64,000 bases of DNA. It comes from Hyphomicrobiales bacterium. GTDB lineage: Bacteria > Pseudomonadota > Alphaproteobacteria > Rhizobiales > Rhizobiaceae. The notes under the pieces were generated by a model. It was not told where the DNA came from. It ran no database searches and saw only the letters and a list, made by a program, of their open reading frames with translations. The stretch's first letter is position 1, and the number at the start of each line of letters is the position of its first letter. Positions 1-64,000 of the stretch are shown here, piece after piece. The stretch is taken from contig UBQX01000024.1 of NCBI GenBank assembly GCA_900467685.1, positions 1 to 64,000 on the forward strand, in the 5' to 3' direction. The translations under genes were made by a program, and so were the position numbers.

Positions 1-72
1 CTGGTGGAGGTCGTGACTTTGCTGGCCTGATTAGAGGACGCGGGTTGCGGGCGTGGCTCGCGCTACGCTCGC

Positions 73-276
73 TCAGCCACTGCATTTCTGGGCGAGCGAT
101 TTCGCCTGGACGCGCTCCAGATCGCTCATCGTCGCGGGATCGGTCTTTGCCAGTTCCGCGCACTGCGCCTGCAGGCCTTCCGTCCGACCCTTGGTGTAGA
201 ACGTATAGCCGACAAAGCCTGCGCCCAGCGTGGCCACGATCACGCAGAAAGCTGCAACAACGATCAGAAACTTCAT
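73..276 (-). CDS. small single-pass membrane protein, unknown function
   Basis: This encodes 67 residues. The N-terminus (MKFLIVVAAFCVIVATLGAGF) is a hydrophobic segment that can be a membrane anchor or uncleaved signal. The rest is a short polar tail with two cysteines and a conserved-looking ER motif. The ATG at 276 was chosen because AGGAAAGGTAGG lies just upstream. A longer reading frame running up to 474 is an artefact, because its first 30 residues are translated tRNA-Leu. I do not recognise a family. It is transcribed in the same direction as, and downstream of, the tRNA. Confidence 0.6.
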   Translation of the reverse strand: MKFLIVVAAFCVIVATLGAGFVGYTFYTKGRTEGLQAQCAELAKTDPATMSDLERVQAKSLAQKCSG

Positions 277-395
277 GAGCCTACCTTTCCTTGGGCCGCG
301 CGTCCCGCAAGAAGAGGGCCGCTGCCGCCGAGCCGCGCATGCCGGAACCTTGGCGGCTGGCTTGGCTTGTGTCCTGTCATGGGGTCGCGTGTTTC

Positions 396-480
396 TGGTG
401 CGGGCGACGGGGGTCGAACCCGTACAGCCAAGGCCGAGGGATTTTAAGTCCCTTGCGTCTACCAGTTTCGCCACGCCCGC
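396..480 (-). tRNA. tRNA-Leu (anticodon UAA)
   Basis: On the minus strand the sequence folds as an 85-nt class II tRNA: acceptor GCGGGCG paired with CGCCCGC, D-loop with GGTAGACGC, anticodon stem-loop GGGACTTAAAATCCC giving anticodon UAA, a long variable arm, T-loop GTTCGACCC, and an encoded CCA (396-398). The long variable arm and the anticodon both fit leucine. Confidence 0.95.
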
Positions 481-717
481 AACGTTCCTTTCCGCCTAGC
501 CGAGCTTGCGGTTGCAATCAAGGTCGCATCTTGGCGGAAGTGACGCAGTCCTATCAGAAATCTTGAGCCGCCACCGATTGCCGAGCTGCAAAATGCCGAC
601 CTCCGTCGTCGTGCATGCCTTGCCGATGCAGCCTTTTGCAGGCGAAAATGGGGTGGCCTCAGGCGCTTCGGTATGCGATAGCGATTGCCATCATGGCTTA
701 GGGCGAAGAGGCCGATC

Positions 718-1968
718 TTGGACAGGCAGACGATTGAAGATGCGCTTGGCGCGATGCGCGGATTGTTTCCCGAAACACCGCTGCAGCTGAACGATCATTT
801 GAGCGCGCGCTATGGCGCCGAGATATGGCTGAAGCGCGAAGACCTGTCGCCGGTGCGCTCCTACAAGATACGCGGCGCGTTCAATTTTCTCAGGAAAGCG
901 ATCGGCGAGGGCGGAACGGGGCAGACCTTCGTCTGCGCCTCGGCCGGCAACCACGCGCAGGGCTTTGCCTATGTCTGTCGGCATTTCGGCGTGCGCGGCA
1001 CGGTCTTCATGCCGGTGACGACCCCGCAGCAGAAGATCGAGAAGACGCGCATGTTCGGCGCCGGCTTCATCGAGATCAAGCTCTTCGGCGACTTTTTCGA
1101 CCAGTGCTACAAGGCCGCGCGCGACCACGCGGAGGCGACCGGCGCGATGATGGTGCCGCCCTTCGATCATCCCGATATCATCGAGGGCCAGGCGACCGTT
1201 GCTGCAGAAATTCTCGCTCAACTGCCAGATGGCAATGTGCCGGACATGGTCATTATTCCGGTCGGCGGCGGCGGATTGTCTTCGGGCGTGACGGGCTTTC
1301 TTGATGGCGCGGTGCCGAAAGAGAGCTTTGTCTTCTGCGAGCCGGAAGGCGCGCCGAGCCTGAAGCGGGCGCTGGAGGCGGGCCAGCCCGTGACGCTGCC
1401 GAAGGTCGACAATTTTGTCGACGGCGCGGCCGTGGCGCGGATCGGCGACCTGAACTTCGCGGCGCTTTCCAGGTTCTCGTCCGATCAGGTGATGACGATT
1501 GCCGAGAACGCCATCTGCGTCTCGATGATCGAGATGCTGAACATCGAGGGCGTGGTGCTGGAGCCGGCGGGGGCGCTTTCCATCGCAGCGCTTGCGCAGA
1601 TGCCGGCGGAGCGGCTGAGGGGCAAGCGCATCGTCGCCATCGTCTCGGGCGGCAATTTCGATTTCGAGCGGCTGCCGGATGTGAAGGAGCGCGCCATGCG
1701 CCATTCCGGCCTGAAGAAGTATTTCATCCTCCGGCTCGCCCAGCGCCCCGGTGCATTGAAGGATTTTCTGAACCTCCTGGGACCGGAGGACGATATCGCT
1801 CGTTTCGAATATCTAAAGAAATCCGCGCGCAATTTCGGCTCGATCCTGATCGGGATAGAGACCGCGAGGCCCGAGAATTTCGGGCGTTTGACCGAGGCAT
1901 TCGAGGCCGCGGGCCTTGGATATCAGGACATCACCGAAAACGAAATCCTGTCGAGTTTGATTATCTAA
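718..1968 (+). CDS. ilvA: threonine ammonia-lyase (threonine deaminase)
   Basis: PLP enzyme converting threonine to 2-oxobutyrate and ammonia, the first step of isoleucine synthesis. SYKIRGAF carries the PLP lysine (Lys50 from the chosen start). SAGNHAQGFA and the glycine-rich PVGGGGLSSG phosphate-binding loop follow. The C-terminus (from about residue 335, KKYFILRLAQRPGALKDF) is a single ACT-like regulatory segment, so this is the short 416-residue biosynthetic type. I chose TTG at 718 because GAAGAGG lies upstream of it. An ATG at 685 is in frame but has no Shine-Dalgarno sequence. It stands alone, convergent with the ArsC-like gene. Confidence 0.9.
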   Translation: MDRQTIEDALGAMRGLFPETPLQLNDHLSARYGAEIWLKREDLSPVRSYKIRGAFNFLRKAIGEGGTGQTFVCASAGNHAQGFAYVCRHFGVRGTVFMPVTTPQQKIEKTRMFGAGFIEIKLFGDFFDQCYKAARDHAEATGAMMVPPFDHPDIIEGQATVAAEILAQLPDGNVPDMVIIPVGGGGLSSGVTGFLDGAVPKESFVFCEPEGAPSLKRALEAGQPVTLPKVDNFVDGAAVARIGDLNFAALSRFSSDQVMTIAENAICVSMIEMLNIEGVVLEPAGALSIAALAQMPAERLRGKRIVAIVSGGNFDFERLPDVKERAMRHSGLKKYFILRLAQRPGALKDFLNLLGPEDDIARFEYLKKSARNFGSILIGIETARPENFGRLTEAFEAAGLGYQDITENEILSSLII

Positions 1969-1992
1969 ATATACGATAACCAAAATATCTTG

Positions 1993-2340
1993 TTATAAAA
2001 TTTCGAGAACCTGTTCCTTGGGGCGGCCGAGCCGGATGCCTTTCTCGGAGATAACGATCGGGCGCTCAATGAGGATCGGGTTGGCCAGCATCGCGTCGAG
2101 CAGGTCGTTATCCGTCAGCGACGGATCGTCGAGGCTCAGCTCCTTGTAGAGCGTTTCCTTGCGGCGCATCAGGTCGCGCGGGTTCATCTCCAGCGCCATC
2201 AGCATGCGCACGAGTTCGGCCCGCTCCGGCGGGTGCTTGAGATATTCGACGATGGCCGGATCGTGACCCGCTTCACGGATCATCTCCAGGACGGCGCGGG
2301 AGGTCGAACAGCGGGGATTATGCAGGATGGTGACGTTCAA
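1993..2340 (-). CDS. arsC: ArsC-family arsenate reductase (glutaredoxin-linked)
   Basis: A 115-residue thioredoxin-fold protein of the ArsC/Spx family. The N-terminal HNPRCSTSR contains the catalytic Cys11, which attacks arsenate in true ArsC proteins. The conserved basic residues appear in PILIERPIVISEKG and RLGRP near the C-terminus, and the length is typical. No arsR, acr3 or arsB lies nearby, so a role in arsenic resistance is not supported by context. It could be a housekeeping thiol reductase of the same family (YfgD-like). Confidence 0.85.
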   Translation of the reverse strand: MNVTILHNPRCSTSRAVLEMIREAGHDPAIVEYLKHPPERAELVRMLMALEMNPRDLMRRKETLYKELSLDDPSLTDNDLLDAMLANPILIERPIVISEKGIRLGRPKEQVLEIL

Positions 2341-2393
2341 GATGTGTTCCGGGTCATGCCTAGGTCGTGTGGGGCCGATGCCCGACGCTCCCG

Positions 2394-3812
2394 TCAGGCA
2401 TCGGTGTCATAGCCGGTCTGGCCGGCGTCGATGAGCGCTTTCAGCGTCTTCAGCCCGTTTTCAACATCTTTCCGGTCCTGCGGCGAGGAGTAGCTGATGC
2501 GCACGGCGTGGTGGACCTTGTCCGAGCGGGCCGGCTTGAACTCGTCCTCGTCGTCGATGAGGATGCCGCGGTCGAAGGCGGCCTGCTTGTAGGTGCCTGC
2601 GTGCCAGGGTTCGGGCAGGCGCAGCCAGAAGAAGGGCGCGCCGCGCTGGTGGCTGATGTCGAGATCGCCGAAGATCGTCTCCACCATCTCCTCGCGCGCC
2701 CGGCATTCGGCCAGAACCTGCCGGCGGATCGTGCTGGCAGTACCCGAAAGCACCAGCGAGGCGCAGAGTTCGAAGAGCACGAAGGGAATGCCGCCGGTCG
2801 AGAGCTTGTGGGTGATGTTGACGCGCGCGGCGAAATGCGGCGGGCAGGCGACCCAGCCGCCGCGCACGCCAGCGGCCACGGACTTTGAGAGCCCGCCGAT
2901 GTGGAAGGTCTTGTCGGGGGCGAGTTCCGCCAGGAAGGGCAGGCCGTCCTCGGCCATCGCGCCATAGAGATTGTCCTCGATCAGCCAGACGTTATGCGTC
3001 CGCGCGATCTCCGCAATCGCCCGACGTCGCTCGACCGACAGCGTGACGGCGGTCGGGTTCTGCGCGGAGGGCATGAGGAAGATTGCCTTCGGGTGCTTCT
3101 GCGCGCAGACGCGCTCCAGATCGTCCGGCAGAATGCCGCCTTGGTCGGAGGCGACGGTGACAATGCGGCGCCCGGTCATGGCGGCGGCGCGTGACACCTG
3201 CGCGTAGGTCAGCTCTTCGAAAGCGATGTAATCGCCGGGCTGCGAGATCGCGTGAATGACCGACATGATCCCCGCATGCGCACCGAGAACAGGGACAATG
3301 CAGTCCACCGTCGGCTGCCAGGTGGCATTGGAAAGCCACTTGCGCCCGGCTTCCTTCCAGCGCTCCGGAATGATCCGGGTGTAACTCGAAATCTCGTCGC
3401 GATAGTCGCGCACCGTGCGGGTGAGAAATGTCTCGATGGGGCCGGATTGTCCCACATCCGGGGCGGCAGTCGTATCAAAGCGCAGCTTTCCGGCCGGCGG
3501 CACCGAGACCCTGGTTCCGGAGAAAGCACTGACGATGCGGTCGCGCCCGTCATTGGCGGGTTCTTCCTGCTGCGGCAACACATAGGTGCCGCGTCCCACT
3601 TCGCCGGAAACGAGGCCGCGCTCGCGCACCAGCGCATAGGCGCGGCCGATTGTACCGATTGTCACCTTGATGTCATAGGCAAGGTCGCGCTGCGGCGGAA
3701 GCTTTGCGCCGGGCGGCAAAATGCCGGATGCGATATCTGCCTCGATCTGATCGGCCAGTCGGACATAGAGCGGGCCGGAGCCTTCCTGCAGGGATGGAAG
3801 CCAATTTGTCAT
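2394..3812 (-). CDS. MocR-type regulator: GntR HTH fused to aminotransferase-like domain
   Basis: 472 residues. The N-terminal 70 or so form a GntR-type winged helix (GPLYVRLADQIEADIASG, GAKLPPQRDLA). They are followed by a class I/II aminotransferase fold with a PLP lysine in GGLSKSVAAG and PSAQNPTAVTL upstream. Proteins of this architecture are usually PLP-sensing transcription regulators rather than enzymes. The start ATG at 3812 begins MTNWLPS; the frame stays open for 94 more codons but reads low-complexity sequence. The gene is divergent from the DUF1127 gene at 3907, and MocR regulators often control the divergent neighbour. The effector is unknown. Confidence 0.85.
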   Translation of the reverse strand: MTNWLPSLQEGSGPLYVRLADQIEADIASGILPPGAKLPPQRDLAYDIKVTIGTIGRAYALVRERGLVSGEVGRGTYVLPQQEEPANDGRDRIVSAFSGTRVSVPPAGKLRFDTTAAPDVGQSGPIETFLTRTVRDYRDEISSYTRIIPERWKEAGRKWLSNATWQPTVDCIVPVLGAHAGIMSVIHAISQPGDYIAFEELTYAQVSRAAAMTGRRIVTVASDQGGILPDDLERVCAQKHPKAIFLMPSAQNPTAVTLSVERRRAIAEIARTHNVWLIEDNLYGAMAEDGLPFLAELAPDKTFHIGGLSKSVAAGVRGGWVACPPHFAARVNITHKLSTGGIPFVLFELCASLVLSGTASTIRRQVLAECRAREEMVETIFGDLDISHQRGAPFFWLRLPEPWHAGTYKQAAFDRGILIDDEDEFKPARSDKVHHAVRISYSSPQDRKDVENGLKTLKALIDAGQTGYDTDA

Positions 3813-3906
3813 GGTGACAATTATCCGTATTGAAGCAATCTGCGAGTCAATCGATAAGGCATCATAGTCAAGTTTCAGCGAAAGGCAAGAAAGGTCCGCA
3901 GCAAGG

Positions 3907-4143
3907 GTGACAATGATGGAAACGATGGAGACAATGATGGACAGTGTATCGCTCGAACGGGCCCCGGTCACGACCGTGACATTTGGCAACCGCGTCGCGA
4001 AAGTCCTTGCCGCACTCCGCTGGGCCTTCGTTCTCAATCGCTCGCGCATTGCGCTTTCCGAACTGACCGACGAGCAGCTCGCGGATATCGGCATCAGCCG
4101 GTATGAGGCGGATCGGGAATGCCGAAAGGTGGGACTATTTTGA
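3907..4143 (+). CDS. DUF1127 small arginine-rich protein
   Basis: 78 codons from GTG 3907. Downstream in-frame ATGs at 3913, 3916 and 3946 are possible starts, so the methionine-rich N-terminus may not be translated. The C-terminal 45 residues are the DUF1127 signature: LSELTDEQLADIGISRYEADRE, preceded by a basic amphipathic segment (ALRWAFVLNRSRIALSEL). In Agrobacterium, proteins of this family have been linked to phosphate and carbon metabolism. Two further paralogues lie at 52044 and 52544. This copy is divergent from the MocR regulator. Confidence 0.8.
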   Translation: MTMMETMETMMDSVSLERAPVTTVTFGNRVAKVLAALRWAFVLNRSRIALSELTDEQLADIGISRYEADRECRKVGLF

Positions 4144-4201
4144 GGTGGGCCGCTTCTGTGGGCCCCGAAGCGGAGCCATACAGGTGATCCTAAAGCTTCT
4201 T

Positions 4202-4240
4202 CTCGCCGTCATGCCGGACTAGATCCGGCATGACGGCGAG
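4202..4240. repeat. perfect 17-bp inverted repeat (intergenic repeat type)
   Basis: CTCGCCGTCATGCCGGA at 4202-4218 is perfectly complementary to 4224-4240 across a 5-nt CTAGA loop. There is no T-tract, so it is not a standard terminator. The NGTCATNCCGG...CCGGNATGACN layout is the style of a common rhizobial intergenic repeat. The stretch 4144-4465 holds no gene, only this repeat and the related one at 4305. Confidence 0.7.
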
Positions 4241-4304
4241 CTCGCGTCTGCGAGCACAAAGAACTCATCAGGCAAAGAGTCCTCCGCGCGATGGACATTG
4301 CGCA

Positions 4305-4340
4305 CTGGATCTCGGCTCAAGGCCGGGATGACGGAGGCCA
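4305..4340. repeat. degenerate copy of the GTCATCCCGG-type intergenic repeat
   Basis: GGATCTCGGCTCAAGGCCGGG followed by ATGACGGAGG has the same GATC...CCGG...ATGACG order as the right arm of the hairpin at 4202-4240 and of the 20924-21077 element, with an imperfect CTCGG/CCGGG stem. It probably belongs to one intergenic repeat family. Confidence 0.4.
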
Positions 4341-4465
4341 TGGAGGCTCGGTTGTCCTACCTGGGCTAGGGCGTCGGATGCCCCTCGTCGGCAGCGCGTT
4401 ATCCTTCCCACAAGGGGAGAGGAGGGCGTCCTGCCTTGCCTTCCTACCCGCCATATGCGATCTCG

Positions 4466-5430
<965 letters not shown>

Positions 5431-5436
5431 TCCCGC

Positions 5437-6606
5437 TCAGTTCGCCGTGGCTTCCCTGGGATGGCGCAGGTCGATCGCCGTATCCTTGTTGGGCAGGAAT
5501 TGCGGACCCACCTTGCGGACTTGCGCCTTGGACGGATCGTAAGGCATGGCGGGGCCGGGTTCCGGTGGCTTTTCCGCTGTCTGGGGCGGCTTGGGGGCCG
5601 GCGTCGGAGCCGGCTTGGCGTCCGGCTTCGTATCGAGATTGAGGATCGACGAATAGGGTTGTTCAGCCTTCGGCGCGGGCGCGGTGGAGGACTGGTCGTC
5701 CGGCGCAATATCCGTACCGTTTGCCTTGGCGGCTTCGCGTTTCATCATTTCACGATAATAGGCGGAAAAGTTGCAGCTGCAGGACTTTTCCTTGGTCCGC
5801 GCGGAGCTGCGGAACTTGAAGGCGTAAGGCTCTTCCTTGTAGGGCATTCCGCCGGTGGCGGAGACCATTTCCGACATCTCCTGCGTGCCGACGCCGTGAT
5901 AGAACAGTTCTGTCTCAACGCCAGGGCACATCATCGAACAGACCTGCGCGTCGCGTTCGAAGCTGGCGGGGCTGGTATTGGTGGAAACCGGAAAGAAGCC
6001 GCCGTCGCAGGTGCGCACGCACACGGTCTGAAGATTGCCACCGCGGTCGCCGCCGCCGAGATTGCGGATCTCCGTCTGGCGCTGCGTGGGGCGAGGCTCC
6101 TCCTGCAGGGTGGGGTCGTAGCGTGCCGGTTCGGACGGGGCGGTGTCGAGAGACGCGCGCGGGCTGTCCGGCACGTCGTTGCAGCCATTGCGCTCCAGCG
6201 CATCCAGAAGCTTGGCGCGGCGTGCCGGGCTCATCGAGCGTGTGACCAGCGGAATATCATGGTTCTGCAGTTCGGCGAGATTGTCATACATGCGATCCAG
6301 CGTACCGCTCAGCATGTCGCAGGTTTCGGCGTTCTGGCCGCCATAGACCAGAAAACTGCCGGAGGTGCAGCCAAAGCGGCGCAGGTCGCGACGCACCGTA
6401 TCGATCTCGTGCTGCTGGCGGGAAATGGCCTGCTGGTATGCGCGCGTTTCGCGCGTGCTGCCGATCGTCTCCACGTCCGTGTTCAGCTCCATGCGGATGG
6501 AACCGCAGATGGAGGTCGCGCCGGCATGTCCGGCGATGGCGAAACTGGCCAGAAAGGCCAGCGCGCTCGCACGAAAATGCAGACTAAGTCGTGTGGACCA
6601 AACCAA
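5437..6606 (-). CDS. DUF2865 secreted protein
   Basis: 389 residues. It starts at TTG 6606, with CAGGAGCC upstream on the coding strand. A signal peptide (LSLHFRASALAFLASFAIAG, cleavage near HAGA) points to export. The middle contains CVRTCDGGFFPVS and several paired cysteines (MCPG, SCSCNF), typical of the rhizobial DUF2865 family. A low-complexity proline/alanine/lysine tail follows from about residue 310. The C-terminus ends with conserved-looking VRKVGPQFLPNKDTAIDLRHP. The function is unknown; a periplasmic or envelope role is inferred. It is convergent with bluB, 6 bp apart. Confidence 0.75.
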   Translation of the reverse strand: MVWSTRLSLHFRASALAFLASFAIAGHAGATSICGSIRMELNTDVETIGSTRETRAYQQAISRQQHEIDTVRRDLRRFGCTSGSFLVYGGQNAETCDMLSGTLDRMYDNLAELQNHDIPLVTRSMSPARRAKLLDALERNGCNDVPDSPRASLDTAPSEPARYDPTLQEEPRPTQRQTEIRNLGGGDRGGNLQTVCVRTCDGGFFPVSTNTSPASFERDAQVCSMMCPGVETELFYHGVGTQEMSEMVSATGGMPYKEEPYAFKFRSSARTKEKSCSCNFSAYYREMMKREAAKANGTDIAPDDQSSTAPAPKAEQPYSSILNLDTKPDAKPAPTPAPKPPQTAEKPPEPGPAMPYDPSKAQVRKVGPQFLPNKDTAIDLRHPREATAN

Positions 6607-6729
6607 GTTGGCGGCTCCTGTCGATCAGGCAAGGCATCGGTTGAGATGGCCCCATTGTGAGCCAATCGGGCAGCGCCCGCAATCGCAACGTGCTTCTTTG
6701 CTTAACAACGTCGAGAGCCGCCGTTTGTT

Positions 6730-7374
6730 TCAGGCGGCTGCGGCAATGCGCAATTCGGGCGGCGTGGCCAGAACCGGGCCGGAGATCCCGGCGATGTCCT
6801 TCATGTCGGCGAGCAGCTTGTCGTTGACGTCCCAACCCACGGCGACGGCGTGGACGCTGCCGATCTTCTGCGGCGCGCCGATGCGGTTGCCGGGGCAGCC
6901 CATGCGGCGGAACATGCGCTCCAGGAAGACATCCGTGACGGTGACGATCTGGCGGATGCCGGAGGCAAGGCCGAGTTCTCCCACCGCGCACATGAGTTCG
7001 GCGGCAGCAATCGTGACCTGGTTCGACGCGCGATCCTGGGAGATTTCGGGGTCGATGCAGAAGCGGCTCGATTCCCAGACGTCCGACCTGCGAATTGCGG
7101 GCGTTTCGCCGAGCAGGACAGGAAACGTGTCGTCCAGCATGTTGGGTCCAAGGGTTGGCAACAGGCGAAGTGCGCCGCGCAGACGATGTGTCTCGGGCGC
7201 ATAGGACAGGACATAGATGGGGTTGATGTCGTCATAGTGGTCGATCTCGACATCGCCCCGCACGCTGACGTCCCAGCCGAGCAGATCGTGGAACACGCGC
7301 TTGCGCAACTGGAACATCGGCGCCAGCGCCTGGGGTCTGAAATGGCGTTCAAGGTCTGAGTAGATTTCGATCAC
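6730..7374 (-). CDS. acyl-homoserine-lactone synthase (LuxI family)
   Basis: 214 residues from a GTG at 7374 with CCGGAGA 6 nt upstream. With this start every invariant LuxI residue falls at its canonical number: Arg24, Phe28, Trp34, Asp45, Asp48, Arg70, Phe84, Glu101 and Arg104 (in LRKRVF, LLGWDV, EIDHYDD, RGALRL, DTF and WESSR). This strongly supports the start over the upstream ATG at 7425. The enzyme makes N-acyl-homoserine lactone from SAM and an acyl carrier. It lies 121 bp downstream of a LuxR gene on the same strand, with a lux-box-like palindrome between. The acyl chain cannot be deduced. Confidence 0.93.
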   Translation of the reverse strand: MIEIYSDLERHFRPQALAPMFQLRKRVFHDLLGWDVSVRGDVEIDHYDDINPIYVLSYAPETHRLRGALRLLPTLGPNMLDDTFPVLLGETPAIRRSDVWESSRFCIDPEISQDRASNQVTIAAAELMCAVGELGLASGIRQIVTVTDVFLERMFRRMGCPGNRIGAPQKIGSVHAVAVGWDVNDKLLADMKDIAGISGPVLATPPELRIAAAA

Positions 7375-7427
7375 GGCGGTTCTCCGGAAGGTCATTGACC
7401 GGAGAAGACCATCATGTAAATCCATAA

Positions 7428-7450
7428 TTGTGCACTGTCTGTATGGACAA
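7428..7450 (-). promoter_or_regulatory. candidate lux-box operator upstream of luxI
   Basis: An imperfect 23-bp palindrome with arms TTGTCCA and TGCACAA around a TACAGACAG centre (minus strand). It is centred about 65 bp upstream of the luxI GTG, where LuxR-type activators bind. A weak -10 (TACATG) follows toward the gene. It was identified only by symmetry and position. Confidence 0.4.
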
Positions 7451-7495
7451 CTTTTAATATATTTCGTTTGGTTGTAGCCAGAGGGGATATGTGGC

Positions 7496-8260
7496 TCAAA
7501 TCTCGACGCTGAAACGCGGATCGGCGACCTTGATCAATCCGCCTGCGACAGCCTTGGCGACGGCCTGCTTGTTGGAGACGGCGTCGAGTTTTTCTCGACA
7601 CGCGGACATGAAATGTCGAACGGTTCGCTCCGAAATGCCGAGGATGCGGGCGATCTCCCAATAGGTCTTGCCGCCCGCCACCCATTGCAGGACTTCGCGT
7701 TCGCGGGGCGTCAGGCGCGGCGTGGTCGGCTTGCCGGCCGGTTTGGGTGGCGGCGGTTCGGAGGCCGCAAGACGCGCCGCGTGGAAGAGGCCGGCGAATG
7801 CTGCAAGATCGCGCAGCAGCCGACCTGTGACCTCGTCCTTGTCCTTCAAGTGGCCGGGATTGCAGGCAAAAAAGGCAACGCCCGGACGTGAAGGCACCAG
7901 GGGGAAGACGAGGAGCGGGCGATCGATCAGTGATACTCGGTGTCGTGCATTCGCACCCTGTTCGGCCTCGGCAATGTCAGGTGGGTGGACGACACGAGGC
8001 CCAAACAGCTTTGCCGCGACCTCGAAGAGCGGATGAAGAGGTTTCAGACCTTCATGGCGGAGCAGGCGCTCGAGGTCTGGATCGGGAGCGTGGATGATCG
8101 TGCCGGGAAGGAACAAATCTCCCTCTTTCCGCAGGTCGGCATAGAGGACATGTGCAAGGCCGTAGACCGCCTGCAACTCCGCCAGGAAGGCCTGCGGGTC
8201 CGAGGTAGCCGAATTGGGGAGTTTATCGACGAGCGCATTGAAGCCAGCCAGGCCCGGCAT
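7496..8260 (-). CDS. LuxR-family transcriptional regulator (quorum-sensing type)
   Basis: 254 residues. Residues about 20-165 correspond to the autoinducer-binding fold. Residues 185-245 are a standard LuxR helix-turn-helix (LTPREREVLQWVAGGKTYWEIARILGISERTVRHF, given here as two adjoining blocks LTPREREVLQWVAGGK and TYWEIARILGISERTVRHF). The ligand-binding part is divergent: where canonical receptors have Trp, Tyr and Asp-Pro in the second helix, this one reads LERLLRHEGLKPLHP, so only the proline is kept. It sits directly upstream of luxI in the same orientation. It may sense the product of that LuxI, but the altered pocket leaves this open. Confidence 0.85.
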   Translation of the reverse strand: MPGLAGFNALVDKLPNSATSDPQAFLAELQAVYGLAHVLYADLRKEGDLFLPGTIIHAPDPDLERLLRHEGLKPLHPLFEVAAKLFGPRVVHPPDIAEAEQGANARHRVSLIDRPLLVFPLVPSRPGVAFFACNPGHLKDKDEVTGRLLRDLAAFAGLFHAARLAASEPPPPKPAGKPTTPRLTPREREVLQWVAGGKTYWEIARILGISERTVRHFMSACREKLDAVSNKQAVAKAVAGGLIKVADPRFSVEI

Positions 8261-8329
8261 TGCTGATCCCTAAAAATTTATGGGATAAACAATGGCCGGG
8301 TGCTTGGCAACTCTATGGCGTCGTGTGGC

Positions 8330-10696
8330 TCAGAGGCCGCCTTCCGGGTGCGACGCTTCGACGACGGCGAGCGTTGCCATGTTGACGACGCCGCGCGAGG
8401 TCACAGATGGCGTCAGGATGTGGGCGGGCATGGCCGCACCCAGCAGGATCGGGCCGACATGCAGACTGTCCGTCATGGTCTTCACGATACCGAGCGTGAT
8501 GTTGGCGGCGTCCAGGTTCGGGAAGACGATGAGGTTGGCTTCGCCCGAAAGCGTCGAGTCCGGCATGACGCGCTTGCGCAGGATTTCCGAGATGGCGGAA
8601 TCGCCGTGCATTTCGCCGTCTGCCTCCAGGTCTGGCGCCTGCTCGCGCACGAGTTGGATGGCGCGGCGCATCTTGGATGCGGATTCGGAATCGCGCGAGC
8701 CGAAGTTGGAATGCGAGACGAGAGCCGCGCGCGGCTTGATGCCGAAGCGGCGGATTTCGCGGGCTGCCATGATCGTCATTTCGGCGATCTCTTCAGCGCT
8801 CGGGCTGTAGGTCACATAGGTGTCCGTGAAGAAGGTCGCGCCGCGCTGCGAGATCAGCAGGCTAAGCCCCGAGAAGTCGATGACGCCGGGCTTCTTGCCG
8901 ATGATCTGCTTGATGTCGCGCAGATGCCGGTCATAACGGCCTTCGACGCCGCAGATCAGCGCATCCGCATCGCCGCGCTTGACGGCGAGCGCTGCAATCA
9001 CGGTCGAGTTGGTGCGCACGATCGTGCGGGCGGCTTCGGGCGTAACACCCTTGCGGCCGACATGGGCAAAATATTCGTCGACATAGTCGCGATAGCGGCG
9101 GTCGGATTCGGGGTTGACGACTTCGAAGTCGATTTCGGGGCGGATCTTGAGGCCGAAGCGTTCGAGGCGCGACTGCAGGATGGAGGGACGGCCGATGAGG
9201 ATCGGCTTGGCAATGCCTTCTTCCAGCAAAACCTGGGCGGCGCGCAGCACGCGCTCGTCTTCACCCTCGGCGAAGATGACGCGCTGCTTGGCGGCGGTCT
9301 TGGCTGCGGTGAAGAGCGGCTTCATGATGAAGCCGGAGCGGAAGACGAAGCGGTTCAGCTCGTCCATATAGGCGTCGAAATCCTGGATCGGACGCGTGGC
9401 GACGCCGGTCTCTGCGGCCGCCTTGGCGACACAGGGGGCGATGCGCAGGATGAGGCGCTGGTCGAAGGGCGAGGGGATCAGATATTCGGGCCCGAAGACC
9501 GGGGTCTCGCCGGAATAGGCGCGGGCGGCCACGTCCGACGGCTCCTCGCGGGCAAGCGAGGCAATGGCGCGCACGGCGGCCAGCTTCATTTCCTCGTTGA
9601 TCGTGCGGGCGCCGCAGTCCAGCGCACCGCGGAAGATGTAGGGGAAGCAGAGGACGTTGTTGACCTGGTTCGGGAAGTCCGAGCGGCCGGTGCAGATCAT
9701 CGCATCGGGACGCGCCTCGCGGGCGAGGTTCGGCATGATTTCGGGCGTCGGGTTGGCGAGCGCCATGATCAGCGGCTTTTCGGCCATCTGCGCCAGCAGT
9801 TCCGGTTTCAGGACGCCGGCAGCGGAAAGGCCGAGGAAGATATCCGCGCCCCCGATGGATTCGGCAAGCGTGCGCTTGTCGCTCTCCTGGGCGTAGACTG
9901 ACTTCCACTCGTCCATGAGCGCTTCGCGGCCCTTGTAGACGAGACCTTCGATGTCGTGCACCCAGATGTTCTCGCGCCGCGCGCCGAGAGCGACCAGCAG
10001 GTTGAGACAGGCGAGCGCTGCGGCACCGGCGCCCGAGGCGACGATCTTGACGGTGGCGATGTCCTTGCCGGCGAGTTCCAGCCCGTTGAGGACGGCGGCT
10101 GCGACGATGATGGCGGTGCCGTGCTGGTCGTCATGGAAGACCGGAATGTCCATGATCTCGCGCAGCTGACGCTCGACTTCGAAACATTCCGGCGCCTTGA
10201 TGTCTTCAAGGTTGATGCCGCCGAAGGTGGGTTCGAGCGCGGAGACGACCTTGACCATGTCTTCCACGGCAGGCGCATTGATCTCGATGTCGAAGACGTC
10301 GATGCCCGCGAATTTCTTGAAGAGAACGGCCTTGCCTTCCATCACCGGCTTGGAGGCCAGCGCGCCGATATTGCCGAGGCCGAGAACGGCGGTGCCGTTG
10401 GATACGACGGCGACGAGGTTCGAGCGGGCCGTGTAGAAGGCGGCTGTGGCCGGATCGTCCTTGATGGCGAGGCAGGGTGCCGCAACGCCCGGAGAATAGG
10501 CGAGCGCCAGGTCGCGCTGGTTGCCAAGCGGCTTGGTCGCGGTGATTTCCATCTTACCGGGGCGGGGATAACGATGATAAAACAGCGCCTGCGCGTCCAG
10601 GTCTGCCGATTGCGGCGCGCCCTGCGCCTTGTTGTCATCAAGCGAATCCATGCTCTGCCAGTCTCCGATGGTCTTTTTGGTGTCGGAATCTTCCAT
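8330..10696 (-). CDS. malic enzyme with C-terminal phosphotransacetylase-like domain
   Basis: 788 residues, the large fused type usual in rhizobia (Dme/Tme). The N-terminal part (about 35-430) is the malic enzyme: [50 protein letters not shown], and the [14 protein letters not shown] nucleotide fold. It decarboxylates malate to pyruvate. Residues about 450-785 match phosphotransacetylase ([37 protein letters not shown]); in characterised rhizobial enzymes this part lacks transacetylase activity. NAD versus NADP preference cannot be read here. ATG 10696 has a poor ribosome site; ATG 10651 with GGAGA upstream is an alternative. Confidence 0.92.
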
Positions 10697-10842
10697 ACAC
10701 CAATTGTTCGTCGGCGGGAGTCCTTTGTGGTAACTGTCGCAATTTTATGACACCCGGTGCGCGTGGCCCGCTCTGTCATCATCCTGAAACACGAGTCTGG
10801 TTTTGAGAACCATGACACGCGCAGCGATGAAAGGCTGAGACG

Positions 10843-11673
10843 ATGAGCGCCGAACCCGAGGCAAGGACATTCCGCACCATCTTCATTTCCGATGTCCACC
10901 TGGGCTCGAAGGCGGCGAAGGCCGACTATCTCATCGACTTCATGCGCTATCACGAGGCAGAGACCTATATTCTCGTCGGTGACATCATCGACGGCTGGCG
11001 TCTGAAGCGCAGCTGGCACTGGCCGCAGAGCTGCAACGACGTCGTGCAGAAGCTTCTCCGCAAGGCGCGCAAGGGCGCGCGCATCATCTACGTGCCGGGC
11101 AATCACGACGAATTCCTGCGCGATTTTCCGGGCATGCATTTCGGCGGTATCGAAGTGGCGCTGAACTGGATCCACGAGGCGGCCGACGGCAAGAAATATC
11201 TCGTCATCCATGGTGACGAGTTCGACATCGTGGTGCGCAACTATCGCCTTCTGGCCTATCTCGGCGACTGGGCCTATGACGCGGCCATCCTCGTCAATCG
11301 CGGCCTGGCTGCCGTGCGCCGCCGTCTCGGTCTGCCTTACTGGTCGTTCTCGGCCTGGGCCAAGCTGCAGGTCAAGCACGCCGTCAATTTCATCGGCGAG
11401 TTCCAGCATTTCGTCGCCGAAGAAGCCCGACGCCACAAGGTCGATGGCGTCGTCTGCGGCCATATTCACCATGCGGTGATGGAGGATATCGAGGGTATCC
11501 AGTACATCAACACAGGCGACTGGGTGGAAAGCTGCACGGCGGTGGTCGAGCATTTCGACGGCCGCATGGAGCTGATCCACTGGACGCCGGTTTCCGAGCT
11601 GGTGCCGAAGCCGAAAATCCTCCAGCTTGCCGCACGCGGCGAGAAGGCGCAGGCCGCCGCCGAGGCCGCCTGA
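10843..11673 (+). CDS. LpxH-like metallophosphoesterase (UDP-2,3-diacylglucosamine diphosphatase family)
   Basis: 276 residues with the full calcineurin-type metal motif set: ISDVHLGS, VGDIIDGW, PGNHDEFLRD, HGDEFD and CGHIHHAV. The closest known function is UDP-2,3-diacylglucosamine hydrolysis in lipid A synthesis. Many alphaproteobacteria use the unrelated LpxI for that step, however, so the substrate here is uncertain. The start ATG is preceded by AAAGGCTGAG. It is divergent from malic enzyme across 146 bp. The alanine-rich tail is unremarkable. Confidence 0.8.
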   Translation: MSAEPEARTFRTIFISDVHLGSKAAKADYLIDFMRYHEAETYILVGDIIDGWRLKRSWHWPQSCNDVVQKLLRKARKGARIIYVPGNHDEFLRDFPGMHFGGIEVALNWIHEAADGKKYLVIHGDEFDIVVRNYRLLAYLGDWAYDAAILVNRGLAAVRRRLGLPYWSFSAWAKLQVKHAVNFIGEFQHFVAEEARRHKVDGVVCGHIHHAVMEDIEGIQYINTGDWVESCTAVVEHFDGRMELIHWTPVSELVPKPKILQLAARGEKAQAAAEAA

Positions 11674-11683
11674 GCCTCTCCGA

Positions 11684-12136
11684 TCAGCTGAAGAGCTGGC
11701 GGTACTGGATGAAGCCGGATTTCGACGCGATGCGGTCGTAGAGCTTCATCGCGTCCGTGTTCGTTTCATGCGTCAGCCAATGAACGCGTGAGGCACCCTT
11801 GGCCTTTGCATCTTCGTAGACGAATTCGATGAGTTTGCGGCCGATACCGCTGCCACGAATGCCGTCCTCGACATAGAGATCCTGAAGATAGACATAGTCG
11901 CCGGGCGTCCAGCAGGAGCGGTGGAAGATGTAATGCACCACGCCGACCGCGCGACCGTTCTGGAATGCGAGCGCTGCAAACATCGGCTCGTCCGGGTCGA
12001 GAAAGCGGCGCCAGGTGATGGCGCTCGTCTCGTCGGGAATGTCGGTCTTGTAGAAGCGCTGATAGCCCTTCCAGAGCGGCATCCAGATGTCGTGATCTTC
12101 GCGGGTGACGGGACGGATGGTGACTTCGGCGGGCAC
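11684..12136 (-). CDS. GNAT-family N-acetyltransferase
   Basis: 150 residues. The acetyl-CoA-binding core is present: VYLQDLYVEDGIRGSGIGRKLIEF (beta4 plus the RxxGxG/A loop), with a following THETNTDAMKLYDRIA helix. I chose GTG 12136 because TTGAGGAGA lies 5 nt upstream; the frame extends to 12196 but without a ribosome site. The TxENxxA-type C-terminus resembles diamine/thialysine acetyltransferases, but the substrate cannot be assigned. It is convergent with the LpxH-like gene 10 bp away. Confidence 0.85.
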   Translation of the reverse strand: MPAEVTIRPVTREDHDIWMPLWKGYQRFYKTDIPDETSAITWRRFLDPDEPMFAALAFQNGRAVGVVHYIFHRSCWTPGDYVYLQDLYVEDGIRGSGIGRKLIEFVYEDAKAKGASRVHWLTHETNTDAMKLYDRIASKSGFIQYRQLFS

Positions 12137-12235
12137 GGCGTTCTCCTCAAGTAGATGGGTGAGGCTATTGCGGCCGAATTTATCCGTCCAATTCAACTTG
12201 CTGCTAGTTCATGAGCGTAGTTGATTTTGTGCCGA

Positions 12236-12442
12236 TTACGAAACTGTTACCGTGCGAAGAGCCTCCGCCAAGATTTCCTCCATGCTCTTGTCGCTAACGC
12301 GCGAGCATTCGGGGTCTTCAAAGCTTTCACGCAGCCGACGTAGCTGCTCTTCCGCAGGGAGAGCTTCCCAAGCCGCAATCTCTTCCAGGCTGGGCGTTGC
12401 CTTTGGCCTGATGTCGGACGGGGAGTGGTTGGATGCGGACAT
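12236..12442 (-). CDS. small hypothetical protein, antitoxin-like appearance
   Basis: 68 residues: a proline-rich start, then an acidic helical stretch (SLEEIAAWEALPAEEQLRRLRES) and a second helix (SDKSMEEILAEALRTV). Short acidic helical proteins like this are often antitoxins or adaptors, but no toxin gene adjoins it and the ribosome site is weak. I do not recognise a family. It follows the NUDIX gene on the same strand after a 37-bp gap. Confidence 0.45.
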   Translation of the reverse strand: MSASNHSPSDIRPKATPSLEEIAAWEALPAEEQLRRLRESFEDPECSRVSDKSMEEILAEALRTVTVS

Positions 12443-12479
12443 GGAGTGACTCTAGCAGCTTTCCGCCGGGGCAGCCACT

Positions 12480-12884
12480 TCACAAATGCTCCACCGCATG
12501 AAGCGTGAACTTCGACACCTTATCAGGCAGCGCATCGATGTCGAACCAGCCGAATTCGGGAAGCTTCTCGGGCTCCATGACGCATGGTTCGCCGGTGAAG
12601 TCGTCCGTCACGTAGATCAGTGACACCCAGTGGTGACCGTCCTCGGCGGAGCGGTATTCGGACATGCACAGGAAGCGCATCTCGCCGATCATGAGGCCGG
12701 TTTCTTCCTGCGTTTCGCGGCGCACTGCGTCTGCGCACGCCTCCAGATGATCAACCTTGCCGCCCGGAATGTTCCAGTGGCCGGCTTCGGGCATCTTCGT
12801 GCGGCGGTAAAGCAAAATGGAACGGCCCCGTCTGATGACGAGGCCGACACCCAGTCCCGGAAAGTCTGTTCCAGGAAAACCCAT
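12480..12884 (-). CDS. NUDIX hydrolase
   Basis: 134 residues. The complete Nudix box begins at IPGGKVDHLEACADAV and continues RRETQEETGL, matching the Gx5Ex7REUxEExGU pattern with all metal-binding glutamates. It hydrolyses a nucleoside diphosphate linked to some other moiety; the substrate is not assignable. It begins 4 bp after the end of the RhlE-type helicase gene on the same strand and is likely co-transcribed with it. Confidence 0.9.
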   Translation of the reverse strand: MGFPGTDFPGLGVGLVIRRGRSILLYRRTKMPEAGHWNIPGGKVDHLEACADAVRRETQEETGLMIGEMRFLCMSEYRSAEDGHHWVSLIYVTDDFTGEPCVMEPEKLPEFGWFDIDALPDKVSKFTLHAVEHL

Positions 12885-12888
12885 GAAA

Positions 12889-14430
12889 TTACTTGCTGTT
12901 GGCGACGATCAGCATGAAAGCCGGGATGTCGTCGCCGAACCCGACCGGCGTCGGACCGTCGTCATCGTTGCGGCGGTGGTTGCGCTGACGCCGTTCGCGA
13001 TGATCGTCGTTGGCCGGGTTGACGCGATAGTCGCGCGGCTGACGATTGCTCTTTTCGGCTTCATTGCGTGCGGGTCTTGCCACAGGTGCTTCCTCGATTG
13101 TTTCCTGACGCTTCTCGGCCACGACTTCGATGTCGCGTTCCGGCTTCCTTGTCTCCGCGCGGGTTTCGTTCCGTTCCGGACGGCCTTCCGACCGGCTTTC
13201 GGAACGGTCCCTGCGGCCCTTGCCGCCGCGGCTGCGATCATTGCGATCGCGACCGCCGCGACGTTCATCCTCTTCGCCGGCCACGCTCGGCGGCAGCGCC
13301 GAGAGATCGCCGTTCAGCCACTCGATCTTCTTGTCGATCAGCTTTTCGATCGCATCGAGCGCCTTGCGGTCGCGGTTGGCAACGAGGGTGAAGGCGGCGC
13401 CCGAACGGCCGGCACGACCGGTGCGGCCGATGCGGTGGACATAGTCTTCCGCATGGATCGGGACGTCGAAGTTGAAGACGTGGCTCACGTCAGGAATGTC
13501 GAGCCCGCGGGCCGCGACGTCAGAGGCAACCAGAAGCGTGATCTGGTTGTCCTTGAAACCTTGCAGCATGGCCATGCGGGAGCGCTGGTCCATGTCGCCA
13601 TGCAGGGCGCCGACGGAGAAGCCGTGGCGCTCGAGCGAGCGGAAGAGGTCGGCCACATCCTTCTTGCGATTGCAGAAGATGATGGCGTTCTTCAGTTCTT
13701 CCTGCGACTTGATGAGATCGCGGAGCGCTGCGCGCTTCTCGTAATCCTTCGACTGCACCGCGACGAGACGCTGCGTCACCGTCAGTGCGGTGGACGAGCG
13801 GGTCGACACTTCGATGCGCTCCGGGTTCTGCAGGAACTGGTCGGCGAGAACCTGGATTTCCTTCGGCATGGTGGCCGAGAAGAACAGCGTCTGGCGCGTG
13901 AAGGGGATCAGCTTGGCGATGCGCTCGATATCCGGGATGAAGCCCATGTCGAGCATGCGGTCGGCTTCGTCGATGACGAGGATTTCGACAGCGCTCATCA
14001 GGAGCTTGCCGCGCTCGAAATGGTCGAGCAGGCGGCCCGGCGTCGCGATCAGCACGTCGGCGCCGCGTTCCAGCTTCTTTTCCTGATCGTCGAACGAGAC
14101 GCCACCGATCAGCAGCGCGACGTTCAGCTTGTGATTCTTGCCGTACTTCTCGAAGTTCTCGGCGACCTGCGCAGCGAGTTCGCGCGTCGGTTCGAGGATC
14201 AGCGTGCGCGGCATGCGCGCTCGTGCGCGGCCCTTTTCAAGCAGGGTCAGCATGGGCAGCACGAAGCTCGCCGTCTTGCCGGTGCCCGTCTGCGCAATTC
14301 CCAGAATATCGCGTCGTTCCAAGGCCTTGGGGATTGCTCCCGCCTGGATCGGCGTCGGGATTGTGTAACCGGCGTCGGTAACTGCAGAAATGACTTTAGG
14401 GCTCAGCCCGAGATCAGAAAAGGTGGTCAA
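12889..14430 (-). CDS. rhlE: DEAD-box RNA helicase (RhlE type)
   Basis: 513 residues with all helicase motifs in order: Q-motif GYTIPTPIQ, motif I AQTGTGKT, PTRELAAQ, motif II VIDEADRMLD, motif III FFSATMP, and motif VI HRIGRTGRAG. After about residue 375 comes a charged Arg/Glu/Asn-rich disordered tail, common in RNA helicases that unwind structured RNA during cold growth or decay. It has a 200-bp upstream region (14431-14630) without a gene. The first gene of a probable helicase-NUDIX pair. Confidence 0.92.
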   Translation of the reverse strand: MTTFSDLGLSPKVISAVTDAGYTIPTPIQAGAIPKALERRDILGIAQTGTGKTASFVLPMLTLLEKGRARARMPRTLILEPTRELAAQVAENFEKYGKNHKLNVALLIGGVSFDDQEKKLERGADVLIATPGRLLDHFERGKLLMSAVEILVIDEADRMLDMGFIPDIERIAKLIPFTRQTLFFSATMPKEIQVLADQFLQNPERIEVSTRSSTALTVTQRLVAVQSKDYEKRAALRDLIKSQEELKNAIIFCNRKKDVADLFRSLERHGFSVGALHGDMDQRSRMAMLQGFKDNQITLLVASDVAARGLDIPDVSHVFNFDVPIHAEDYVHRIGRTGRAGRSGAAFTLVANRDRKALDAIEKLIDKKIEWLNGDLSALPPSVAGEEDERRGGRDRNDRSRGGKGRRDRSESRSEGRPERNETRAETRKPERDIEVVAEKRQETIEEAPVARPARNEAEKSNRQPRDYRVNPANDDHRERRQRNHRRNDDDGPTPVGFGDDIPAFMLIVANSK

Positions 14431-14630
14431 TGAGGAGTATAATCCATTCGCGTTCAGAGGAACGACTGGTTAATCGGCAGCGTGTGCATGCGATGTTGCG
14501 ACTGCGGATTAGTCCTCTTGCCCTGCAAAGTCAAGTTTTCCGGGCCTTGCAAGGTTAATCTCAATGAAATTTCATCTGTTTGACAAGATTGTCACACTGC
14601 AGGCGACTCTGTCGGTCGCCAATCCCACGA

Positions 14631-15953
14631 TCACAGCAGAGGTGTAATCTTCAGGCCTGCATTCAGGAAGCCCGAGGGATCGATGGCGACGCCGTTGCGG
14701 CGGACTTCATAATGGAGGTGAGGGCCGGTGGAGCGGCCGGTATTGCCGACTCGGCCGATCGTTTCTCCTGTGTCGACATGCTGTCCTACACGGACAAGGA
14801 TTTCGGAGAGGTGGCCATAGCGAGTCGTGATGCCGTTGCCGTGGTCGATCTCGACCATGTTGCCATAGCCCGAGGCCTGACCAGCGGAGACGACAGTGCC
14901 AGCGCCTGCCGAGCGGGCCGGATCACCGATGCTGCCGCGAAAGTCGATGCCGGGATGCAGCGCCAGCGTGCCAAGGAAGGGGTCCTTGCGGTAACCGAAG
15001 CCACTGGTTTCCATGGCGCCCGGGATCGGGTTGCCGAAGGGATAGCGCATGGCCTGGCTGCGGATTTCCTCGAGCCGCTGCAGGGCGAGGTCAAGCTGGG
15101 TCAGCTTCAGGTCGAACTTGTCGCCGGTGGGGTTGTTGACCGGGATATAGGGGCCGCCGGTGTCTTCCGTGCTGTCTGTGTCCTTGGGCTGGATGCCGGT
15201 GCGGCGCAGAACGGTCGCAATGGCGTCAGCCTTTTCAGAGGCGCCGAGACGGAGGTTCTCGATCTTGGCGATCTGCTGCTGCTCGATGGATTTCAGCGAG
15301 AGCGAAACATTGCTGAAGATGCGGTCGGCGCGATTGGCCGGCGATTCGGCAGCCGTTGGAGCAAAGCCGAGTGCGCGGGTGGTGATTGGATCGATGGTCG
15401 CGGTCCTGGTTTCTGTTCCGAGAATGGCATCGAAGGGCGCATCGGCGCTGGCGCGGCGATCGTCGCCGGTCGGCCTGGTAGCCGGTACCGGAATTTCCGG
15501 CTGGGCAGCGCCGACGCTTTCGGCGCGCTCGATGAGTTCGTTGATCTTGCCGTGGCGGTCGGTCAGCGCCGACTGGCGCTCCATCAGCTTTTCGACCTTC
15601 TTCTCTACGACCTGCTGGTCGAGAAGCTGGCGCGAGGTGACGCGATCGACCTGGGCGCGGAGCGCCGAGATGCGGTCTTCATATTCATGCTGGATCCGGG
15701 CCTGGCGGGCAATCGAAGCGCCCAGCAGGTCATCGCGCAGGACGAGATAGGTCGTCGCGCCGAAGTATCCCATCGTCAATGTCGCTGCCACCGCAACGCC
15801 CAGCGCCGTCATCCACGGCTTGACCGTCAGATGTCGAACCTTGTCGCCCGATGCCAGGATCAGCACTGGTGCTTTGCGACGTTTGGCAAAGACGCTTTTT
15901 CCGGCTTCACTGCCCACGAGGCTACCCCCAAACCAAAAACCACACGTTTTCAT
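14631..15953 (-). CDS. M23 (LytM-type) peptidase with N-terminal anchor and coiled coil
   Basis: 440 residues. A membrane segment (WMTALGVAVAATLTMGYFGA, about 48-68) is followed by a coiled coil (about 85-150: RIQHEYEDRISALRAQV, EKKVEKLMERQSALTDR). The C-terminal LytM domain (about 325-430) carries the zinc-binding motifs HPGIDFRG and GPHLHYEV plus D in GNMVEIDHGNG. It is probably an inner-membrane-anchored cell-wall hydrolase or, as in many anchored coiled-coil M23 proteins, a division or envelope factor. ATG 15953 has little Shine-Dalgarno; a GTG shortly downstream behind GGGGG is an alternative. Confidence 0.85.
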   Translation of the reverse strand: MKTCGFWFGGSLVGSEAGKSVFAKRRKAPVLILASGDKVRHLTVKPWMTALGVAVAATLTMGYFGATTYLVLRDDLLGASIARQARIQHEYEDRISALRAQVDRVTSRQLLDQQVVEKKVEKLMERQSALTDRHGKINELIERAESVGAAQPEIPVPATRPTGDDRRASADAPFDAILGTETRTATIDPITTRALGFAPTAAESPANRADRIFSNVSLSLKSIEQQQIAKIENLRLGASEKADAIATVLRRTGIQPKDTDSTEDTGGPYIPVNNPTGDKFDLKLTQLDLALQRLEEIRSQAMRYPFGNPIPGAMETSGFGYRKDPFLGTLALHPGIDFRGSIGDPARSAGAGTVVSAGQASGYGNMVEIDHGNGITTRYGHLSEILVRVGQHVDTGETIGRVGNTGRSTGPHLHYEVRRNGVAIDPSGFLNAGLKITPLL

Positions 15954-16033
15954 GGGGGAATTACACACCGTTAAGGTTAACAAATCGTTCCGGACCGTTA
16001 ATGGGCCCTTCGAAAACCTGCCGCAAAGCCCTG

Positions 16034-16870
16034 TCAGGCAAAGCTTGTCGACGTCAGGGCGCGGTAGAAGGAGGGTGTCAGGCCGGCCTCGGCGCGAGCG
16101 ACATCGTTGAAGGGCGCTTTCAACGGACCGCGGAAATTGAGTCGGACGAGCGTCTGGAAGGTCGCGGCCGGATCCTTCTTGTCGCGGGCGCAGAGAAAGC
16201 GGAACCACTTGGCGCCGATCGCGACATGACCTTTCTCGTCATTGTAAATGATATCAAGGACTTCTGCGCTTTCCATGTCACCGCTTTCGCGCATTTTCTC
16301 CTGCAGCGAGGGGGTCACATCGAGACCTCGGGCCTCCAGAATCAGGGGTACGACGGCGAGGCGTGCGGTCAGGTCGTTGCGGGTATCGTGGGCGGCCTGC
16401 CAGAGGCCGTCATGGGCGGGCAGGTCGCCATAGTCCGCGCCCAATGCCTTCAGGCGTCCGCGCACGAGGTTGAAATGCTTGGCCTCTTCGAAGGCGACCT
16501 GCATCCAGCCGTCGAAGAAGGAGCGCGGCACGGGCTCCGAGGCGAATCGAGCGACGATGTCGAGCGCCAGATCGACGGCGTTGAGCTCGATATGCGCCAG
16601 CGCATGCAGCATCGCAATGCGGCCTTTCACCGAGCCAAGGCTGCGCCGCTTCACTTGAGTCGGCGGCACGAGCAGAGGGCGGTCCGGCCGGCCGGGGCGA
16701 TCCGGCACGGCGGCGTCGCCGGGGTGGCGCAGCGAGAGGGTTCGGCCATACCATGTTTCAGCGACCTTCGAGGCGAGCGCCGTCTTCAGGTCGAGGTCTG
16801 CCGCCCGGATCGCCTGAACGGCGCCGTCACGGAGAGACTTGAAGGATGGGATGGCCGGTTGGTCGCTCAC
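16034..16870 (-). CDS. DUF455 ferritin-like protein
   Basis: 278 residues. Glutamate/histidine motifs of a diiron ferritin-like four-helix bundle are visible: LAHIELNAVDLALD (about 90), FEEAKHFNLVRGRL (about 125), and IYNDEKGHVAIGAKW near the C-terminus. This is the DUF455 family; its reaction is unknown, though the fold binds metal. The start codon lies 1 bp beyond the bcp stop, so the two are almost certainly one operon. That suggests, without proving, a link to peroxide or iron stress. Confidence 0.8.
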   Translation of the reverse strand: MSDQPAIPSFKSLRDGAVQAIRAADLDLKTALASKVAETWYGRTLSLRHPGDAAVPDRPGRPDRPLLVPPTQVKRRSLGSVKGRIAMLHALAHIELNAVDLALDIVARFASEPVPRSFFDGWMQVAFEEAKHFNLVRGRLKALGADYGDLPAHDGLWQAAHDTRNDLTARLAVVPLILEARGLDVTPSLQEKMRESGDMESAEVLDIIYNDEKGHVAIGAKWFRFLCARDKKDPAATFQTLVRLNFRGPLKAPFNDVARAEAGLTPSFYRALTSTSFA

Positions 16871-16871
16871 G

Positions 16872-17342
16872 TCAGGAGGCTGCCTTCACGGCTGCGAGCA
16901 CCTCTTCGGCATGGCCCTTGACCTTCACGCCTGCCCAGGTCTTCAGGACCTTGCCGTCCGGGCCGATCAGATAGGTGGTGCGGGCGACGCCCATGTATTT
17001 CTTCCCGTACATGCTCTTTTCCTGCCAGACGCCATAGCGCTGAAGCATTTCGGTCGATTCGTCCGAGCCGAGTGCGACGGAGAGGTTGTGCTTGGCGGCG
17101 AACTTCCCGTGCTTCTTGACCGGGTCCGGCGACACGCCGACGACGACGGCGCCGGCCTTCTCGAACTCAGCCTTCAGGGCGCTGAAATCGATCGCCTCGG
17201 TCGTGCAGGCGGGTGTATCATCCTTCGGATAGAAATACAGCACCACTTTCTTGCCAGAATAGTCCTTTAACGACAATGTCGTTCCACCGTCCGCCGGTAT
17301 TTCGAAGTCGGGTGCAAGTTCGCCGGGCTGCAGTTCGGACAT
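16872..17342 (-). CDS. bcp: thioredoxin-dependent peroxiredoxin (Bcp/PrxQ)
   Basis: 156 residues. The peroxidatic Cys46 is in YFYPKDDTPACTTEA, with the conserved Arg further on (RYGVWQEKSMYGKKYMG, ARTTYLI). The usual resolving cysteine five residues after the first is absent (Ile51), so the protein should work by a one-Cys mechanism, as some Bcp proteins do. It reduces hydroperoxides in the cytoplasm. It is the first gene of a pair with the DUF455 gene and divergent from the AsmA-like gene. Confidence 0.92.
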   Translation of the reverse strand: MSELQPGELAPDFEIPADGGTTLSLKDYSGKKVVLYFYPKDDTPACTTEAIDFSALKAEFEKAGAVVVGVSPDPVKKHGKFAAKHNLSVALGSDESTEMLQRYGVWQEKSMYGKKYMGVARTTYLIGPDGKVLKTWAGVKVKGHAEEVLAAVKAAS

Positions 17343-17441
17343 TGGATTTCCTTTCCCTTCGGGAGACAGTTTTAACGGTTCGGGCTATATCATCTGGACG
17401 TGAATCGCCCACAAACTCTTACGGGAGGAGACCCTGATCGG

Positions 17442-20400
17442 ATGACTGACGTCAACGGCGGCAACGCCGGAGATCAGGGCGATACTGCGCCGCATGAACC
17501 GGTTTCGGCGCCTGCCGTGCCGGCGCCGAAACGCGTGCGCCGCAGGAAGGGAGCCGTGCGCCGCGTGTTCGTGGCGGTGATGGAACTTGTGCTTCTCGTC
17601 GCGCTCATTGTTGGCGGCCTCTATTATGCGGTCGAGCGTGGTCTTTTCGATGATCTGCTGAAGCGTGAGGCCGTCGCGATCCTGACGCGCGCCGCCGGTG
17701 CGGAGAATTACACGGCCGATGTGGGGTCAGCCACCCTTCGTTTCAACGAGCTGGGGCAGCTGGTGATTGACGCCAAGGACGTTTCCGTCCGTCCCGTCGA
17801 GGGTCAGGGGGCGACGTTTCGGACAGGCCAGGTGAAGATCGCGCTCGAGACCGTTTCGCTGCTGGGCGGACGGTTGAGTGTCGCATCCGTTGCGGTTGAC
17901 GGGACCGGCATCAATTTCGGGGCTCTGCCGCATCAATCGGCGACGTCCGATGTCTTCCGCATCGACAGCGTTCCCCGTGTCGTGGATCACGTCTTTGCAG
18001 CTCTCGACGCCTTCGACAATGCGAGTGGCAAGACCGATATCCGCCGGCTGAAGCTGACCGGCATCAATTTCGAACTGCCTGCCCGGCAGATGCGCCAGGC
18101 GCAGATTGCCGTCAATCAGGTTCTGCTGGAGCGCAGGGAGGACGGCAATATCGCCATTTCGGGCGATTATGCGGTTGACGGATCTCGCGGCGCGCTGAGC
18201 GCCGTCACCCAGCGCGGGGACAATGGCATTGATAGCCTCACTTTCGATCTCGAACGCTTCAATGTCGGCCCGTTCCTGATGGAACGCAGCCGTGCCGGCG
18301 AGCCGGTCATCGGCCTTGCAGGCGCGTTGGCGCTCAAGATGGATCTGAAGCGCAAGACCGCAGATCAGCCCGCTGCGCTGAAGGTTGCCGCCAGTCTTGC
18401 CAACGGCGCCTTTTATGGAGAGGCCAAGGCCTCGCCCGTCACGAAGGGCGAAATCCTCGCGCATTACGATTTCGAGGCGCAGAAGATCGAGGTCGAGCCA
18501 TCGGTCTTCGAATTCGGCGAAACGCGGCTGCCTTTCACGGGCGGTTTCATTGATATGGACAGGCTGGACCGGCCGGAGAAGCAGGGGATCGCCATCGATC
18601 TGCTGATCGACCGCGGCCATGCGGCGCCCGCCAATCTCGGCGACCAGCCTGTCGATTTCGTCGGCAAGGCCTTCGGCATCTTTCGTCCGGACACGATGGA
18701 GCTTGTTGCGCCGGACATGGTGATCTCCTCGCAATCCGGCTTTATCGGCGGATCCGTGATGGTGAAGTTCGGTATTCCGAAGACCGAGGGGATGCAGAGC
18801 GATTCGCCGGAGGTCAGTCTCGGGCTGTTTACGCAGAACGTGGCGGCGAACACGATCCGCGCGCTCTGGCCGTTCTGGATGGCGCCGGACGGGCGCAACT
18901 GGGTTTATAACAACCTCTTTGGCGGGACGATCAGCAACGGGTCACTGGCCGTGTTCCTGCCGGCCGGGCGGCTTCCGTTTTATCCGGAAGATCATGTCAC
19001 GCTCGATGAAAGCGAGTTGAAGATCCGGTTCGACATCGACAATGCGCGGGTGAGCATCGCGGGCGACATCCCGCCGATGCGCGACACGCAGGCGCATTTC
19101 GAGATGATGGGCGACCGGATCCAGACGGCGATCAAAAAGGGCACGGCCTATTTTCCCTCCGGACGCACGATCGATGTGGCGGAGGGCAGCTTCAACGTCG
19201 ACCATGTGAGCGAAAACCCCGCTGTTGCCCGCACCGAGTTCAAGCTGTCCGGTGACACATCCGCGCTTCTGGAACTGACAACCTATCGACCGATCTCCTC
19301 GCTGCAGGACACCGGGTTCAAACCGGAGGATTTCTCTGGCCAGGCGACTGTCGCGCTCAAGGCTCGCTTTGCGCTGAAGGATGGGCCGAAGGTGCGTCCA
19401 CCGGAGTGGACGGCGGTTCTGAAGCTCTCGGATGTTGCCGTCAGCAAGCCGCTCGGCGGACACAAGATCAGCAACCTGAATGGCGAGATGAAGATCAATC
19501 CGCTGTCGGCCAAGCTGGAAGCGGACGCGAAAGTTGAGGGCGTTCCCCTGCATTTCAGCCTGGTGGAACCCTTGAGCAAGGCGAGCCGGCAGAAACGGCA
19601 GCGGGTGGTGACGGCCAATCTGGAAGCCAGGCAGCTGGAGAAGCTGGTGCCGGGCGTCTCCGATGTCGCGACCGGCCCGCTGACGCTGCGCACCGAGTTG
19701 CGCGACGACGGCTCGCAGGCGGTGTCGGCAGGGCTCGCCAAGGCAAAGATCGTCATTCCGTGGGCGGGATGGGAGAAGGGCGCCGGCGTTGCGGCTACGG
19801 TCGAGTTCGTGACCAAGAAGGACGGCGATCATTTCGTGATTTCGGACTTCGACTTTTCTGGTGACGGATTTGGCGCGAAGGGGAACCTGCAGACCGACGG
19901 GCAGGGCGTGGTCATGGCGGAGTTCTCCAAGGTCAAGCTCGCTCCCACGGACGATATCGCGGTGAAAATTCAGCGCAGCGGCGGACGCTATTCGATCACC
20001 GCCTCCGGCAAGTCTGCCGACGCGCGCGGACTTCTGACGCGGCTGAAATCGCCCGGTTCGACCGATGGGGGGAATATCGACTTCTCGGTCAATGCCAAGA
20101 TTTCCTCGATTATCGGCTTCAACAACGAGACTCTGAAGAATGTCGACGCGGCTTATTCGGTCAAGAATGGAAAACCGACCGCCGTCAAGCTGACGGCTGT
20201 GACCGGCAACGACCAGGCGGTCGTGGCCAAGCTGGCGCAGGATACCGGCATCGCCCGCTCGATCGACCTCACGGCCACGGATGCCGGCGCGCTGTCACGC
20301 TTCACCGGCATTTACACCAACATGCGCGGCGGACTTCTGAATGTGGGCATGCGCTATGTGGCTGACGGCGTATGGCGCGGCGTTCTTGATGTGCGCGATT

Positions 20401-20852
20401 TCCAGCTCGTGAATGAACAGCGCCTGCAGGAAATCGTTTCGACCCGTTCGGGCAAGGATGGCAAGAGCCTCAACGACGCCGTGAAGAAGAATATCGACGT
20501 CAGCAGCCAGAAGTTTTCCCGTGGCTATGGGCGCGTGTTTATCGATGGCGAGACGGTGCGGATTGAAAATGGCGTGGTGCGCGGCGAGCAGGTGGGCGCA
20601 ACCTTCCAAGGGGTCCTGCGGGACGGCAATGGGCAGATGAACATGACCGGCACCTTCATGCCGGCCTATGGCCTCAACCGCCTCTTCGCCGAACTGCCAA
20701 TCATCGGCCTCTTCCTCGGCAACGGCAAGGATCGGGGCCTGATCGGCATCACGTTCAGGCTTTCCGGCCCAACCGAGCAGCCGGGCCTGCAGATCAACCC
20801 GCTGTCACTGATCGCGCCGGGTGTATTCCGGAGCATTTTCCAGTTTCAGTGA
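17442..20852 (+). CDS. AsmA-like/YhdP-type inner-membrane protein (DUF3971)
   Basis: 1136 residues. After a basic N-terminus (KRVRRRKGAVRR) comes one membrane segment (VFVAVMELVLLVALIVGGLYY, about 45-66). A very long beta-rich periplasmic region follows, with repeated AsmA-type units such as LSVASVAVDGTGINF and LKLTGINFELPARQ. The end (MNMTGTFMPAYGLNRLFAELPIIG, in two parts) is the conserved AsmA C-terminal block. Members of this group bridge the envelope and take part in phospholipid transport to the outer membrane. ATG 17442 follows GGGAGGAG; GTG 17400 is an alternative. Confidence 0.85.
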   Translation: MTDVNGGNAGDQGDTAPHEPVSAPAVPAPKRVRRRKGAVRRVFVAVMELVLLVALIVGGLYYAVERGLFDDLLKREAVAILTRAAGAENYTADVGSATLRFNELGQLVIDAKDVSVRPVEGQGATFRTGQVKIALETVSLLGGRLSVASVAVDGTGINFGALPHQSATSDVFRIDSVPRVVDHVFAALDAFDNASGKTDIRRLKLTGINFELPARQMRQAQIAVNQVLLERREDGNIAISGDYAVDGSRGALSAVTQRGDNGIDSLTFDLERFNVGPFLMERSRAGEPVIGLAGALALKMDLKRKTADQPAALKVAASLANGAFYGEAKASPVTKGEILAHYDFEAQKIEVEPSVFEFGETRLPFTGGFIDMDRLDRPEKQGIAIDLLIDRGHAAPANLGDQPVDFVGKAFGIFRPDTMELVAPDMVISSQSGFIGGSVMVKFGIPKTEGMQSDSPEVSLGLFTQNVAANTIRALWPFWMAPDGRNWVYNNLFGGTISNGSLAVFLPAGRLPFYPEDHVTLDESELKIRFDIDNARVSIAGDIPPMRDTQAHFEMMGDRIQTAIKKGTAYFPSGRTIDVAEGSFNVDHVSENPAVARTEFKLSGDTSALLELTTYRPISSLQDTGFKPEDFSGQATVALKARFALKDGPKVRPPEWTAVLKLSDVAVSKPLGGHKISNLNGEMKINPLSAKLEADAKVEGVPLHFSLVEPLSKASRQKRQRVVTANLEARQLEKLVPGVSDVATGPLTLRTELRDDGSQAVSAGLAKAKIVIPWAGWEKGAGVAATVEFVTKKDGDHFVISDFDFSGDGFGAKGNLQTDGQGVVMAEFSKVKLAPTDDIAVKIQRSGGRYSITASGKSADARGLLTRLKSPGSTDGGNIDFSVNAKISSIIGFNNETLKNVDAAYSVKNGKPTAVKLTAVTGNDQAVVAKLAQDTGIARSIDLTATDAGALSRFTGIYTNMRGGLLNVGMRYVADGVWRGVLDVRDFQLVNEQRLQEIVSTRSGKDGKSLNDAVKKNIDVSSQKFSRGYGRVFIDGETVRIENGVVRGEQVGATFQGVLRDGNGQMNMTGTFMPAYGLNRLFAELPIIGLFLGNGKDRGLIGITFRLSGPTEQPGLQINPLSLIAPGVFRSIFQFQ

Positions 20853-20923
20853 GATTGGCTCGATGCCAGCGTATGTTCGCGATGTTGGCTGAGAATGCGC
20901 GATGCAGGGCTGCACACTCTTTC

Positions 20924-21077
20924 GTCATCCTCGCCCCTGTGGCGAGGATCTGCTGACGTGGCTCCAACTGCTCCGTGAGTGGCTCTTGTGTCGCCGGTGC
21001 TGCACGCTCCAAAGTCCGGCTGAACCCTACTGCTCGTGTCCTCTTCCGTAGATCCTCGCCACAGGGGCGAGGATGAC
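20924..21077. repeat. 154-bp element with perfect 27-bp inverted ends
   Basis: Left arm 20924-20950 (GTCATCCTCGCCCCTGTGGC...) is the exact reverse complement of 21051-21077. The arms are 100 bp apart and each is itself a small hairpin (CCTCGCC-CCTGT-GGCGAGG). The interior has no reading frame of note. It fills the gap between two convergent genes and looks like a non-coding repeat (RIME- or MITE-like). Confidence 0.7.
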
Positions 21078-21108
21078 GTCGGAGGGGAGGCTTACATCTG
21101 ACAGATGG

Positions 21109-22362
21109 TCACGCCGGGCGCACCAGAACGTGCTTCTTCTTGCCCATCGAGACCTTGATGACGCCATCGGCGGTGATCTCGTTGGTGCCGATCAGCTTGC
21201 GCTCGTCGGAGATGGCCTTGTCGTTGATGCGGATCGCGCCGCCCTGGACGTGGCGGCGGGCTTCGCCGTTGGAGGCGGCAAAGCCGGCCTTGACGAGGAG
21301 CGCGAGCAGTCCGATGCCGGCGTCGAGTTCGGACTTGGCGATTTCGACAGACGGCAGGTTTTCGGCCAGCGCGCCTTCCTCGAAGGTCTTGCGGGCGGTC
21401 TCGGCGGCCTCTTCCGCATTGGCGCGGCCATGCAGCATGGCAGTCACTTCGGTCGCGAGTATCTTCTTGACCTCGTTGATCTCCGAGCCGGCGAGCTTCG
21501 AAAGGCGATCGATTTCAGCCATCGGCAGCGTCGTGTAAAGCTTGAGGAAGCGCGGCACATCGGCGTCTTCCGTGTTGCGCCAGTACTGCCAGAAATCGTA
21601 GGCCGAAAGCATGGCCGGGTTCAGCCAGACAGCGCCCGTCGCGGACTTGCCCATCTTGGCGCCCGACGACGTCGTCAGCAGCGGCGAGGTCAGCGCGTAA
21701 AGCTGCGGCGTCCCCATGCGGTGACCGAGGTCGATGCCGTTGACGATATTGCCCCACTGGTCCGAGCCGCCCATCTGCAACCGGCAGCCGTAGCGCTGCG
21801 ACAGTTCCACGAAGTCGTAGGCCTGCAGGATCATGTAGTTGAATTCGAGGAAGGACAGCGACTGTTCGCGGTCGAGACGCGTTTTGACGCTGTCGAAGGA
21901 AAGCATGCGGTTGACCGAGAAATGCTTGCCGACATCGCGCAGGAATTCGAGGTAGTTCAGCGAACGGAGCCATTCGGCGTTGTTGATCATCAACGCGTCC
22001 TTGGGGCCATCGCCATAGGTCAGGTAATTGGAGAAGACCTGCTTGATCGAGGCGATGTTGCTTTCGATCGTGTCGACCGTCATCAGCTGGCGGGCTTCTT
22101 CCTTGAAGGACGGATCGCCCACCATCCCGGTGCCGCCGCCCATCAGCGAGATCGGCCGGTGGCCGGTCTGCTGGAACCAGTGCAGCATCATGATCTGGAT
22201 CAGCGAGCCGGCATGCAGCGACGGCGCTGTCGGGTCGTAACCGATATAGGCCGTCACGGTTTCCTTGGCGAGCAGGTCATCGAGGCCGCTTTCGTCGGAG
22301 ACCTGATGAATGAAGCCGCGCTCGGAGAGCGTGCGAAGGAAATCGGACTTGAAACCGGACAT
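21109..22362 (-). CDS. tyrS: tyrosyl-tRNA synthetase
   Basis: 417 residues. Class I signature motifs: the HIGH-like element [10 protein letters not shown], the tyrosine-pocket region [12 protein letters not shown] and GGSDQWGNI, and the KMSKS-like [10 protein letters not shown]. The C-terminus (about 350-415) is an S4 RNA-binding domain ([21 protein letters not shown]). It charges tRNA-Tyr in the cytoplasm. ATG 22362 (MSGFKSDF) was chosen over the longer frame; GAGAG precedes it. It is divergent from anmK. Confidence 0.96.
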
Positions 22363-22481
22363 GGACGTAATCTCTCTGCACTCTTGCCAGTAGACGTATT
22401 GTGGGCGCGCCTTTAGCACTGTTTTCAGGCGATTGCACCCGATTCCGTCTTGAATGCGATCTTTCGGCGAGGAGTTTATGC

Positions 22482-23618
22482 ATGCTTGAGACCATGACCG
22501 CGATCGGTTTGATGAGCGGAACCTCGATGGACGGGATCGACGTGGCGGTGGTCGAGACGGATGGGGAGGATTTCGTCAAGCGCGGGCCGGCGATGGAGTT
22601 TTCCTATGCGCCGGAGTTCCGCCGGCGTCTGGCGGCCTCGCTGGAGGATGCCAGGGCGATCACGGAGCGCAGCGAGCGGCCCGGCAGCCTTTCCGCGATC
22701 GAGCGCGAGATTACCGATCTGCATGCGGATGCGGTGAAGCGGTTTCTGGCGGCGAACTGGCTGAAGGCCGAGGATATCGGCGTTGTCGGCTTTCACGGCC
22801 AGACGGTGATCCACCGGCCGGATCAGGGCTACACCGTCCAGATTGGCGACGGTCTTTCGCTGGCTAAGCAAATCGGCATTCCCGTGGTTTACGACATGCG
22901 GGCGAACGACATGGCGCATGGCGGGCAGGGTGCGCCGCTGGTGCCCGCTTATCACGCGGCACTCGCGCGCGGGCTCTACTGGGATCAGTTTCCGGTCGTC
23001 TTCGTGAATATTGGCGGGATTTCGAACCTCACCTATATCGGCGCTGATGGTGAGATCGTCGCCTTCGACAGCGGGCCAGGCAATACGCTGATCGACCAAT
23101 GGGTGGAAGCGGAAGCGGGGATCCCCTATGACGCCGGCGGGTCGATTGCCTCGGAGGGCGTGGTGAATTCGGTGCTTGCCGAGCGCTATCTGTCTCACGC
23201 CTTCTTTACCGACGAAACGCGCCGCTCGCTCGACCGTAATGATTTTCGTCCGCCGGAAAGCCATGAGGTCGGTCTGCATGATGGCGCGCGGACGCTCGCC
23301 CATGTCAGCGCCGCCGCCATCCTGAAATCGGCGCGTCACCTGCCCGTGCGGCCGCGCACCTATATCATCTGCGGTGGCGGTCGGTTGAACCGCGCCATTG
23401 TCGGGGACCTCGATCGCATGGCTGGCGAGGAAGGGGCGAAGGTGGTGATTGCCGAGGACCTAGGCTTCAACGGCGCGGGCATGGAGGCGGAGGCCTGGGC
23501 CTATCTGGCCGTGCGCTCGCTGAAAGATCTGCCGCTTACCTATCCGGGGACGACGGGGGTGAAGATGCCGGTTTCGGGCGGTGTGCTGGTGATGCCGGAG
23601 GCAGACCCGGCTTCCTGA
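22482..23618 (+). CDS. anmK: anhydro-N-acetylmuramic acid kinase
   Basis: 378 residues of the ASKHA kinase fold. The N-terminal phosphate loop is [35 protein letters not shown] and [12 protein letters not shown] follow, all typical of AnmK. The enzyme phosphorylates and opens 1,6-anhydro-MurNAc to give MurNAc-6-phosphate during cell-wall recycling. ATG 22482 has GGCGAGGAG upstream. The divergent tyrS-anmK arrangement is common in rhizobia. Complete and ordinary in length. Confidence 0.96.
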
Positions 23619-23669
23619 ATTGGGCTGCGGGTTGCCGGCGGAGCGGTAGACTGGAGACATACGTCCGTT

Positions 23670-24521
23670 TCAGCGTTCCACCGATTTCGCGAACCGCTCG
23701 CCATCCTTCAGCCCAATCTCGTAGGCGCGGCGCAGGCCGTTCGGATCGCGGATGGTGAAGTTGTTGACCGTGACCGGCTCGGACGGGCTGATGACCGTGC
23801 GGTTTGGCGTCGAGGGCGGCACCCGGCCGTGGCGGGTGGTCAACAGCAGCGTGCGACCGCCTTCCTCTTCCGTCTGTTCCAGCATCAGGAGTGGCGGATT
23901 GTCGACCAGTCCGCCATCAAGGCAAGGCCGGCCATGGATGCGGCCAACACGCATAAAGGGCGGCACCGAACCCGTGGCAAGAATGCCATTGATCAGATCG
24001 CGCGCGCACTGCATCTCGTGCGTCGAAATCCACGCAGGCGAGAGGCCCAGATAGCGCCCGGCCTTGGAATAGGCCCCGCCGGTGATGCGCTTTTCGAGCT
24101 GATAGGCGGCGATGGAGCCGAGCGCGGCAATCGCCGAGGGCATCAGCGGCGGCGGACGCGAGACCTGCATGAAGACAGGCGGCTGGGCTTTGAGGGTCTC
24201 CAGATCGCTATCCTTAAAGATAGTCGCCAGAAAATCCTCGAACAGACCTCCGACGACGAAGGGCGAGCGGCCGAAGACGAGGTTCTTCCAGACGACGTCG
24301 GGACGCCCTTCCTCGGCGAACGCAATCGCCGCCTCGCGCACCTGCCGAGCCTTGCCGGCGAGGTTCATGGCGCAGTGATAGGCGCCGGCCGAGACGGTGA
24401 CATAATATTGCGGGCGCTGCGGATGGAGCCCGGCAAAGGCTTCCCAGAAACCGGACTGCCAGTAACAACGATTACCGCCGCCGGCAAAACCGATGGCATC
24501 GAAACGGATGGATGAGGACAT
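23670..24521 (-). CDS. patatin-like phospholipase family protein
   Basis: 283 residues. The patatin elements are visible in order: glycine-rich oxyanion loop GFAGGGNR (residues 12-19), the nucleophile region TVSAGAYH (a Ser in an xSxG-like elbow), and the catalytic aspartate in CLDGGLVDNPP. These enzymes are serine acyl hydrolases acting on phospholipids or other acyl esters. There is no signal peptide, so it is likely cytoplasmic. The substrate is unknown. It is convergent with anmK. Confidence 0.8.
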   Translation of the reverse strand: MSSSIRFDAIGFAGGGNRCYWQSGFWEAFAGLHPQRPQYYVTVSAGAYHCAMNLAGKARQVREAAIAFAEEGRPDVVWKNLVFGRSPFVVGGLFEDFLATIFKDSDLETLKAQPPVFMQVSRPPPLMPSAIAALGSIAAYQLEKRITGGAYSKAGRYLGLSPAWISTHEMQCARDLINGILATGSVPPFMRVGRIHGRPCLDGGLVDNPPLLMLEQTEEEGGRTLLLTTRHGRVPPSTPNRTVISPSEPVTVNNFTIRDPNGLRRAYEIGLKDGERFAKSVER

Positions 24522-24608
24522 GGTGTCTGTCGCTGGATTGACGGAGACGTAAGGGGAAGGTCAATCAGAGCAAGCGGGGTCGGGTTTGTCAATGTGGGTG
24601 GGGAGACG

Positions 24609-24815
24609 TTATGTGCGAAGAAGCGCGAGGGCTTCTTCCCTAAGGCCTCGACCTTTTTCCTGCATTTCGCGGAACAACAGATACGCGTCGTATTCGGCAG
24701 CCATATGGCTGGTGGCTTCCTCAAGCAGGACGCTCACGTCTACCCCCTTCAGGATCGCGATGGCCTTCAGCTTTTCCTCAACGTCCGGAGATACTTTCAC
24801 GGTGATGGCATTCAT
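24609..24815 (-). CDS. ribbon-helix-helix antitoxin of a PIN toxin pair
   Basis: 68 residues. It begins ITVKVSPDVEEKLKAIAILKG, a typical ribbon-helix-helix DNA-binding start (beta strand then helix), and ends with a charged helical tail that should bind the toxin. Its ATG overlaps the PIN gene stop (ATGA, 24812-24815), so the two are translationally coupled. The order is toxin first and antitoxin second, the reverse of most type II modules. Confidence 0.75.
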   Translation of the reverse strand: MNAITVKVSPDVEEKLKAIAILKGVDVSVLLEEATSHMAAEYDAYLLFREMQEKGRGLREEALALLRT

Positions 24816-25234
24816 GGTTTCACGAACTCCAAAAAATCTCTTGCGTTGAGGATCTTGACCTGTGGGAATTTGAGATCCTGGAACGCGAAGTCCCGCAAGT
24901 TTTCAGTCACTATGATAGGCGCGTTGGATGAGATTGCCAATTCAATAAGATGGTTGTCGGCTTCGTCTCGCAAATTCGGCCGCCATTTGAAGTGAACCTC
25001 TCTCCACTCGCAAACGGAAGAAAAAGCCAGCAAGAGCTTTCGGCGCTGTTCGTAGTTAAATCGTGCGTTCTTGAAGATGGCTTCTCTGCCGATCAGGTCG
25101 GTATATTCGAGTAGCAGCGTTGAACTGAGTTGTGGAGCCCACCGTTCCTGGATGCACGCCTCGATGACCTGCGAGGCCGGGCCGCGGCCGATACAAGCGC
25201 CGACGAAGACGTTTGTATCGACCACGATCCTCAT
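24812..25234 (-). CDS. PIN-domain toxin (putative toxin-antitoxin PIN family)
   Basis: 140 residues. It starts MRIVVDTNVFVGA, the PIN metal-binding aspartate motif. Further acidic positions are LLLEYTDLI (around 43) and DEADNHLIELA (around 92), followed by IIVTENLRDF. PIN proteins are Mg-dependent ribonucleases, often cutting tRNA or mRNA. It overlaps the downstream antitoxin by 4 bp and is 4 bp from the alpha/beta hydrolase stop upstream, so read-through from that gene is possible. Confidence 0.8.
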   Translation of the reverse strand: MRIVVDTNVFVGACIGRGPASQVIEACIQERWAPQLSSTLLLEYTDLIGREAIFKNARFNYEQRRKLLLAFSSVCEWREVHFKWRPNLRDEADNHLIELAISSNAPIIVTENLRDFAFQDLKFPQVKILNARDFLEFVKP

Positions 25235-25238
25235 CGTA

Positions 25239-25916
25239 TCACCTGATCCGCTTGGCGGCGGGTTCCGGGACCAGATCGCCGGCGAGGCGGCGGTCGAGGT
25301 AGTCCTCGCATTCGGCCATCAGCGGTTCCATCTGGTTGGAGAAGAAGTGGTTCGCGCCGGGGATGGTCTTGTGGGTGATGAGGATGCCCTTCTGGGCTTT
25401 CAGCTTTTCCACCAGACCGTTGACGTCCTTTTCCGGGGCCACGCGGTCGGCGTCGCCGGAGACGATCAGGCCGGAGGACGGGCAGGGGGCGAGGAAGGAG
25501 AAGTCATAGATATTCGGCTGCGGAGCGACCGAGATGAAGCCTTCGATCTCCGGGCGGCGCATGAGGAGCTGCATGCCGATCCAGGCCCCGAAGGAATAGC
25601 CCGCGACCCAGCAGTTCTTCGAATCGGTGTGCATGGACTGCACCCAGTCGAGCGCGGAGGCCGCATCCGACAGTTCGCCAGCGCCATGGTCGAATTCGCC
25701 CTGGCTGCGCCCGATGCCGCGGAAATTGAAGCGAAGCGTCGTGAAACCGCGCTTCTGGAACATGTAGAAGAGCTGGTAGACGATCTGGTTGTTCATCGTG
25801 CCGCCGAACTGCGGATGCGGATGCAGGATGATGGCGATCGGGGCGTTCTTTTCCTTGGACGGCTGGTAGCGACCCTCAAGACGGCCGGCCGGGCCATTGA
25901 AAATGATTTCGGGCAT
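25239..25916 (-). CDS. alpha/beta hydrolase
   Basis: 225 residues. It shows the nucleophile elbow GYSFGAW (Ser about 105), oxyanion region HPHPQFGGTMNN, RGIGRSQGEFDHG, an aspartate in SGDADRVAP, and the catalytic histidine in PGANHFF. This is the dienelactone-hydrolase-like family often annotated as a conserved hydrolase of unknown substrate. CCGGAGAAATT precedes the ATG. It is divergent from the Fe-S assembly operon, sharing the 25917-26128 region. Confidence 0.85.
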   Translation of the reverse strand: MPEIIFNGPAGRLEGRYQPSKEKNAPIAIILHPHPQFGGTMNNQIVYQLFYMFQKRGFTTLRFNFRGIGRSQGEFDHGAGELSDAASALDWVQSMHTDSKNCWVAGYSFGAWIGMQLLMRRPEIEGFISVAPQPNIYDFSFLAPCPSSGLIVSGDADRVAPEKDVNGLVEKLKAQKGILITHKTIPGANHFFSNQMEPLMAECEDYLDRRLAGDLVPEPAAKRIR

Positions 25917-25968
25917 AATTTCTCCGGTCTGTTACCGGTTCAAAACCGCGAAAAGGACGTGTTAGTAC

Positions 25969-26017
25969 TTGACGAAACAAGTCAGCTTTTCTAAACCTAG
26001 TTTAGAACCATTCGAAA
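25969..26017 (+). promoter_or_regulatory. suf operon promoter with Irr-box-like palindrome
   Basis: TTGACG (25969-25974), 17 nt, then TAAACC (25992-25997) make a candidate promoter. Overlapping the -10 is a perfect palindrome TTCTAAAC-CTA-GTTTAGAA (25989-26007). Directly following, TTTAGAA-CCA-TTCGAAA (26001-26017) differs by one base from the Irr control element TTTAGAA-N3-TTCTAAA. Iron-responsive control is inferred. Confidence 0.5.
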
Positions 26018-26128
26018 AAGCCGGGCGAGCGCCCGCTTTCCTGATGGGCATGTCTCTTACGGCATGCGATGCTGAAATTTCAAGAAAAATGCGCCACGCC
26101 GTGAGGCTGGTGTAAGTCACGGCAAGCA

Positions 26129-27295
26129 ATGGCTGGAAAGCGAACATATCTGGACTGGAACGCCACCGCGCCGCTTCTTGACGAAGCGCGCGACGCGATG
26201 CTGTCCGCACTGGCGCTTCCGGGCAATGCGTCCTCGGTTCATGTCGAAGGCCGTGCGGCGCGGGCCGTGATCGACCGGGCGCGGGACAAAGTGGCGGCGC
26301 TTGTTGGCGCGAAGCCGGCGAATGTCGTCTTCACCTCGGGCGCGACGGAAGCGGCCAATCTGGTGCTGACGCCGGATTTCCGCATGGGACGTTCGGCGCT
26401 GAAGGTTTCAAAATCGTATGTTTCGTCTATCGAACATCCGGCGCTACGTGAAGGCGGGCGGTTTGCAAAAGACGGTGTCGTCGAAATTCCGGTGACGGCG
26501 GCGGGTATTGTCGATCTCGATGCATTGGCTGCGCTGCTTGCCACGCATGATATGGCGGCCGGTTTGCCGCTGGTCGCTGTCATGCTCGCCAATAACGAGA
26601 CGGGCATCATTCAGCCGGTGGCGGAGGTCGCGGCGCTGGTGCGCAAGGCCGGTGGCATTTTTGTTTGCGATGCCGTCCAGGCGGCGGGGCGCGTCCGGGT
26701 GTCGATTGACGAGATCGGCGCGGATTTCCTGATCCTCTCCGCCCACAAGATCGGCGGACCGAAGGGTGCGGGCGCGCTTGTGTCGCGTGGTGAAGCCATG
26801 ATGCCGGCGCCGTTGCTGCGTGGTGGCGGGCATGAGAAGGGTCATCGCGCGGGCACCGAGAATATCGCGGCGATTGCCGGCTTTGGTGCGGCGGCGGAAT
26901 ATCAGGGCCAAAACCTTGAAGCGGGGCCCCAGAGCCTCCAGCTTAGGAGAGACCGGCTGGAAAGCGCGATGCGGCGCATTTGCCCCGACATCGTCATCCA
27001 TGGCGCGGATGGCCCTAGACTGCCCAATACATCGTTCTTTTCCGTGCCGGGGTTGAAATCCGAGACCGGGCAGATTGCGTTCGATCTCGAAGGTGTCGCG
27101 CTCTCGGCCGGTTCTGCCTGTTCGTCGGGCAAGGTCGGCGAAAGCCATGTGCTCGCCGCGATGGGCTTCGACCCGAAGCTCGGCGCGCTGCGCGCCTCCA
27201 TCGGTCCGGGCACGACGGATGAAGATATAGACCACGCCATTGCCGCCTTTGAACGGCTTCTGGCGCGGCTCAATCGGCAGGGTGCTGCCGCTTGA
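26129..27295 (+). CDS. cysteine desulfurase (NifS/IscS-like), first gene of the suf cluster
   Basis: 388 residues. The PLP lysine is in LSAHKIGGPKG (about 205). The active-site cysteine is in SAGSACSSGKVGESHV (about 330), on the long flexible loop of group I desulfurases. YLDWNATAPL and VFTSGATEAANLVL are standard start motifs. It supplies sulfur from cysteine. The cluster also contains SufS at 31003, so there are two desulfurases of different groups. In many relatives an IscR-type regulator lies nearby; none is present between here and sufB. Confidence 0.9.
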   Translation: MAGKRTYLDWNATAPLLDEARDAMLSALALPGNASSVHVEGRAARAVIDRARDKVAALVGAKPANVVFTSGATEAANLVLTPDFRMGRSALKVSKSYVSSIEHPALREGGRFAKDGVVEIPVTAAGIVDLDALAALLATHDMAAGLPLVAVMLANNETGIIQPVAEVAALVRKAGGIFVCDAVQAAGRVRVSIDEIGADFLILSAHKIGGPKGAGALVSRGEAMMPAPLLRGGGHEKGHRAGTENIAAIAGFGAAAEYQGQNLEAGPQSLQLRRDRLESAMRRICPDIVIHGADGPRLPNTSFFSVPGLKSETGQIAFDLEGVALSAGSACSSGKVGESHVLAAMGFDPKLGALRASIGPGTTDEDIDHAIAAFERLLARLNRQGAAA

Positions 27296-27428
27296 GGAAT
27301 GCGTAACGATTAAGACTTGAGGAAAAGCAATTTTCCTTGCGGAGCTGCTGCAATCGCTGCAAAAGCTCCGGCCAACAGATGAAGATGACAAGCTGCCGGT
27401 TCTTGAGCCGGCAAGATTGGAGCACACC

Positions 27429-28898
27429 ATGGTCGCCGTTCAGGAAACCATTGATCAGGTCCGCAAGATTGACGTGGACCAGTACAAATACGGCTTCGAG
27501 ACAATGATCGAATCCGACAAGGCGCCGAAGGGTCTGTCGGAAGATATCGTCCGTTTCATCTCTGCCAAGAAGCAGGAGCCGGAATGGATGCTGGAATGGC
27601 GTCTGGAGGCCTATCGCCGCTGGTTGACCATGGAAGAGCCGACCTGGGCGCGCGTCGACTATCCGAAGATCGACTTCAACGACATCTATTACTATTCCGC
27701 ACCGAAGTCGGCGTCGGGTCCGAAGTCGCTGGACGAGGTCGATCCGGAGCTGCTCAAGACCTATGAAAAGCTCGGCATTCCGCTGAAGGAACAGGAAATC
27801 CTGGCCGGCGTGAAGCCATCGAAGATCGCTGTGGATGCCGTGTTTGACTCTGTCTCCGTTGTTACGACCTTCAAGGAAGAGCTTTCCAAGGCCGGCGTCA
27901 TCTTCATGTCGATCTCGGAAGCGATCCGCGAGCATCCGGACCTCATCAAGAAATATCTCGCCTCGGTGGTGCCGGTCACCGACAACTATTATGCGACGCT
28001 GAACAGCGCCGTCTTCACCGACGGCTCCTTCGTCTTCGTGCCGAAGGGCGTGCGTTGCCCGATGGAACTGTCGACCTATTTCCGCATCAACGAGAAGAAT
28101 ACGGGCCAGTTCGAGCGGACGCTGATCATCGCCGAAGAAGGCGCTTACGTCTCCTATCTCGAAGGCTGCACCGCGCCGCAGCGCGACGAGAACCAGCTGC
28201 ATGCGGCTGTCGTCGAGCTGGTGGCTCTGGACGATGCCGAAATCAAGTATTCGACCGTCCAGAACTGGTATCCCGGCGACAAGGACGGCAAGGGCGGCAT
28301 CTACAATTTCGTCACCAAGCGCGGCGATTGCCGGGGCAAGAATTCCAAGATTTCGTGGACGCAGGTCGAGACCGGTTCGGCGATCACCTGGAAATACCCG
28401 TCCTGCATCCTGCGCGGCGATGGTTCTCGCGGCGAGTTCTACTCGATTGCCGTGTCGAACGGCCATCAGCAGGTCGATAGCGGCACGAAGATGATCCATC
28501 TCGGCAAGAACACGTCGAGCCGCATCATCTCCAAGGGCATCTCGGCCGGCTTCTCGCAGAACACCTATCGCGGCCAGGTCTCGGTGAACCGCCGGGCGGA
28601 AAACGCCCGCAACTTCACCCAGTGCGACTCGCTGCTCATCGGCGACAAGTGCGGCGCGCATACCGTGCCCTACATCGAGGCGAAGAACGCGACGGCGCAG
28701 TTGGAGCACGAGGCAACGACGTCGAAGATCTCCGAAGACCAGCTCTTCTACTGCCTCGCTCGCGGCATCCCGGAAGAGGCGGCCATCGCGCTGATCGTGA
28801 ATGGGTTCGTGAAGGACGTCATCCAGGAACTGCCGATGGAATTTGCGGTGGAAGCGCAGAAGCTGATCGGGATTTCGCTCGAAGGCTCCGTTGGCTGA
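27429..28898 (+). CDS. sufB: Fe-S cluster assembly scaffold SufB
   Basis: 489 residues. Diagnostic stretches include [48 protein letters not shown] and the C-terminal [19 protein letters not shown]. SufB is the scaffold of the SufBC2D complex, on which clusters are built using sulfur from SufS. ATG 27429 lies behind TTGGAG. The 133-bp gap from the preceding gene contains two small hairpins (one is TGCCGG-TTCTTGAG-CCGGCA at 27393-27412). Confidence 0.96.
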
Positions 28899-28960
28899 TT
28901 GAATTCAAACCGAGGCGCCGTGACGGCGACTCTCCAGACAAATTTTGCAAGGAAATTAAG

Positions 28961-29716
28961 ATGCTTGAGATCAGAAACCTTCATGCGCGGATCGCCGAGG
29001 ATGGCACCGAGATCATTCGTGGGCTGAACCTGACTGTGAAGGCCGGCGAAGTGGCTGCCATCATGGGGCCGAACGGCTCGGGGAAGTCGACGCTGTCCTA
29101 TATCCTGTCGGGCCGCGAGGACTATGAAGTCACCGAGGGTGATATTCTCTATAACGGCGAGAGCATTCTGGAGCTGGACCCGGCGGAACGTGCGGCGAAG
29201 GGCATTTTCCTGGCCTTCCAGTATCCGGTCGAAATTCCGGGCGTTGCCACGATGCAGTTCCTGAAGGTGGCACTGAATGAGCAGCGCAAGCAGCGCGGCG
29301 AAGCCGAACTGACGACTCCTGATTTCATGAAGCGGGTCAAGGATGCGGCCGCGCATCTGAAGATCGCGCCGGAAATGCTGCGCCGTCCGCTCAATGTCGG
29401 CTTCTCGGGTGGCGAGAAGAAGCGCGCCGAAATCCTGCAGATGGCGCTGCTGGAGCCGAAGCTTTGCGTGCTCGACGAGACGGACTCCGGCCTCGACATC
29501 GACGCGCTGAAGATCGTGTCGGATGGTGTGAACGCCCTGCGTTCGCCTGACCGCGCCGTCATCGTGATCACCCACTACCAGCGCCTGCTGGAACACATCG
29601 TGCCGGATACGGTTCATGTTCTCTACAAGGGCCAGATCATCAAGTCGGGCGACAAGTCACTGGCGCTCGAACTCGAAGCCAACGGCTATGCCGACGTGAT
29701 CGAAGCGGCGGCTTGA
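28961..29716 (+). CDS. sufC: Fe-S assembly ATPase SufC
   Basis: 251 residues, an ABC-type ATPase: Walker A GPNGSGKST, Q-loop FQYPVEIPG, signature FSGGEKKRAEI, Walker B LCVLDETDSGLD and the switch histidine in VITHYQRL. It powers conformational change in the SufBCD complex. ATG 28961 (MLEIRNLH) is preceded by AAGGAAATTAAG. The longer frame upstream is a shifted reading of sufB. Confidence 0.96.
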   Translation: MLEIRNLHARIAEDGTEIIRGLNLTVKAGEVAAIMGPNGSGKSTLSYILSGREDYEVTEGDILYNGESILELDPAERAAKGIFLAFQYPVEIPGVATMQFLKVALNEQRKQRGEAELTTPDFMKRVKDAAAHLKIAPEMLRRPLNVGFSGGEKKRAEILQMALLEPKLCVLDETDSGLDIDALKIVSDGVNALRSPDRAVIVITHYQRLLEHIVPDTVHVLYKGQIIKSGDKSLALELEANGYADVIEAAA

Positions 29717-29726
29717 GGACAAGGCG

Positions 29727-31001
29727 ATGAGTGCTCAACCCCAGATCAAGCTGACGGAAGCGGAAAACGCGCTTCTCATGGCTTACACAGAACAGGTCGG
29801 CGACCTGCCGGGCAATGGCGACGTGCTGGTTGCCCGCGACCGGCTGATTACGGATATCAAGACCAAGGGCCTGCCGACGCGGCGCGTCGAGGCATGGCAT
29901 TACACCGACATGCGCAACCTGCTGCGGCAGGTTCCCGCGAACAACGACGGCGACGTTTCGGCCATCGAGCCGCTGATCTCAGGTAGCGCGGTGTTCTCGC
30001 TGTCGAACGGCAAGGTTGAGCGCAAGGCGAAGGCCGAGGGCGTTTCCGTTCGCGGTATCGAGGCCATGCTGGAAGACGGCACGGGGGCGTTCCTCATGTC
30101 TCCGCGCGGTGATGATGATGCCATTGGCCGTATCAATGGCGGCTTCCTGCGCGACGGCTTGGAAATCGCAGTTGCCGATGGTGCGGCCTTGGCCGAGCCG
30201 ATCGAATTGCAGGTTCTGCATTCGGGCGGGCAATCGCATGCGCGTTTTGTCGTCACGGTCGGTGCGGGCGCGTCGGCGCGGCTGATCGAACGCCAGCAGG
30301 GCAACGGGTCTTCGGCAGCGCTGGTTTCGAGCGTTTCGGAGCTGACGCTGAAGGCCGGCGCGGATGTGACCTGGGTCATCGTCCAGGAGCAGGGCGTCAC
30401 CGACACCCATCTCGGCCAGATCAATTTCCGGCTGGAGAAGGACGCCAAGCTCCGTCTCTTCATCGTGAATGCCGGCGGCAAGCTGGTGCGCCAGGAAGTG
30501 CATGGCGTGACGGTGGGCGAGGGCTCTGACTTCACCTTCCGGGTGATCAACCTGCTCGGTGGCGAAAGCCATACCGATGTCACCATGACGCTGGGTCATG
30601 ACGTGCCGGAAACCACCTCCACGGAAATCGTCCGCAATGTCGTGTTCGACAAGGCCAGCGGCGTCTTCCAGGGCCAGATCCGGGTCGCTCCCGATGCGCA
30701 GAAGACCGATGCGCGCATGGCCTGCAACACGCTGCTGCTCTCCGAAGAGGCCGATTTCTCGACCAAGCCGGAGCTGGAAATCTTTGCCGATGACGTCCAA
30801 TGCGCTCATGGCGCGACGGTCGCCGATATTGACCGCAACCATCTCTATTACCTGATGGCGCGCGGCATTCCGGAAAAGAAGGCGCGCGCACTTCTGGTGC
30901 AGGCTTTCGTGGCGGAAGTGGTCGAGGAACTCGATGACGAACCGCTGGTCGAAGCGCTGGAAGATGTCATTGAAGGCTGGCTCGAAAGGCACGGTAACTG
31001 A
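29727..31001 (+). CDS. sufD: Fe-S assembly protein SufD
   Basis: 424 residues. SufD is a beta-helix paralogue of SufB and its partner in SufBC2D. The family C-terminus is clear: TDARMACNTLLLSEEADF, FADDVQCAHGATVADID and YYLMARGIPEKKARALL, where the conserved cysteine and histidine needed for assembly lie. GLPTRRVEAWHYTDMRNLL near the N-terminus is also typical. It follows sufC by 10 bp, and its stop abuts the sufS start. Confidence 0.95.
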   Translation: MSAQPQIKLTEAENALLMAYTEQVGDLPGNGDVLVARDRLITDIKTKGLPTRRVEAWHYTDMRNLLRQVPANNDGDVSAIEPLISGSAVFSLSNGKVERKAKAEGVSVRGIEAMLEDGTGAFLMSPRGDDDAIGRINGGFLRDGLEIAVADGAALAEPIELQVLHSGGQSHARFVVTVGAGASARLIERQQGNGSSAALVSSVSELTLKAGADVTWVIVQEQGVTDTHLGQINFRLEKDAKLRLFIVNAGGKLVRQEVHGVTVGEGSDFTFRVINLLGGESHTDVTMTLGHDVPETTSTEIVRNVVFDKASGVFQGQIRVAPDAQKTDARMACNTLLLSEEADFSTKPELEIFADDVQCAHGATVADIDRNHLYYLMARGIPEKKARALLVQAFVAEVVEELDDEPLVEALEDVIEGWLERHGN

Positions 31002-31002
31002 C

Positions 31003-32238
31003 ATGGACGCAAACGCGACCGCTTACGACGTCGAGGCCATTCGCCGGGACTTCCCGATCCTGTCGCGTGAAGTCTATGGCAAGCCGCTCGTCTATCTCGA
31101 CAACGGCGCTTCGGCCCAGAAGCCGCAGGCCGTGATCGATGCGGTCTCGCATGCCTATAGTCACGAATATGCCAACGTCCATCGCGGCCTGCATTTCCTG
31201 TCGAATGCCGCGACAGACGCCTATGAGGCGGCGCGCGAGAAGGTGCGCCGGTTCCTGAACGCCGGTTCGGTGGACGAGATCGTCTTCACCAAGTCCTCGA
31301 CCGAGGCGATCAACACGGTCGCCTATGGCTGGGGAATGCCACATATCGGCGAGGGCGACGAGATCGTTCTCACGATCATGGAGCATCACTCCAATATCGT
31401 GCCGTGGCACTTTATCCGCGAGCGGCAGGGTGCCAAACTCGTCTGGGTTCCGGTCGATGATGACGGGGCGTTTCATATCGAGGCGTTCGAGAAGTCGCTG
31501 ACGGAAAAGACGAAGCTGGTCGCCATCACGCATATGTCGAATGCGCTGGGAACGGTCGTTCCGGTCAAGGAAATCTGCCGCATCGCGCATGAGCGCGGCA
31601 TTCCGGTTCTGGTCGATGGATCGCAGGGTGCGGTGCATATGCCGGTCGATGTCCGCGACATCGATTGCGACTGGTATGTCATGACCGGCCACAAGCTCTA
31701 CGGCCCGTCGGGCATTGGCGTGCTTTACGGCAAGATGGACCGCTTGAAGCAGATGCGACCTTTCATGGGCGGCGGCGAGATGATCGTCGATGTCAGCGAA
31801 GACGCCGTGACGTATAATGATCCGCCGCATCGCTTCGAGGCAGGCACACCGCCGATCGTGCAGGCGATCGGGCTGGGTTATGCGCTCGACTATATGGACA
31901 AGGTCGGCCGCGCGGCAATTGCCGCGCATGAGGCGGATCTGACGGCCTATGCGACGGAGCGTCTCCGGGCGGTGAATTCGCTGAAGGTGTTCGGCAACGC
32001 GCCGGGCAAGGGCGGCATCTTTTCCTTCGAACTCGAAGGAATTCATGCCCATGACGTGTCGATGGTGATCGACCGGCAGGGTGTTGCGGTTCGGGCGGGC
32101 ACGCATTGCGCCCAGCCGCTCTTGAAACGCTTCGGCGTGACGTCCACATGCAGGGCGTCGTTCGCCATGTACAATACGCGCGCCGAGGTCGACAAACTGG
32201 CCGAGGCGCTGGAGCAGGCGCGCAAATTCTTTGCCTGA
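31003..32238 (+). CDS. sufS: cysteine desulfurase SufS
   Basis: 411 residues, group II desulfurase. It has YLDNGASAQKPQAVIDA, PLP lysine in MTGHKLYGPSGIGVLYG, and the catalytic cysteine in RAGTHCAQPLLKRF on a short ordered loop. Group II enzymes normally need a SufE or SufU partner; no sufE is in this window. The ATG overlaps the end of sufD by coupling (stop at 30999-31001, start at 31003). Confidence 0.95.
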   Translation: MDANATAYDVEAIRRDFPILSREVYGKPLVYLDNGASAQKPQAVIDAVSHAYSHEYANVHRGLHFLSNAATDAYEAAREKVRRFLNAGSVDEIVFTKSSTEAINTVAYGWGMPHIGEGDEIVLTIMEHHSNIVPWHFIRERQGAKLVWVPVDDDGAFHIEAFEKSLTEKTKLVAITHMSNALGTVVPVKEICRIAHERGIPVLVDGSQGAVHMPVDVRDIDCDWYVMTGHKLYGPSGIGVLYGKMDRLKQMRPFMGGGEMIVDVSEDAVTYNDPPHRFEAGTPPIVQAIGLGYALDYMDKVGRAAIAAHEADLTAYATERLRAVNSLKVFGNAPGKGGIFSFELEGIHAHDVSMVIDRQGVAVRAGTHCAQPLLKRFGVTSTCRASFAMYNTRAEVDKLAEALEQARKFFA

Positions 32239-32245
32239 AAGTGAG

Positions 32246-32659
32246 ATGGCCATGAGTGTAAACGAAGCAACCACCGCGAATGATGCCGTCACAGACGAGG
32301 CTCAGGCCGAGATTCGCGAAGGCATCATGCAATCCTCCATCCCGGCGGATGAACTCGCCCGCCTGTCGGACGATATAATTGCCGCCTTGAAGACGGTCTA
32401 CGATCCGGAAATCCCTTCGGACATCTTCGAACTGGGGCTGATCTACAAGATCGATGTCGAGGATGACCGCATGGTCAAGATCGACATGACGCTGACGGCG
32501 CCCGGTTGCCCGGTGGCCGGCGAAATGCCGGGCTGGGTCGAGAACGCTGTCGGCGCCGTCGAGGGCGTTTCGGGCGTCGAGGTCAAGATGGTGTTCGAGC
32601 CGCCGTGGTCGCCGGCCCGCATGTCGGAAGAGGCTCAAGTTGCGCTAGGCTGGTACTGA
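32246..32659 (+). CDS. SUF-associated MIP18/DUF59 protein (SufT-like)
   Basis: 137 residues. An N-terminal extension precedes a DUF59 domain: ALKTVYDPEIPSDIFELGLI, KIDMTLTAPGCPVAGEMP with the conserved cysteine, and VEVKMVFEPPWSPARMSEEA. Proteins of this family act in Fe-S maturation or carriage. The ATG at 32246 or 32252 could be used; it starts 8 bp after the sufS stop, inside the suf operon. Confidence 0.88.
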   Translation: MAMSVNEATTANDAVTDEAQAEIREGIMQSSIPADELARLSDDIIAALKTVYDPEIPSDIFELGLIYKIDVEDDRMVKIDMTLTAPGCPVAGEMPGWVENAVGAVEGVSGVEVKMVFEPPWSPARMSEEAQVALGWY

Positions 32660-32758
32660 GTTTTATCTTTCGCGGCCTGTATTGAAGGCTTAACCGCGCG
32701 GGATTACATTTTGATTCACGAAGCGCGGGCCTTGAACCCGTTGCGGAAGGAGAGACAA

Positions 32759-33139
32759 ATGGCTTTTCAGGTCATGACATTGACGGAAGCGGCGGCCGAC
32801 CGGGTCAAGGCCATCGTCGAAAACAGCAGCGCGGAGGCGCAAGGTATTCGCGTGTCGATCCGCAAGGGCGGCTGCGCCGGCATGGAATATGCCGTGGACC
32901 TCGTGTCCGAGCCGAATGCCAAGGACGATTTCATCGAGCGCGATGGCGCGAAGGTGTGGATCGACCCGGCGGCCGTTCTCTATCTCCTCGGTACGCAGAT
33001 GGATTTCGAAACGACCAAGCTGCGCTCCGGCTTCGTCTTCAACAACCCGAACCAGACGTCCGCCTGCGGCTGTGGTGAATCGGTTGAATTGAAGCCGGCT
33101 GATCTCGCGAAACTTGCGGGCCTTGAGGCGCGTGTCTGA
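32759..33139 (+). CDS. sufA: A-type Fe-S carrier SufA
   Basis: 126 residues. The three conserved cysteines of A-type carriers are visible: one in RKGGCAGMEY and two in SACGCGESV. It accepts clusters from SufBCD and hands them to apoproteins. Strong ribosome site GGAAGGAGAGACAA before the ATG. It is the last gene of the suf cluster; a weak hairpin (33136-33154, CTGATCG/CGATCAG) follows its stop. Confidence 0.95.
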   Translation: MAFQVMTLTEAAADRVKAIVENSSAEAQGIRVSIRKGGCAGMEYAVDLVSEPNAKDDFIERDGAKVWIDPAAVLYLLGTQMDFETTKLRSGFVFNNPNQTSACGCGESVELKPADLAKLAGLEARV

Positions 33140-33321
33140 TCGCGAAACGATCAGCACATTCTTTACTGAATACACCGCCCGTCCATTGACAATTGCGAGC
33201 CTTCGACGTCTCTTGCGGTCCGACAAGCCCGGAACGCAAGGGGCGCGGGAACCGTTTTTGGTCAGGCTATGTGCCTGGCGTTGTTATACCGCCTGCGATC
33301 GGGATCGAAAGGCCTGAACGC

Positions 33322-35133
33322 GTGTTAACTCTTCCCGTCATCTCGCATGCAGTCGCCGCGATCATTCCAGAGCCGGCTTTCATCGTGCTGCTCGATGGCC
33401 GGTATATGACCGACAACAAGGCTTTCCGGGCCCGCTTCGGTCTGGCTGAAGGCGAGCTGAACGATCATCGCATTTCGGAGATCAGCGACAGGTCGTTGTG
33501 CTCCAGCGCCTTGACGCGGTTGAAACTGTCTCTGCCGGGCATCGCGGAAGAGGTCAATGTCATCGTCCAGCCGTTTCTGGTGCGCAATGTTGCGGTCGGT
33601 TATTGCGTTCGTCTCGATGCGATGTCCGATCACGAGCGGGAGCTTGCCGATGTCGGCAGTTTTGTCCAACGCGCTGTCGACAGCCTCTCTGCAGGGGTGA
33701 CTGTCTGGGATGCCGGCGATCGGCTTCTTGTCGCCAGCAGGCAGGTTGTGGAGCGCTATGCCAGGTTCGGGATCGCCTTGCTGCCTGGCGTGGATCGGGT
33801 CGAGACGATCCGGGCGGCGTTGAAAGCGGGCGTATTGGGTGACCGATATCGTGGCATGACCATCTCCGTTCAGGAGCTTTCGAGACAGCGTGGTTTCAAC
33901 CGGCCTTTCATTTCGGGGACCTCGACCATAGAGCGCGTCTCCGCGGATGAGTGGATCAAGATTTCGTCCCATGTCTGCGGTGACGATCTTATCGTCAGCT
34001 TTTACGAGACCATCGAAGAGCCGCACGAAAATCAGATCAAGCCGGCGGAGACGGCGGAGTATCTTCTGACACTTCTTAGGTATCTTCCCGATTTTGTTGT
34101 CCACATGGACCTGAACGGCAAACCTGAATTCATCAACGCACCTTTTGCCGAGGCGCTGGGGCTCGAAGGGTGGGAGGCCGCGCAGGCTCTTTCCGAAGAG
34201 TTCTTTGGCGATACGTTCGGCACGTCCTTGCGTGACAGGGTTCAGGAACTGACGGTGAACGGTCCGCCCATTTCCTTCGATCAGCGCCTGCGCAAGGCCG
34301 ACAATACGTTCATGTGGCTGCGCTGGAGCGCACACGGTCTGTTTCACGGTGACAAGCCGGTCGGCATCGTGGCGACCGGACGTAACATCACGCTCGAATA
34401 TTCGCAGCAGCAGGAGTTGAAACACCAGAGCGAGGAGCTTGCCAAGAAGAACAAGTCGCTGGAACAGTTCGCGGCGGTCGTCTCTCACGATCTGAAGGCG
34501 CCGCTTCGCCATATCTCGGTCTTTTCGGACATGATCGTCGAGGAGGCTGCCAGCGGCAATCTGGCGGATGTGCAGATCTATGCGCAGCAGGTGCGCAACT
34601 CCGCCCAGCGGATGGACCGCGTGATCCGCAGGCTGCTTGAATATTCGCAGATCGCCTACAAGATCGCTGCCTTCAGCCGGGTCAATCTGGCCGACATCGC
34701 CATTCAGGCGATCCAGAATCTGGAAAGCCAGATTGATGAAGCCAAGGCGGAACTTTTGCTGTCAAAATTGCCTTCGATCAATGGCGACCCCGATCTGATG
34801 CGTCATTTGTTGCAGAACCTGATCGCCAATGCGGTCAAGTATCGTCGCAAAGGGGTCACGCCGCGCGTGCGGATTTACGCGACCGACAAGGGGGCAATGG
34901 TCAATCTGGTGGTGGAAGACAACGGCATCGGCGTGGATCCGAAATTTGCCGACCGGATCTTCACGGCCTTCCAGCGCCTCCACAGCGACGACAAGATCTA
35001 CGAGGGCTTCGGCATCGGACTGGCACTATGCCGGCAGATCGCCGAAAGCCATCGTGGGGTGATTGAACTCGACGCAACCTATCGCGGCGGTGCACGCTTC
35101 ATCGTGCGTCTGCCGCAGGACCTGAACCATTAG
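33322..35133 (+). CDS. PAS-domain sensor histidine kinase, soluble
   Basis: 603 residues from GTG 33322 behind GAAAGG. There is no membrane segment, so it is cytoplasmic. The N-terminal half holds two or three PAS-like regions, the last about 240-360 (LPDFVVHMDLNGKPEFINAPF, WLRWSAHGLFHGDK). The HisKA box FAAVVSHDLKAPLRHIS places the phosphorylated histidine at 389. The ATPase shows N-box LLQNLIANAVKY, G1 EDNGIGVDP, F-box FTAFQRLH and G2 GFGIGLAL. The coiled linker and DLKAPLRH type resemble bacteriophytochrome-class kinases, but no bilin domain is present. It is paired with the response regulator 10 bp downstream. Confidence 0.9.
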   Translation: MLTLPVISHAVAAIIPEPAFIVLLDGRYMTDNKAFRARFGLAEGELNDHRISEISDRSLCSSALTRLKLSLPGIAEEVNVIVQPFLVRNVAVGYCVRLDAMSDHERELADVGSFVQRAVDSLSAGVTVWDAGDRLLVASRQVVERYARFGIALLPGVDRVETIRAALKAGVLGDRYRGMTISVQELSRQRGFNRPFISGTSTIERVSADEWIKISSHVCGDDLIVSFYETIEEPHENQIKPAETAEYLLTLLRYLPDFVVHMDLNGKPEFINAPFAEALGLEGWEAAQALSEEFFGDTFGTSLRDRVQELTVNGPPISFDQRLRKADNTFMWLRWSAHGLFHGDKPVGIVATGRNITLEYSQQQELKHQSEELAKKNKSLEQFAAVVSHDLKAPLRHISVFSDMIVEEAASGNLADVQIYAQQVRNSAQRMDRVIRRLLEYSQIAYKIAAFSRVNLADIAIQAIQNLESQIDEAKAELLLSKLPSINGDPDLMRHLLQNLIANAVKYRRKGVTPRVRIYATDKGAMVNLVVEDNGIGVDPKFADRIFTAFQRLHSDDKIYEGFGIGLALCRQIAESHRGVIELDATYRGGARFIVRLPQDLNH

Positions 35134-35143
35134 GAGCACAGTC

Positions 35144-35551
35144 TTGAGCCTGGAGCCCGTGCGTATTCTGGTGATCGAAGACGACCCGATCGATTTTTCC
35201 CTGGTCAAGAAGGGGTTCGAAGGTGCGGAGGCACAAGTTGAACTCTTTCACTGTCCCTCGGCGGACCGGGTGATGGAAATGCTGGAGGCAAGGGCCTGCC
35301 GCATCGTGCTGCTCGATCTCAGCCTAGGTCGCGATACCGGCATGGACGTCCTGCGCTCGATCCGCGCCGACAAGCGTTTTGCCATTCTCCCCGTGGTCGT
35401 GCTCTCATCCTCGTCCAACCACCGCGACATCGCGGAAGGCTATGCGGCTGGTGCGAATGCCTATGTCGAGAAACCGCTGACGATGGAGCTCTACCGCCAG
35501 TTTGCGCGCGCCTTTTCCGCCTTCTGGGTCGATGTGGCGCAGCTGGGCTGA
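35144..35551 (+). CDS. single-domain response regulator (Rcp1/CheY-like)
   Basis: 135 residues, receiver domain only. Acidic pocket VIEDDPID (Asp13, Asp14), phosphorylation site Asp58 in IVLLDLSLGRDTG, and conserved Lys110 in AYVEKPLT. TTG start with TAGGAGCACAGTC upstream, 10 bp after the kinase stop. With no output domain, it may act through protein contacts or in a phosphorelay. The stimulus is unknown. Confidence 0.92.
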   Translation: MSLEPVRILVIEDDPIDFSLVKKGFEGAEAQVELFHCPSADRVMEMLEARACRIVLLDLSLGRDTGMDVLRSIRADKRFAILPVVVLSSSSNHRDIAEGYAAGANAYVEKPLTMELYRQFARAFSAFWVDVAQLG

Positions 35552-35587
35552 CCTGTTTTCGGGATATCCGGGATATTGCGAAAAGAA

Positions 35588-35655
35588 GGAGCATTCCGGC
35601 GAGACGAATTTCCGGAACGCTCCAGATGCGGAGGCCCGCAAGAACGGGGCCTCCG
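35588..35655. terminator. two consecutive hairpins between convergent genes
   Basis: GGAGCATTCCGG pairs with CCGGAACGCTCC (35588-35622, one mismatch). CGGAGGCCC pairs with GGGCCTCCG (35629-35655). They lie between the convergent response regulator and yfdX genes and may stop transcription in both directions, but neither has a T-tract. Confidence 0.4.
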
Positions 35656-35692
35656 GGCGCAGCCCTCAAAAGCAGGTGCGACTTTTCCTTGC

Positions 35693-36487
35693 TTACTTGG
35701 CGGGCGCCGGCTCAGCCTTTGCGTCAGTTCCGGCCGGCTTGTCCGGAGTCGTGGTATCGGCCGCCTTCGCAGCCTTTGCCTTATAGGGGTGGCCGTAGAT
35801 ATCCACGATGTTCAGCATGGCATGGTCGGTCACGTCCTTGAGAACCGCGTTGGCCTCGTAGAACTTGCCCTGGTCGATGAGGTCGGCGGCCTTGCCTACG
35901 TCGGTCGTCGTCTGTTCGAGCGGTACGACCGCGGTGGTGAACTTCACGTCGACATCGGCCAGCGCAAGCTTTTCAAGCGCGCTCTTGCGATCCGCCTTTT
36001 TCAGGCTCTGGTTGGCATCCGACACGGCGGCCATCTTCTCCGGCGTTGCCTGGAAGTCTTCGCCAAGCGAGATCTGCGAGTTGACGGGCAACCACGCGAC
36101 CGGCGCGCTTGTGTCTGGCTTGGTTGCTTCGGTCTTGTCTCCGGCTTCCGCCTTTCTGGCCGGCGTGAGTTCGGAGACTGCCTTCATGAAGACGCTGTCG
36201 TCCTTGCCCGCTTTCTGCAATTCTTCCTTGGCCTTGTGGATGAGGGATTTCGCCTGGTCAGGCTCTGCGTTGAAGATGGCGATGCGCGTCGCCTGGATAT
36301 CCAGCAACGCCTGCGCCCCGTCCTTGGACAGCTTGCCGACATCCTTGTCGATCGCCTTGTTCAGTTTTGCGTCCTGCTTCACGAGCGCAGGTTCTTGAGT
36401 ATTGGCTGCCGAGTCCGCTGCATAAGCGACACCACTCATAACAGTGCTTGCGATCAAGATCGCTGCAAAACCTTTTCGAATGGTCAT
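35693..36487 (-). CDS. YfdX-family periplasmic protein
   Basis: 264 residues with a clear signal peptide (MTIRKGFAAILIASTVMSGV, cleavage after AYA). The mature part is helical: KLNKAIDKDVGKLSKDGAQA and IDQGKFYEANAVLKDVT are YfdX features. E. coli YfdX is acid-stress-linked; the role here is unknown. A lysine/alanine-rich tail ends the protein. A 253-bp region upstream (36488-36740) contains a GCCGCCGCG...CGCGGCGGC hairpin (36674-36706) that could terminate gcvP. Confidence 0.85.
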   Translation of the reverse strand: MTIRKGFAAILIASTVMSGVAYAADSAANTQEPALVKQDAKLNKAIDKDVGKLSKDGAQALLDIQATRIAIFNAEPDQAKSLIHKAKEELQKAGKDDSVFMKAVSELTPARKAEAGDKTEATKPDTSAPVAWLPVNSQISLGEDFQATPEKMAAVSDANQSLKKADRKSALEKLALADVDVKFTTAVVPLEQTTTDVGKAADLIDQGKFYEANAVLKDVTDHAMLNIVDIYGHPYKAKAAKAADTTTPDKPAGTDAKAEPAPAK

Positions 36488-36740
36488 CTTACTTCTCCGT
36501 ATTGTTTATTTCGCTGCGGCATCGAGGTTTATCCCTGATGTCGGAGACAGAATAACGCCGGAGGCCTGATTTTTTGCATTACAAGCGGGTCATGAAGCAT
36601 TGTTAAGATTTTACGTTTTCTAAATCGACTTCCGCGAGCGCACTCGAATTATGCGTGAGGCTGCCACAAACGAGAGCCGCCGCGCTGCTGGTCGGCGGCG
36701 CGGCGGCATGAATTTCCAATGCCTGTTCTGGCGGCGGAGA

Positions 36741-39605
36741 TTACTCCGCCGCTTCCTTGTACTCTTCCACCGGCGGGCAGATGCAGAAGAGGTTGCGGTC
36801 GCCATAGACATTGTCGATGCGGTTGACGGGCGGCCAGTACTTGTCGACCCGGAAGGCGCCGGGCGGGAAGCAGCCCTGTTCGCGGCTATAGGGACGGTCC
36901 CATTCGCCGACGAGGTCTTCGACCGTGTGGGGTGCGTTCTTCAGGGGGTTGTTGAGCTTGTCCATCGTGCCATCTTCGATGGCCTGCGCTTCGGCGCGGA
37001 TCGACAGCATGGCGTCGCAGAAGCGGTCGATCTCGGCCTTGGTTTCAGATTCCGTCGGCTCGACCATCAGCGTGCCGGCAACCGGCCAGCTCATGGTCGG
37101 GGCATGGAAGCCGCAGTCGATGAGGCGCTTGGCGACATCGTCCACCGTGACCCCGGCGCTTGCTGCCAGCGGACGCGTGTCGAGGATGCATTCGTGTGCC
37201 ACGCGACCCTTGGCCGACTTGTAGAGCACGTCGTAAGCACCCTTGAGACGGGCGGCGATGTAGTTGGCGTTGAGGATGGCGACCTTGGTCGCCTGCGTCA
37301 GGCCTTCGCCGCCCATCATGAGGCAGTAGCTCCAGGAGATCGGCAGGATCGAGCCAGAGGCATAGGGTGCCGCCGAAACGGCACCGGCTTCGCCCGAGCG
37401 CGGATCGGTTGGCAGGAATGGGATGAGATGGCTCTTCACGCCGATCGGGCCCATGCCGGGACCGCCGCCGCCATGCGGGATGGCGAAGGTCTTGTGGAGG
37501 TTCAGGTGGCTGACGTCGGAGCCGATGTCGCCGGGGCGTGACAGGCCGACCATGGCGTTCATGTTGGCGCCGTCGAGATAGACCTGGCCGCCATGCTTGT
37601 GGGTGATCTCGCAGATCTCGCGCACCGTCTCCTCGAACACGCCATGCGTGGACGGATAGGTGATCATGGTGCAGGAGAGGTTTTCGGAATGCTCCTCGGC
37701 CTTGGCGCGGAAATCGGCAATGTCGATATCGCCGTTTTCGAGCACCGCGACCGGCACGACCGTCATGCCTGCCATTTGCGCGGAGGCGGGGTTGGTGCCA
37801 TGCGCCGAGGTCGGAATGAGGCAGATGTGGCGATGCGCGCCGCCGTTCGCCTTGTGATAGGCGCGGATGGTCAAGAGGCCGGCATATTCCCCTTGCGCAC
37901 CCGAATTCGGCTGCATGGAGAAGGCGTCATAGCCGGTGATCTGGCAAAGCTTGGCTTCCAGATCGGCGATCAGCGCGCGATAGCCTTCCGTCTGGTCTTC
38001 CGGCGCGAAGGGATGGATGTCGGCGAATTCGGGCCAGGTGATGGGCAGCATTTCTGCCGTGGCATTCAGTTTCATCGTGCAGGAGCCGAGCGGGATCATG
38101 GCCCGGTCGAGCGCCAGGTCGCGGTCGGCAAGGCGGCGGATATAGCGCGTCATTTCGCTTTCGGCGCGGTTCATGTGGAAGATCGGATGCGTGAGATATT
38201 CGGTCTTGCGCATGTTCTTCTCGGGCAGACGCCATTCCGGCGTCTTCGCCTCATCGACGGTCATGTCGCCGCCAAAGGCGCGCCAGACGGCTTCCAGCGC
38301 CCAGGGGCGGGTGCGCTCATCCAGCGTGATGCCGATCTTCGTCTCGCCGATGGCGCGCAGGTTGACGCCTTCCGCGACGGCTGCCTTGAGGATGACCTTC
38401 TGCAGGCCACCGACATCGACGGTGATCGTGTCGAAGAAGGTTTCCGGCTCGACCGTGAGGCCAAGCTTTTCGAGGCCCTCGGCCAGACGCACCGTCTTCT
38501 GGTGCACCGACTGGGCAATTGCCTTCAGGCCCTTCGGACCATGGAAGACGGCATACATGGAGGCCATGACGGCGAGCAGAACCTGCGCGGTGCAGATGTT
38601 CGACGTCGCCTTTTCGCGGCGGATATGCTGTTCGCGGGTCTGGAGCGACAGGCGATAGGCGCGGTTGCCGCGCGCATCGACCGAAACGCCGACAATGCGA
38701 CCGGGCATGGAGCGCTTCAGCGCGTCCTTCGCCGCCATATAGGCCGCATGCGGGCCACCGAAGCCCATGGGCACGCCGAAGCGCTGCGTCGAGCCGACAG
38801 CGATGTCCGCACCCATTTCGCCGGGAGACTTTAGCAGCGCCAGCGCCAGCGGGTCTGCAGCGACCACGGCGAGCGCCTGCGCCTGATGCAGGGCCTCGAT
38901 CTGTGGCGTGAAATCATGCACATGGCCATGGGTGCCGGGATACTGGAAGATCGCGCCGAAGACGGCGCCGGGCATCAGATCCTTGAGCGGATCGCCGACC
39001 TTGATCGACCAGCCGAAGGGTTCGGCGCGGGTTTTCAGAAGCGCGATGGTCTGCGGGTGGCAATTCTGATCCACGAAGAAGGTCAGCGCTTTGGACTTTG
39101 CGGAGCGCTGCGCCATTGCCATGGCTTCGGCGGCGGCGGTCGCTTCATCGAGCAGCGAGGCGTTGGAAATGTCGAGGCCGGTCAGGTCGCAGACCATGGT
39201 CTGGTAGTTGAGCAGTGCTTCGAGGCGGCCTTGCGAGATTTCCGGCTGGTAGGGCGTGTAGGCCGTGTACCAGGCGGGGTTTTCCAGAATGTTGCGCTGG
39301 ATGACAGGCGGCGTGATCGTGCCGTGATAGCCCTGGCCGATCAGCGACGTCAGGCGCTTGTTGCGGTTGGCGGTCTCGCGCATCAGATCGAGCGCTTCGC
39401 GTTCGGTGAGCGCCGGGCCCCAGGCGAGCGGTGCCTTGACGCGGATGGAGGCCGGAACCGTGTCGTCGATCATCGCATCGAGCGAGGGATAGCCGATGAC
39501 TTTGAGCATTTCGGCCATTTCCTCGGGCGAGGGGCCGATATGACGCCGGTTGGCAAAGTCATAGGGCTGGTAGTCCGTGAAGGTGAAATCGGCGTAACGG
39601 GTCAT
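36741..39605 (-). CDS. gcvP: glycine dehydrogenase (P protein of glycine cleavage)
   Basis: 954 residues, the usual single-chain size. The PLP lysine is in [19 protein letters not shown]; other hallmarks are [15 protein letters not shown] at the start, [12 protein letters not shown]-type segment ([20 protein letters not shown]), [10 protein letters not shown] and [16 protein letters not shown]. It decarboxylates glycine and passes aminomethyl to GcvH. ATG 39605 (MTRYADFTF) is chosen over the longer frame. It is the last gene of gcvT-gcvH-gcvP. Confidence 0.97.
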
Positions 39606-39679
39606 CGGCTTGGGTTCCGCAATGTTTTCAGTTGGGGAGCGGGCTCCGGGAGTGTGTTGTTCCCGGAGCAAGAAGCGTC

Positions 39680-40042
39680 TCAGGCGATCAGCGCCTCATA
39701 GGCTGCCTTGTCGAGCAGTGCTGCGGCATCGGCCGGGTTGGCGAGCTTCAGCTTAAAGAACCAGGCAGCGCCTTCAGGATCCGAGCCGACCAGCGACGGG
39801 TCGTCGACGATGGCCTGATTGACTTCCACGATCTCGCCGTCGAGCGGGCAATAGACTTCCGAAGCGGCCTTGACGGACTCGACGGTTGCGGCGGCGGCGC
39901 CCTTGGCGAAGGTTGCGCCTGCTTCCGGCAGTTCGACGAAGACGAGATCGCCGAGCTGTTCGGAGGCGTGGGTGGTGATGCCGACGGTGGCAACGTCACC
40001 CTCAACGAGCAGCCATTCGTGTTCTTCGGTGAATTTCAGCAT
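39680..40042 (-). CDS. gcvH: glycine cleavage H protein
   Basis: 120 residues. The lipoyl-lysine motif [20 protein letters not shown] is complete, with the modified lysine in the VKA triad; [20 protein letters not shown] starts the family fold. It carries the aminomethyl group between the P and T proteins. Strong ribosome site AAAGGGGAAATCC. It lies 21 bp after gcvT. Confidence 0.97.
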
Positions 40043-40063
40043 GGATTTCCCCTTTATTTGAGA

Positions 40064-41203
40064 TCAGCGCTTGTAGCCGGGTGTGATGAAAGGAAGGGCG
40101 GAGACGGTGACGGGCAGGTATTTGCCGCGAACTTCCGCGTAGAGGGTCGTGCCGGTGGCGGCAAAGTCGGCGGCGACATAGCCCATGGCGACCGGGCCTT
40201 CGACCGTCGGGCCAAAGCCGCCGGAGGTGACTTCGCCGACCTTTTGGCTGCCTGCCTCATCGGCAAACAGCGCAGTATGTCCACGGACCGGAGCCTTGCC
40301 TTCGGGCTTCAGGCCGACGCGCAGGCGGGTGACGCCAGCATCCAGACCTTTTAGAACAGCGTCCGCACCCGGAAAGCCACCGGCGCGGGCGCCACCGGTG
40401 CGGCGCACCTTCTGGATCGCCCAGTTGAGCGCGGCTTCCGCCGGCGTCGTGGTCGTGTCGATATCGTTGCCATAGAGGCAGAGACCGGCTTCGAGGCGCA
40501 GAGAATCGCGCGCGCCAAGCCCGATCGGCATGACGCCGTCGATGGCGAGGAGCGCGCGGGCCAGTTCCTCGGCCTTCTCGTTCGGGACGGAGATTTCATA
40601 GCCGTCCTCGCCGGAATAGCCGGAGCGGGAGACGATGCAGTCGGTGCCGGCTAGCTTCACGGTCGCGACATCCATGAATTTCATGGCGGCGGTTTCGGGC
40701 GCGAGGCTGGCGAGCGCTGCTTCCGCTTTCGGGCCCTGCAGCGCGATCAGAGCGCGTTCGGGCAGCGGTGTGACGGTGCAGGTATTGCCGATCTGCTTTT
40801 CCAGATGGGCGAAATCGGCGTCCTTGCAGGCGGCGTTGACGACGACGAAGAAGTGGTCGCCGCGATTGACGATCATCAGGTCGTCGAGAATACCGCCGGT
40901 TTTGTTGGTGAAGAGCGCATAGCGCTGGCGGCCGGGGGCGAGGCCGAGGACATCGACAGGCACGAGGGTTTCGAGCGCCCTGGCAGCGTCGGCATTATCG
41001 CCCGACTTCGCCTTCACGATGACCTGGCCCATGTGGGAGACATCGAAGAGCCCGGCGGCGGCGCGCGTGTGCAGGTGTTCCTTCAGCACGCCAGCCGGAT
41101 ATTGCACCGGCATGTCATAGCCGGCGAACGGCACCATGCGGGCGCCAAGCTCCAGATGGAGCGCATGAAGCGGGGTCTTTTGCAGATCTGTCTCGGCGCT
41201 CAA
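40064..41203 (-). CDS. gcvT: aminomethyltransferase (T protein of glycine cleavage)
   Basis: 379 residues. It shows LHLELGARMVPFAGYDMPVQ at the start, FDVSHMGQ, SRSGYSGEDGYEISVP and LRLEAGLCLYGNDID, which form the folate-binding site. It transfers the methylene group to tetrahydrofolate and releases ammonia. TTG 41203 behind GGAGA is the best start; an in-frame TTG lies at 41221. It is the first gene of the operon, directly behind the glycine riboswitch. Confidence 0.95.
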   Translation of the reverse strand: MSAETDLQKTPLHALHLELGARMVPFAGYDMPVQYPAGVLKEHLHTRAAAGLFDVSHMGQVIVKAKSGDNADAARALETLVPVDVLGLAPGRQRYALFTNKTGGILDDLMIVNRGDHFFVVVNAACKDADFAHLEKQIGNTCTVTPLPERALIALQGPKAEAALASLAPETAAMKFMDVATVKLAGTDCIVSRSGYSGEDGYEISVPNEKAEELARALLAIDGVMPIGLGARDSLRLEAGLCLYGNDIDTTTTPAEAALNWAIQKVRRTGGARAGGFPGADAVLKGLDAGVTRLRVGLKPEGKAPVRGHTALFADEAGSQKVGEVTSGGFGPTVEGPVAMGYVAADFAATGTTLYAEVRGKYLPVTVSALPFITPGYKR

Positions 41204-41277
41204 GAGCGGGTCTCCGGGCAAGGGCGTGATTACGCCGGCTCATTCGATTGGGCGCGGATGCGCCGGTTTCTCCTTGA

Positions 41278-41440
41278 GCCCCCTCTGTCCCTTTGCCTGA
41301 GATTGTTATCCCTTCGGCATGCGGTTTCCCGCCATTCTCCAGAGTGCAGTTCTGATCCGTTGGTCCTTTGGCCTGAGAGTTTCCGGGGCGGTTGCTCCTT
41401 CGGCACCAGTCGAGTGTTCGACCAGATTCTCCCAACGGGA
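41278..41440 (-). promoter_or_regulatory. tandem glycine riboswitch upstream of gcvT
   Basis: On the minus strand two aptamers follow each other. First: TTGGGAGAATCTGG, GGTGCCGAAGGAGCAA and AACTCTCAGGCCAAAGGACC. Second: CTCTGGAGAATGG, CATGCCGAAGGGATAACAA, and ATCTCAGGCAAAGGGACAGAG. These are the conserved GCCGAAGG and CUCAGGCAAAAGGAC blocks of each glycine aptamer. The gcv operon is the standard target. The distance to the gcvT start is about 75 nt. Confidence 0.95.
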
Positions 41441-41447
41441 TGTGCCA

Positions 41448-41475
41448 ATTATTTGGTCGGGATGGCATTTGACAA
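41448..41475 (-). promoter_or_regulatory. gcv operon promoter
   Basis: On the minus strand TTGTCA (41470-41475), 16 nt, then AATAAT (41448-41453) form a good housekeeping promoter. The start point would fall near 41441, at the 5' end of the glycine riboswitch. Confidence 0.6.
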
Positions 41476-41600
41476 GAGGGAAATGGCGTTGTGACACAAA
41501 AAAATGTCGCAACAGAACTTCGCATCAACGCCAGCGAGCGCGGCATCGCTGCCACGCTGGTTCCAAAATGCCAAAAGCGCACGTCCGCTTTTACTTGCCG

Positions 41601-41882
41601 TTACTTGCCGTGACCGTTGTCCAGATATGCAGCCGTCGCGTGCTGGGGCGTCGTCTGCGGCACCTTGTGATGGGTGGCGGTCAGGAATGTCAGGGCCAGT
41701 GATGGTGGATGCACCAATTGCAAAAGCGACCGATCGGCGATGTCTCCATCGGCGATAGCCTTGGCATGCCAGTCTTCGATGGCTGCCGCCATCGGATTGA
41801 ACGTCGCGGTCCGAACTGCTGCCTTGTAGTTGTCACTGACAGCTGCAGCGGTCGGGGCCGACACCGTGATTACCTGTGCCAT
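41601..41882 (-). CDS. hypothetical protein
   Basis: 93 residues with no family I recognise and no membrane segment. It has a Thr/Ala/His-rich composition (TATFNPMAAAIEDWHAKAIA, then SLALTFLTATHHKVPQTTPQ). AGGACA precedes the ATG at a suitable distance, and the upstream region is AT-rich compared with the neighbours. It stands alone between the gcv riboswitch and the glyoxalase-like gene. It may be real and lineage-specific, or a chance frame. Confidence 0.4.
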   Translation of the reverse strand: MAQVITVSAPTAAAVSDNYKAAVRTATFNPMAAAIEDWHAKAIADGDIADRSLLQLVHPPSLALTFLTATHHKVPQTTPQHATAAYLDNGHGK

Positions 41883-42107
41883 GTTCGATTGTCCTGTGCT
41901 TGAGGACCCTCTGTTTCATTGACAGGTACAGATTAGCGCAACTTCTATTATGTGCCGTAAAACAACTTAGTAAAGTTTTAGATAATACTAATTCGTTTCT
42001 CTTGCCGTTGTTTACGAGTGTGGCGAGGCAAAACTTGGACTCCACTGTGGTCTTGAATTCTGCGCGGGAACGTTGCACATCAGGCGCGACGAAAGAGAGG
42101 TTCCGCG

Positions 42108-42992
42108 ATGTCCGGTTCGAGAGCGATCGATCATCTTGTTCTGGCCGTGACGGATCTTGTGGTCGCGCGGGCGCGGCTGAACTCGCTGGGTTTCACCGTT
42201 GCGCCGGATGCGCGCCATCCCTTTGGTACTGAAAATGCTTGTGTTTTCCTGGAGGACGGGACCTATCTGGAGCCGCTGGCAATTGGCTCTGATGCCGATA
42301 GTCTAGCGTCGGCGTGCGCCGGCAACGTTTTTACGGCACGCGACCGAGCGTTCCGGTTCCGTCATGGACCGGAAGGGCTTGAGGCCGTTGTTTTCCAGAC
42401 GCCGGACGCTGAGGCCGATCATCAGGCCTATGAGGAAGCCGGGTTTTCGGCCGGTCGCATGTTGGACTTCTCGCGCCCCTTCCGCACGCCGGATGGCGCG
42501 GAAAGTGTTGCTTCCTTCCGGCTCGCCTTTGCCGCCGATCTGCGTTCGCCGGATTTCTACGCCTTCACCTGCCAGCGCATCAACTCGCCCGCTGCGGACC
42601 GTGCGGCGCTGATGGCGCATGAGAATGGCGTGACCGGATTGGCCGGCGTGACGCTCTGCGAGCCGCATCCACAGGATTTCACCGGTTTTCTGGGGGTTGT
42701 CTCGCTGGGCGGTCGGCCCGAGTTGATCGGAGACGATCTTGAAATGCCGGCGGGCGACGCAAGTCTCTCTGTGGTGACGCATTCCGAATTCGAAGCCCGG
42801 TTCGGCCGGAAATATTGCGGTCATGCGCGCGGTTTAAGAGGCCGGGCGGTTTCGTTTCATGTCGCCTCGCTTGCAGAGACGGCAACACTTTTGCGCCGCA
42901 ATGGCGTGGTTCACGAGACGATCGGCAAGAGGCTGGTTGTCCCCGAGGCGTCCGGGCAGGGCGTTCTCTATAGCTTTGAGGAACAGGCATGA
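42108..42992 (+). CDS. glyoxalase-like (VOC fold) protein
   Basis: 294 residues. It starts [20 protein letters not shown], the classic first strand of a glyoxalase/VOC fold with a metal-ligand histidine, and continues [20 protein letters not shown]. Its length and two-part layout match the single-chain Glyoxalase_3-like group of unknown substrate. GAGAGGTTCCGCG precedes the start. It overlaps kdsA by 4 bp (ATGA), so the two are co-transcribed. Confidence 0.8.
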
Positions 42993-43837
42993 CTGACGTG
43001 AAGACCAATGCGAGCGTGACGATCGGCTCGGGCGCGGGTGCTGTGATATTCTCCAACACCGGCCGCCTGTCGCTGATCGCTGGCCCGTGCCAGATGGAAA
43101 GCCGCGACCATGCCTATCAGATCGCCGGCGCCCTGAAGGAGATCTGCGCCAAGCTGAATATAGGCCTCGTCTACAAGTCGTCCTTCGACAAGGCGAACCG
43201 CACCTCGCTCTCGGCCGGCCGCGGCATCGGGCTTGAGAAGGCGATGGAGGTGTTTGCCGACCTGAAGAAGGATTTCGGCTTCCCGGTCATCACCGACATA
43301 CACACCGAAGAGCAATGTGCGATCGTTGCCCAGACCGTGGATGTCCTGCAGATCCCGGCCTTCCTCTGCCGCCAGACCGACCTTCTGGTCGCAGCCGCCA
43401 AGACCGGCAAGGCGATCAATGTGAAGAAGGGGCAGTTCCTCGCCCCCTGGGACATGAAGAATGTGCTTAACAAGCTGAACGCCAGCGGCAATCCGAATGT
43501 GCTGCTGTGCGAGCGCGGGGCCTCCTTCGGCTACAACACGCTGGTCTCCGACATGCGCTCGCTGCCGATCATGGCGGCCATGGGCGCGCCGGTGGTTTTC
43601 GATGCCACGCATTCCGTGCAGCAGCCGGGCGGGCAGGGCGGCTCCACGGGCGGCCAGCGTGAATTCGTCGAGACGCTGGCGCGGGCGGCGGTTGCCGTGG
43701 GTGTCGCCGGCCTCTTCATCGAGACGCATGAGGACCCCGACCATGCGCCCTCCGACGGTCCGAACATGGTGCATCTGAAGGACATGCCGCGGCTTCTCGA
43801 GAAGCTGCTTGCCTTCGACGCCGTCGCCAAGGGCTGA
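42989..43837 (+). CDS. kdsA: 3-deoxy-8-phosphooctulonate synthase
   Basis: 282 residues. Motifs include [68 protein letters not shown]-like [14 protein letters not shown], and FIETHEDPD. KdsA condenses arabinose-5-phosphate with phosphoenolpyruvate to KDO-8-phosphate, the inner-core sugar of lipopolysaccharide. Cytoplasmic. The 4-bp overlap with the VOC gene puts it second in that operon. Confidence 0.96.
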
Positions 43838-43841
43838 CGGG

Positions 43842-44597
43842 TTGCGCTGGCGGCGTGTTCTGGGGCTGGCGGCGGGTCTTTTCGCCGCCACACCGCTCGC
43901 CGCGCATGCGACGGCCAATTGCGAATGGGCCGGCTATCTCGGCAACGACTACGCCGTCTGCATCTTCGATCCGGCGAAGGACAATATTCGGCTCTTTAAT
44001 GCTGATGCGCAAGGCAAGCCCTATGGTGGGTTCCGGGCGCTCGGGCGCGATGTCTGGCTCTCCGGCAAGCATGTCATCCGCTTCGCGATGAATGCCGGCA
44101 TGTACCATTCGGACTTGAGCCCGGTCGGCTTGCATATCGAAGAGGGCGTGGAGAAGCACGGGATCGTGCGCGGCGGCGGATGGGGCAATTTCTTCCTGCG
44201 GCCCAACGGCGTCTTCTATATCGACAAGGACGGCAAGGCGGGCGTCATGGAGACGGAAGCCTATGCGGCAAGCGGCCTCCAGCCAAGGCTTGCCACGCAG
44301 TCCGGCCCCATGCTCGTCATAGACGGGCAGATCCACCCGGCCTTCCTGCCGCAAAGCGACAGCCTGAAACTGCGCAACGGCGTCGGCGTTGACGACAAGG
44401 GCAGGGTGGTGTTCGTCGTGACCAAAGGCCCGGTGCGCTTCTACGACTTCGCCATCTTCTATCGCGACGTTCTGAACTGCCGGAACGCGCTGTTTCTCGA
44501 CGGGTCGATCTCCAGCATGATGGTGCCGGCCTGGGGCCGCCGTGACGAGAGCGATCCGCTGGGGCCGATCATCGCCGTCACCGACAGCCTGCCTTGA
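43842..44597 (+). CDS. DUF2233/phosphodiester-glycosidase-like secreted protein
   Basis: 251 residues from TTG 43842; a TTG at 43809 inside the kdsA end is the other candidate. A basic start and hydrophobic stretch (RRVLGLAAGLFAATPLAAHA) is a signal peptide. The mature part has FAMNAGMYHSDLSPVGLHIE, RGGGWGNFFLRPNGVFYI, SGPMLVIDGQIHPAF and FLDGSISSM, typical of the DUF2233/NAGPA fold. Its cell-envelope substrate is unknown. It is directly downstream of kdsA and convergent with the DUF815 gene, with abutting stops. Confidence 0.82.
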   Translation: MRWRRVLGLAAGLFAATPLAAHATANCEWAGYLGNDYAVCIFDPAKDNIRLFNADAQGKPYGGFRALGRDVWLSGKHVIRFAMNAGMYHSDLSPVGLHIEEGVEKHGIVRGGGWGNFFLRPNGVFYIDKDGKAGVMETEAYAASGLQPRLATQSGPMLVIDGQIHPAFLPQSDSLKLRNGVGVDDKGRVVFVVTKGPVRFYDFAIFYRDVLNCRNALFLDGSISSMMVPAWGRRDESDPLGPIIAVTDSLP

Positions 44598-45464
44598 TCA
44601 GCCCAGCGCCTTGCCCTGACGCCCTGCCTCGTCCTGGACGAACTGCCACGCCACGCGTCCAGAGCGTGCGCCGCGCGTCGTTGCCCATTCGAGCGCCCGG
44701 TGATGCAGATCCTCGCGGCTGCCTTCCAGCGCAAAATGCGCTGCATAGCCGTCGATCATGCCGAGATAGTCTTCCTGGCTGCATTTGTGGAAGCCGAGCC
44801 AGAGGCCGAAGCGGTCGGAAAGCGAGACCTTCTCTTCCACCGCTTCCGACGGATTGATCGCCGTCGATTGCTCGTTCTCGATCATGTTGCGCGGGAGGAG
44901 ATGCCGGCGATTGGACGTGGCATAGAAGATGACGTTGTCCGGGCGTCCTTCGATTCCTCCATCGAGGGCGGCCTTCAGCGACTTGTAGGACGTGTCGTCA
45001 TGGTCGAAGGACAGGTCGTCGCAATAGAGGATGACACGGACCGGGCTTGTGCGAAGGATCTCCATCAGCGCCGGCAGCGTGTTGATGTCCTCGCGGTGGA
45101 TTTCCACGAGTTTCAGTTTGAAGTCCGGGTTTTCGCAAAGCCGCGCGTGCACGGCCTTGACGAGCGAGGACTTGCCCATGCCACGCGCGCCCCAAAGGAG
45201 CACATTGTTGGCCGGGAAACCGTCTGCAAAACGCTTGGTGTTCTCGAAAAGAATGTCGCGGACATGATCGACGCTGTGGATCAGTTCCAGTTTCACGCGG
45301 TTCGGGCGGCTGACGGGTTGCAGGAAGCTGCGGGCAGGCGACCAGACGAAGCAGTCGGCGGCCGACCAGTCATTTTCCGCAGGCTTGGGCCCCGCGATTC
45401 TTTCCAGCGCCTCGCGCAGCTGCCGGATTTCGATGAGAAGTTCGCGCGTCGTTTCGTCCGACAT
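44598..45464 (-). CDS. DUF815 AAA-type ATP-binding protein
   Basis: 288 residues. Walker A is in LLWGARGMGKSSLVKA and Walker B in VRVILYCDDLSFDHDD; the sensor region is VIFYATSNRRHLLPR, which fits the DUF815/COG2607 AAA family. After it comes VSLSDRFGLWLGFHKCSQEDYL. The family's role is not established. ATG 45464 has CAAGGAGGAAACGGC upstream. The gene stands alone, divergent from yajC. Confidence 0.87.
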   Translation of the reverse strand: MSDETTRELLIEIRQLREALERIAGPKPAENDWSAADCFVWSPARSFLQPVSRPNRVKLELIHSVDHVRDILFENTKRFADGFPANNVLLWGARGMGKSSLVKAVHARLCENPDFKLKLVEIHREDINTLPALMEILRTSPVRVILYCDDLSFDHDDTSYKSLKAALDGGIEGRPDNVIFYATSNRRHLLPRNMIENEQSTAINPSEAVEEKVSLSDRFGLWLGFHKCSQEDYLGMIDGYAAHFALEGSREDLHHRALEWATTRGARSGRVAWQFVQDEAGRQGKALG

Positions 45465-45657
45465 GCCGTTTCCTCCTTGGTATTCTTCGGTTTTGCCGGG
45501 CCTAACATGCGGCAATTTTGGCCGAAAGGTCGATATGTCCGGAAAACGTTCGCAGGGAGTAGCTATTTGTTGCATTCGTGAGTGCGAACACTATATTCCG
45601 GCGGCTTGAGACCAGGGGCGGCAATCGCGCTCCACACATGAATTGCAAGGAGTTTTC

Positions 45658-46005
45658 ATGTTCTTCACCGAAGCATTCGCCCAGAGCGCTGCCGCGCCCA
45701 CAGCAGGTGGCGGCCCGGCCGAGATCCTGCTTTCGATCGCGCCCTTCCTCCTGATCTTCGTCGTCATGTATTTCCTGATCATCCGGCCGCAGCGGACCCA
45801 GCTGAAGCGCCGCGAAGAGATGCTGAACAATGTGCGTCGCGGCGACCAGGTCGTGACCGGTGGCGGCATCCTGGGCAAGGTGACCAAGGTGTTTGAAGAC
45901 GAGAAGGAAGTCGAAGTCGAGATCGCAGACGGCGTGAAGATCCGCGTCATCCGCTCGCTGATTTCCGAGGTTCGCGTCAAGGGCGAGCCTGTCGCCAAGC
46001 AGTGA
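45658..46005 (+). CDS. yajC: preprotein translocase subunit YajC
   Basis: 115 residues. One membrane segment (ILLSIAPFLLIFVVMYFLII, about 25-44) is followed by RPQRTQLKRREEMLNNVRRG and a small basic C-terminal domain (DQVVTGGGILGKVTKV). YajC assembles with SecDF at the Sec translocon. CAAGGAG lies before ATG 45658. It is 59 bp ahead of secDF with a hairpin between. Confidence 0.95.
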   Translation: MFFTEAFAQSAAAPTAGGGPAEILLSIAPFLLIFVVMYFLIIRPQRTQLKRREEMLNNVRRGDQVVTGGGILGKVTKVFEDEKEVEVEIADGVKIRVIRSLISEVRVKGEPVAKQ

Positions 46006-46011
46006 CATTTC

Positions 46012-46046
46012 GCCCGTCCGGCTCAAGCCGGGCGGGCTTCTTCTTC
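46012..46046 (+). terminator. hairpin with T-rich tail between yajC and secDF
   Basis: GCCCGTCCGGC pairs with GCCGGGCGGGC around a TCAA loop (46012-46037), followed by TTCTTCTTCT. It is terminator-like but lies inside an operon, so it probably acts as a partial terminator or RNA-processing structure. Confidence 0.6.
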
Positions 46047-46064
46047 TGAAAGCCCGAGAGTGCC

Positions 46065-48620
46065 ATGCTCTATTATTCCCGTTGGAAATCCATCTTCATC
46101 TGGCTTGTCATCGCGGTCAGCGTCCTTATCGCGCTGCCCAACGCGATCCCTGACAAGACGCTCTCGGAGCTTCCGTCCTGGTTCCCCAAACACAAGATCA
46201 CGCTCGGTCTCGACCTGCAGGGCGGTTCGCACGTCATGCTGCAGGTGGACCGCAATGACATCGTCAAGGAACGGCTGCAGTCGACCGTCGACGATGTCCG
46301 TACCAAGCTGCGCGAGGCGAATGTCGGTTACACGGGTCTTTCGGGCACAGGTCAGACGGTGCAGGTCCGCATTCGCGACCTGAGTCAGCTCGACGCCGCC
46401 AAGACGGCACTTGCCACGCTGACGCAGCCGATTTCGGCCGGCACGCTGACCGGTGGTTCCATCACCGAGGCGACGCTGACGGACGCCGGCGATGGTCTTC
46501 TGAAAGTATCCATCACCGACCAGGGCATCGAATATCGCATGTCATCGGCGGTCACGCAGTCGTCCGAAGTCATTCGTCGCCGCGTGGACGAACTGGGCAC
46601 GACCGAGCCGACCATTCAGCGCGAGGGTGCGGACCGTATCATCGTTCAGGTTCCCGGCCTGCAGGATCCGCAGCGCCTGAAGAACATCCTGAACCAGACG
46701 GCGAAGCTGTCCTTCCACATGGTGGACCAGACGATGTCGGCGCAGGATGCGCTGAACGGTCGCGCGCCCGCCACTTCCGAAGTGATGTATTCCAAGGACG
46801 ATCCACCGGTTCCGTATCTGATCGAGAAGCGCTCGCTCGTTTCGGGCGAAGACCTCGTCGATGCGCAGGCAAGCTTCAACTCGCAGAATAACGAGCCGGT
46901 GGTTACCTTCCGCTTCGATTCCAAGGGCGCCACGCGCTTTGCGCAGGCGACCAGCGAGAATGTCGGCAAGCCCTTCGCCATCGTGCTTGACAATGAAGTG
47001 CTGTCTGCACCCGTCATTCGCGAGCCGATCCTGGGTGGTTCGGGCCAGATTTCGGGTAGCTTCTCCGTTCAGTCTGCCAACGACCTCGCCGTGCTCCTGC
47101 GCGCTGGCGCACTGCCGGCCAAGCTCACCGTGGTTGAAGAACGCACCGTGGGTCCGGGCCTCGGCGCCGACTCGATCAGGAGCGGTGTCATTGCCGGTGT
47201 CCTTGGCTCCGTTCTCGTCATCGTCTTCATGATGGTCTTCTACGGGCTGCTTGGCTTCATCGCCAACGTGGCCGTGACGCTCAACGTCATCATGATCCTC
47301 GCGATCCTCACCATGCTGGGTGCGACGCTGACGCTGCCGGGTATTGCCGGTATCGTTCTGACCATCGGTGTGGCTGTGGACGCCAACGTTCTCGTCTACG
47401 AGCGCATTCGCGAAGACTTCAAGAACGGCAAGTCGTTCCTGCCTGCGGTGGAAAGCGGCTTCACGCGCGCCTTCGCAACGATCGTCGACGCCAACGTCAC
47501 GCACTTCATCGCCGCCGCCGTCCTCTTCTTCCTCGGCTCGGGCCCGATCCGCGGCTTTGCCATCACGCTGATGATCGGTATCGTCACGACGGTCTTCACC
47601 GCCTACACGCTGACCCGCTGGCTGGTCGCCATATGGGTACGTCGTGCGCGTCCGAAGGCTGTGCCGAAGGGTGTCCGCACGGGCTTCTTCGACGGCTCGA
47701 ACATCCGCTTCATGCGTCTGCGGAACTTCAACTTCGGTCTCTCGGCCATTCTGTCCGTTGCTTCTGTCGTCGGCTTCATGACCCTGGGGATGAATCTCGG
47801 CATCGATTTCACCGGCGGTTCGATCTTCCAGGTCAAAACCATCCAGGGCGAGGCTAATCTCGAAAACCTGCGTGAGCGGCTTTCCGGGCTCAATCTCGGC
47901 GAAGTGCAGGTGCAGGGCTTTGGCTCGCCCTCCGAGGCTCTGATCCGCGTGCAGGCCCAGAACCGCGGCGAGAATGCCGAGCAGTCGGTGGATGCTCTGG
48001 TGCGCGGCGAACTCGAGAAGGACTACAGCTTCTCGCGTGTCGAGGTCGTTGGCCCCACCGTTTCGGGTGAGCTTGCGAAGACTGGCACGATCGGCGTGAC
48101 CGTCGCACTGATCGGCATCCTGCTCTATGTCTGGCTCCGGTTCGAGTGGCAGTTCGCGGTGGGGGCGATTATCGCCACCGTCCACGACGTGTTGCTGACC
48201 ATTGGCATGTTCGTGATTACCGGAACCGAATTCAACGTCTCGAGTATCGCGGCGGTGCTGACAATCGTCGGCTACTCATTGAACGACACCGTCGTCATTT
48301 ATGACCGTGTCCGAGAGACGATGCGACGATACAAGAAGATGCCGATGTCGCTGATCATCGATACGTCGACGAACCAGACGATGTCGCGCACGATCATGAC
48401 GTCGATTACCACGTCGCTGGCCATTCTTGCGCTGGTTATCTTCGGGGGCGAAGTCATCCGGTCGTTCACGATCGCCATGCTCTTCGGCGTCGTCGTCGGC
48501 ACGTACTCGTCGATCTATATCGCCGCGCCGATCCTCATCCTCTTCAAGCTGCGTTCGGATGACGGCGCGAATGCCAAGGACGATGAAGAAGGTGCTGCAC
48601 AGCCGGCTGGCGCGAAATGA
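46065..48620 (+). CDS. secDF: fused protein translocase SecDF
   Basis: 851 residues joining SecD and SecF in one chain. SecD features: LGLDLQGGSHVMLQVD at about 45, the periplasmic P1 domain, FTGIAGIVL-like LPGIAGIVLTIGVAVDANVL and YERIREDFKNGKS. SecF features: LGIDFTGGSIFQVK (about 580), IVGYSLNDTVVIYDRVRE and SITTSLAILALVIFGG. About twelve membrane segments are expected. It uses the proton gradient to pull exported proteins out of SecYEG. Confidence 0.96.
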   Translation: MLYYSRWKSIFIWLVIAVSVLIALPNAIPDKTLSELPSWFPKHKITLGLDLQGGSHVMLQVDRNDIVKERLQSTVDDVRTKLREANVGYTGLSGTGQTVQVRIRDLSQLDAAKTALATLTQPISAGTLTGGSITEATLTDAGDGLLKVSITDQGIEYRMSSAVTQSSEVIRRRVDELGTTEPTIQREGADRIIVQVPGLQDPQRLKNILNQTAKLSFHMVDQTMSAQDALNGRAPATSEVMYSKDDPPVPYLIEKRSLVSGEDLVDAQASFNSQNNEPVVTFRFDSKGATRFAQATSENVGKPFAIVLDNEVLSAPVIREPILGGSGQISGSFSVQSANDLAVLLRAGALPAKLTVVEERTVGPGLGADSIRSGVIAGVLGSVLVIVFMMVFYGLLGFIANVAVTLNVIMILAILTMLGATLTLPGIAGIVLTIGVAVDANVLVYERIREDFKNGKSFLPAVESGFTRAFATIVDANVTHFIAAAVLFFLGSGPIRGFAITLMIGIVTTVFTAYTLTRWLVAIWVRRARPKAVPKGVRTGFFDGSNIRFMRLRNFNFGLSAILSVASVVGFMTLGMNLGIDFTGGSIFQVKTIQGEANLENLRERLSGLNLGEVQVQGFGSPSEALIRVQAQNRGENAEQSVDALVRGELEKDYSFSRVEVVGPTVSGELAKTGTIGVTVALIGILLYVWLRFEWQFAVGAIIATVHDVLLTIGMFVITGTEFNVSSIAAVLTIVGYSLNDTVVIYDRVRETMRRYKKMPMSLIIDTSTNQTMSRTIMTSITTSLAILALVIFGGEVIRSFTIAMLFGVVVGTYSSIYIAAPILILFKLRSDDGANAKDDEEGAAQPAGAK

Positions 48621-48633
48621 GCAGGGGCGCCAA

Positions 48634-49014
48634 ATGAGCCGGGGCGAGGGTCCCGGCTATCTGCCCGAGCAGGCGCAGATAGACGTCTATGGCAATGGCG
48701 GCTTCCGCTTCGCGGACATGTCGCATCGCGGCTCCATCCTCTGCCTGCCGTCCGGCATTCATGCCTGGACGGCAGTGGAGGGGCAGGCTCTCAAGCCTGA
48801 CGATTTCGCGAAGGTGATTGCCGAGGCGGAACGGATCGAATTCCTGCTGGTTGGAACGGGTCTGGATATCAAGCCGCTGTCGGCCGAACTCAAGGCGCTG
48901 TTCCGGTCGCATGGCATGAATTCCGATCCGATGAGCACCGGGGCCGCCGTGCGCACATACAATATCATGCTGTCGGAGAAGCGGCCGGTCGCAGCGGCCT
49001 TCATCGCGGTCTGA
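48634..49014 (+). CDS. Mth938/DUF498-domain protein (NDUFAF3-like)
   Basis: 126 residues. The domain fills the protein: IDVYGNGGFRFADMSHRGSI, FLLVGTGLDIKPLSAELKALF and STGAAVRTYNIMLSEKRPVAA. It is homologous to the human complex I assembly factor NDUFAF3. ATG 48634 is 13 bp after the secDF stop, with AGGGGC upstream. The longer frame upstream is a shifted reading of secDF. Confidence 0.85.
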   Translation: MSRGEGPGYLPEQAQIDVYGNGGFRFADMSHRGSILCLPSGIHAWTAVEGQALKPDDFAKVIAEAERIEFLLVGTGLDIKPLSAELKALFRSHGMNSDPMSTGAAVRTYNIMLSEKRPVAAAFIAV

Positions 49015-49028
49015 CCCGAGGGAGCGGT

Positions 49029-49901
49029 ATGACAATGTCCAGCCCCGCAGCCCGGCCTGCCCTCGACGAGGCATTTGCCTATTGTCTGACGACCCTGCGC
49101 GACCTCGATCGTGACCGCTATCTCGCCTGTCTCCTCATGCCTGAGCCGATTCGGCGCGACATGGCGGCGCTCTATCTCTTCAACGCCGAAATTGCGCGGG
49201 TGCGCGATCTGGTGCGCGAGCCGCTACCGGGTGAAATCCGCCTGCAGTGGTGGCGCGACCTCTTCGAGAAATCGGCGAATGGCGAGGATGCCGGGCCGCT
49301 CGCCACTGCACTTTTCGACGTGATCGGTCGTCACCACCTGCCGCGCAAGGTGCTGATGAGCATGTGCGAGGCCCGCATCTTCGATCTTTATGACGACCCG
49401 ATGCCGTCGCGGAACGATTTCGAGGGGTATGCGGGCGAAACAGCGTCCGCGCTGATCCAGCTCGGGCTGATGGTTGCAGCTCCTGCGCAGGCACAGGCGC
49501 ATGCTGAGGCTGCAGGTCATGCGGGCGTTGCGCAGGCGGTCGCCGGCGCGCTTCTCCTGATACCGCGCCACGCAGCGCGGGGACAGGTCTACCTGCCGCT
49601 CGACATGCTGTCTGCTGCGGGTCTCGACCGGGAGGCGTTTCTGTCACGCCAGGACACGGCGCGCATCGACGCAGCCATCGAGATCTTCGCGACCTTCGGT
49701 CTTGAGCATCTGGACAAGGCGCGCGCGCATCTTCCGGCCTCCGGTGAGGCATTCACGCCGTTTTTGCCGGTCGCTCTTGTCGGCCCTGTGCTGAAACGTG
49801 CGCTGAAGGCGAAGTCAGGGGTGTTCGAGGCGAGCATCGCGTCAGGGCCGATCGGTGTGCAATGGCGGCTTTGGCGGGCGTCGCGGACGCGACTGCTCTG
49901 A
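49029..49901 (+). CDS. squalene/phytoene synthase-like protein (NDUFAF6-like)
   Basis: 290 residues of the trans-isoprenyl synthase fold. It has CLLMPEPIRRDMAALYLFNA, IRLQWWRDLF, and FEGYAGETASALIQLG. The substrate-binding aspartate pairs are reduced: the first position reads EIARVRDLV. This is as in the non-catalytic NDUFAF6 group, so carotenoid or hopanoid synthesis is not implied. It follows the NDUFAF3-like gene by 14 bp, an arrangement that fits complex I assembly. Confidence 0.85.
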   Translation: MTMSSPAARPALDEAFAYCLTTLRDLDRDRYLACLLMPEPIRRDMAALYLFNAEIARVRDLVREPLPGEIRLQWWRDLFEKSANGEDAGPLATALFDVIGRHHLPRKVLMSMCEARIFDLYDDPMPSRNDFEGYAGETASALIQLGLMVAAPAQAQAHAEAAGHAGVAQAVAGALLLIPRHAARGQVYLPLDMLSAAGLDREAFLSRQDTARIDAAIEIFATFGLEHLDKARAHLPASGEAFTPFLPVALVGPVLKRALKAKSGVFEASIASGPIGVQWRLWRASRTRLL

Positions 49902-49977
49902 ACGCATAGGCACAATTCGGACAAGCTCCGCCTTTTAAAAAAGGGCTTGTTCTTTCGACCAACTGCGGAGATGACCC

Positions 49978-50433
49978 GTGCCCGCCACTTATGTCTGGCT
50001 GCTGGCGATCTTCCTGATCACCATGTTTTCCATCTATTCGATGCAGCTCGCCGCGCGTCATCGGGAAGACGATGAGGAAGCGGGACCGGCGCTGATCGAA
50101 TTCGGGCGCGCCTTTCCCAAGGAGGCCGTGCGCGACGTGGTCGTGACGGCCGATCGGCAGACGGTGTTCCTCCGGCTCTTCGATAACAAGGTCGGCTGCG
50201 TGCAGTATCGCGGGCGGACCATGTCCTGCCGGCTATTGCATCCGGGAACCGTGACGGTTCTGCCGGGCGAGAGTGAGAACGCAGTTCGCCTGGAATTCAA
50301 GAATTCCGTTTCGGATAGCGGCGAGTTCGTCTTTGTCTTCGAGAGGCAGGCGGCGGAGGTGTCGCTGTGGCTGCTGGGGAGTTTCGCCGCCAGCGGCGGC
50401 GGCGACGATTCGACGGTGCTGAGCCCGGCCTGA
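49978..50433 (+). CDS. small membrane-anchored hypothetical protein
   Basis: 151 residues from GTG 49978, with TGCGGAGATGACCC before it. An N-terminal membrane helix (YVWLLAIFLITMFSIYSMQL) is followed by a beta-rich domain (RDVVVTADRQTVFLRLF, GCVQYRGRTMSCRLLHPGTV) with two cysteines. It lies 76 bp after the NDUFAF6-like gene and may belong to the same operon. I do not recognise the family. Confidence 0.65.
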   Translation: MPATYVWLLAIFLITMFSIYSMQLAARHREDDEEAGPALIEFGRAFPKEAVRDVVVTADRQTVFLRLFDNKVGCVQYRGRTMSCRLLHPGTVTVLPGESENAVRLEFKNSVSDSGEFVFVFERQAAEVSLWLLGSFAASGGGDDSTVLSPA

Positions 50434-50493
50434 ATGGACAACCATATTAGAGCGCGACTGCAGCGTTGAACGTTTAAAGCACGCTCGCTTTCG

Positions 50494-51912
50494 TTACGCC
50501 GTTTCCAGCCAGCTTTTGCAGGCACTCAGCGCGCGGGCGCTCATGGCCTTCTTCTTGGCGATCGCCTTGTCCTTGCCGCGGAAACGCTTGAGGCCTTCCG
50601 GCCTGACGATCGAGCCCGTTTCGAGTTCCGGGAACAGACCAAAATTGACGTTCATCGGCTGGAAGGAGCGCTTGCCCGGCTCTTCATCGGTCGAGAGATG
50701 GCCGCCGGTAATATGACCGAGCAATGCGCCGAGCGCCGTTTCCGGCGGCGGCGGCACGATTTCTCGACCCAACCGTTCTGCGGCGGCAAACCGGCCAGCC
50801 AGCAGGCCGATGCTGGCGCTTTCGACATAGCCTTCGCAGCCGGTGATCTGGCCGGCAAAACGCAAGCCCGGACGCGACTTCAGCGTCAGCGAGCGGTCGA
50901 GCAGAATGGGCGAATTGATATAGGTGTTGCGGTGCAGACCGCCGAGGCGGGCGAATTCGGCATTCTGCAGGCCGGGGATCATGCGAAAGATCTCGGCCTG
51001 GGCGCCATATTTCAGCTTCGTCTGGAAACCGACCATATTGTAGAGCGTGCCGAGTGCATTGTCCTGCCGCAGCTGCACGACCGCATAGGCCTTGACGGTC
51101 GGATTATGCGCGTTGGTGAGGCCCATGGGCTTCATCGGCCCGTGGCGAAGGGTTTCGCGCCCGCGCTCGGCCATGATCTCGATGGGCAGGCAGCCGTCGA
51201 AATAGGGCGTGCCTTCCCATTCGTGGAAGCCGGTCTTGTCGCCGGCAATCAGCGCGTCGACGAAAGCGTTGTATTGCTGTTCGTCCATCGGGCAGTTGAT
51301 GTAGTCCTTGCCCGTGCCGCCTGGGCCAACCTTGTCGTAGCGCGACTGATACCAGCAGATGTCCATGTCGATCGAATCGCGGTGCACGATGGGCGCGATC
51401 GCGTCGAAGAAAGCGAGCTGGTCTTCGCCGGTCGCCTTCTGGATCGCCTTGGCGAGGCCGGGCGATGTCAGCGGGCCGGTCGCGACGATGGCGAGGTCCC
51501 ACTCTTCCGGCGGAAGGCCATCGATTTCTTCGCGCACGATGGTGATCAGCGGTTCGGCTTCCAGCGCGCGGGTGACGGCTTCCGAGAACCCGTCGCGATC
51601 GACGGCGAGTGCGCCACCGGCGGGGACCTGATGCCGGTCGGCGCAGGACATGATGAGCGAGCCTGCCATGCGCATCTCGGCGTGAATCACGCCCACTGCA
51701 TTGCTCTCGGCATCGTCGGAGCGGAAGGAATTCGAGCAGACGAGTTCGGCGAGACCGTCGGTCTTGTGTGCGTCCGTGCCTTTGACGCCACGCATTTCGT
51801 GCAGGATGACGGGAACGCCGGCGCGCGCAAGCTGCCAGGCGGCTTCGGAACCGGCAAGACCGCCGCCGACGACGTGAACGGGGGAGATGGAAGTCGCGAT
51901 GATGTTTGTCAT
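50494..51912 (-). CDS. trmFO: tRNA (uracil-5-)-methyltransferase, folate-dependent
   Basis: 472 residues. FAD-binding [16 protein letters not shown] at the start, then [24 protein letters not shown]-like region [15 protein letters not shown] ([14 protein letters not shown]) and a C-terminal [20 protein letters not shown] block. It uses FAD and methylene-tetrahydrofolate to make ribothymidine at tRNA position 54. ATG 51912 (MTNIIATSI) is preferred over the upstream ATG at 51924. It is convergent with the hypothetical gene at 49978. Confidence 0.95.
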
Positions 51913-51991
51913 GGGCGGCTCCATATCATGAGCGCGGGCGCAAGCACGACAAAAAATTCATGATTCCATACAACTTGTCTCGACAGAATCG

Positions 51992-52014
51992 AAACGGCGC
52001 CCTTGCGGCGCCGT
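51992..52014 (-). terminator. hairpin after the first DUF1127 gene
   Basis: AACGGCGCC pairs with GGCGCCGTT around a short loop. On the minus strand the tail is TTTCG, short for a strong terminator. It lies 30 bp past the DUF1127 stop at 52044. Confidence 0.5.
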
Positions 52015-52043
52015 TGCAGACATTCATCAATCTTACGAGTGGT

Positions 52044-52187
52044 TCAGCGTGCCTGGCGGGCAGCGACCATCCGGATGTCATAACGCGTCAGGCCGATGTC
52101 GCTGAGCGTGTGCGTCGGCAGGTTGCTCAGTTCGGACAGGGTGCGGCGGTAGGACAGCCAGTTCTTGGCAAGACGGATCGGGTTCAT
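52044..52187 (-). CDS. DUF1127 mini-protein, copy A
   Basis: 47 residues: MNPIRLAKNWLSYRRTLSEL then SNLPTHTLSDIGLTRYDIRM. The basic helix plus L-x-D-I-G-L-x-R-x-D-I signature is DUF1127. The protein is too short for ordinary gene callers. In the plant-associated relatives studied, these proteins influence phosphate and carbon metabolism and RNA. GGAAACCACC lies before the start. Its promoter shares a block with copy B (see 52275-52299). Confidence 0.85.
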   Translation of the reverse strand: MNPIRLAKNWLSYRRTLSELSNLPTHTLSDIGLTRYDIRMVAARQAR

Positions 52188-52274
52188 GGTGGTTTCCTCA
52201 AAGTTTTCTAGATCCACTGCGCCGGTATGCGTCGCATAACCGCCCCGTCATCGCTGTGGTCTTTCGATGAGGAC

Positions 52275-52299
52275 TATATAGTGCATCGCAACAGCAATG
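52275..52299 (-). promoter_or_regulatory. promoter-like block of DUF1127 copy A
   Basis: On the minus strand CATTGCTGTTGCGATGCACTATATA ends in a -10-like TATATA. It is a near copy of CATTGCTGCGATGCAACATATA upstream of copy B (52750-52771), differing mainly by a three-base insertion. It lies 88 bp before the copy A start. Confidence 0.5.
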
Positions 52300-52486
52300 T
52301 GCAGTGCGGAATTTCATCATCTGCCATGCATTTGTGCATCTGCTTGCCCACGCCACAATCGTTGCTTACAAAATAGGCAGATGAGTGCGTCGCTTTTAGG
52401 ATGTAGCGCGTCGCTTGCGTCGTGAATTCGCCTTGTAAACCCGGGTGTTAAGATTTTATGAACGTCCGGGCTATGAGGCGGACAGC

Positions 52487-52520
52487 AAAAAGCCCCGCAG
52501 GCAGAGCCGGCGGGGCTTTT
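52487..52520 (-). terminator. Rho-independent terminator after DUF1127 copy B
   Basis: On the minus strand AAAAGCCCCGC pairs with GCGGGGCTTTTT around CGGCTCTGCCT, ending in a T run. It lies 24 bp beyond the copy B stop and should separate copy B from copy A. Confidence 0.85.
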
Positions 52521-52543
52521 CAAATGGGATGTGTTTATGCCGA

Positions 52544-52687
52544 TTAGCGAACGGCGGCGCGGGCTACGCGCTGGATGTCGGAACGGGCAATGCCGAGGTC
52601 CGTCAGTTCGCGGTTCGACATGCGGTCCAGTTCGACGACCGTCTGACGGTACTTGCGCCAGGTAGCAAAAGAGCGAGCGATGTTCAT
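52544..52687 (-). CDS. DUF1127 mini-protein, copy B
   Basis: 47 residues: MNIARSFATWRKYRQTVVEL then DRMSNRELTDLGIARSDIQRV. It is the same length as copy A with about half the positions shared in the signature. The start has AAGAAGGAAAAGGCC upstream. It has its own promoter-like block (52750-52771) and its own terminator (52487-52520), so copies A and B are separate units on one strand. Confidence 0.87.
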   Translation of the reverse strand: MNIARSFATWRKYRQTVVELDRMSNRELTDLGIARSDIQRVARAAVR

Positions 52688-52749
52688 GGCCTTTTCCTTC
52701 TTTAGGGTTTGGCAACGCGTCTGGCTGCCTCTTCATCTCTGAGATCGGT

Positions 52750-52771
52750 TATATGTTGCATCGCAGCAATG
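52750..52771 (-). promoter_or_regulatory. promoter-like block of DUF1127 copy B
   Basis: On the minus strand CATTGCTGCGATGCAACATATA carries a -10-like CATATA/ATATAA. It matches the block upstream of copy A at 52275-52299. It lies 63 bp before the copy B start. Confidence 0.5.
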
Positions 52772-53040
52772 ATAAAGCGCAAATGCGGAAGATCACCCAT
52801 GCGCCAAATGCATGGCGTCTCGCAAACCTTCGATTCTATTAAGGATTTTTTAACGGACGGCTTTGCGCCCGCTGCTGTCTCTGGTGAAGTGGCGTGAAGA
52901 GACGTTGCGAGTTTACGCATGCGCCCGACGACGCATTGGCCACGACGACATTGCAGACGGAACGGCTATTCCGTTTACGCGCTGGTTTGCGGAAAGGGAT
53001 TTGAAGCAGGGGAAACTGGAACGCTGGTCCAGAAACTATA

Positions 53041-53150
53041 ACGCCCGCCGCGGGAGGAGGTGCGGCGGGCGTCATATAGGCGACTGACAACTGGGAGGAG
53101 GAGTGTTGCCAGTCATAAACGAGACGCCCTGGGAGGAGGAGTGGGCGGTC
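53041..53150 (-). ncRNA. array of three hairpins with CCUCCUCCC loops (cuckoo/CcsR-like small RNA)
   Basis: Read on the minus strand. Hairpin 1 (53125-53147): stem CGCCC/GGGCG, loop ACTCCTCCTCCCA. Hairpin 2 (53084-53112): 8-bp stem CTGGCAAC/GTTGTCAG with one G-U pair, and exactly the same loop ACTCCTCCTCCCA. Hairpin 3 (53041-53072): perfect 11-bp GC stem ACGCCCGCCGC, loop ACCTCCTCCC; it probably ends the transcript. The stems differ but the loops are kept, so the loop is under selection. Loops with CCUCCUCCC are the mark of the alphaproteobacterial cuckoo/CcsR small RNAs, which are associated with DUF1127 genes. The region 52772-53465 otherwise holds no gene I can support. Confidence 0.75.
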
Positions 53151-53465
53151 CCGAATTCGAATTTCGTTTTTCAGATCAGTCTGCAGTTCTCTGCGCCCGT
53201 CTGATGATTTGAATATAGATCAGCCATTCCGTTTTGTGCACTGCGAAATGAACATATGTGGCATGCACGGATCGCATGGCTTTTGTCTATCATCTTTAGG
53301 GATGATACCAGTCCATTCTTAAGGTGTTCCTAACACGCGGTCCTGCATCTAGGGATGCCGACACCCAAAACCGGTATTTTCTGTTGCGATCTTCATGACG
53401 GGTGATATAGAGGCGGCTTCCGTGCGGACCGGCTCCTTGAGGAGAGGGGATGGTCTGCTGTGAGA

Positions 53466-53550
53466 GCGGGTATGGCGGAATTGGTAGACGCAGTGGATTT
53501 AGGTTCCACCGCTGAAAGGCGTGGGGGTTCGAGTCCCTCTACCCGCACCA
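53466..53550 (+). tRNA. tRNA-Leu (anticodon UAG)
   Basis: An 85-nt class II tRNA with encoded CCA (53548-53550). Acceptor GCGGGTA pairs with TACCCGC; anticodon stem-loop GTGGATTTAGGTTCCAC gives UAG; long variable arm; T-loop GTTCGAGTC. Confidence 0.95.
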
Positions 53551-53732
53551 TATATAAAGTGGCAGATCGGCAGGCGAACAAGAGGCTTTTGCGCGCGAGA
53601 TGCGCCATTTTGCTTGCCAAAGCGCCCTGAATTTGCATAGAAGCCACTCCGGCAAATCGAGGTTCCGGCAGCGCGCCTCGCGATCAATGAGGCAAAAGAT
53701 ACGCGCCGCCGCTTGGAAATGAAGGTTTTAAC

Positions 53733-55229
53733 ATGCAGGTAATCGAAACGCTCGCTGAAGGGCTGAAGCGCGAAATCAAGGTCGTCATCCCGGCCAAGGA
53801 CATGGAAGCTCAGATGAACGAGCGCCTTGAGGGTGTGAAGGACCGCGTCCGGATCAACGGTTTCCGTCCGGGCAAGGTACCGTTCGCACAGCTCAAGAAG
53901 ATGTACGGCAAGTCGGTCATGGCCGAACTCGTCAATGAGATCGTCCGCGTTCGTCCGAACGAAATCCTGACCGAGCGCGGCGAAAAGTCCGCGACGCAGC
54001 CGGATATCTCGATGACCGAGGACGAGGCAGAAGCCGACAAGATCCTCGCGGCCGAAGCCGATTTCGAATTCACGATCGCTTATGAAGTGATCCCGAAGTT
54101 CGAACTCAAGGACGTTTCGAAGATCAAGGTTACGCGCGAAGTCGTCGACATTGCCGACGAGGAAGTCGACACGCAGGTCCTGCAGATCGCTGAAAGCGCC
54201 AAGACCTACGAAAGCAAGAAGGGCAAGGCCGCCAAGGGCGACCGCGTCACGATGGACTACCTCGGCAAGGTTGACGGCGTTGCCTTCGACGGCGGCAAGG
54301 ACGAAGACGCAGAACTCGTCATCGGTTCCAACCGCTTCATCCCGGGCTTCGAAGACCAGCTCGTTGGCGTCAAGGCTGGCGACGAAAAGGTCATCACCGT
54401 GACGTTCCCGGCTGACTACCCGGCTGCGAACCTCGCCGGCAAGGAAGCTACCTTCGACATCAAGGTCAAGGACGTGGCTGGCGCCAAGGACGTCGAAATC
54501 AACGACGAACTGGCAACGCAGCTCGGTCTCGAGTCCGCTGAAAAGCTCCGCGAAATCGTTCGCAGCCAGCTCGAAGGCCAGTACACCTCGGTTGCTCGCC
54601 AGAAGCTGAAGCGTCAGATCCTCGACCAGCTCGACGAAATGTACGACTTTGCAACGCCGGAAAAGCTGGTGTCTGCCGAGTTCGACAACATCTGGCGCCA
54701 GATCAACACCGATCTCGCCCAGTCCGGCAAGACCTTCGCTGACGAAGACACGACGGAAGAAGCCGCACGCGAAGAGTATAACAAGCTCGCACAGCGTCGC
54801 GTTCGCCTCGGCCTCGTTCTTTCCGAGATCGGCGACAAGGCCAAGATCGAAGTTTCCGACGAGGAAATGCAGCAGTCGCTCTTCGCGCAGCTGCGTCAGT
54901 TCCCCGGCCAGGAAAAGGAAATCCTCGACTACTTCCGCAACACGCCCGGCGCTGCGGCTTCGCTGCGCGCGCCGATCTTCGAAGAGAAGGTCATCGACCA
55001 TCTGCTGAACGAGATCTCCGTTTCGGACAAGAAGGTCTCCAAGGAAGAGCTGCTCGCTGACGACGAAGCCGAAGGCAAGTCTGAGGGCAAGAAGGCTGCT
55101 CCGAAGAAGAAGGCTGCCGCCAAGAAGGAAGCCGCTGCTGAAGAGGCATCTGCCGACGAAGCTGCTTCTGAAGAAAAGCCGGCTGCGAAGAAGAAGGCTC
55201 CGGCCAAGAAGAAGGCTGCCGACGAATAA
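53733..55229 (+). CDS. tig: trigger factor chaperone
   Basis: 498 residues. Ribosome-binding domain with the FRPGKVP signature near residue 45 ([19 protein letters not shown]), PPIase domain (about 165-240: [40 protein letters not shown]) and a helical C-terminal arm. It binds nascent chains at the ribosome exit. The last 60 residues are an unusual Lys/Ala/Glu repeat ([16 protein letters not shown] and so on). ATG 53733 follows GAAGG. It is preceded by tRNA-Leu and followed by a strong terminator. Confidence 0.96.
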
Positions 55230-55254
55230 TCGTCGGCAATCATCGACAAAATTC

Positions 55255-55283
55255 AAAAGGCGGTCCTCACGGGCCGCCTTTTT
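55255..55283 (+). terminator. Rho-independent terminator of tig
   Basis: AAAAGGCGG pairs with CCGCCTTTTT around a TCCTCACGGG loop, ending in a run of T. It lies 26 bp after the tig stop and, being near-symmetric with an A-run, may also serve the convergent gene. Confidence 0.9.
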
Positions 55284-55316
55284 CGATTCCCGATATATTT
55301 GAAGGCTGAGCGGTGG

Positions 55317-56336
55317 TCAGTCCGGCGATGTCAGGTCACCGGCGGCATTGCTTGCGCCCTGCGGGATCTGGTTCTGGTTGGCCTCGTCGCGGCCCAGCAG
55401 CAGTTCCACGTCGCTGTTGCGACCGGCCTTCACTTCGAAATCGCGCTGGTAGATCTTGTCCTTGTTGCGCGCCACGGCCGTGTAATTGCCTTCCGACAGG
55501 ACCATGGTGGCGAAGGCGCCGACATTTTCCGCGATGATGTCGCCAGAGGCCGTGAGGATCGACCAGGCGGTGTCGGCAATGGCTTCTCCGCCCACACTGG
55601 AAACCAGCTTGAAGGTGATGCGGGCGGCGCGGTGCTGGATGGTCGCCTGCGTCAGCTTGCCGGCGGCGACCTGAATGTCGGCGCGGATCACGGCGTTCAG
55701 GCTGCCATAGGTCGAAACGACGTGATAGGTGCCGGAATTGAGCCGCACGATGCTGTTCGGGTTGACATCCTGCATGACGAGGCCGCGTTCCCCGTCGTCC
55801 TGCACATCGTTCGTATAGATGGAGAATTTCAGGTCCTTGTCGGGAATCTTGGTGTCGCTGCCCGATACCGCGTGCAGCACGATGCCGCCGGCGTCCAGAA
55901 CAAGCTCCTGGTTCGGCACGTCGCCGCTCGATGGCACGGTGACACGCTTGGTGGCGGTTGCCCGGCCAAAGGCAGCGTTCAGGAAGTAATCGCCCGGCGC
56001 CAGACGGAATGTGTGCGATCCACCTTCTGATGCGGCGATCAGCTGTAGCTTGCCGTCCTGTCCCGGAATGGCCGAAAAGACGTGCCAGGAAATGCCGCTC
56101 TGCATGGCCGGACCGTCCGACGTCAGCTTCGCGTCGCAGCGAACCGTGCGCGCGTCCTTCGATTGCTGCGGCAATTCACCGGCCGGCGAAAAACTGTTGA
56201 TGCCCGGCAGCTTCAGCTTCGGTTCGCCATTCGGTGACGCTGCAAATGGATCGACGGCGCTCGCCAGTGTCGGCGCCATGGCAACCAGGAGTGCCGTTGC
56301 GGCAGCCAGAGAGACGGTGGAATTGATGCGCGTCAT
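55317..56336 (-). CDS. secreted protein of unknown function
   Basis: 339 residues. The N-terminus (MTRINSTVSLAAATALLVAM) with cleavage after ASA is a signal peptide. The mature part is beta-rich with repeated units such as GDYFLNAAFGRATATKRV, SGTYHVVSTYGSLNAV and EGNYTAVARNKDKIYQRDFE, each like a carboxypeptidase-regulatory or PEGA-type strand set. I recognise it as a conserved rhizobial periplasmic type but know no function. It is convergent with tig. Confidence 0.65.
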   Translation of the reverse strand: MTRINSTVSLAAATALLVAMAPTLASAVDPFAASPNGEPKLKLPGINSFSPAGELPQQSKDARTVRCDAKLTSDGPAMQSGISWHVFSAIPGQDGKLQLIAASEGGSHTFRLAPGDYFLNAAFGRATATKRVTVPSSGDVPNQELVLDAGGIVLHAVSGSDTKIPDKDLKFSIYTNDVQDDGERGLVMQDVNPNSIVRLNSGTYHVVSTYGSLNAVIRADIQVAAGKLTQATIQHRAARITFKLVSSVGGEAIADTAWSILTASGDIIAENVGAFATMVLSEGNYTAVARNKDKIYQRDFEVKAGRNSDVELLLGRDEANQNQIPQGASNAAGDLTSPD

Positions 56337-56535
56337 GTCGTCCTGCTTGAAGCCGCAACCCGGTACGGCCTAAACCGACGCCGTCATACCATAGGCAAAT
56401 CTGCGGATGCGAGCATAAAGCACCACGGTCCGGCAATTTAATGGCCGCGACGCTGTGTTCAGGTCTGCACGGCTTGCGTGAGCGCGGGCGGTCGGCAATA
56501 AGCGTGTTCTGATACGACTTGAAAGAGGTTATGCC

Positions 56536-57114
56536 ATGGAACCCAATCCCGCACTCATCGACTATCTCAAGGTTCGCCGGTCGATCCCGGCTTTCCAGAT
56601 GCGTGCGCCCGGACCGGACAGGGCAGGGATCGAGGAAATCCTCACACTCGCCGTGCGGGTGCCTGACCATGGCAAGATCGCCCCGTGGCGCTTCATCGTC
56701 TATACGGGCGACATCCGGGCCGAAATCGGCGAGAAACTGCTTGAGATGGCGCTGGAGCGCGATCCCAAGCTTTCCGGCGAGATGATCCAGGTCGAGCGCG
56801 CTCGCTTCACCCGCGCGCCTGTGGTCATCGGTGTGATCAGCACGGCTGGACCACATGCCAAGATCCCGGAATGGGAGCAGGTGATGTCGGCGGGCGCCGT
56901 GTGCCTCAATGTGCTGATGGCGGCCAATGCGCATGGCTATGTGGCCAACTGGCTCTCCGAATGGTTCGCCTTCGATGAAAAGGCGTTTCCGCTGCTGGGC
57001 GTCAAGCCGGGCGAAAAGGTTGCGGGTTTCATTCATATCGGTTCGACGGACTTTCCTGCGGTCGAGCGGCCCCGACCGGAGCTCGCCGACAAGATCACCT
57101 GGATGGAGGGGTGA
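56536..57114 (+). CDS. nitroreductase-family flavoprotein
   Basis: 192 residues. [14 protein letters not shown] and [18 protein letters not shown] are the FMN-binding motifs of the YdjA-like group; [18 protein letters not shown] and FIHIGSTDF follow. It reduces nitro or quinone compounds with NAD(P)H in related proteins; the substrate is unknown. ATG 56536 is internal to a ribosome site GAAAGAGG. It is 4 bp ahead of a flavin-reductase gene, so a two-component flavoenzyme is possible but not shown. Confidence 0.88.
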
Positions 57115-57118
57115 GCCC

Positions 57119-57730
57119 ATGTTCTACGAAACCGGTCACCGTCCGCCAGTCCTGAAGCATGACCCGTTCAAGGCGATCGTGTCGCCGCGGCCGATCGGCT
57201 GGATCGGCACGAAATCGAAGGAGGGCGTGCTCAATCTCGCGCCTTACTCGTTCTTTGCAGCGATCGCGGATCGTCCGCCGCTCGTCATGTTCTCTTCCAG
57301 CGGGCGCAAGGACAGCCAGCGCAATGTCGAGGAGACGGGCGTATTCACGACGAATCTTGCTGGCCGTGCGCTGCTGGAGAAAATGAATCTGAGTTCGGCC
57401 TCGGCACCGTCCGAGATCGATGAGTTCGCGCTCTCCGGCCTGACGCCGATCATGGGGGAACTGGTGGATGCCCCTGTCGTGGCGGAGGCCTATGCTGCGC
57501 TGGAGTGCCGGGTTGTCGAGGTCAAGCGGCTTCACGGGCTCGATGGCGTGGAATCGGAAAACACGATGATCATCGGCCAGGTGGTCGGCGTGCATATTCG
57601 CGACGAAGCCATCAAGGATGGCCGTTTGGACATGGCGCTCGTGCGGCCGCTCGGCCGTCTGGGATACATGGATTACTGCGACGCAGGTGATGTGTTCGAA
57701 CTCTTCAGACCGGACTGGCCGCTCAAGTAA
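57119..57730 (+). CDS. flavin reductase-like domain protein
   Basis: 203 residues. The FMN-binding split-barrel is clear: IVSPRPIGWIGTKSKEGVLN, LAPYSFFAAIADRPPLVMFS, and RKDSQRNVEETGVFTTNL. The ATG at 57119 overlaps GGAGGGG by good spacing and is 4 bp after the nitroreductase stop. These proteins bind FMN and use NAD(P)H, or are HpaC-like partners. It ends just before tRNA-Glu. Confidence 0.88.
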   Translation: MFYETGHRPPVLKHDPFKAIVSPRPIGWIGTKSKEGVLNLAPYSFFAAIADRPPLVMFSSSGRKDSQRNVEETGVFTTNLAGRALLEKMNLSSASAPSEIDEFALSGLTPIMGELVDAPVVAEAYAALECRVVEVKRLHGLDGVESENTMIIGQVVGVHIRDEAIKDGRLDMALVRPLGRLGYMDYCDAGDVFELFRPDWPLK

Positions 57731-57752
57731 GGTCAACAACTGGGGAGGAGGG

Positions 57753-57827
57753 TGGCACGCCCTAGGGGAGTCGAACCCCTCTTTTCAGAATGAAAATCTG
57801 ACGTCCTAACCGATAGACGAAGGGCGC
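57753..57827 (-). tRNA. tRNA-Glu (anticodon UUC), copy 1
   Basis: On the minus strand a 75-nt tRNA with encoded CCA (57753-57755). The acceptor stem GCGCCCT pairs with AGGGCGT (with one G-U). The anticodon stem-loop CAGATTTTCATTCTG gives UUC; T-loop GGTTCGACTCC. It is identical in sequence to the copy at 58060. Confidence 0.94.
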
Positions 57828-58059
57828 ATGCCGTGTCGAAAGAGGCCTGTTTCAAACCGTCTCGCGATGAGCGTCCTTATAGTCAGCACTTCAGATTCCC
57901 GCAAGACGAAATCTGCAGTTTTCAGACAGGAAAGATGAAAGTTTCCCCGATTTGCTACGGGGCGGAAAGTCCAGTCCGGACAACGCGCTAAGAGAGTGAT
58001 CTCAAGCAAGACATCAATCTCGCATGATAAGGAAGCACGGTCATTTCAGGGATGAGGAA

Positions 58060-58134
58060 TGGCACGCCCTAGGGGAGTCGAACCCCTCTTTTCAGAATGA
58101 AAATCTGACGTCCTAACCGATAGACGAAGGGCGC
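58060..58134 (-). tRNA. tRNA-Glu (anticodon UUC), copy 2
   Basis: This 75-nt tRNA is identical over its length to copy 1 at 57753-57827. The upstream sequences of the two are also similar: CTTATAGTCAGC and CCGTCTCGCG recur at 57856-57888 and 58164-58197. Between the tRNAs (57828-58059) I see only this duplicated promoter region. The copy arose by tandem duplication. Confidence 0.94.
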
Positions 58135-58308
58135 ATGCCTGACCGTGAGAAGTTTTGTTTCGAACCGTCTCGCGGTGTGGCGACCTTATAGTCAGCGGAA
58201 TTTCATCCGGCAAGCGGGAAATTGGAGTTTTTCAAAAAAAATTCATGAAGAGCGGAAGGCGGGAAGATCGTGTCTCATTCGGAAATGAATTCAGCTCGTT
58301 AGCCGAAA

Positions 58309-59697
58309 TTACCGATGCTTCTTCTTCTTGCGCTGGCAGCGCCAGTCCCAGTCGCGCTGGTCGCCCGTGTCGATGTGCACGGAGTTCGTATAGCAATACG
58401 TCCCAACGCCGCCACGCTCGGGCAGCGAGCGAAGGTAATTGGCGAGCTCCCATTTGGAAACGCCGTTAACCTGGATGTCGGCGGCGCTGCAGGTCGTGTG
58501 CAGCGAATGTTCTGCGCCGCCGGATTTCGCGTTCCATACGGGCGGGCGATAACCGGACGTCACGATCGGCGGCTTGCCGTAGTGCTTCTCCACGGTGTGG
58601 AGCATCTTCATGAGTTCCGGTTTGAAGCAGTCCGTCTCAACATAAGGCGTCTGGATCCAGATACCGTTGGGGGCGACGCGCGCCAGACCCGGCGCGGAGA
58701 TCAGCCGCATCAGGCCAGCGGGTTCGCTGTCATCGTTGCTGTCGTCTGCACTGTCACCATCATCGCCTTCGCCTTCAACGACGGCCGGAGCCGGCTTGGG
58801 CGGGAAGAAACCGTTCAGCTTCGCAACAGGGCGACTGCCGTCATCCGGCGTCTGGCTGAGCGGGTTTGCGGGCTGCGGGGTCTGAAGGCGCAACGGGTTG
58901 GCCGGCTGAAGCGTCGCCACCTTTTCCTGAGCCTGTGGCTGGCTGAAGCGTCCGGCGTTGAAATCCTGGACAGGCGGTTCGCTCGGCAGCGGCACTGCCG
59001 CCGGGTTCTGCGGCTGCATCGTAAAGATGCTCGCCACCTTTGCCGGCTGCTGGGTTTCAGCGGGTGTGAGGATGCGTCCGCCCTTGGGTGCAGCCGATTG
59101 ATCCTCGGCAGGAAGCGCGGAGGGCGCGGTCGGCGTATTGGCGGTCTCTGCGGTATCTGCCTCGGCCGGCGTATAGATATTGATGACCGCAGGATTGAAG
59201 CTGGGGGCCGGGACCGATGTGGGAACGGTCACGCCGCTCTTCTGGGCGGCCGCCTCTTCTTCAGGCTTCGGCGGCGCTGTGGAGAAGATGCTGCCACGAG
59301 CCGCGTTCAGCGCCACCTGTATCTGGTGGTCGGAATTCGTCGGCCGGAAGGCGGCGGCATTCTTCGGAATCGGGATCGCACCCATGCGCGCCTGCGTCGC
59401 TGCCGCGATGACGGCCTGCTGGTCGGCCGTCACCGGCTCCCCATTGCGAATCTCGACTTCCTGCGCGGTGTCGGGATTGAGCCCAAGACGTTGAGTCTTG
59501 AGACTAGCCGCACTCTGCACGGTATTGGTCGTCTGCCCCTTGGCCTGCTGCGAACGCGCATCCGCAACGAGCTTGGGGTCGAAGGAGCTTTCAAACGAAG
59601 AGGACATACAGCCCGACAGCGCAAGCACTGTCAGCAGTCCGGTGGACAAGGCAAAAAGCCTCCGCTCCGCCGATCCTTTTTGCTGCGTGTTTTTCAA
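58309..59697 (-). CDS. peptidase M15-family lipoprotein (DUF882/YcbK-like)
   Basis: 462 residues from TTG 59697, with GGGAG upstream. The signal ends in LALSGC, a lipobox, so it is a lipoprotein. The middle (about 40-330) is low-complexity, rich in Ala, Pro, Gln and Thr. The C-terminal 110 residues form a Peptidase M15_3 domain: PIVTSGYRPPVWN, GGAEHSLHTTCSAADIQVNG, and NSVHIDTGDQRDWDW, which provide the zinc ligands (His, Asp, His). It probably trims peptidoglycan peptides in the envelope. Confidence 0.85.
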   Translation of the reverse strand: MKNTQQKGSAERRLFALSTGLLTVLALSGCMSSSFESSFDPKLVADARSQQAKGQTTNTVQSAASLKTQRLGLNPDTAQEVEIRNGEPVTADQQAVIAAATQARMGAIPIPKNAAAFRPTNSDHQIQVALNAARGSIFSTAPPKPEEEAAAQKSGVTVPTSVPAPSFNPAVINIYTPAEADTAETANTPTAPSALPAEDQSAAPKGGRILTPAETQQPAKVASIFTMQPQNPAAVPLPSEPPVQDFNAGRFSQPQAQEKVATLQPANPLRLQTPQPANPLSQTPDDGSRPVAKLNGFFPPKPAPAVVEGEGDDGDSADDSNDDSEPAGLMRLISAPGLARVAPNGIWIQTPYVETDCFKPELMKMLHTVEKHYGKPPIVTSGYRPPVWNAKSGGAEHSLHTTCSAADIQVNGVSKWELANYLRSLPERGGVGTYCYTNSVHIDTGDQRDWDWRCQRKKKKHR

Positions 59698-59734
59698 ACG
59701 CGGGCTCCCAAATCTCAAACTGGCGCAAATTTCT

Positions 59735-59770
59735 AAGGAAAGGCCCGGGCGATGTAAACTGCCCGGGCCT
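59735..59770 (-). terminator. terminator after gloA
   Basis: On the minus strand AGGCCCGGGC pairs with GCCCGGGCCT (10 bp) with a 10-nt loop, followed by TTCCTT. It lies about 80 bp beyond the gloA stop and ahead of the M15 lipoprotein gene. Confidence 0.75.
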
Positions 59771-59849
59771 ACCGTTGCGTCAATTTGAGATGCTGCTCAT
59801 GAAACCCTCAAAGATTTCAGGGGTATGGCACACTCAAAAAAATGTCAGA

Positions 59850-60290
59850 TCACCAGGATCCGGTGTTCTTCATGGACACCCAGGGCTCCTGCGGTGCCAA
59901 ACTTTTGCCTTTTTGCAGAATCTCGAAGGAGATGTTGTCGGGCGAGCGGATGAAGGCCATGTGGCCGTCGCGCGGCGGGCGGTTGATGGTCACGCCATGC
60001 TTCTCGGCATTTGCGCAGAAGGCATAGATGTCGTCGACTTCATAGGCGAGGTGGCCGAAGTTGCGACCGCCGGTATAGGCTTCCGGGTCCCAGTTGTAGG
60101 TCAACTCGAGGCAGGGTGCGCCCGTTTCGGCGGCATTGGCCCTGTCTTCCTTCGCGGCAAGGAACACCAGCGTGAAGCGGCCGGCTTCATTCTCGATGCG
60201 TCTGGTCTCCTCAAAACCCATGACATCCCGGTAAAATGCCAGCGATGCGTCAAGATCGGTCACGCGGACCATGGTGTGTAGATAGCGCAT
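59850..60290 (-). CDS. gloA: lactoylglutathione lyase (glyoxalase I)
   Basis: 146 residues. MRYLHTMVRVTDLDASLAFY with the metal histidine, then LELTYNWDPEAYTGGRNFGH, and HMAFIRSPDNISFEI with the active-site Glu, match glyoxalase I. It turns the methylglyoxal-glutathione adduct into S-lactoylglutathione. ATG 60290 was chosen since AAAGGAAGGAAATCCCC lies before it. A terminator follows. Confidence 0.93.
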   Translation of the reverse strand: MRYLHTMVRVTDLDASLAFYRDVMGFEETRRIENEAGRFTLVFLAAKEDRANAAETGAPCLELTYNWDPEAYTGGRNFGHLAYEVDDIYAFCANAEKHGVTINRPPRDGHMAFIRSPDNISFEILQKGKSLAPQEPWVSMKNTGSW

Positions 60291-60505
60291 GGGGATTTCC
60301 TTCCTTTGGTGGGCGGCACTCATATGCGGTCGTATAAAGCCTGGGGCAAGCCCGCGGTGTCACGAATCGAGCTGTGGAAGACGCGAGTCGCTGGGGTTTA
60401 TTGCAAACTGGCACTTGCACTGAAACCCGAACACATTGTTAATCTTTGTGGCGAGAATCAGTTAACCGTGATTGCATGTGACGCGTAAACGAGGGGCAAC
60501 GGGAA

Positions 60506-61084
60506 ATGGCGGACAGAATATCGACGAAAGATATTTCTACTGTTGACGATGTTTCCGGTGAATCCGTCGATCTCATTGAAATCACCGGTATCGTGAAGTG
60601 GTTTGACGTTGCCAAGGGCTTCGGTTTCATCGTGCCCGACAATGGAATGCAGGACGTTCTGCTGCACGTGACATGCCTGCGCCGCGACGGTTACCAGACG
60701 ATTCTCGAAGGCACGCGCATCGTGGCCCTCATACAGAAGCGCGATCGCGGCTATCAGGCTTTCCGTATTCTCTCGATGGACCAGTCGACGGCGGTTCATC
60801 CTTCGCAGCTTCCGCCGGTGAAGACGCATGTGCAGGTCACGCCGACGAGCGGGCTGGAGCGTGTTCTGGTGAAGTGGTTCAACCGCACGAAGGGCTTCGG
60901 CTTCCTGACGCGCGGCGAGGGCACCGAGGACATTTTCATCCATATGGAGACGCTGCGCCGCTTCGGTATGACCGAGCTGCGCCCCGGTCAGACCGTGCTC
61001 ATCCGGTTCGGTGATGGCGAAAAGGGTTTGATGGCGGCTGAAATTCATCCGGACGTTCCGGCGCCGCCGGCCCGTTCGCATTGA
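60506..61084 (+). CDS. double cold-shock-domain protein
   Basis: 192 residues. Two cold-shock domains: the first (about 25-92) reads GIVKWFDVAKGFGFIVPDNG, the second (about 118-180) reads LVKWFNRTKGFGFLTRGEG. Both have the RNP1 KGFGF motif, while the RNP2 strand is changed in the first (VLLHVT). Such tandem proteins bind single-stranded RNA/DNA and are common in rhizobia. The stop overlaps the TTG of the following DUF192 gene. Confidence 0.9.
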   Translation: MADRISTKDISTVDDVSGESVDLIEITGIVKWFDVAKGFGFIVPDNGMQDVLLHVTCLRRDGYQTILEGTRIVALIQKRDRGYQAFRILSMDQSTAVHPSQLPPVKTHVQVTPTSGLERVLVKWFNRTKGFGFLTRGEGTEDIFIHMETLRRFGMTELRPGQTVLIRFGDGEKGLMAAEIHPDVPAPPARSH

Positions 61085-61563
61085 AGCGGCTGATGTCCAT
61101 GATTTCGAAGGTCGCTGGCGCGCTCTTCCTTGCCTTGTTGCTGGCCTTTCCAGCAGCAGCGGAAGGAATGGCGGTCAGTACGCTGAAAATCACCGGACCA
61201 GATGGCAAGACGCATGATTTCAAGGTGGAGGTTGCTGCCTCCGCGCCCAGCCGCGCCACCGGCCTGATGAATCGCAAGAAGCTTGCGGCGGGCAGGGGCA
61301 TGATCTTCGTCTTCCCGCAGCCGAAGGAAGTCATGATGTGGATGAAGGACACCCTCATCCCGCTCGACATGTTGTTCATCGATGCGCAGGGCAAGGTCTT
61401 CAATATCGCGGAGAACGCCAAGCCGATGGATGAGACGATCATTCCCTCGCGCGGGCTTTCGGCTTATGTGCTGGAACTTGCCGGCGGCGAGGCCGCGCGG
61501 CTTGATCTCGCACCCGGCGACAAGGTTACCGGCCCGGCACTGGACTTCAAGGCCAAGAACTGA
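61081..61563 (+). CDS. DUF192-family secreted protein
   Basis: 160 residues from TTG 61081, overlapping the cold-shock gene by 4 bp; ATG 61093 is an alternative. A signal peptide (VAGALFLALLLAFPAAAEG) precedes the domain. GLMNRKKLAAGRGMIFVF, MWMKDTLIPLDMLFID and LELAGGEAARLDLAPGDKV mark the DUF192 fold. Family members are periplasmic with unknown function. It is in the same operon as the cold-shock protein, a conserved pairing in rhizobia. Confidence 0.88.
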   Translation: MKRLMSMISKVAGALFLALLLAFPAAAEGMAVSTLKITGPDGKTHDFKVEVAASAPSRATGLMNRKKLAAGRGMIFVFPQPKEVMMWMKDTLIPLDMLFIDAQGKVFNIAENAKPMDETIIPSRGLSAYVLELAGGEAARLDLAPGDKVTGPALDFKAKN

Positions 61564-61782
61564 CGGCTGAAGAGCCATCGTTTTCGCGCAGCCATGCACC
61601 GCGATGCACACCACACAATTCGGCTGTGCGGATTTTCCATATGTTTGGCAGACAAGCGGTCACTGGCCAGCAAAAGACAAATTGCCTGGCCGATGCTCTG
61701 ACTTATTGGAGAAAAACGCCCGCATTCCCTTGGCAGGACGATCCGAGATAGCTCGCCGACTGGCGGGGTGTTTGCGGCGAAA

Positions 61783-61859
<77 letters not shown>

Positions 61860-61971
61860 TCACATTTGCGTCCCGCTGATACACGCTTGAAATCGTGACC
61901 GCAACCGCAAAATTGGACTTTGCAGGTCTGTCTTCACCAACTCATCCCGTCAAAGAAGCGTGGCCGTGTCT

Positions 61972-63069
61972 TTAGCCGGCAGACGTCAAGCTCACCGTCA
62001 CGAGGCCTTCGGCGGAATGGCCGAAACGGATGCCCCGCAACTGCATGGCCTTCTTGACCCTTTCGACGCTCTCCGGTTTCACGGATGTCACGTCTGCTTC
62101 CAGGCGCCGGACGGTCGAGAAGGAGACGTCGGACAGGTCCGCGAGTTCCTGTCCGGAGAGATTGAGAAGCGCGCGCGCGGCGCGGAAATGACCGGATTTC
62201 AGGGAGACCGGGGCCGTTTCCAGTGTTGACGTGTCATCGATCAGCCAGGACAGACCGTGCCACTCCTTCACATTGCCGCGGGCGTCGAAAATCGGCACGA
62301 TGCGGCTGAGGAACTTCTGATAGACGCCGTCATGGCGCAGAACGCGTGCGGAAAACTCAATCTTGCTGCGCGCGGCGATCCCTCGGGCCCAGGCTTTCCG
62401 GTAGGTATCGCGGTCATCGGGATGAACGGCCGAAAGCCTGTCCAGATCCACAAGCTGATCGGCGGATTGCCCGGTGAAATGCTGCCAACCGCTGACGTCG
62501 AGCAATCTGCCATCGGGATCGGTGCGCCAGAACTCACCCCCGGCGATTTCCACCAGCGATTTATTGATTGCGTCCAGACGTGTGTTCTCACTGCGAAGCT
62601 TTTCAGTTGCTGAGGCTTCCTGAATGACCCCGCATAACATGACCATGGCGCCGCTGCGGTCGAAGACCCGTTGCGTCCGGCTTTCAACCCACAGAAGACG
62701 GCCATCGGGCCGGATGATCCGGAAACGCCTTTTTGACATCTCGCCGGCCGCTGCCTTCTCGACGATCTGATGGTGGGTCAGCCGGTCCTCCGGATGCACC
62801 AGTGACTCATACAGTTCCACGCTGGCCGAAACGGTGGCGGGGTCAAGGCCGATCAGCTTGTAGAGGCCGGCAGACCAGGTGACGTCGCGGGAGTTGAAAT
62901 CATAGGTCCACACTCCTGCGTCCAGGAGGCTCTCCAACAGGCGGGCGTTGTTGTCCGAAGATTTCGCGAAGCGTGTCGGCAAAACAGTTGTACTTTCTTG
63001 ACGATTGTCAATTCTCACGAAAATTGAATATTTTCGATGCAGGTTTCCCAGAAATAGCGGCGTGAGCAA
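61972..63069 (-). CDS. PAS-PAS-helix-turn-helix regulator
   Basis: 365 codons from TTG 63069; the true start may be GTG 63018 or TTG 62982, since none has a good ribosome site. Two PAS domains: the first (about 42-155; TYDFNSRDVTWSAGLYKLIG, LVHPEDRLTHHQIVEKAA) and the second (about 170-285; EFWRTDPDGRLLDVSGWQHF, AVHPDDRDTYRKAW). The end (about 300-360) reads AARALLNLSGQELADLSDVS then FSTVRRLEADV, a helix-turn-helix of Cro/Xre type. There is no kinase or cyclase domain. It would bind DNA in response to a signal sensed by PAS. Confidence 0.72.
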   Translation of the reverse strand: MLTPLFLGNLHRKYSIFVRIDNRQESTTVLPTRFAKSSDNNARLLESLLDAGVWTYDFNSRDVTWSAGLYKLIGLDPATVSASVELYESLVHPEDRLTHHQIVEKAAAGEMSKRRFRIIRPDGRLLWVESRTQRVFDRSGAMVMLCGVIQEASATEKLRSENTRLDAINKSLVEIAGGEFWRTDPDGRLLDVSGWQHFTGQSADQLVDLDRLSAVHPDDRDTYRKAWARGIAARSKIEFSARVLRHDGVYQKFLSRIVPIFDARGNVKEWHGLSWLIDDTSTLETAPVSLKSGHFRAARALLNLSGQELADLSDVSFSTVRRLEADVTSVKPESVERVKKAMQLRGIRFGHSAEGLVTVSLTSAG

Positions 63070-63288
63070 ATTTGTAAACGTACAAAATTCCAGGCTCCAG
63101 AATTGACCTCTTTTTGTTCATTGTCGGGAAATTGAACCAAAAATGCTCATTCTTAAATGCATGGATAAGTTCGGAAATTAATACTTAATAATTCATATGA
63201 ATCGTATTTTATATTCATTATCCGCGCAGTGTAACTCTTCATGGTTGTGTTGCGGCGAATAGGGGTTGCTGACGAGGAGGGGTGCAGC

Positions 63289-63411
63289 ATGGCGAACAAA
63301 CTATCGAAAATGGTCACTTCCGCTACTCATTCGAGGCGGTTCAGGTGGGCTGTCCTGCCGCTGCCTGAGGAGCCGCACGGTGCTTCTGGCACGCGGCGCC
63401 TCCTCTCATGA
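63289..63411 (+). CDS. possible 40-residue small protein or leader peptide
   Basis: The 40 residues begin MANKLSKMVTSATHSRRFRW and end PHGASGTRRLLS. A strong ribosome site, GAGGAGGGG, precedes the ATG at good spacing. A GAGGAG...CTCCTC hairpin overlaps its end (63365-63406). It lies 61 bp upstream of the PAS-repeat gene. It could be a real small protein, a leader peptide, or chance. The region 63070-63288 is AT-rich (likely promoters) and has no other gene. Confidence 0.35.
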   Translation: MANKLSKMVTSATHSRRFRWAVLPLPEEPHGASGTRRLLS

Positions 63412-63472
63412 CGTTTGGCTCCGCCTTCGATTTCCCTGATATGTCCCGTAATATGATGAAGGATAACCCGAA

Positions 63473-64000
63473 ATGACGCTATCGTTCCTGATGGGTGATA
63501 GTCACGCAATCCTGGCGGCCCTGAGCAAGTCTCAGGCCATCATCGAATTCACCCTTGAGGGCAGGATTCTGAGTGCGAACGAGAATTTCTGCCGAGCTCT
63601 GGGCTATGAGTTCAAGGAGATCGTCGGCCAGCACCATCGCATCTTCGTCGATCCGAGCGAAGCTTCGTCGCCAACCTATACGGAATTCTGGCGGAGCCTG
63701 GCTGCAGGCAAGTTCGATCAGCGGCAATACAAGCGCATCGGAAAAGGGGGGCGGGAGATCTGGATCGAAGCCTCCTACAATCCGGTTTTCCGGCGCGGCA
63801 AACCCTACAAGGTCGTGAAATTTGCGACCGACATCACCGGGAGCAAACTCAGGGCGGCAGAAGACGCAGGCATGATTGCCGCGTTGTCCAGGGTTCAGGC
63901 CGTCATCGAATTTTCGCCCAGCGGTGAAATCCTGACCGCCAACGAGAACTTCCTCGCCGCGCTCGGCTATTCGCTGGCGGAAATTCAGGGCAAGCACCAT
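63473..64000 (+). CDS. PAS-repeat sensor, probably methyl-accepting chemotaxis protein (truncated by window end)
   Basis: The first 176 residues are visible and the frame stays open at 64000. Two PAS domains in tandem share their start: AIIEFTLEGRILSANENFC and AVIEFSPSGEILTANENFL, each followed by ALGY...EI.G.HH. The repeat, the lack of a signal peptide and the RKGGREIWIEASYNPVF-like segment (KRIGKGGREIWIEASYNPVF) are typical of cytoplasmic rhizobial PAS-type chemoreceptors, with the signalling domain beyond the window. A PAS-only kinase is also possible. ATG 63473 follows AAGGA. Confidence 0.7.
   Translation, partial: MTLSFLMGDSHAILAALSKSQAIIEFTLEGRILSANENFCRALGYEFKEIVGQHHRIFVDPSEASSPTYTEFWRSLAAGKFDQRQYKRIGKGGREIWIEASYNPVFRRGKPYKVVKFATDITGSKLRAAEDAGMIAALSRVQAVIEFSPSGEILTANENFLAALGYSLAEIQGKHH

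Follow-up and report, generated by a model that had tools for sequence, protein, structure and literature searches.

A tig-linked alpha-r14 (cuckoo) small RNA and its DUF1127 neighbours in Rhizobiaceae with a shared, putatively LsrB-type promoter signature

Cuckoo RNAs have been described as consecutive hairpins with CCUCCUCCC in each loop and variable stems (PMC3927594, section 2.7). A published link between the regulator LsrB and such an RNA exists for NfeR1 (Smr14C2, SmelC397) of Sinorhizobium meliloti, for which the available sections of PMC10746234 give ntrB as a target and an NtrC motif in the promoter that is found in plant symbionts only. The predicted targets of NfeR1 are rich in transporters, according to the same sections and to excerpts of the review PMC7143759, and in the latter only one of the six S. 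meliloti copies was reliably seen on Northern blots under the conditions tested. In Rhodobacter sphaeroides the CcsR1-4/CcaF1 operon (RF02791; CIN1 locus) likewise links CCUCCUCCC hairpins to DUF1127, with the DUF1127 gene first and an RpoH-type site reported. DUF1127 proteins bind RNA in Rhodobacter and protein in Salmonella and Agrobacterium (PMC12501420, in part), and the parts of PMC7486931 and PMC12595884 at hand list abcR, other sRNAs and small proteins, and not cuckoo RNAs, among the VtlR targets of Brucella and Agrobacterium.

We analysed a 64,000-nucleotide stretch of DNA (the window; positions 1 to 64,000 of contig UBQX01000024.1, assembly GCA_900467685.1, from a Hyphomicrobiales bacterium of the Rhizobiaceae), in which an earlier note, made from the letters alone, had pointed out three consecutive minus-strand hairpins with CCUCCUCCC in every loop. 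Both the fold and a covariance search bear this out. The minus strand from 53207 to 53030 folds as three consecutive hairpins at -72.7 kcal/mol (z -5.85), with equally good folds in 0 of 200 shuffles, and positions 53159-53036 (minus) match the ar14 model RF02344 over its full length (1-123) at 109.8 bits against a cut-off of 58.8. This score, with an E-value of 2.1e-19 for the 64-kb window searched, places the array far beyond chance. The array and its neighbours are:

50494-51924, minus strand: trmFO (GidA family), a conserved neighbour (PF01134, 334.2 bits; conserved order)
52044-52193, minus strand: DUF1127 gene b, 49 aa (PF06568, 49.6 bits, cut-off 23.3)
52544-52687, minus strand: DUF1127 gene a, 47 aa (PF06568, 53.2 bits, cut-off 23.3)
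53036-53159, minus strand: ar14 (alpha-r14, cuckoo) sRNA core, three hairpins with CCUCCUCCC loops (RF02344, fold, covariation)
53037-53076, minus strand: hairpin 3, CCUCCUCCC in the loop (fold)
53082-53114, minus strand: hairpin 2, CUCCUCCUCCC in the loop (fold)
53120-53153, minus strand: hairpin 1, CUCCUCCUCCC in the loop (fold)
53160-53207, minus strand: predicted 5' leader (about 50 nt), small hairpin at about 53204-53171 (-10 position, fold)
53466-53550, plus strand: tRNA-Leu, the neighbour on the other side (Rfam scan)
53733-55229, plus strand: tig (trigger factor), the anchor for relatives (profile match)

All three loops carry CCUCCUCCC; those of hairpins 1 and 2 have the 15-nt CACUCCUCCUCCCAG in common and that of hairpin 3 reads CACCUCCUCCCG. 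The CCUCC in the loop is the anti-Shine-Dalgarno core, and the complementarity to a ribosome-binding-site-like sequence noticed earlier is real. The strong 3' stem of hairpin 3 is a possible terminator, despite the weak U run that follows it in the window; U runs at this place are longer in many relatives. Together with a slightly shifted pairing register in the first stem compared with most relatives, this weak U run is what sets the window RNA apart from other ar14 members, and in its full-length match, three hairpins and CCUCCUCCC loops nothing essential differs from the family. The array also displays the consecutive hairpins, the loop motif and the variable stems of the cuckoo description. 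Of the cuckoo/CcsR identity first proposed, the cuckoo half stands on the ar14 match and the CcsR half falls: the covariance search with the CcsR1 model (RF02791), which had been suggested as a check, stays below the cut-off (34.3 of 65.3 bits), and CcsR1 membership was rejected. The 6C RNA match and the remaining sub-threshold Rfam matches were taken as chance. Among 121 genomes of the same family, ar14 was detected at E <= 0.001 in 116 and above the cut-off in 108, against 0 of 14 control genomes, and the window's own genome has four matches, three of them above the cut-off. Judged by covariance match and fold, the array is real and adds one more putative small regulatory RNA to the described alpha-r14 ("cuckoo") family.

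Relatives of the locus were collected in one scan for trigger-factor (tig) relatives, which gave 80 loci from named records. At 76 of the 80, one or more arrays lie on the strand opposite to tig and are followed by at least one same-strand DUF1127 gene; two DUF1127 genes are present at 67 of the 80 loci, only one at nine of the 76 array-bearing loci, and two or more tandem arrays at 45 of the 80. No array was found at the remaining four loci: the contig start truncates L034 and L055, and at L031 and L038 the array is absent although the full 6 kb upstream of tig is present. Among the Rhizobiaceae loci examined, an array with same-strand DUF1127 behind it is therefore the normal arrangement at this place. 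In the window the array ends 348 bp before the first DUF1127 gene, and the Pfam matches agree with the original placing of the array about 350 bp upstream of two such genes on the same strand. The order does differ from the Rhodobacter operon, as had been said, in that the array lies 5' of the DUF1127 genes with separate promoter-like regions, whereas DUF1127 comes first at CIN1; it is not unusual, however, being the conserved order of the tig loci, and a further copy in the window's own genome (contig C34) has the CcsR/CIN1 order, DUF1127 first and then a four-loop array. Two single loci may be mentioned here: Rhizobium rhizolycopersici (L082) has three tandem arrays at its tig locus, and a metagenome bin labelled Arenimonas sp. 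(L062) has this Rhizobiaceae locus, the bin probably being mislabelled or mixed.

Tandem arrays split into two classes, class P (tig-proximal) and class D (nearer the DUF1127 genes), which are alike enough to be duplicates. GAATTCG precedes hairpin 1 in most P arrays, and CATCGATC is often found at the start of D arrays. Class scoring took arrays with at least three loops and less than 150 nt (43 of 45 P, 40 of 45 D and 29 of 32 single arrays). In the D array of S. meliloti 4H41, TGCA-N6-GCAT and TGC-N11-GCA start 44 nt apart; this is the published spacing of the LsrB and NtrC sites of NfeR1, which start at -72 and -116 (PMC10746234, in the sections available), and NfeR1 is therefore taken as class D. 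With the P profile the window array reaches 94.3 bits, with the D (NfeR1 class) profile 69.0 bits; it groups with P and not D by its 5' sequence as well, and was rejected as an NfeR1 ortholog. By these measures it belongs to NfeR1's sister class, and no D array is present at the window locus. It has in common with NfeR1 the family, the locus and the 58 nt between an LsrB-like box and CTATAT, with one base of the box itself differing from the published form, but differs in its class, in the leader of about 50 nt predicted ahead of hairpin 1, in the lack of an NtrC-type TGC-N11-GCA in the 200 nt before its box, and in that ntrB is not a clear target.

For covariation, 70 P-class arrays were aligned, comprising the 43 P arrays and 27 of the 29 single arrays (those of L021 and L023 are class D and were left out). 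The stems of these relatives are paired in 96.6% of 2410 cells, and 20 of 35 pairs have changed on both sides, a count reached in 0 of 500 shuffles; doubly changed cells number 258 against 72 in shuffles, and the covariation score is 0.366 against 0.170 shuffled and at most 0.116 slid. The CCUCCUCCC loops are near-invariant in all this while the stems drift. The covariation-like pattern that the earlier note had seen among the hairpins of one molecule thus recurs between species, with the compensatory changes in related genomes it had hoped for; the loss of stems and loops in close relatives, which it had named as one finding that would speak against it, was not seen, both being kept.

The claim of a separate promoter also stood: the sRNA has a promoter-like region of its own, an LsrB-like box followed by CTATAT, and comparable elements precede both DUF1127 genes:

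52276-52281, minus strand: -10 CTATAT of DUF1127 b (spacing)
52326-52338, minus strand: TGCA-N5-GCAT variant box upstream of DUF1127 b (spacing)
52749-52754, minus strand: -10-like ATATAA of DUF1127 a (hexamer placed by eye)
52799-52812, minus strand: LsrB/VtlR-like box TGCATTTGGCGCAT, then GGGTG, upstream of DUF1127 a (motif, spacing)
53213-53218, minus strand: -10 CTATAT of the sRNA promoter (exact box-N44-CTATAT match; same spacing in relatives)
53263-53276, minus strand: LsrB/VtlR-like box TGCGATCCGTGCAT of the sRNA (motif match, one base off the published S. meliloti TGCA-N6-GCAT)

In all three window promoters (sRNA, DUF1127 a, DUF1127 b) the GCAT half lies 49 nt before the TAT of the -10. 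The sRNA box reads TGCG-N6-GCAT and lies 58 nt from CTATAT, as at the S. meliloti D array. An LsrB/VtlR-type box at the activating position is thus present in the window, one base loose at the sRNA and an N5 variant at DUF1127 b, whose window promoter has no exact TGC[AG]-N6-GCAT and no published GCAT-N3-TG-N3-T. A LysR-type box upstream of small DUF1127 genes is likewise a feature of the VtlR regulon (Brucella DUF1127 proteins, Agrobacterium atu1667).

Across the relatives, TGC[AG]-N6-GCAT stands upstream of 41 of 45 P arrays, 27 of 32 single arrays, 29 of 45 D arrays and 75 of 77 DUF1127-a genes, against 0.9, 0.6, 0.7 and 1.7 expected from dinucleotide shuffles; this and the following counts come from related sequences, which are not independent, and the four promoter types belong to different genes. 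Upstream of DUF1127-b the exact form is found in 3 of 68 regions (2.7 expected), with the N5 variant there instead. GCAT-N3-TG-N3-T, the published VtlR form of Brucella and Agrobacterium, is present before 72 of 77 DUF1127-a genes (4.2 expected), 33 of 45 D arrays and 36 of 68 DUF1127-b genes, is rare before P arrays (11 of 45; 2.2 expected) and single arrays (4 of 32; 1.8 expected), and is absent from the window sRNA promoter; its expectation across promoter types ranges from 1.8 to 4.6. Taking the best CTATAT match with at most one mismatch, the distance from the box start is exactly 58 nt for 36 of 41 P, 19 of 27 single-array and 19 of 36 D boxes, whilst DUF1127-a boxes have it at 57 or 58 nt in 66 of 79 cases and at 35 nt in 11 of 79, the window's included. 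For GCAT to TAT, 49 nt is the commonest distance in every promoter type (51 of 75 P, 23 of 47 D, 38 of 77 DUF1127-a, 50 of 68 DUF1127-b), with 48 nt in 34 of 77 DUF1127-a promoters and secondary peaks at 38 nt for DUF1127-b (30 of 68) and at 32-33 nt for DUF1127-a (20 and 21 of 77); in 50 base-order shuffles no distance occurred more than 4 times. In geometry the window promoter agrees with the LsrB-dependent promoter of NfeR1; from this we infer LsrB-type control, and the common signature suggests that one regulator turns on the sRNA and both DUF1127 genes together. The shared promoters could partly be duplication products. A second conserved block, TTGCACTGCACA in most relatives, occupies the -35 region of P-class sRNA and DUF1127-b promoters (about 53233-53247 and 52298-52310, minus strand, in the window; the same place in L005-L084), and could be an activation half-site of the LysR protein.

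When the window's own genome was scanned for the exact pattern TGCR-N6-GCAT-N44-CTATAT, two matches were returned, one at the window sRNA and one at the DUF1127 gene belonging to the C34 copy. Allowing one mismatch adds five (seven in all, backward control one), so that three matches lie at ar14 loci, the third at the C39 copy by way of a small ORF, and one lies just upstream of ar15/AbcR on contig C42 (RF02345, 91.9 bits). The AbcR RNAs are LsrB/VtlR targets in the available parts of PMC7486931 and PMC12595884, and the scan therefore recovered a positive control that had not been used in building it; AbcR1 and AbcR2 resemble the window RNA in the LsrB/VtlR-like box and in ABC-transporter targets (published for AbcR), but belong to a different RNA family and, here, sit beside a LysR gene. 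Two further one-mismatch matches, one inside an ORF on C29 and one on C31 whose GCAT half is broken and which immediately precedes a 257-aa ORF, look like chance. The last, on C23 (161799-161862, minus; L105), precedes two small ORFs, the first of 59 aa (MHATFRSTHSGF...), as judged by eye, and these small proteins are possible regulon members. At the C39 site (about 22350-22782; L102) a fourth ar14-like copy follows an ORF of about 50 aa behind the LsrB-type box; the ORF has no Pfam match even at E 1 and is not claimed as DUF1127-like. The C41 ar14 copy has a box upstream too. Directly before the C34 array, about 57 nt ahead of CTATTAT, we noted by eye a second box, TGCATTTCATGCAT, and this array in CIN1 order may have an LsrB-type promoter of its own.

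In the 121 family genomes the exact box-N44-CTATAT pattern gave 44 matches in 34 genomes (control 2), and is absent from 87, although 116 genomes have ar14. Within the 700 nt that follow, a DUF1127 gene comes first at 23 of the 44 and a CCUCCUCCC array at 13 (36 of 44 together). Because the pattern was drawn from the tig locus, matches there are circular, and independent support comes only from the 23 places away from this locus (neither tig nor trmFO matched within about 4 kb), where DUF1127 is first at 13 and an array at two (15 of 23). A search out to about 10 kb likewise gave neither tig nor trmFO around these 15, as far as the contigs reach, the view being shorter for L184, on a 7-kb contig, and for one match (L198, L216) 1.4 kb from a contig end; one first-feature DUF1127 match is weak (L180, 22 bits). 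Eight of the 44 matches lead to neither DUF1127 nor an array, nor to AbcR or another Rfam family. The sites L191, L192 and L193, exact in the pattern and with no DUF1127, array or Rfam family, are candidate regulon members.

The LysR gene on C42, beside trxB and AbcR, encodes a protein 86% identical to one S. meliloti protein, with the second-best at 27%. NCBIfam does not name it LsrB; on account of the S. meliloti match and the two neighbours, it is likely the LsrB ortholog.

Beside the family membership, structure, gene order, promoter geometry and likely LsrB ortholog observed here, we infer LsrB binding, activation and translational silencing from published work on NfeR1, AbcR and VtlR. 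Our preferred reading, to which we assign a probability of roughly 0.7, is that of an LsrB-activated trans-acting sRNA that would block ribosome-binding sites and be co-regulated with its DUF1127 neighbours. The window array belongs to the P class (the one tig-proximal to the NfeR1-type array in two-array relatives), here as the sole array at the locus. LsrB/VtlR, bound at 53263-53276, would switch on the sRNA promoter and give a predicted transcript of about 170 nt starting near 53206. Each of its three loops could base-pair with a ribosome-binding site of the GGGAGGAG type and prevent translation; the genes silenced would most likely include those for nutrient uptake. DUF1127 a and b would be separate transcription units that, with a like box and spacing, are made together with the sRNA.

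The strongest competitor, which we consider unlikely, is an ordinary ar14 sRNA whose promoter resembles those of the DUF1127 genes through ancestry or a different regulator, with no LsrB co-regulation. It would fit the duplicate-like P and D arrays, the looseness of the box (R at position 4, N5 or N6), the 87 of 121 genomes without the strict pattern, and the standing of LsrB control of class P as a prediction; against it speak a 49-nt GCAT-to-TAT distance kept in the promoters of four different genes, and a scan that reaches DUF1127 genes or arrays where tig and trmFO are lacking, and AbcR in the own genome.

For the targets, the own genome contains 42 instances of GGGAGGAG-N3-10-ATG against 8 for the backward control, an excess of strong Shine-Dalgarno sites that is partly generic. 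Thirty of the 42 sites were examined, of which 20 lead into an ORF of 60 aa or more and 10 do not; behind the 20 are six ABC-transporter parts and three AMP-binding ligases, in agreement with the transporter-rich target predictions reported for NfeR1. The six transporter sites give duplexes of -17.0 to -19.5 kcal/mol, values that are circular, as the sites were chosen for GGGAGGAG. Two candidates were not supported. As a conserved target, ntrB (taken here as the ORF before ntrC, with the start codon set by reading) gives a duplex of -9.6 kcal/mol, where the background has a median of -7.3 and a 5% point of -12.9. Cis-targeting of the DUF1127 mRNAs by the loops gives -6.3 and -7.4 kcal/mol, about the background median.

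The CCUCC in the loops, and loops that stay nearly invariant while the stems drift, would also fit a sponge that binds a protein or the ribosome (as a 16S anti-Shine-Dalgarno mimic) with no mRNA pairing. We regard this as quite improbable, in view of an NfeR1 variant with all three loop seeds changed that no longer silenced ntrB (PMC10746234, sections available) and of the three-motif redundancy genetically confirmed for other targets (PMC7143759, in part). Least probable, by a small step, is an RpoH-controlled RNA of a stress operon like that of CcsR, cut out of a common transcript with DUF1127 and maturing with the help of the DUF1127 protein, an idea to which the identical loop motif, the adjacent DUF1127 genes and the RNA-binding DUF1127 protein CcaF1, which takes part in CcsR maturation (PMC10253847, in part), lend some appeal, and against which stand the sub-threshold CcsR1 score, the position of the array 5' of the genes and the separate promoter-like regions of the array and each DUF1127 gene.

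Returning to the LsrB-activated sRNA, a wider version would have the cuckoo RNAs and DUF1127 proteins throughout Rhizobiaceae form a single LsrB/VtlR regulon, with the box at a fixed distance from the -10; we see this as an even bet. If true, a redox-responsive LysR regulator would make both ribosome-site-blocking sRNAs and small arginine-rich DUF1127 proteins, which may process or guide the cuckoo sRNAs. The linkage of the two kinds of gene, whichever comes first, would then be accounted for, and NfeR1's tig-proximal sister would be a second active sRNA of the regulon. The new part, if it holds, is regulatory: one promoter signature that recurs, over loci and genomes, before both cuckoo RNAs and DUF1127 genes. 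An LsrB-type promoter shared at unrelated places in several genomes would give a concrete reason for the cuckoo-DUF1127 linkage, and the work draws attention to an array next to NfeR1 that is conserved together with its own promoter. A joint regulon of LsrB, cuckoo RNAs and DUF1127 was not found in searches of one open-licence library; Eisfeld et al. 2021, which reportedly deals with sRNAs under LsrB control in A. tumefaciens, may already cover some of this.

Elsewhere in the window, a third, more divergent DUF1127 match (37.6 bits) occurs shortly before a cobalamin riboswitch (90.4 bits; 4033-4110 and 4458-4676, plus strand), and a glycine riboswitch lies at 41351-41444 on the minus strand (59.9 bits).
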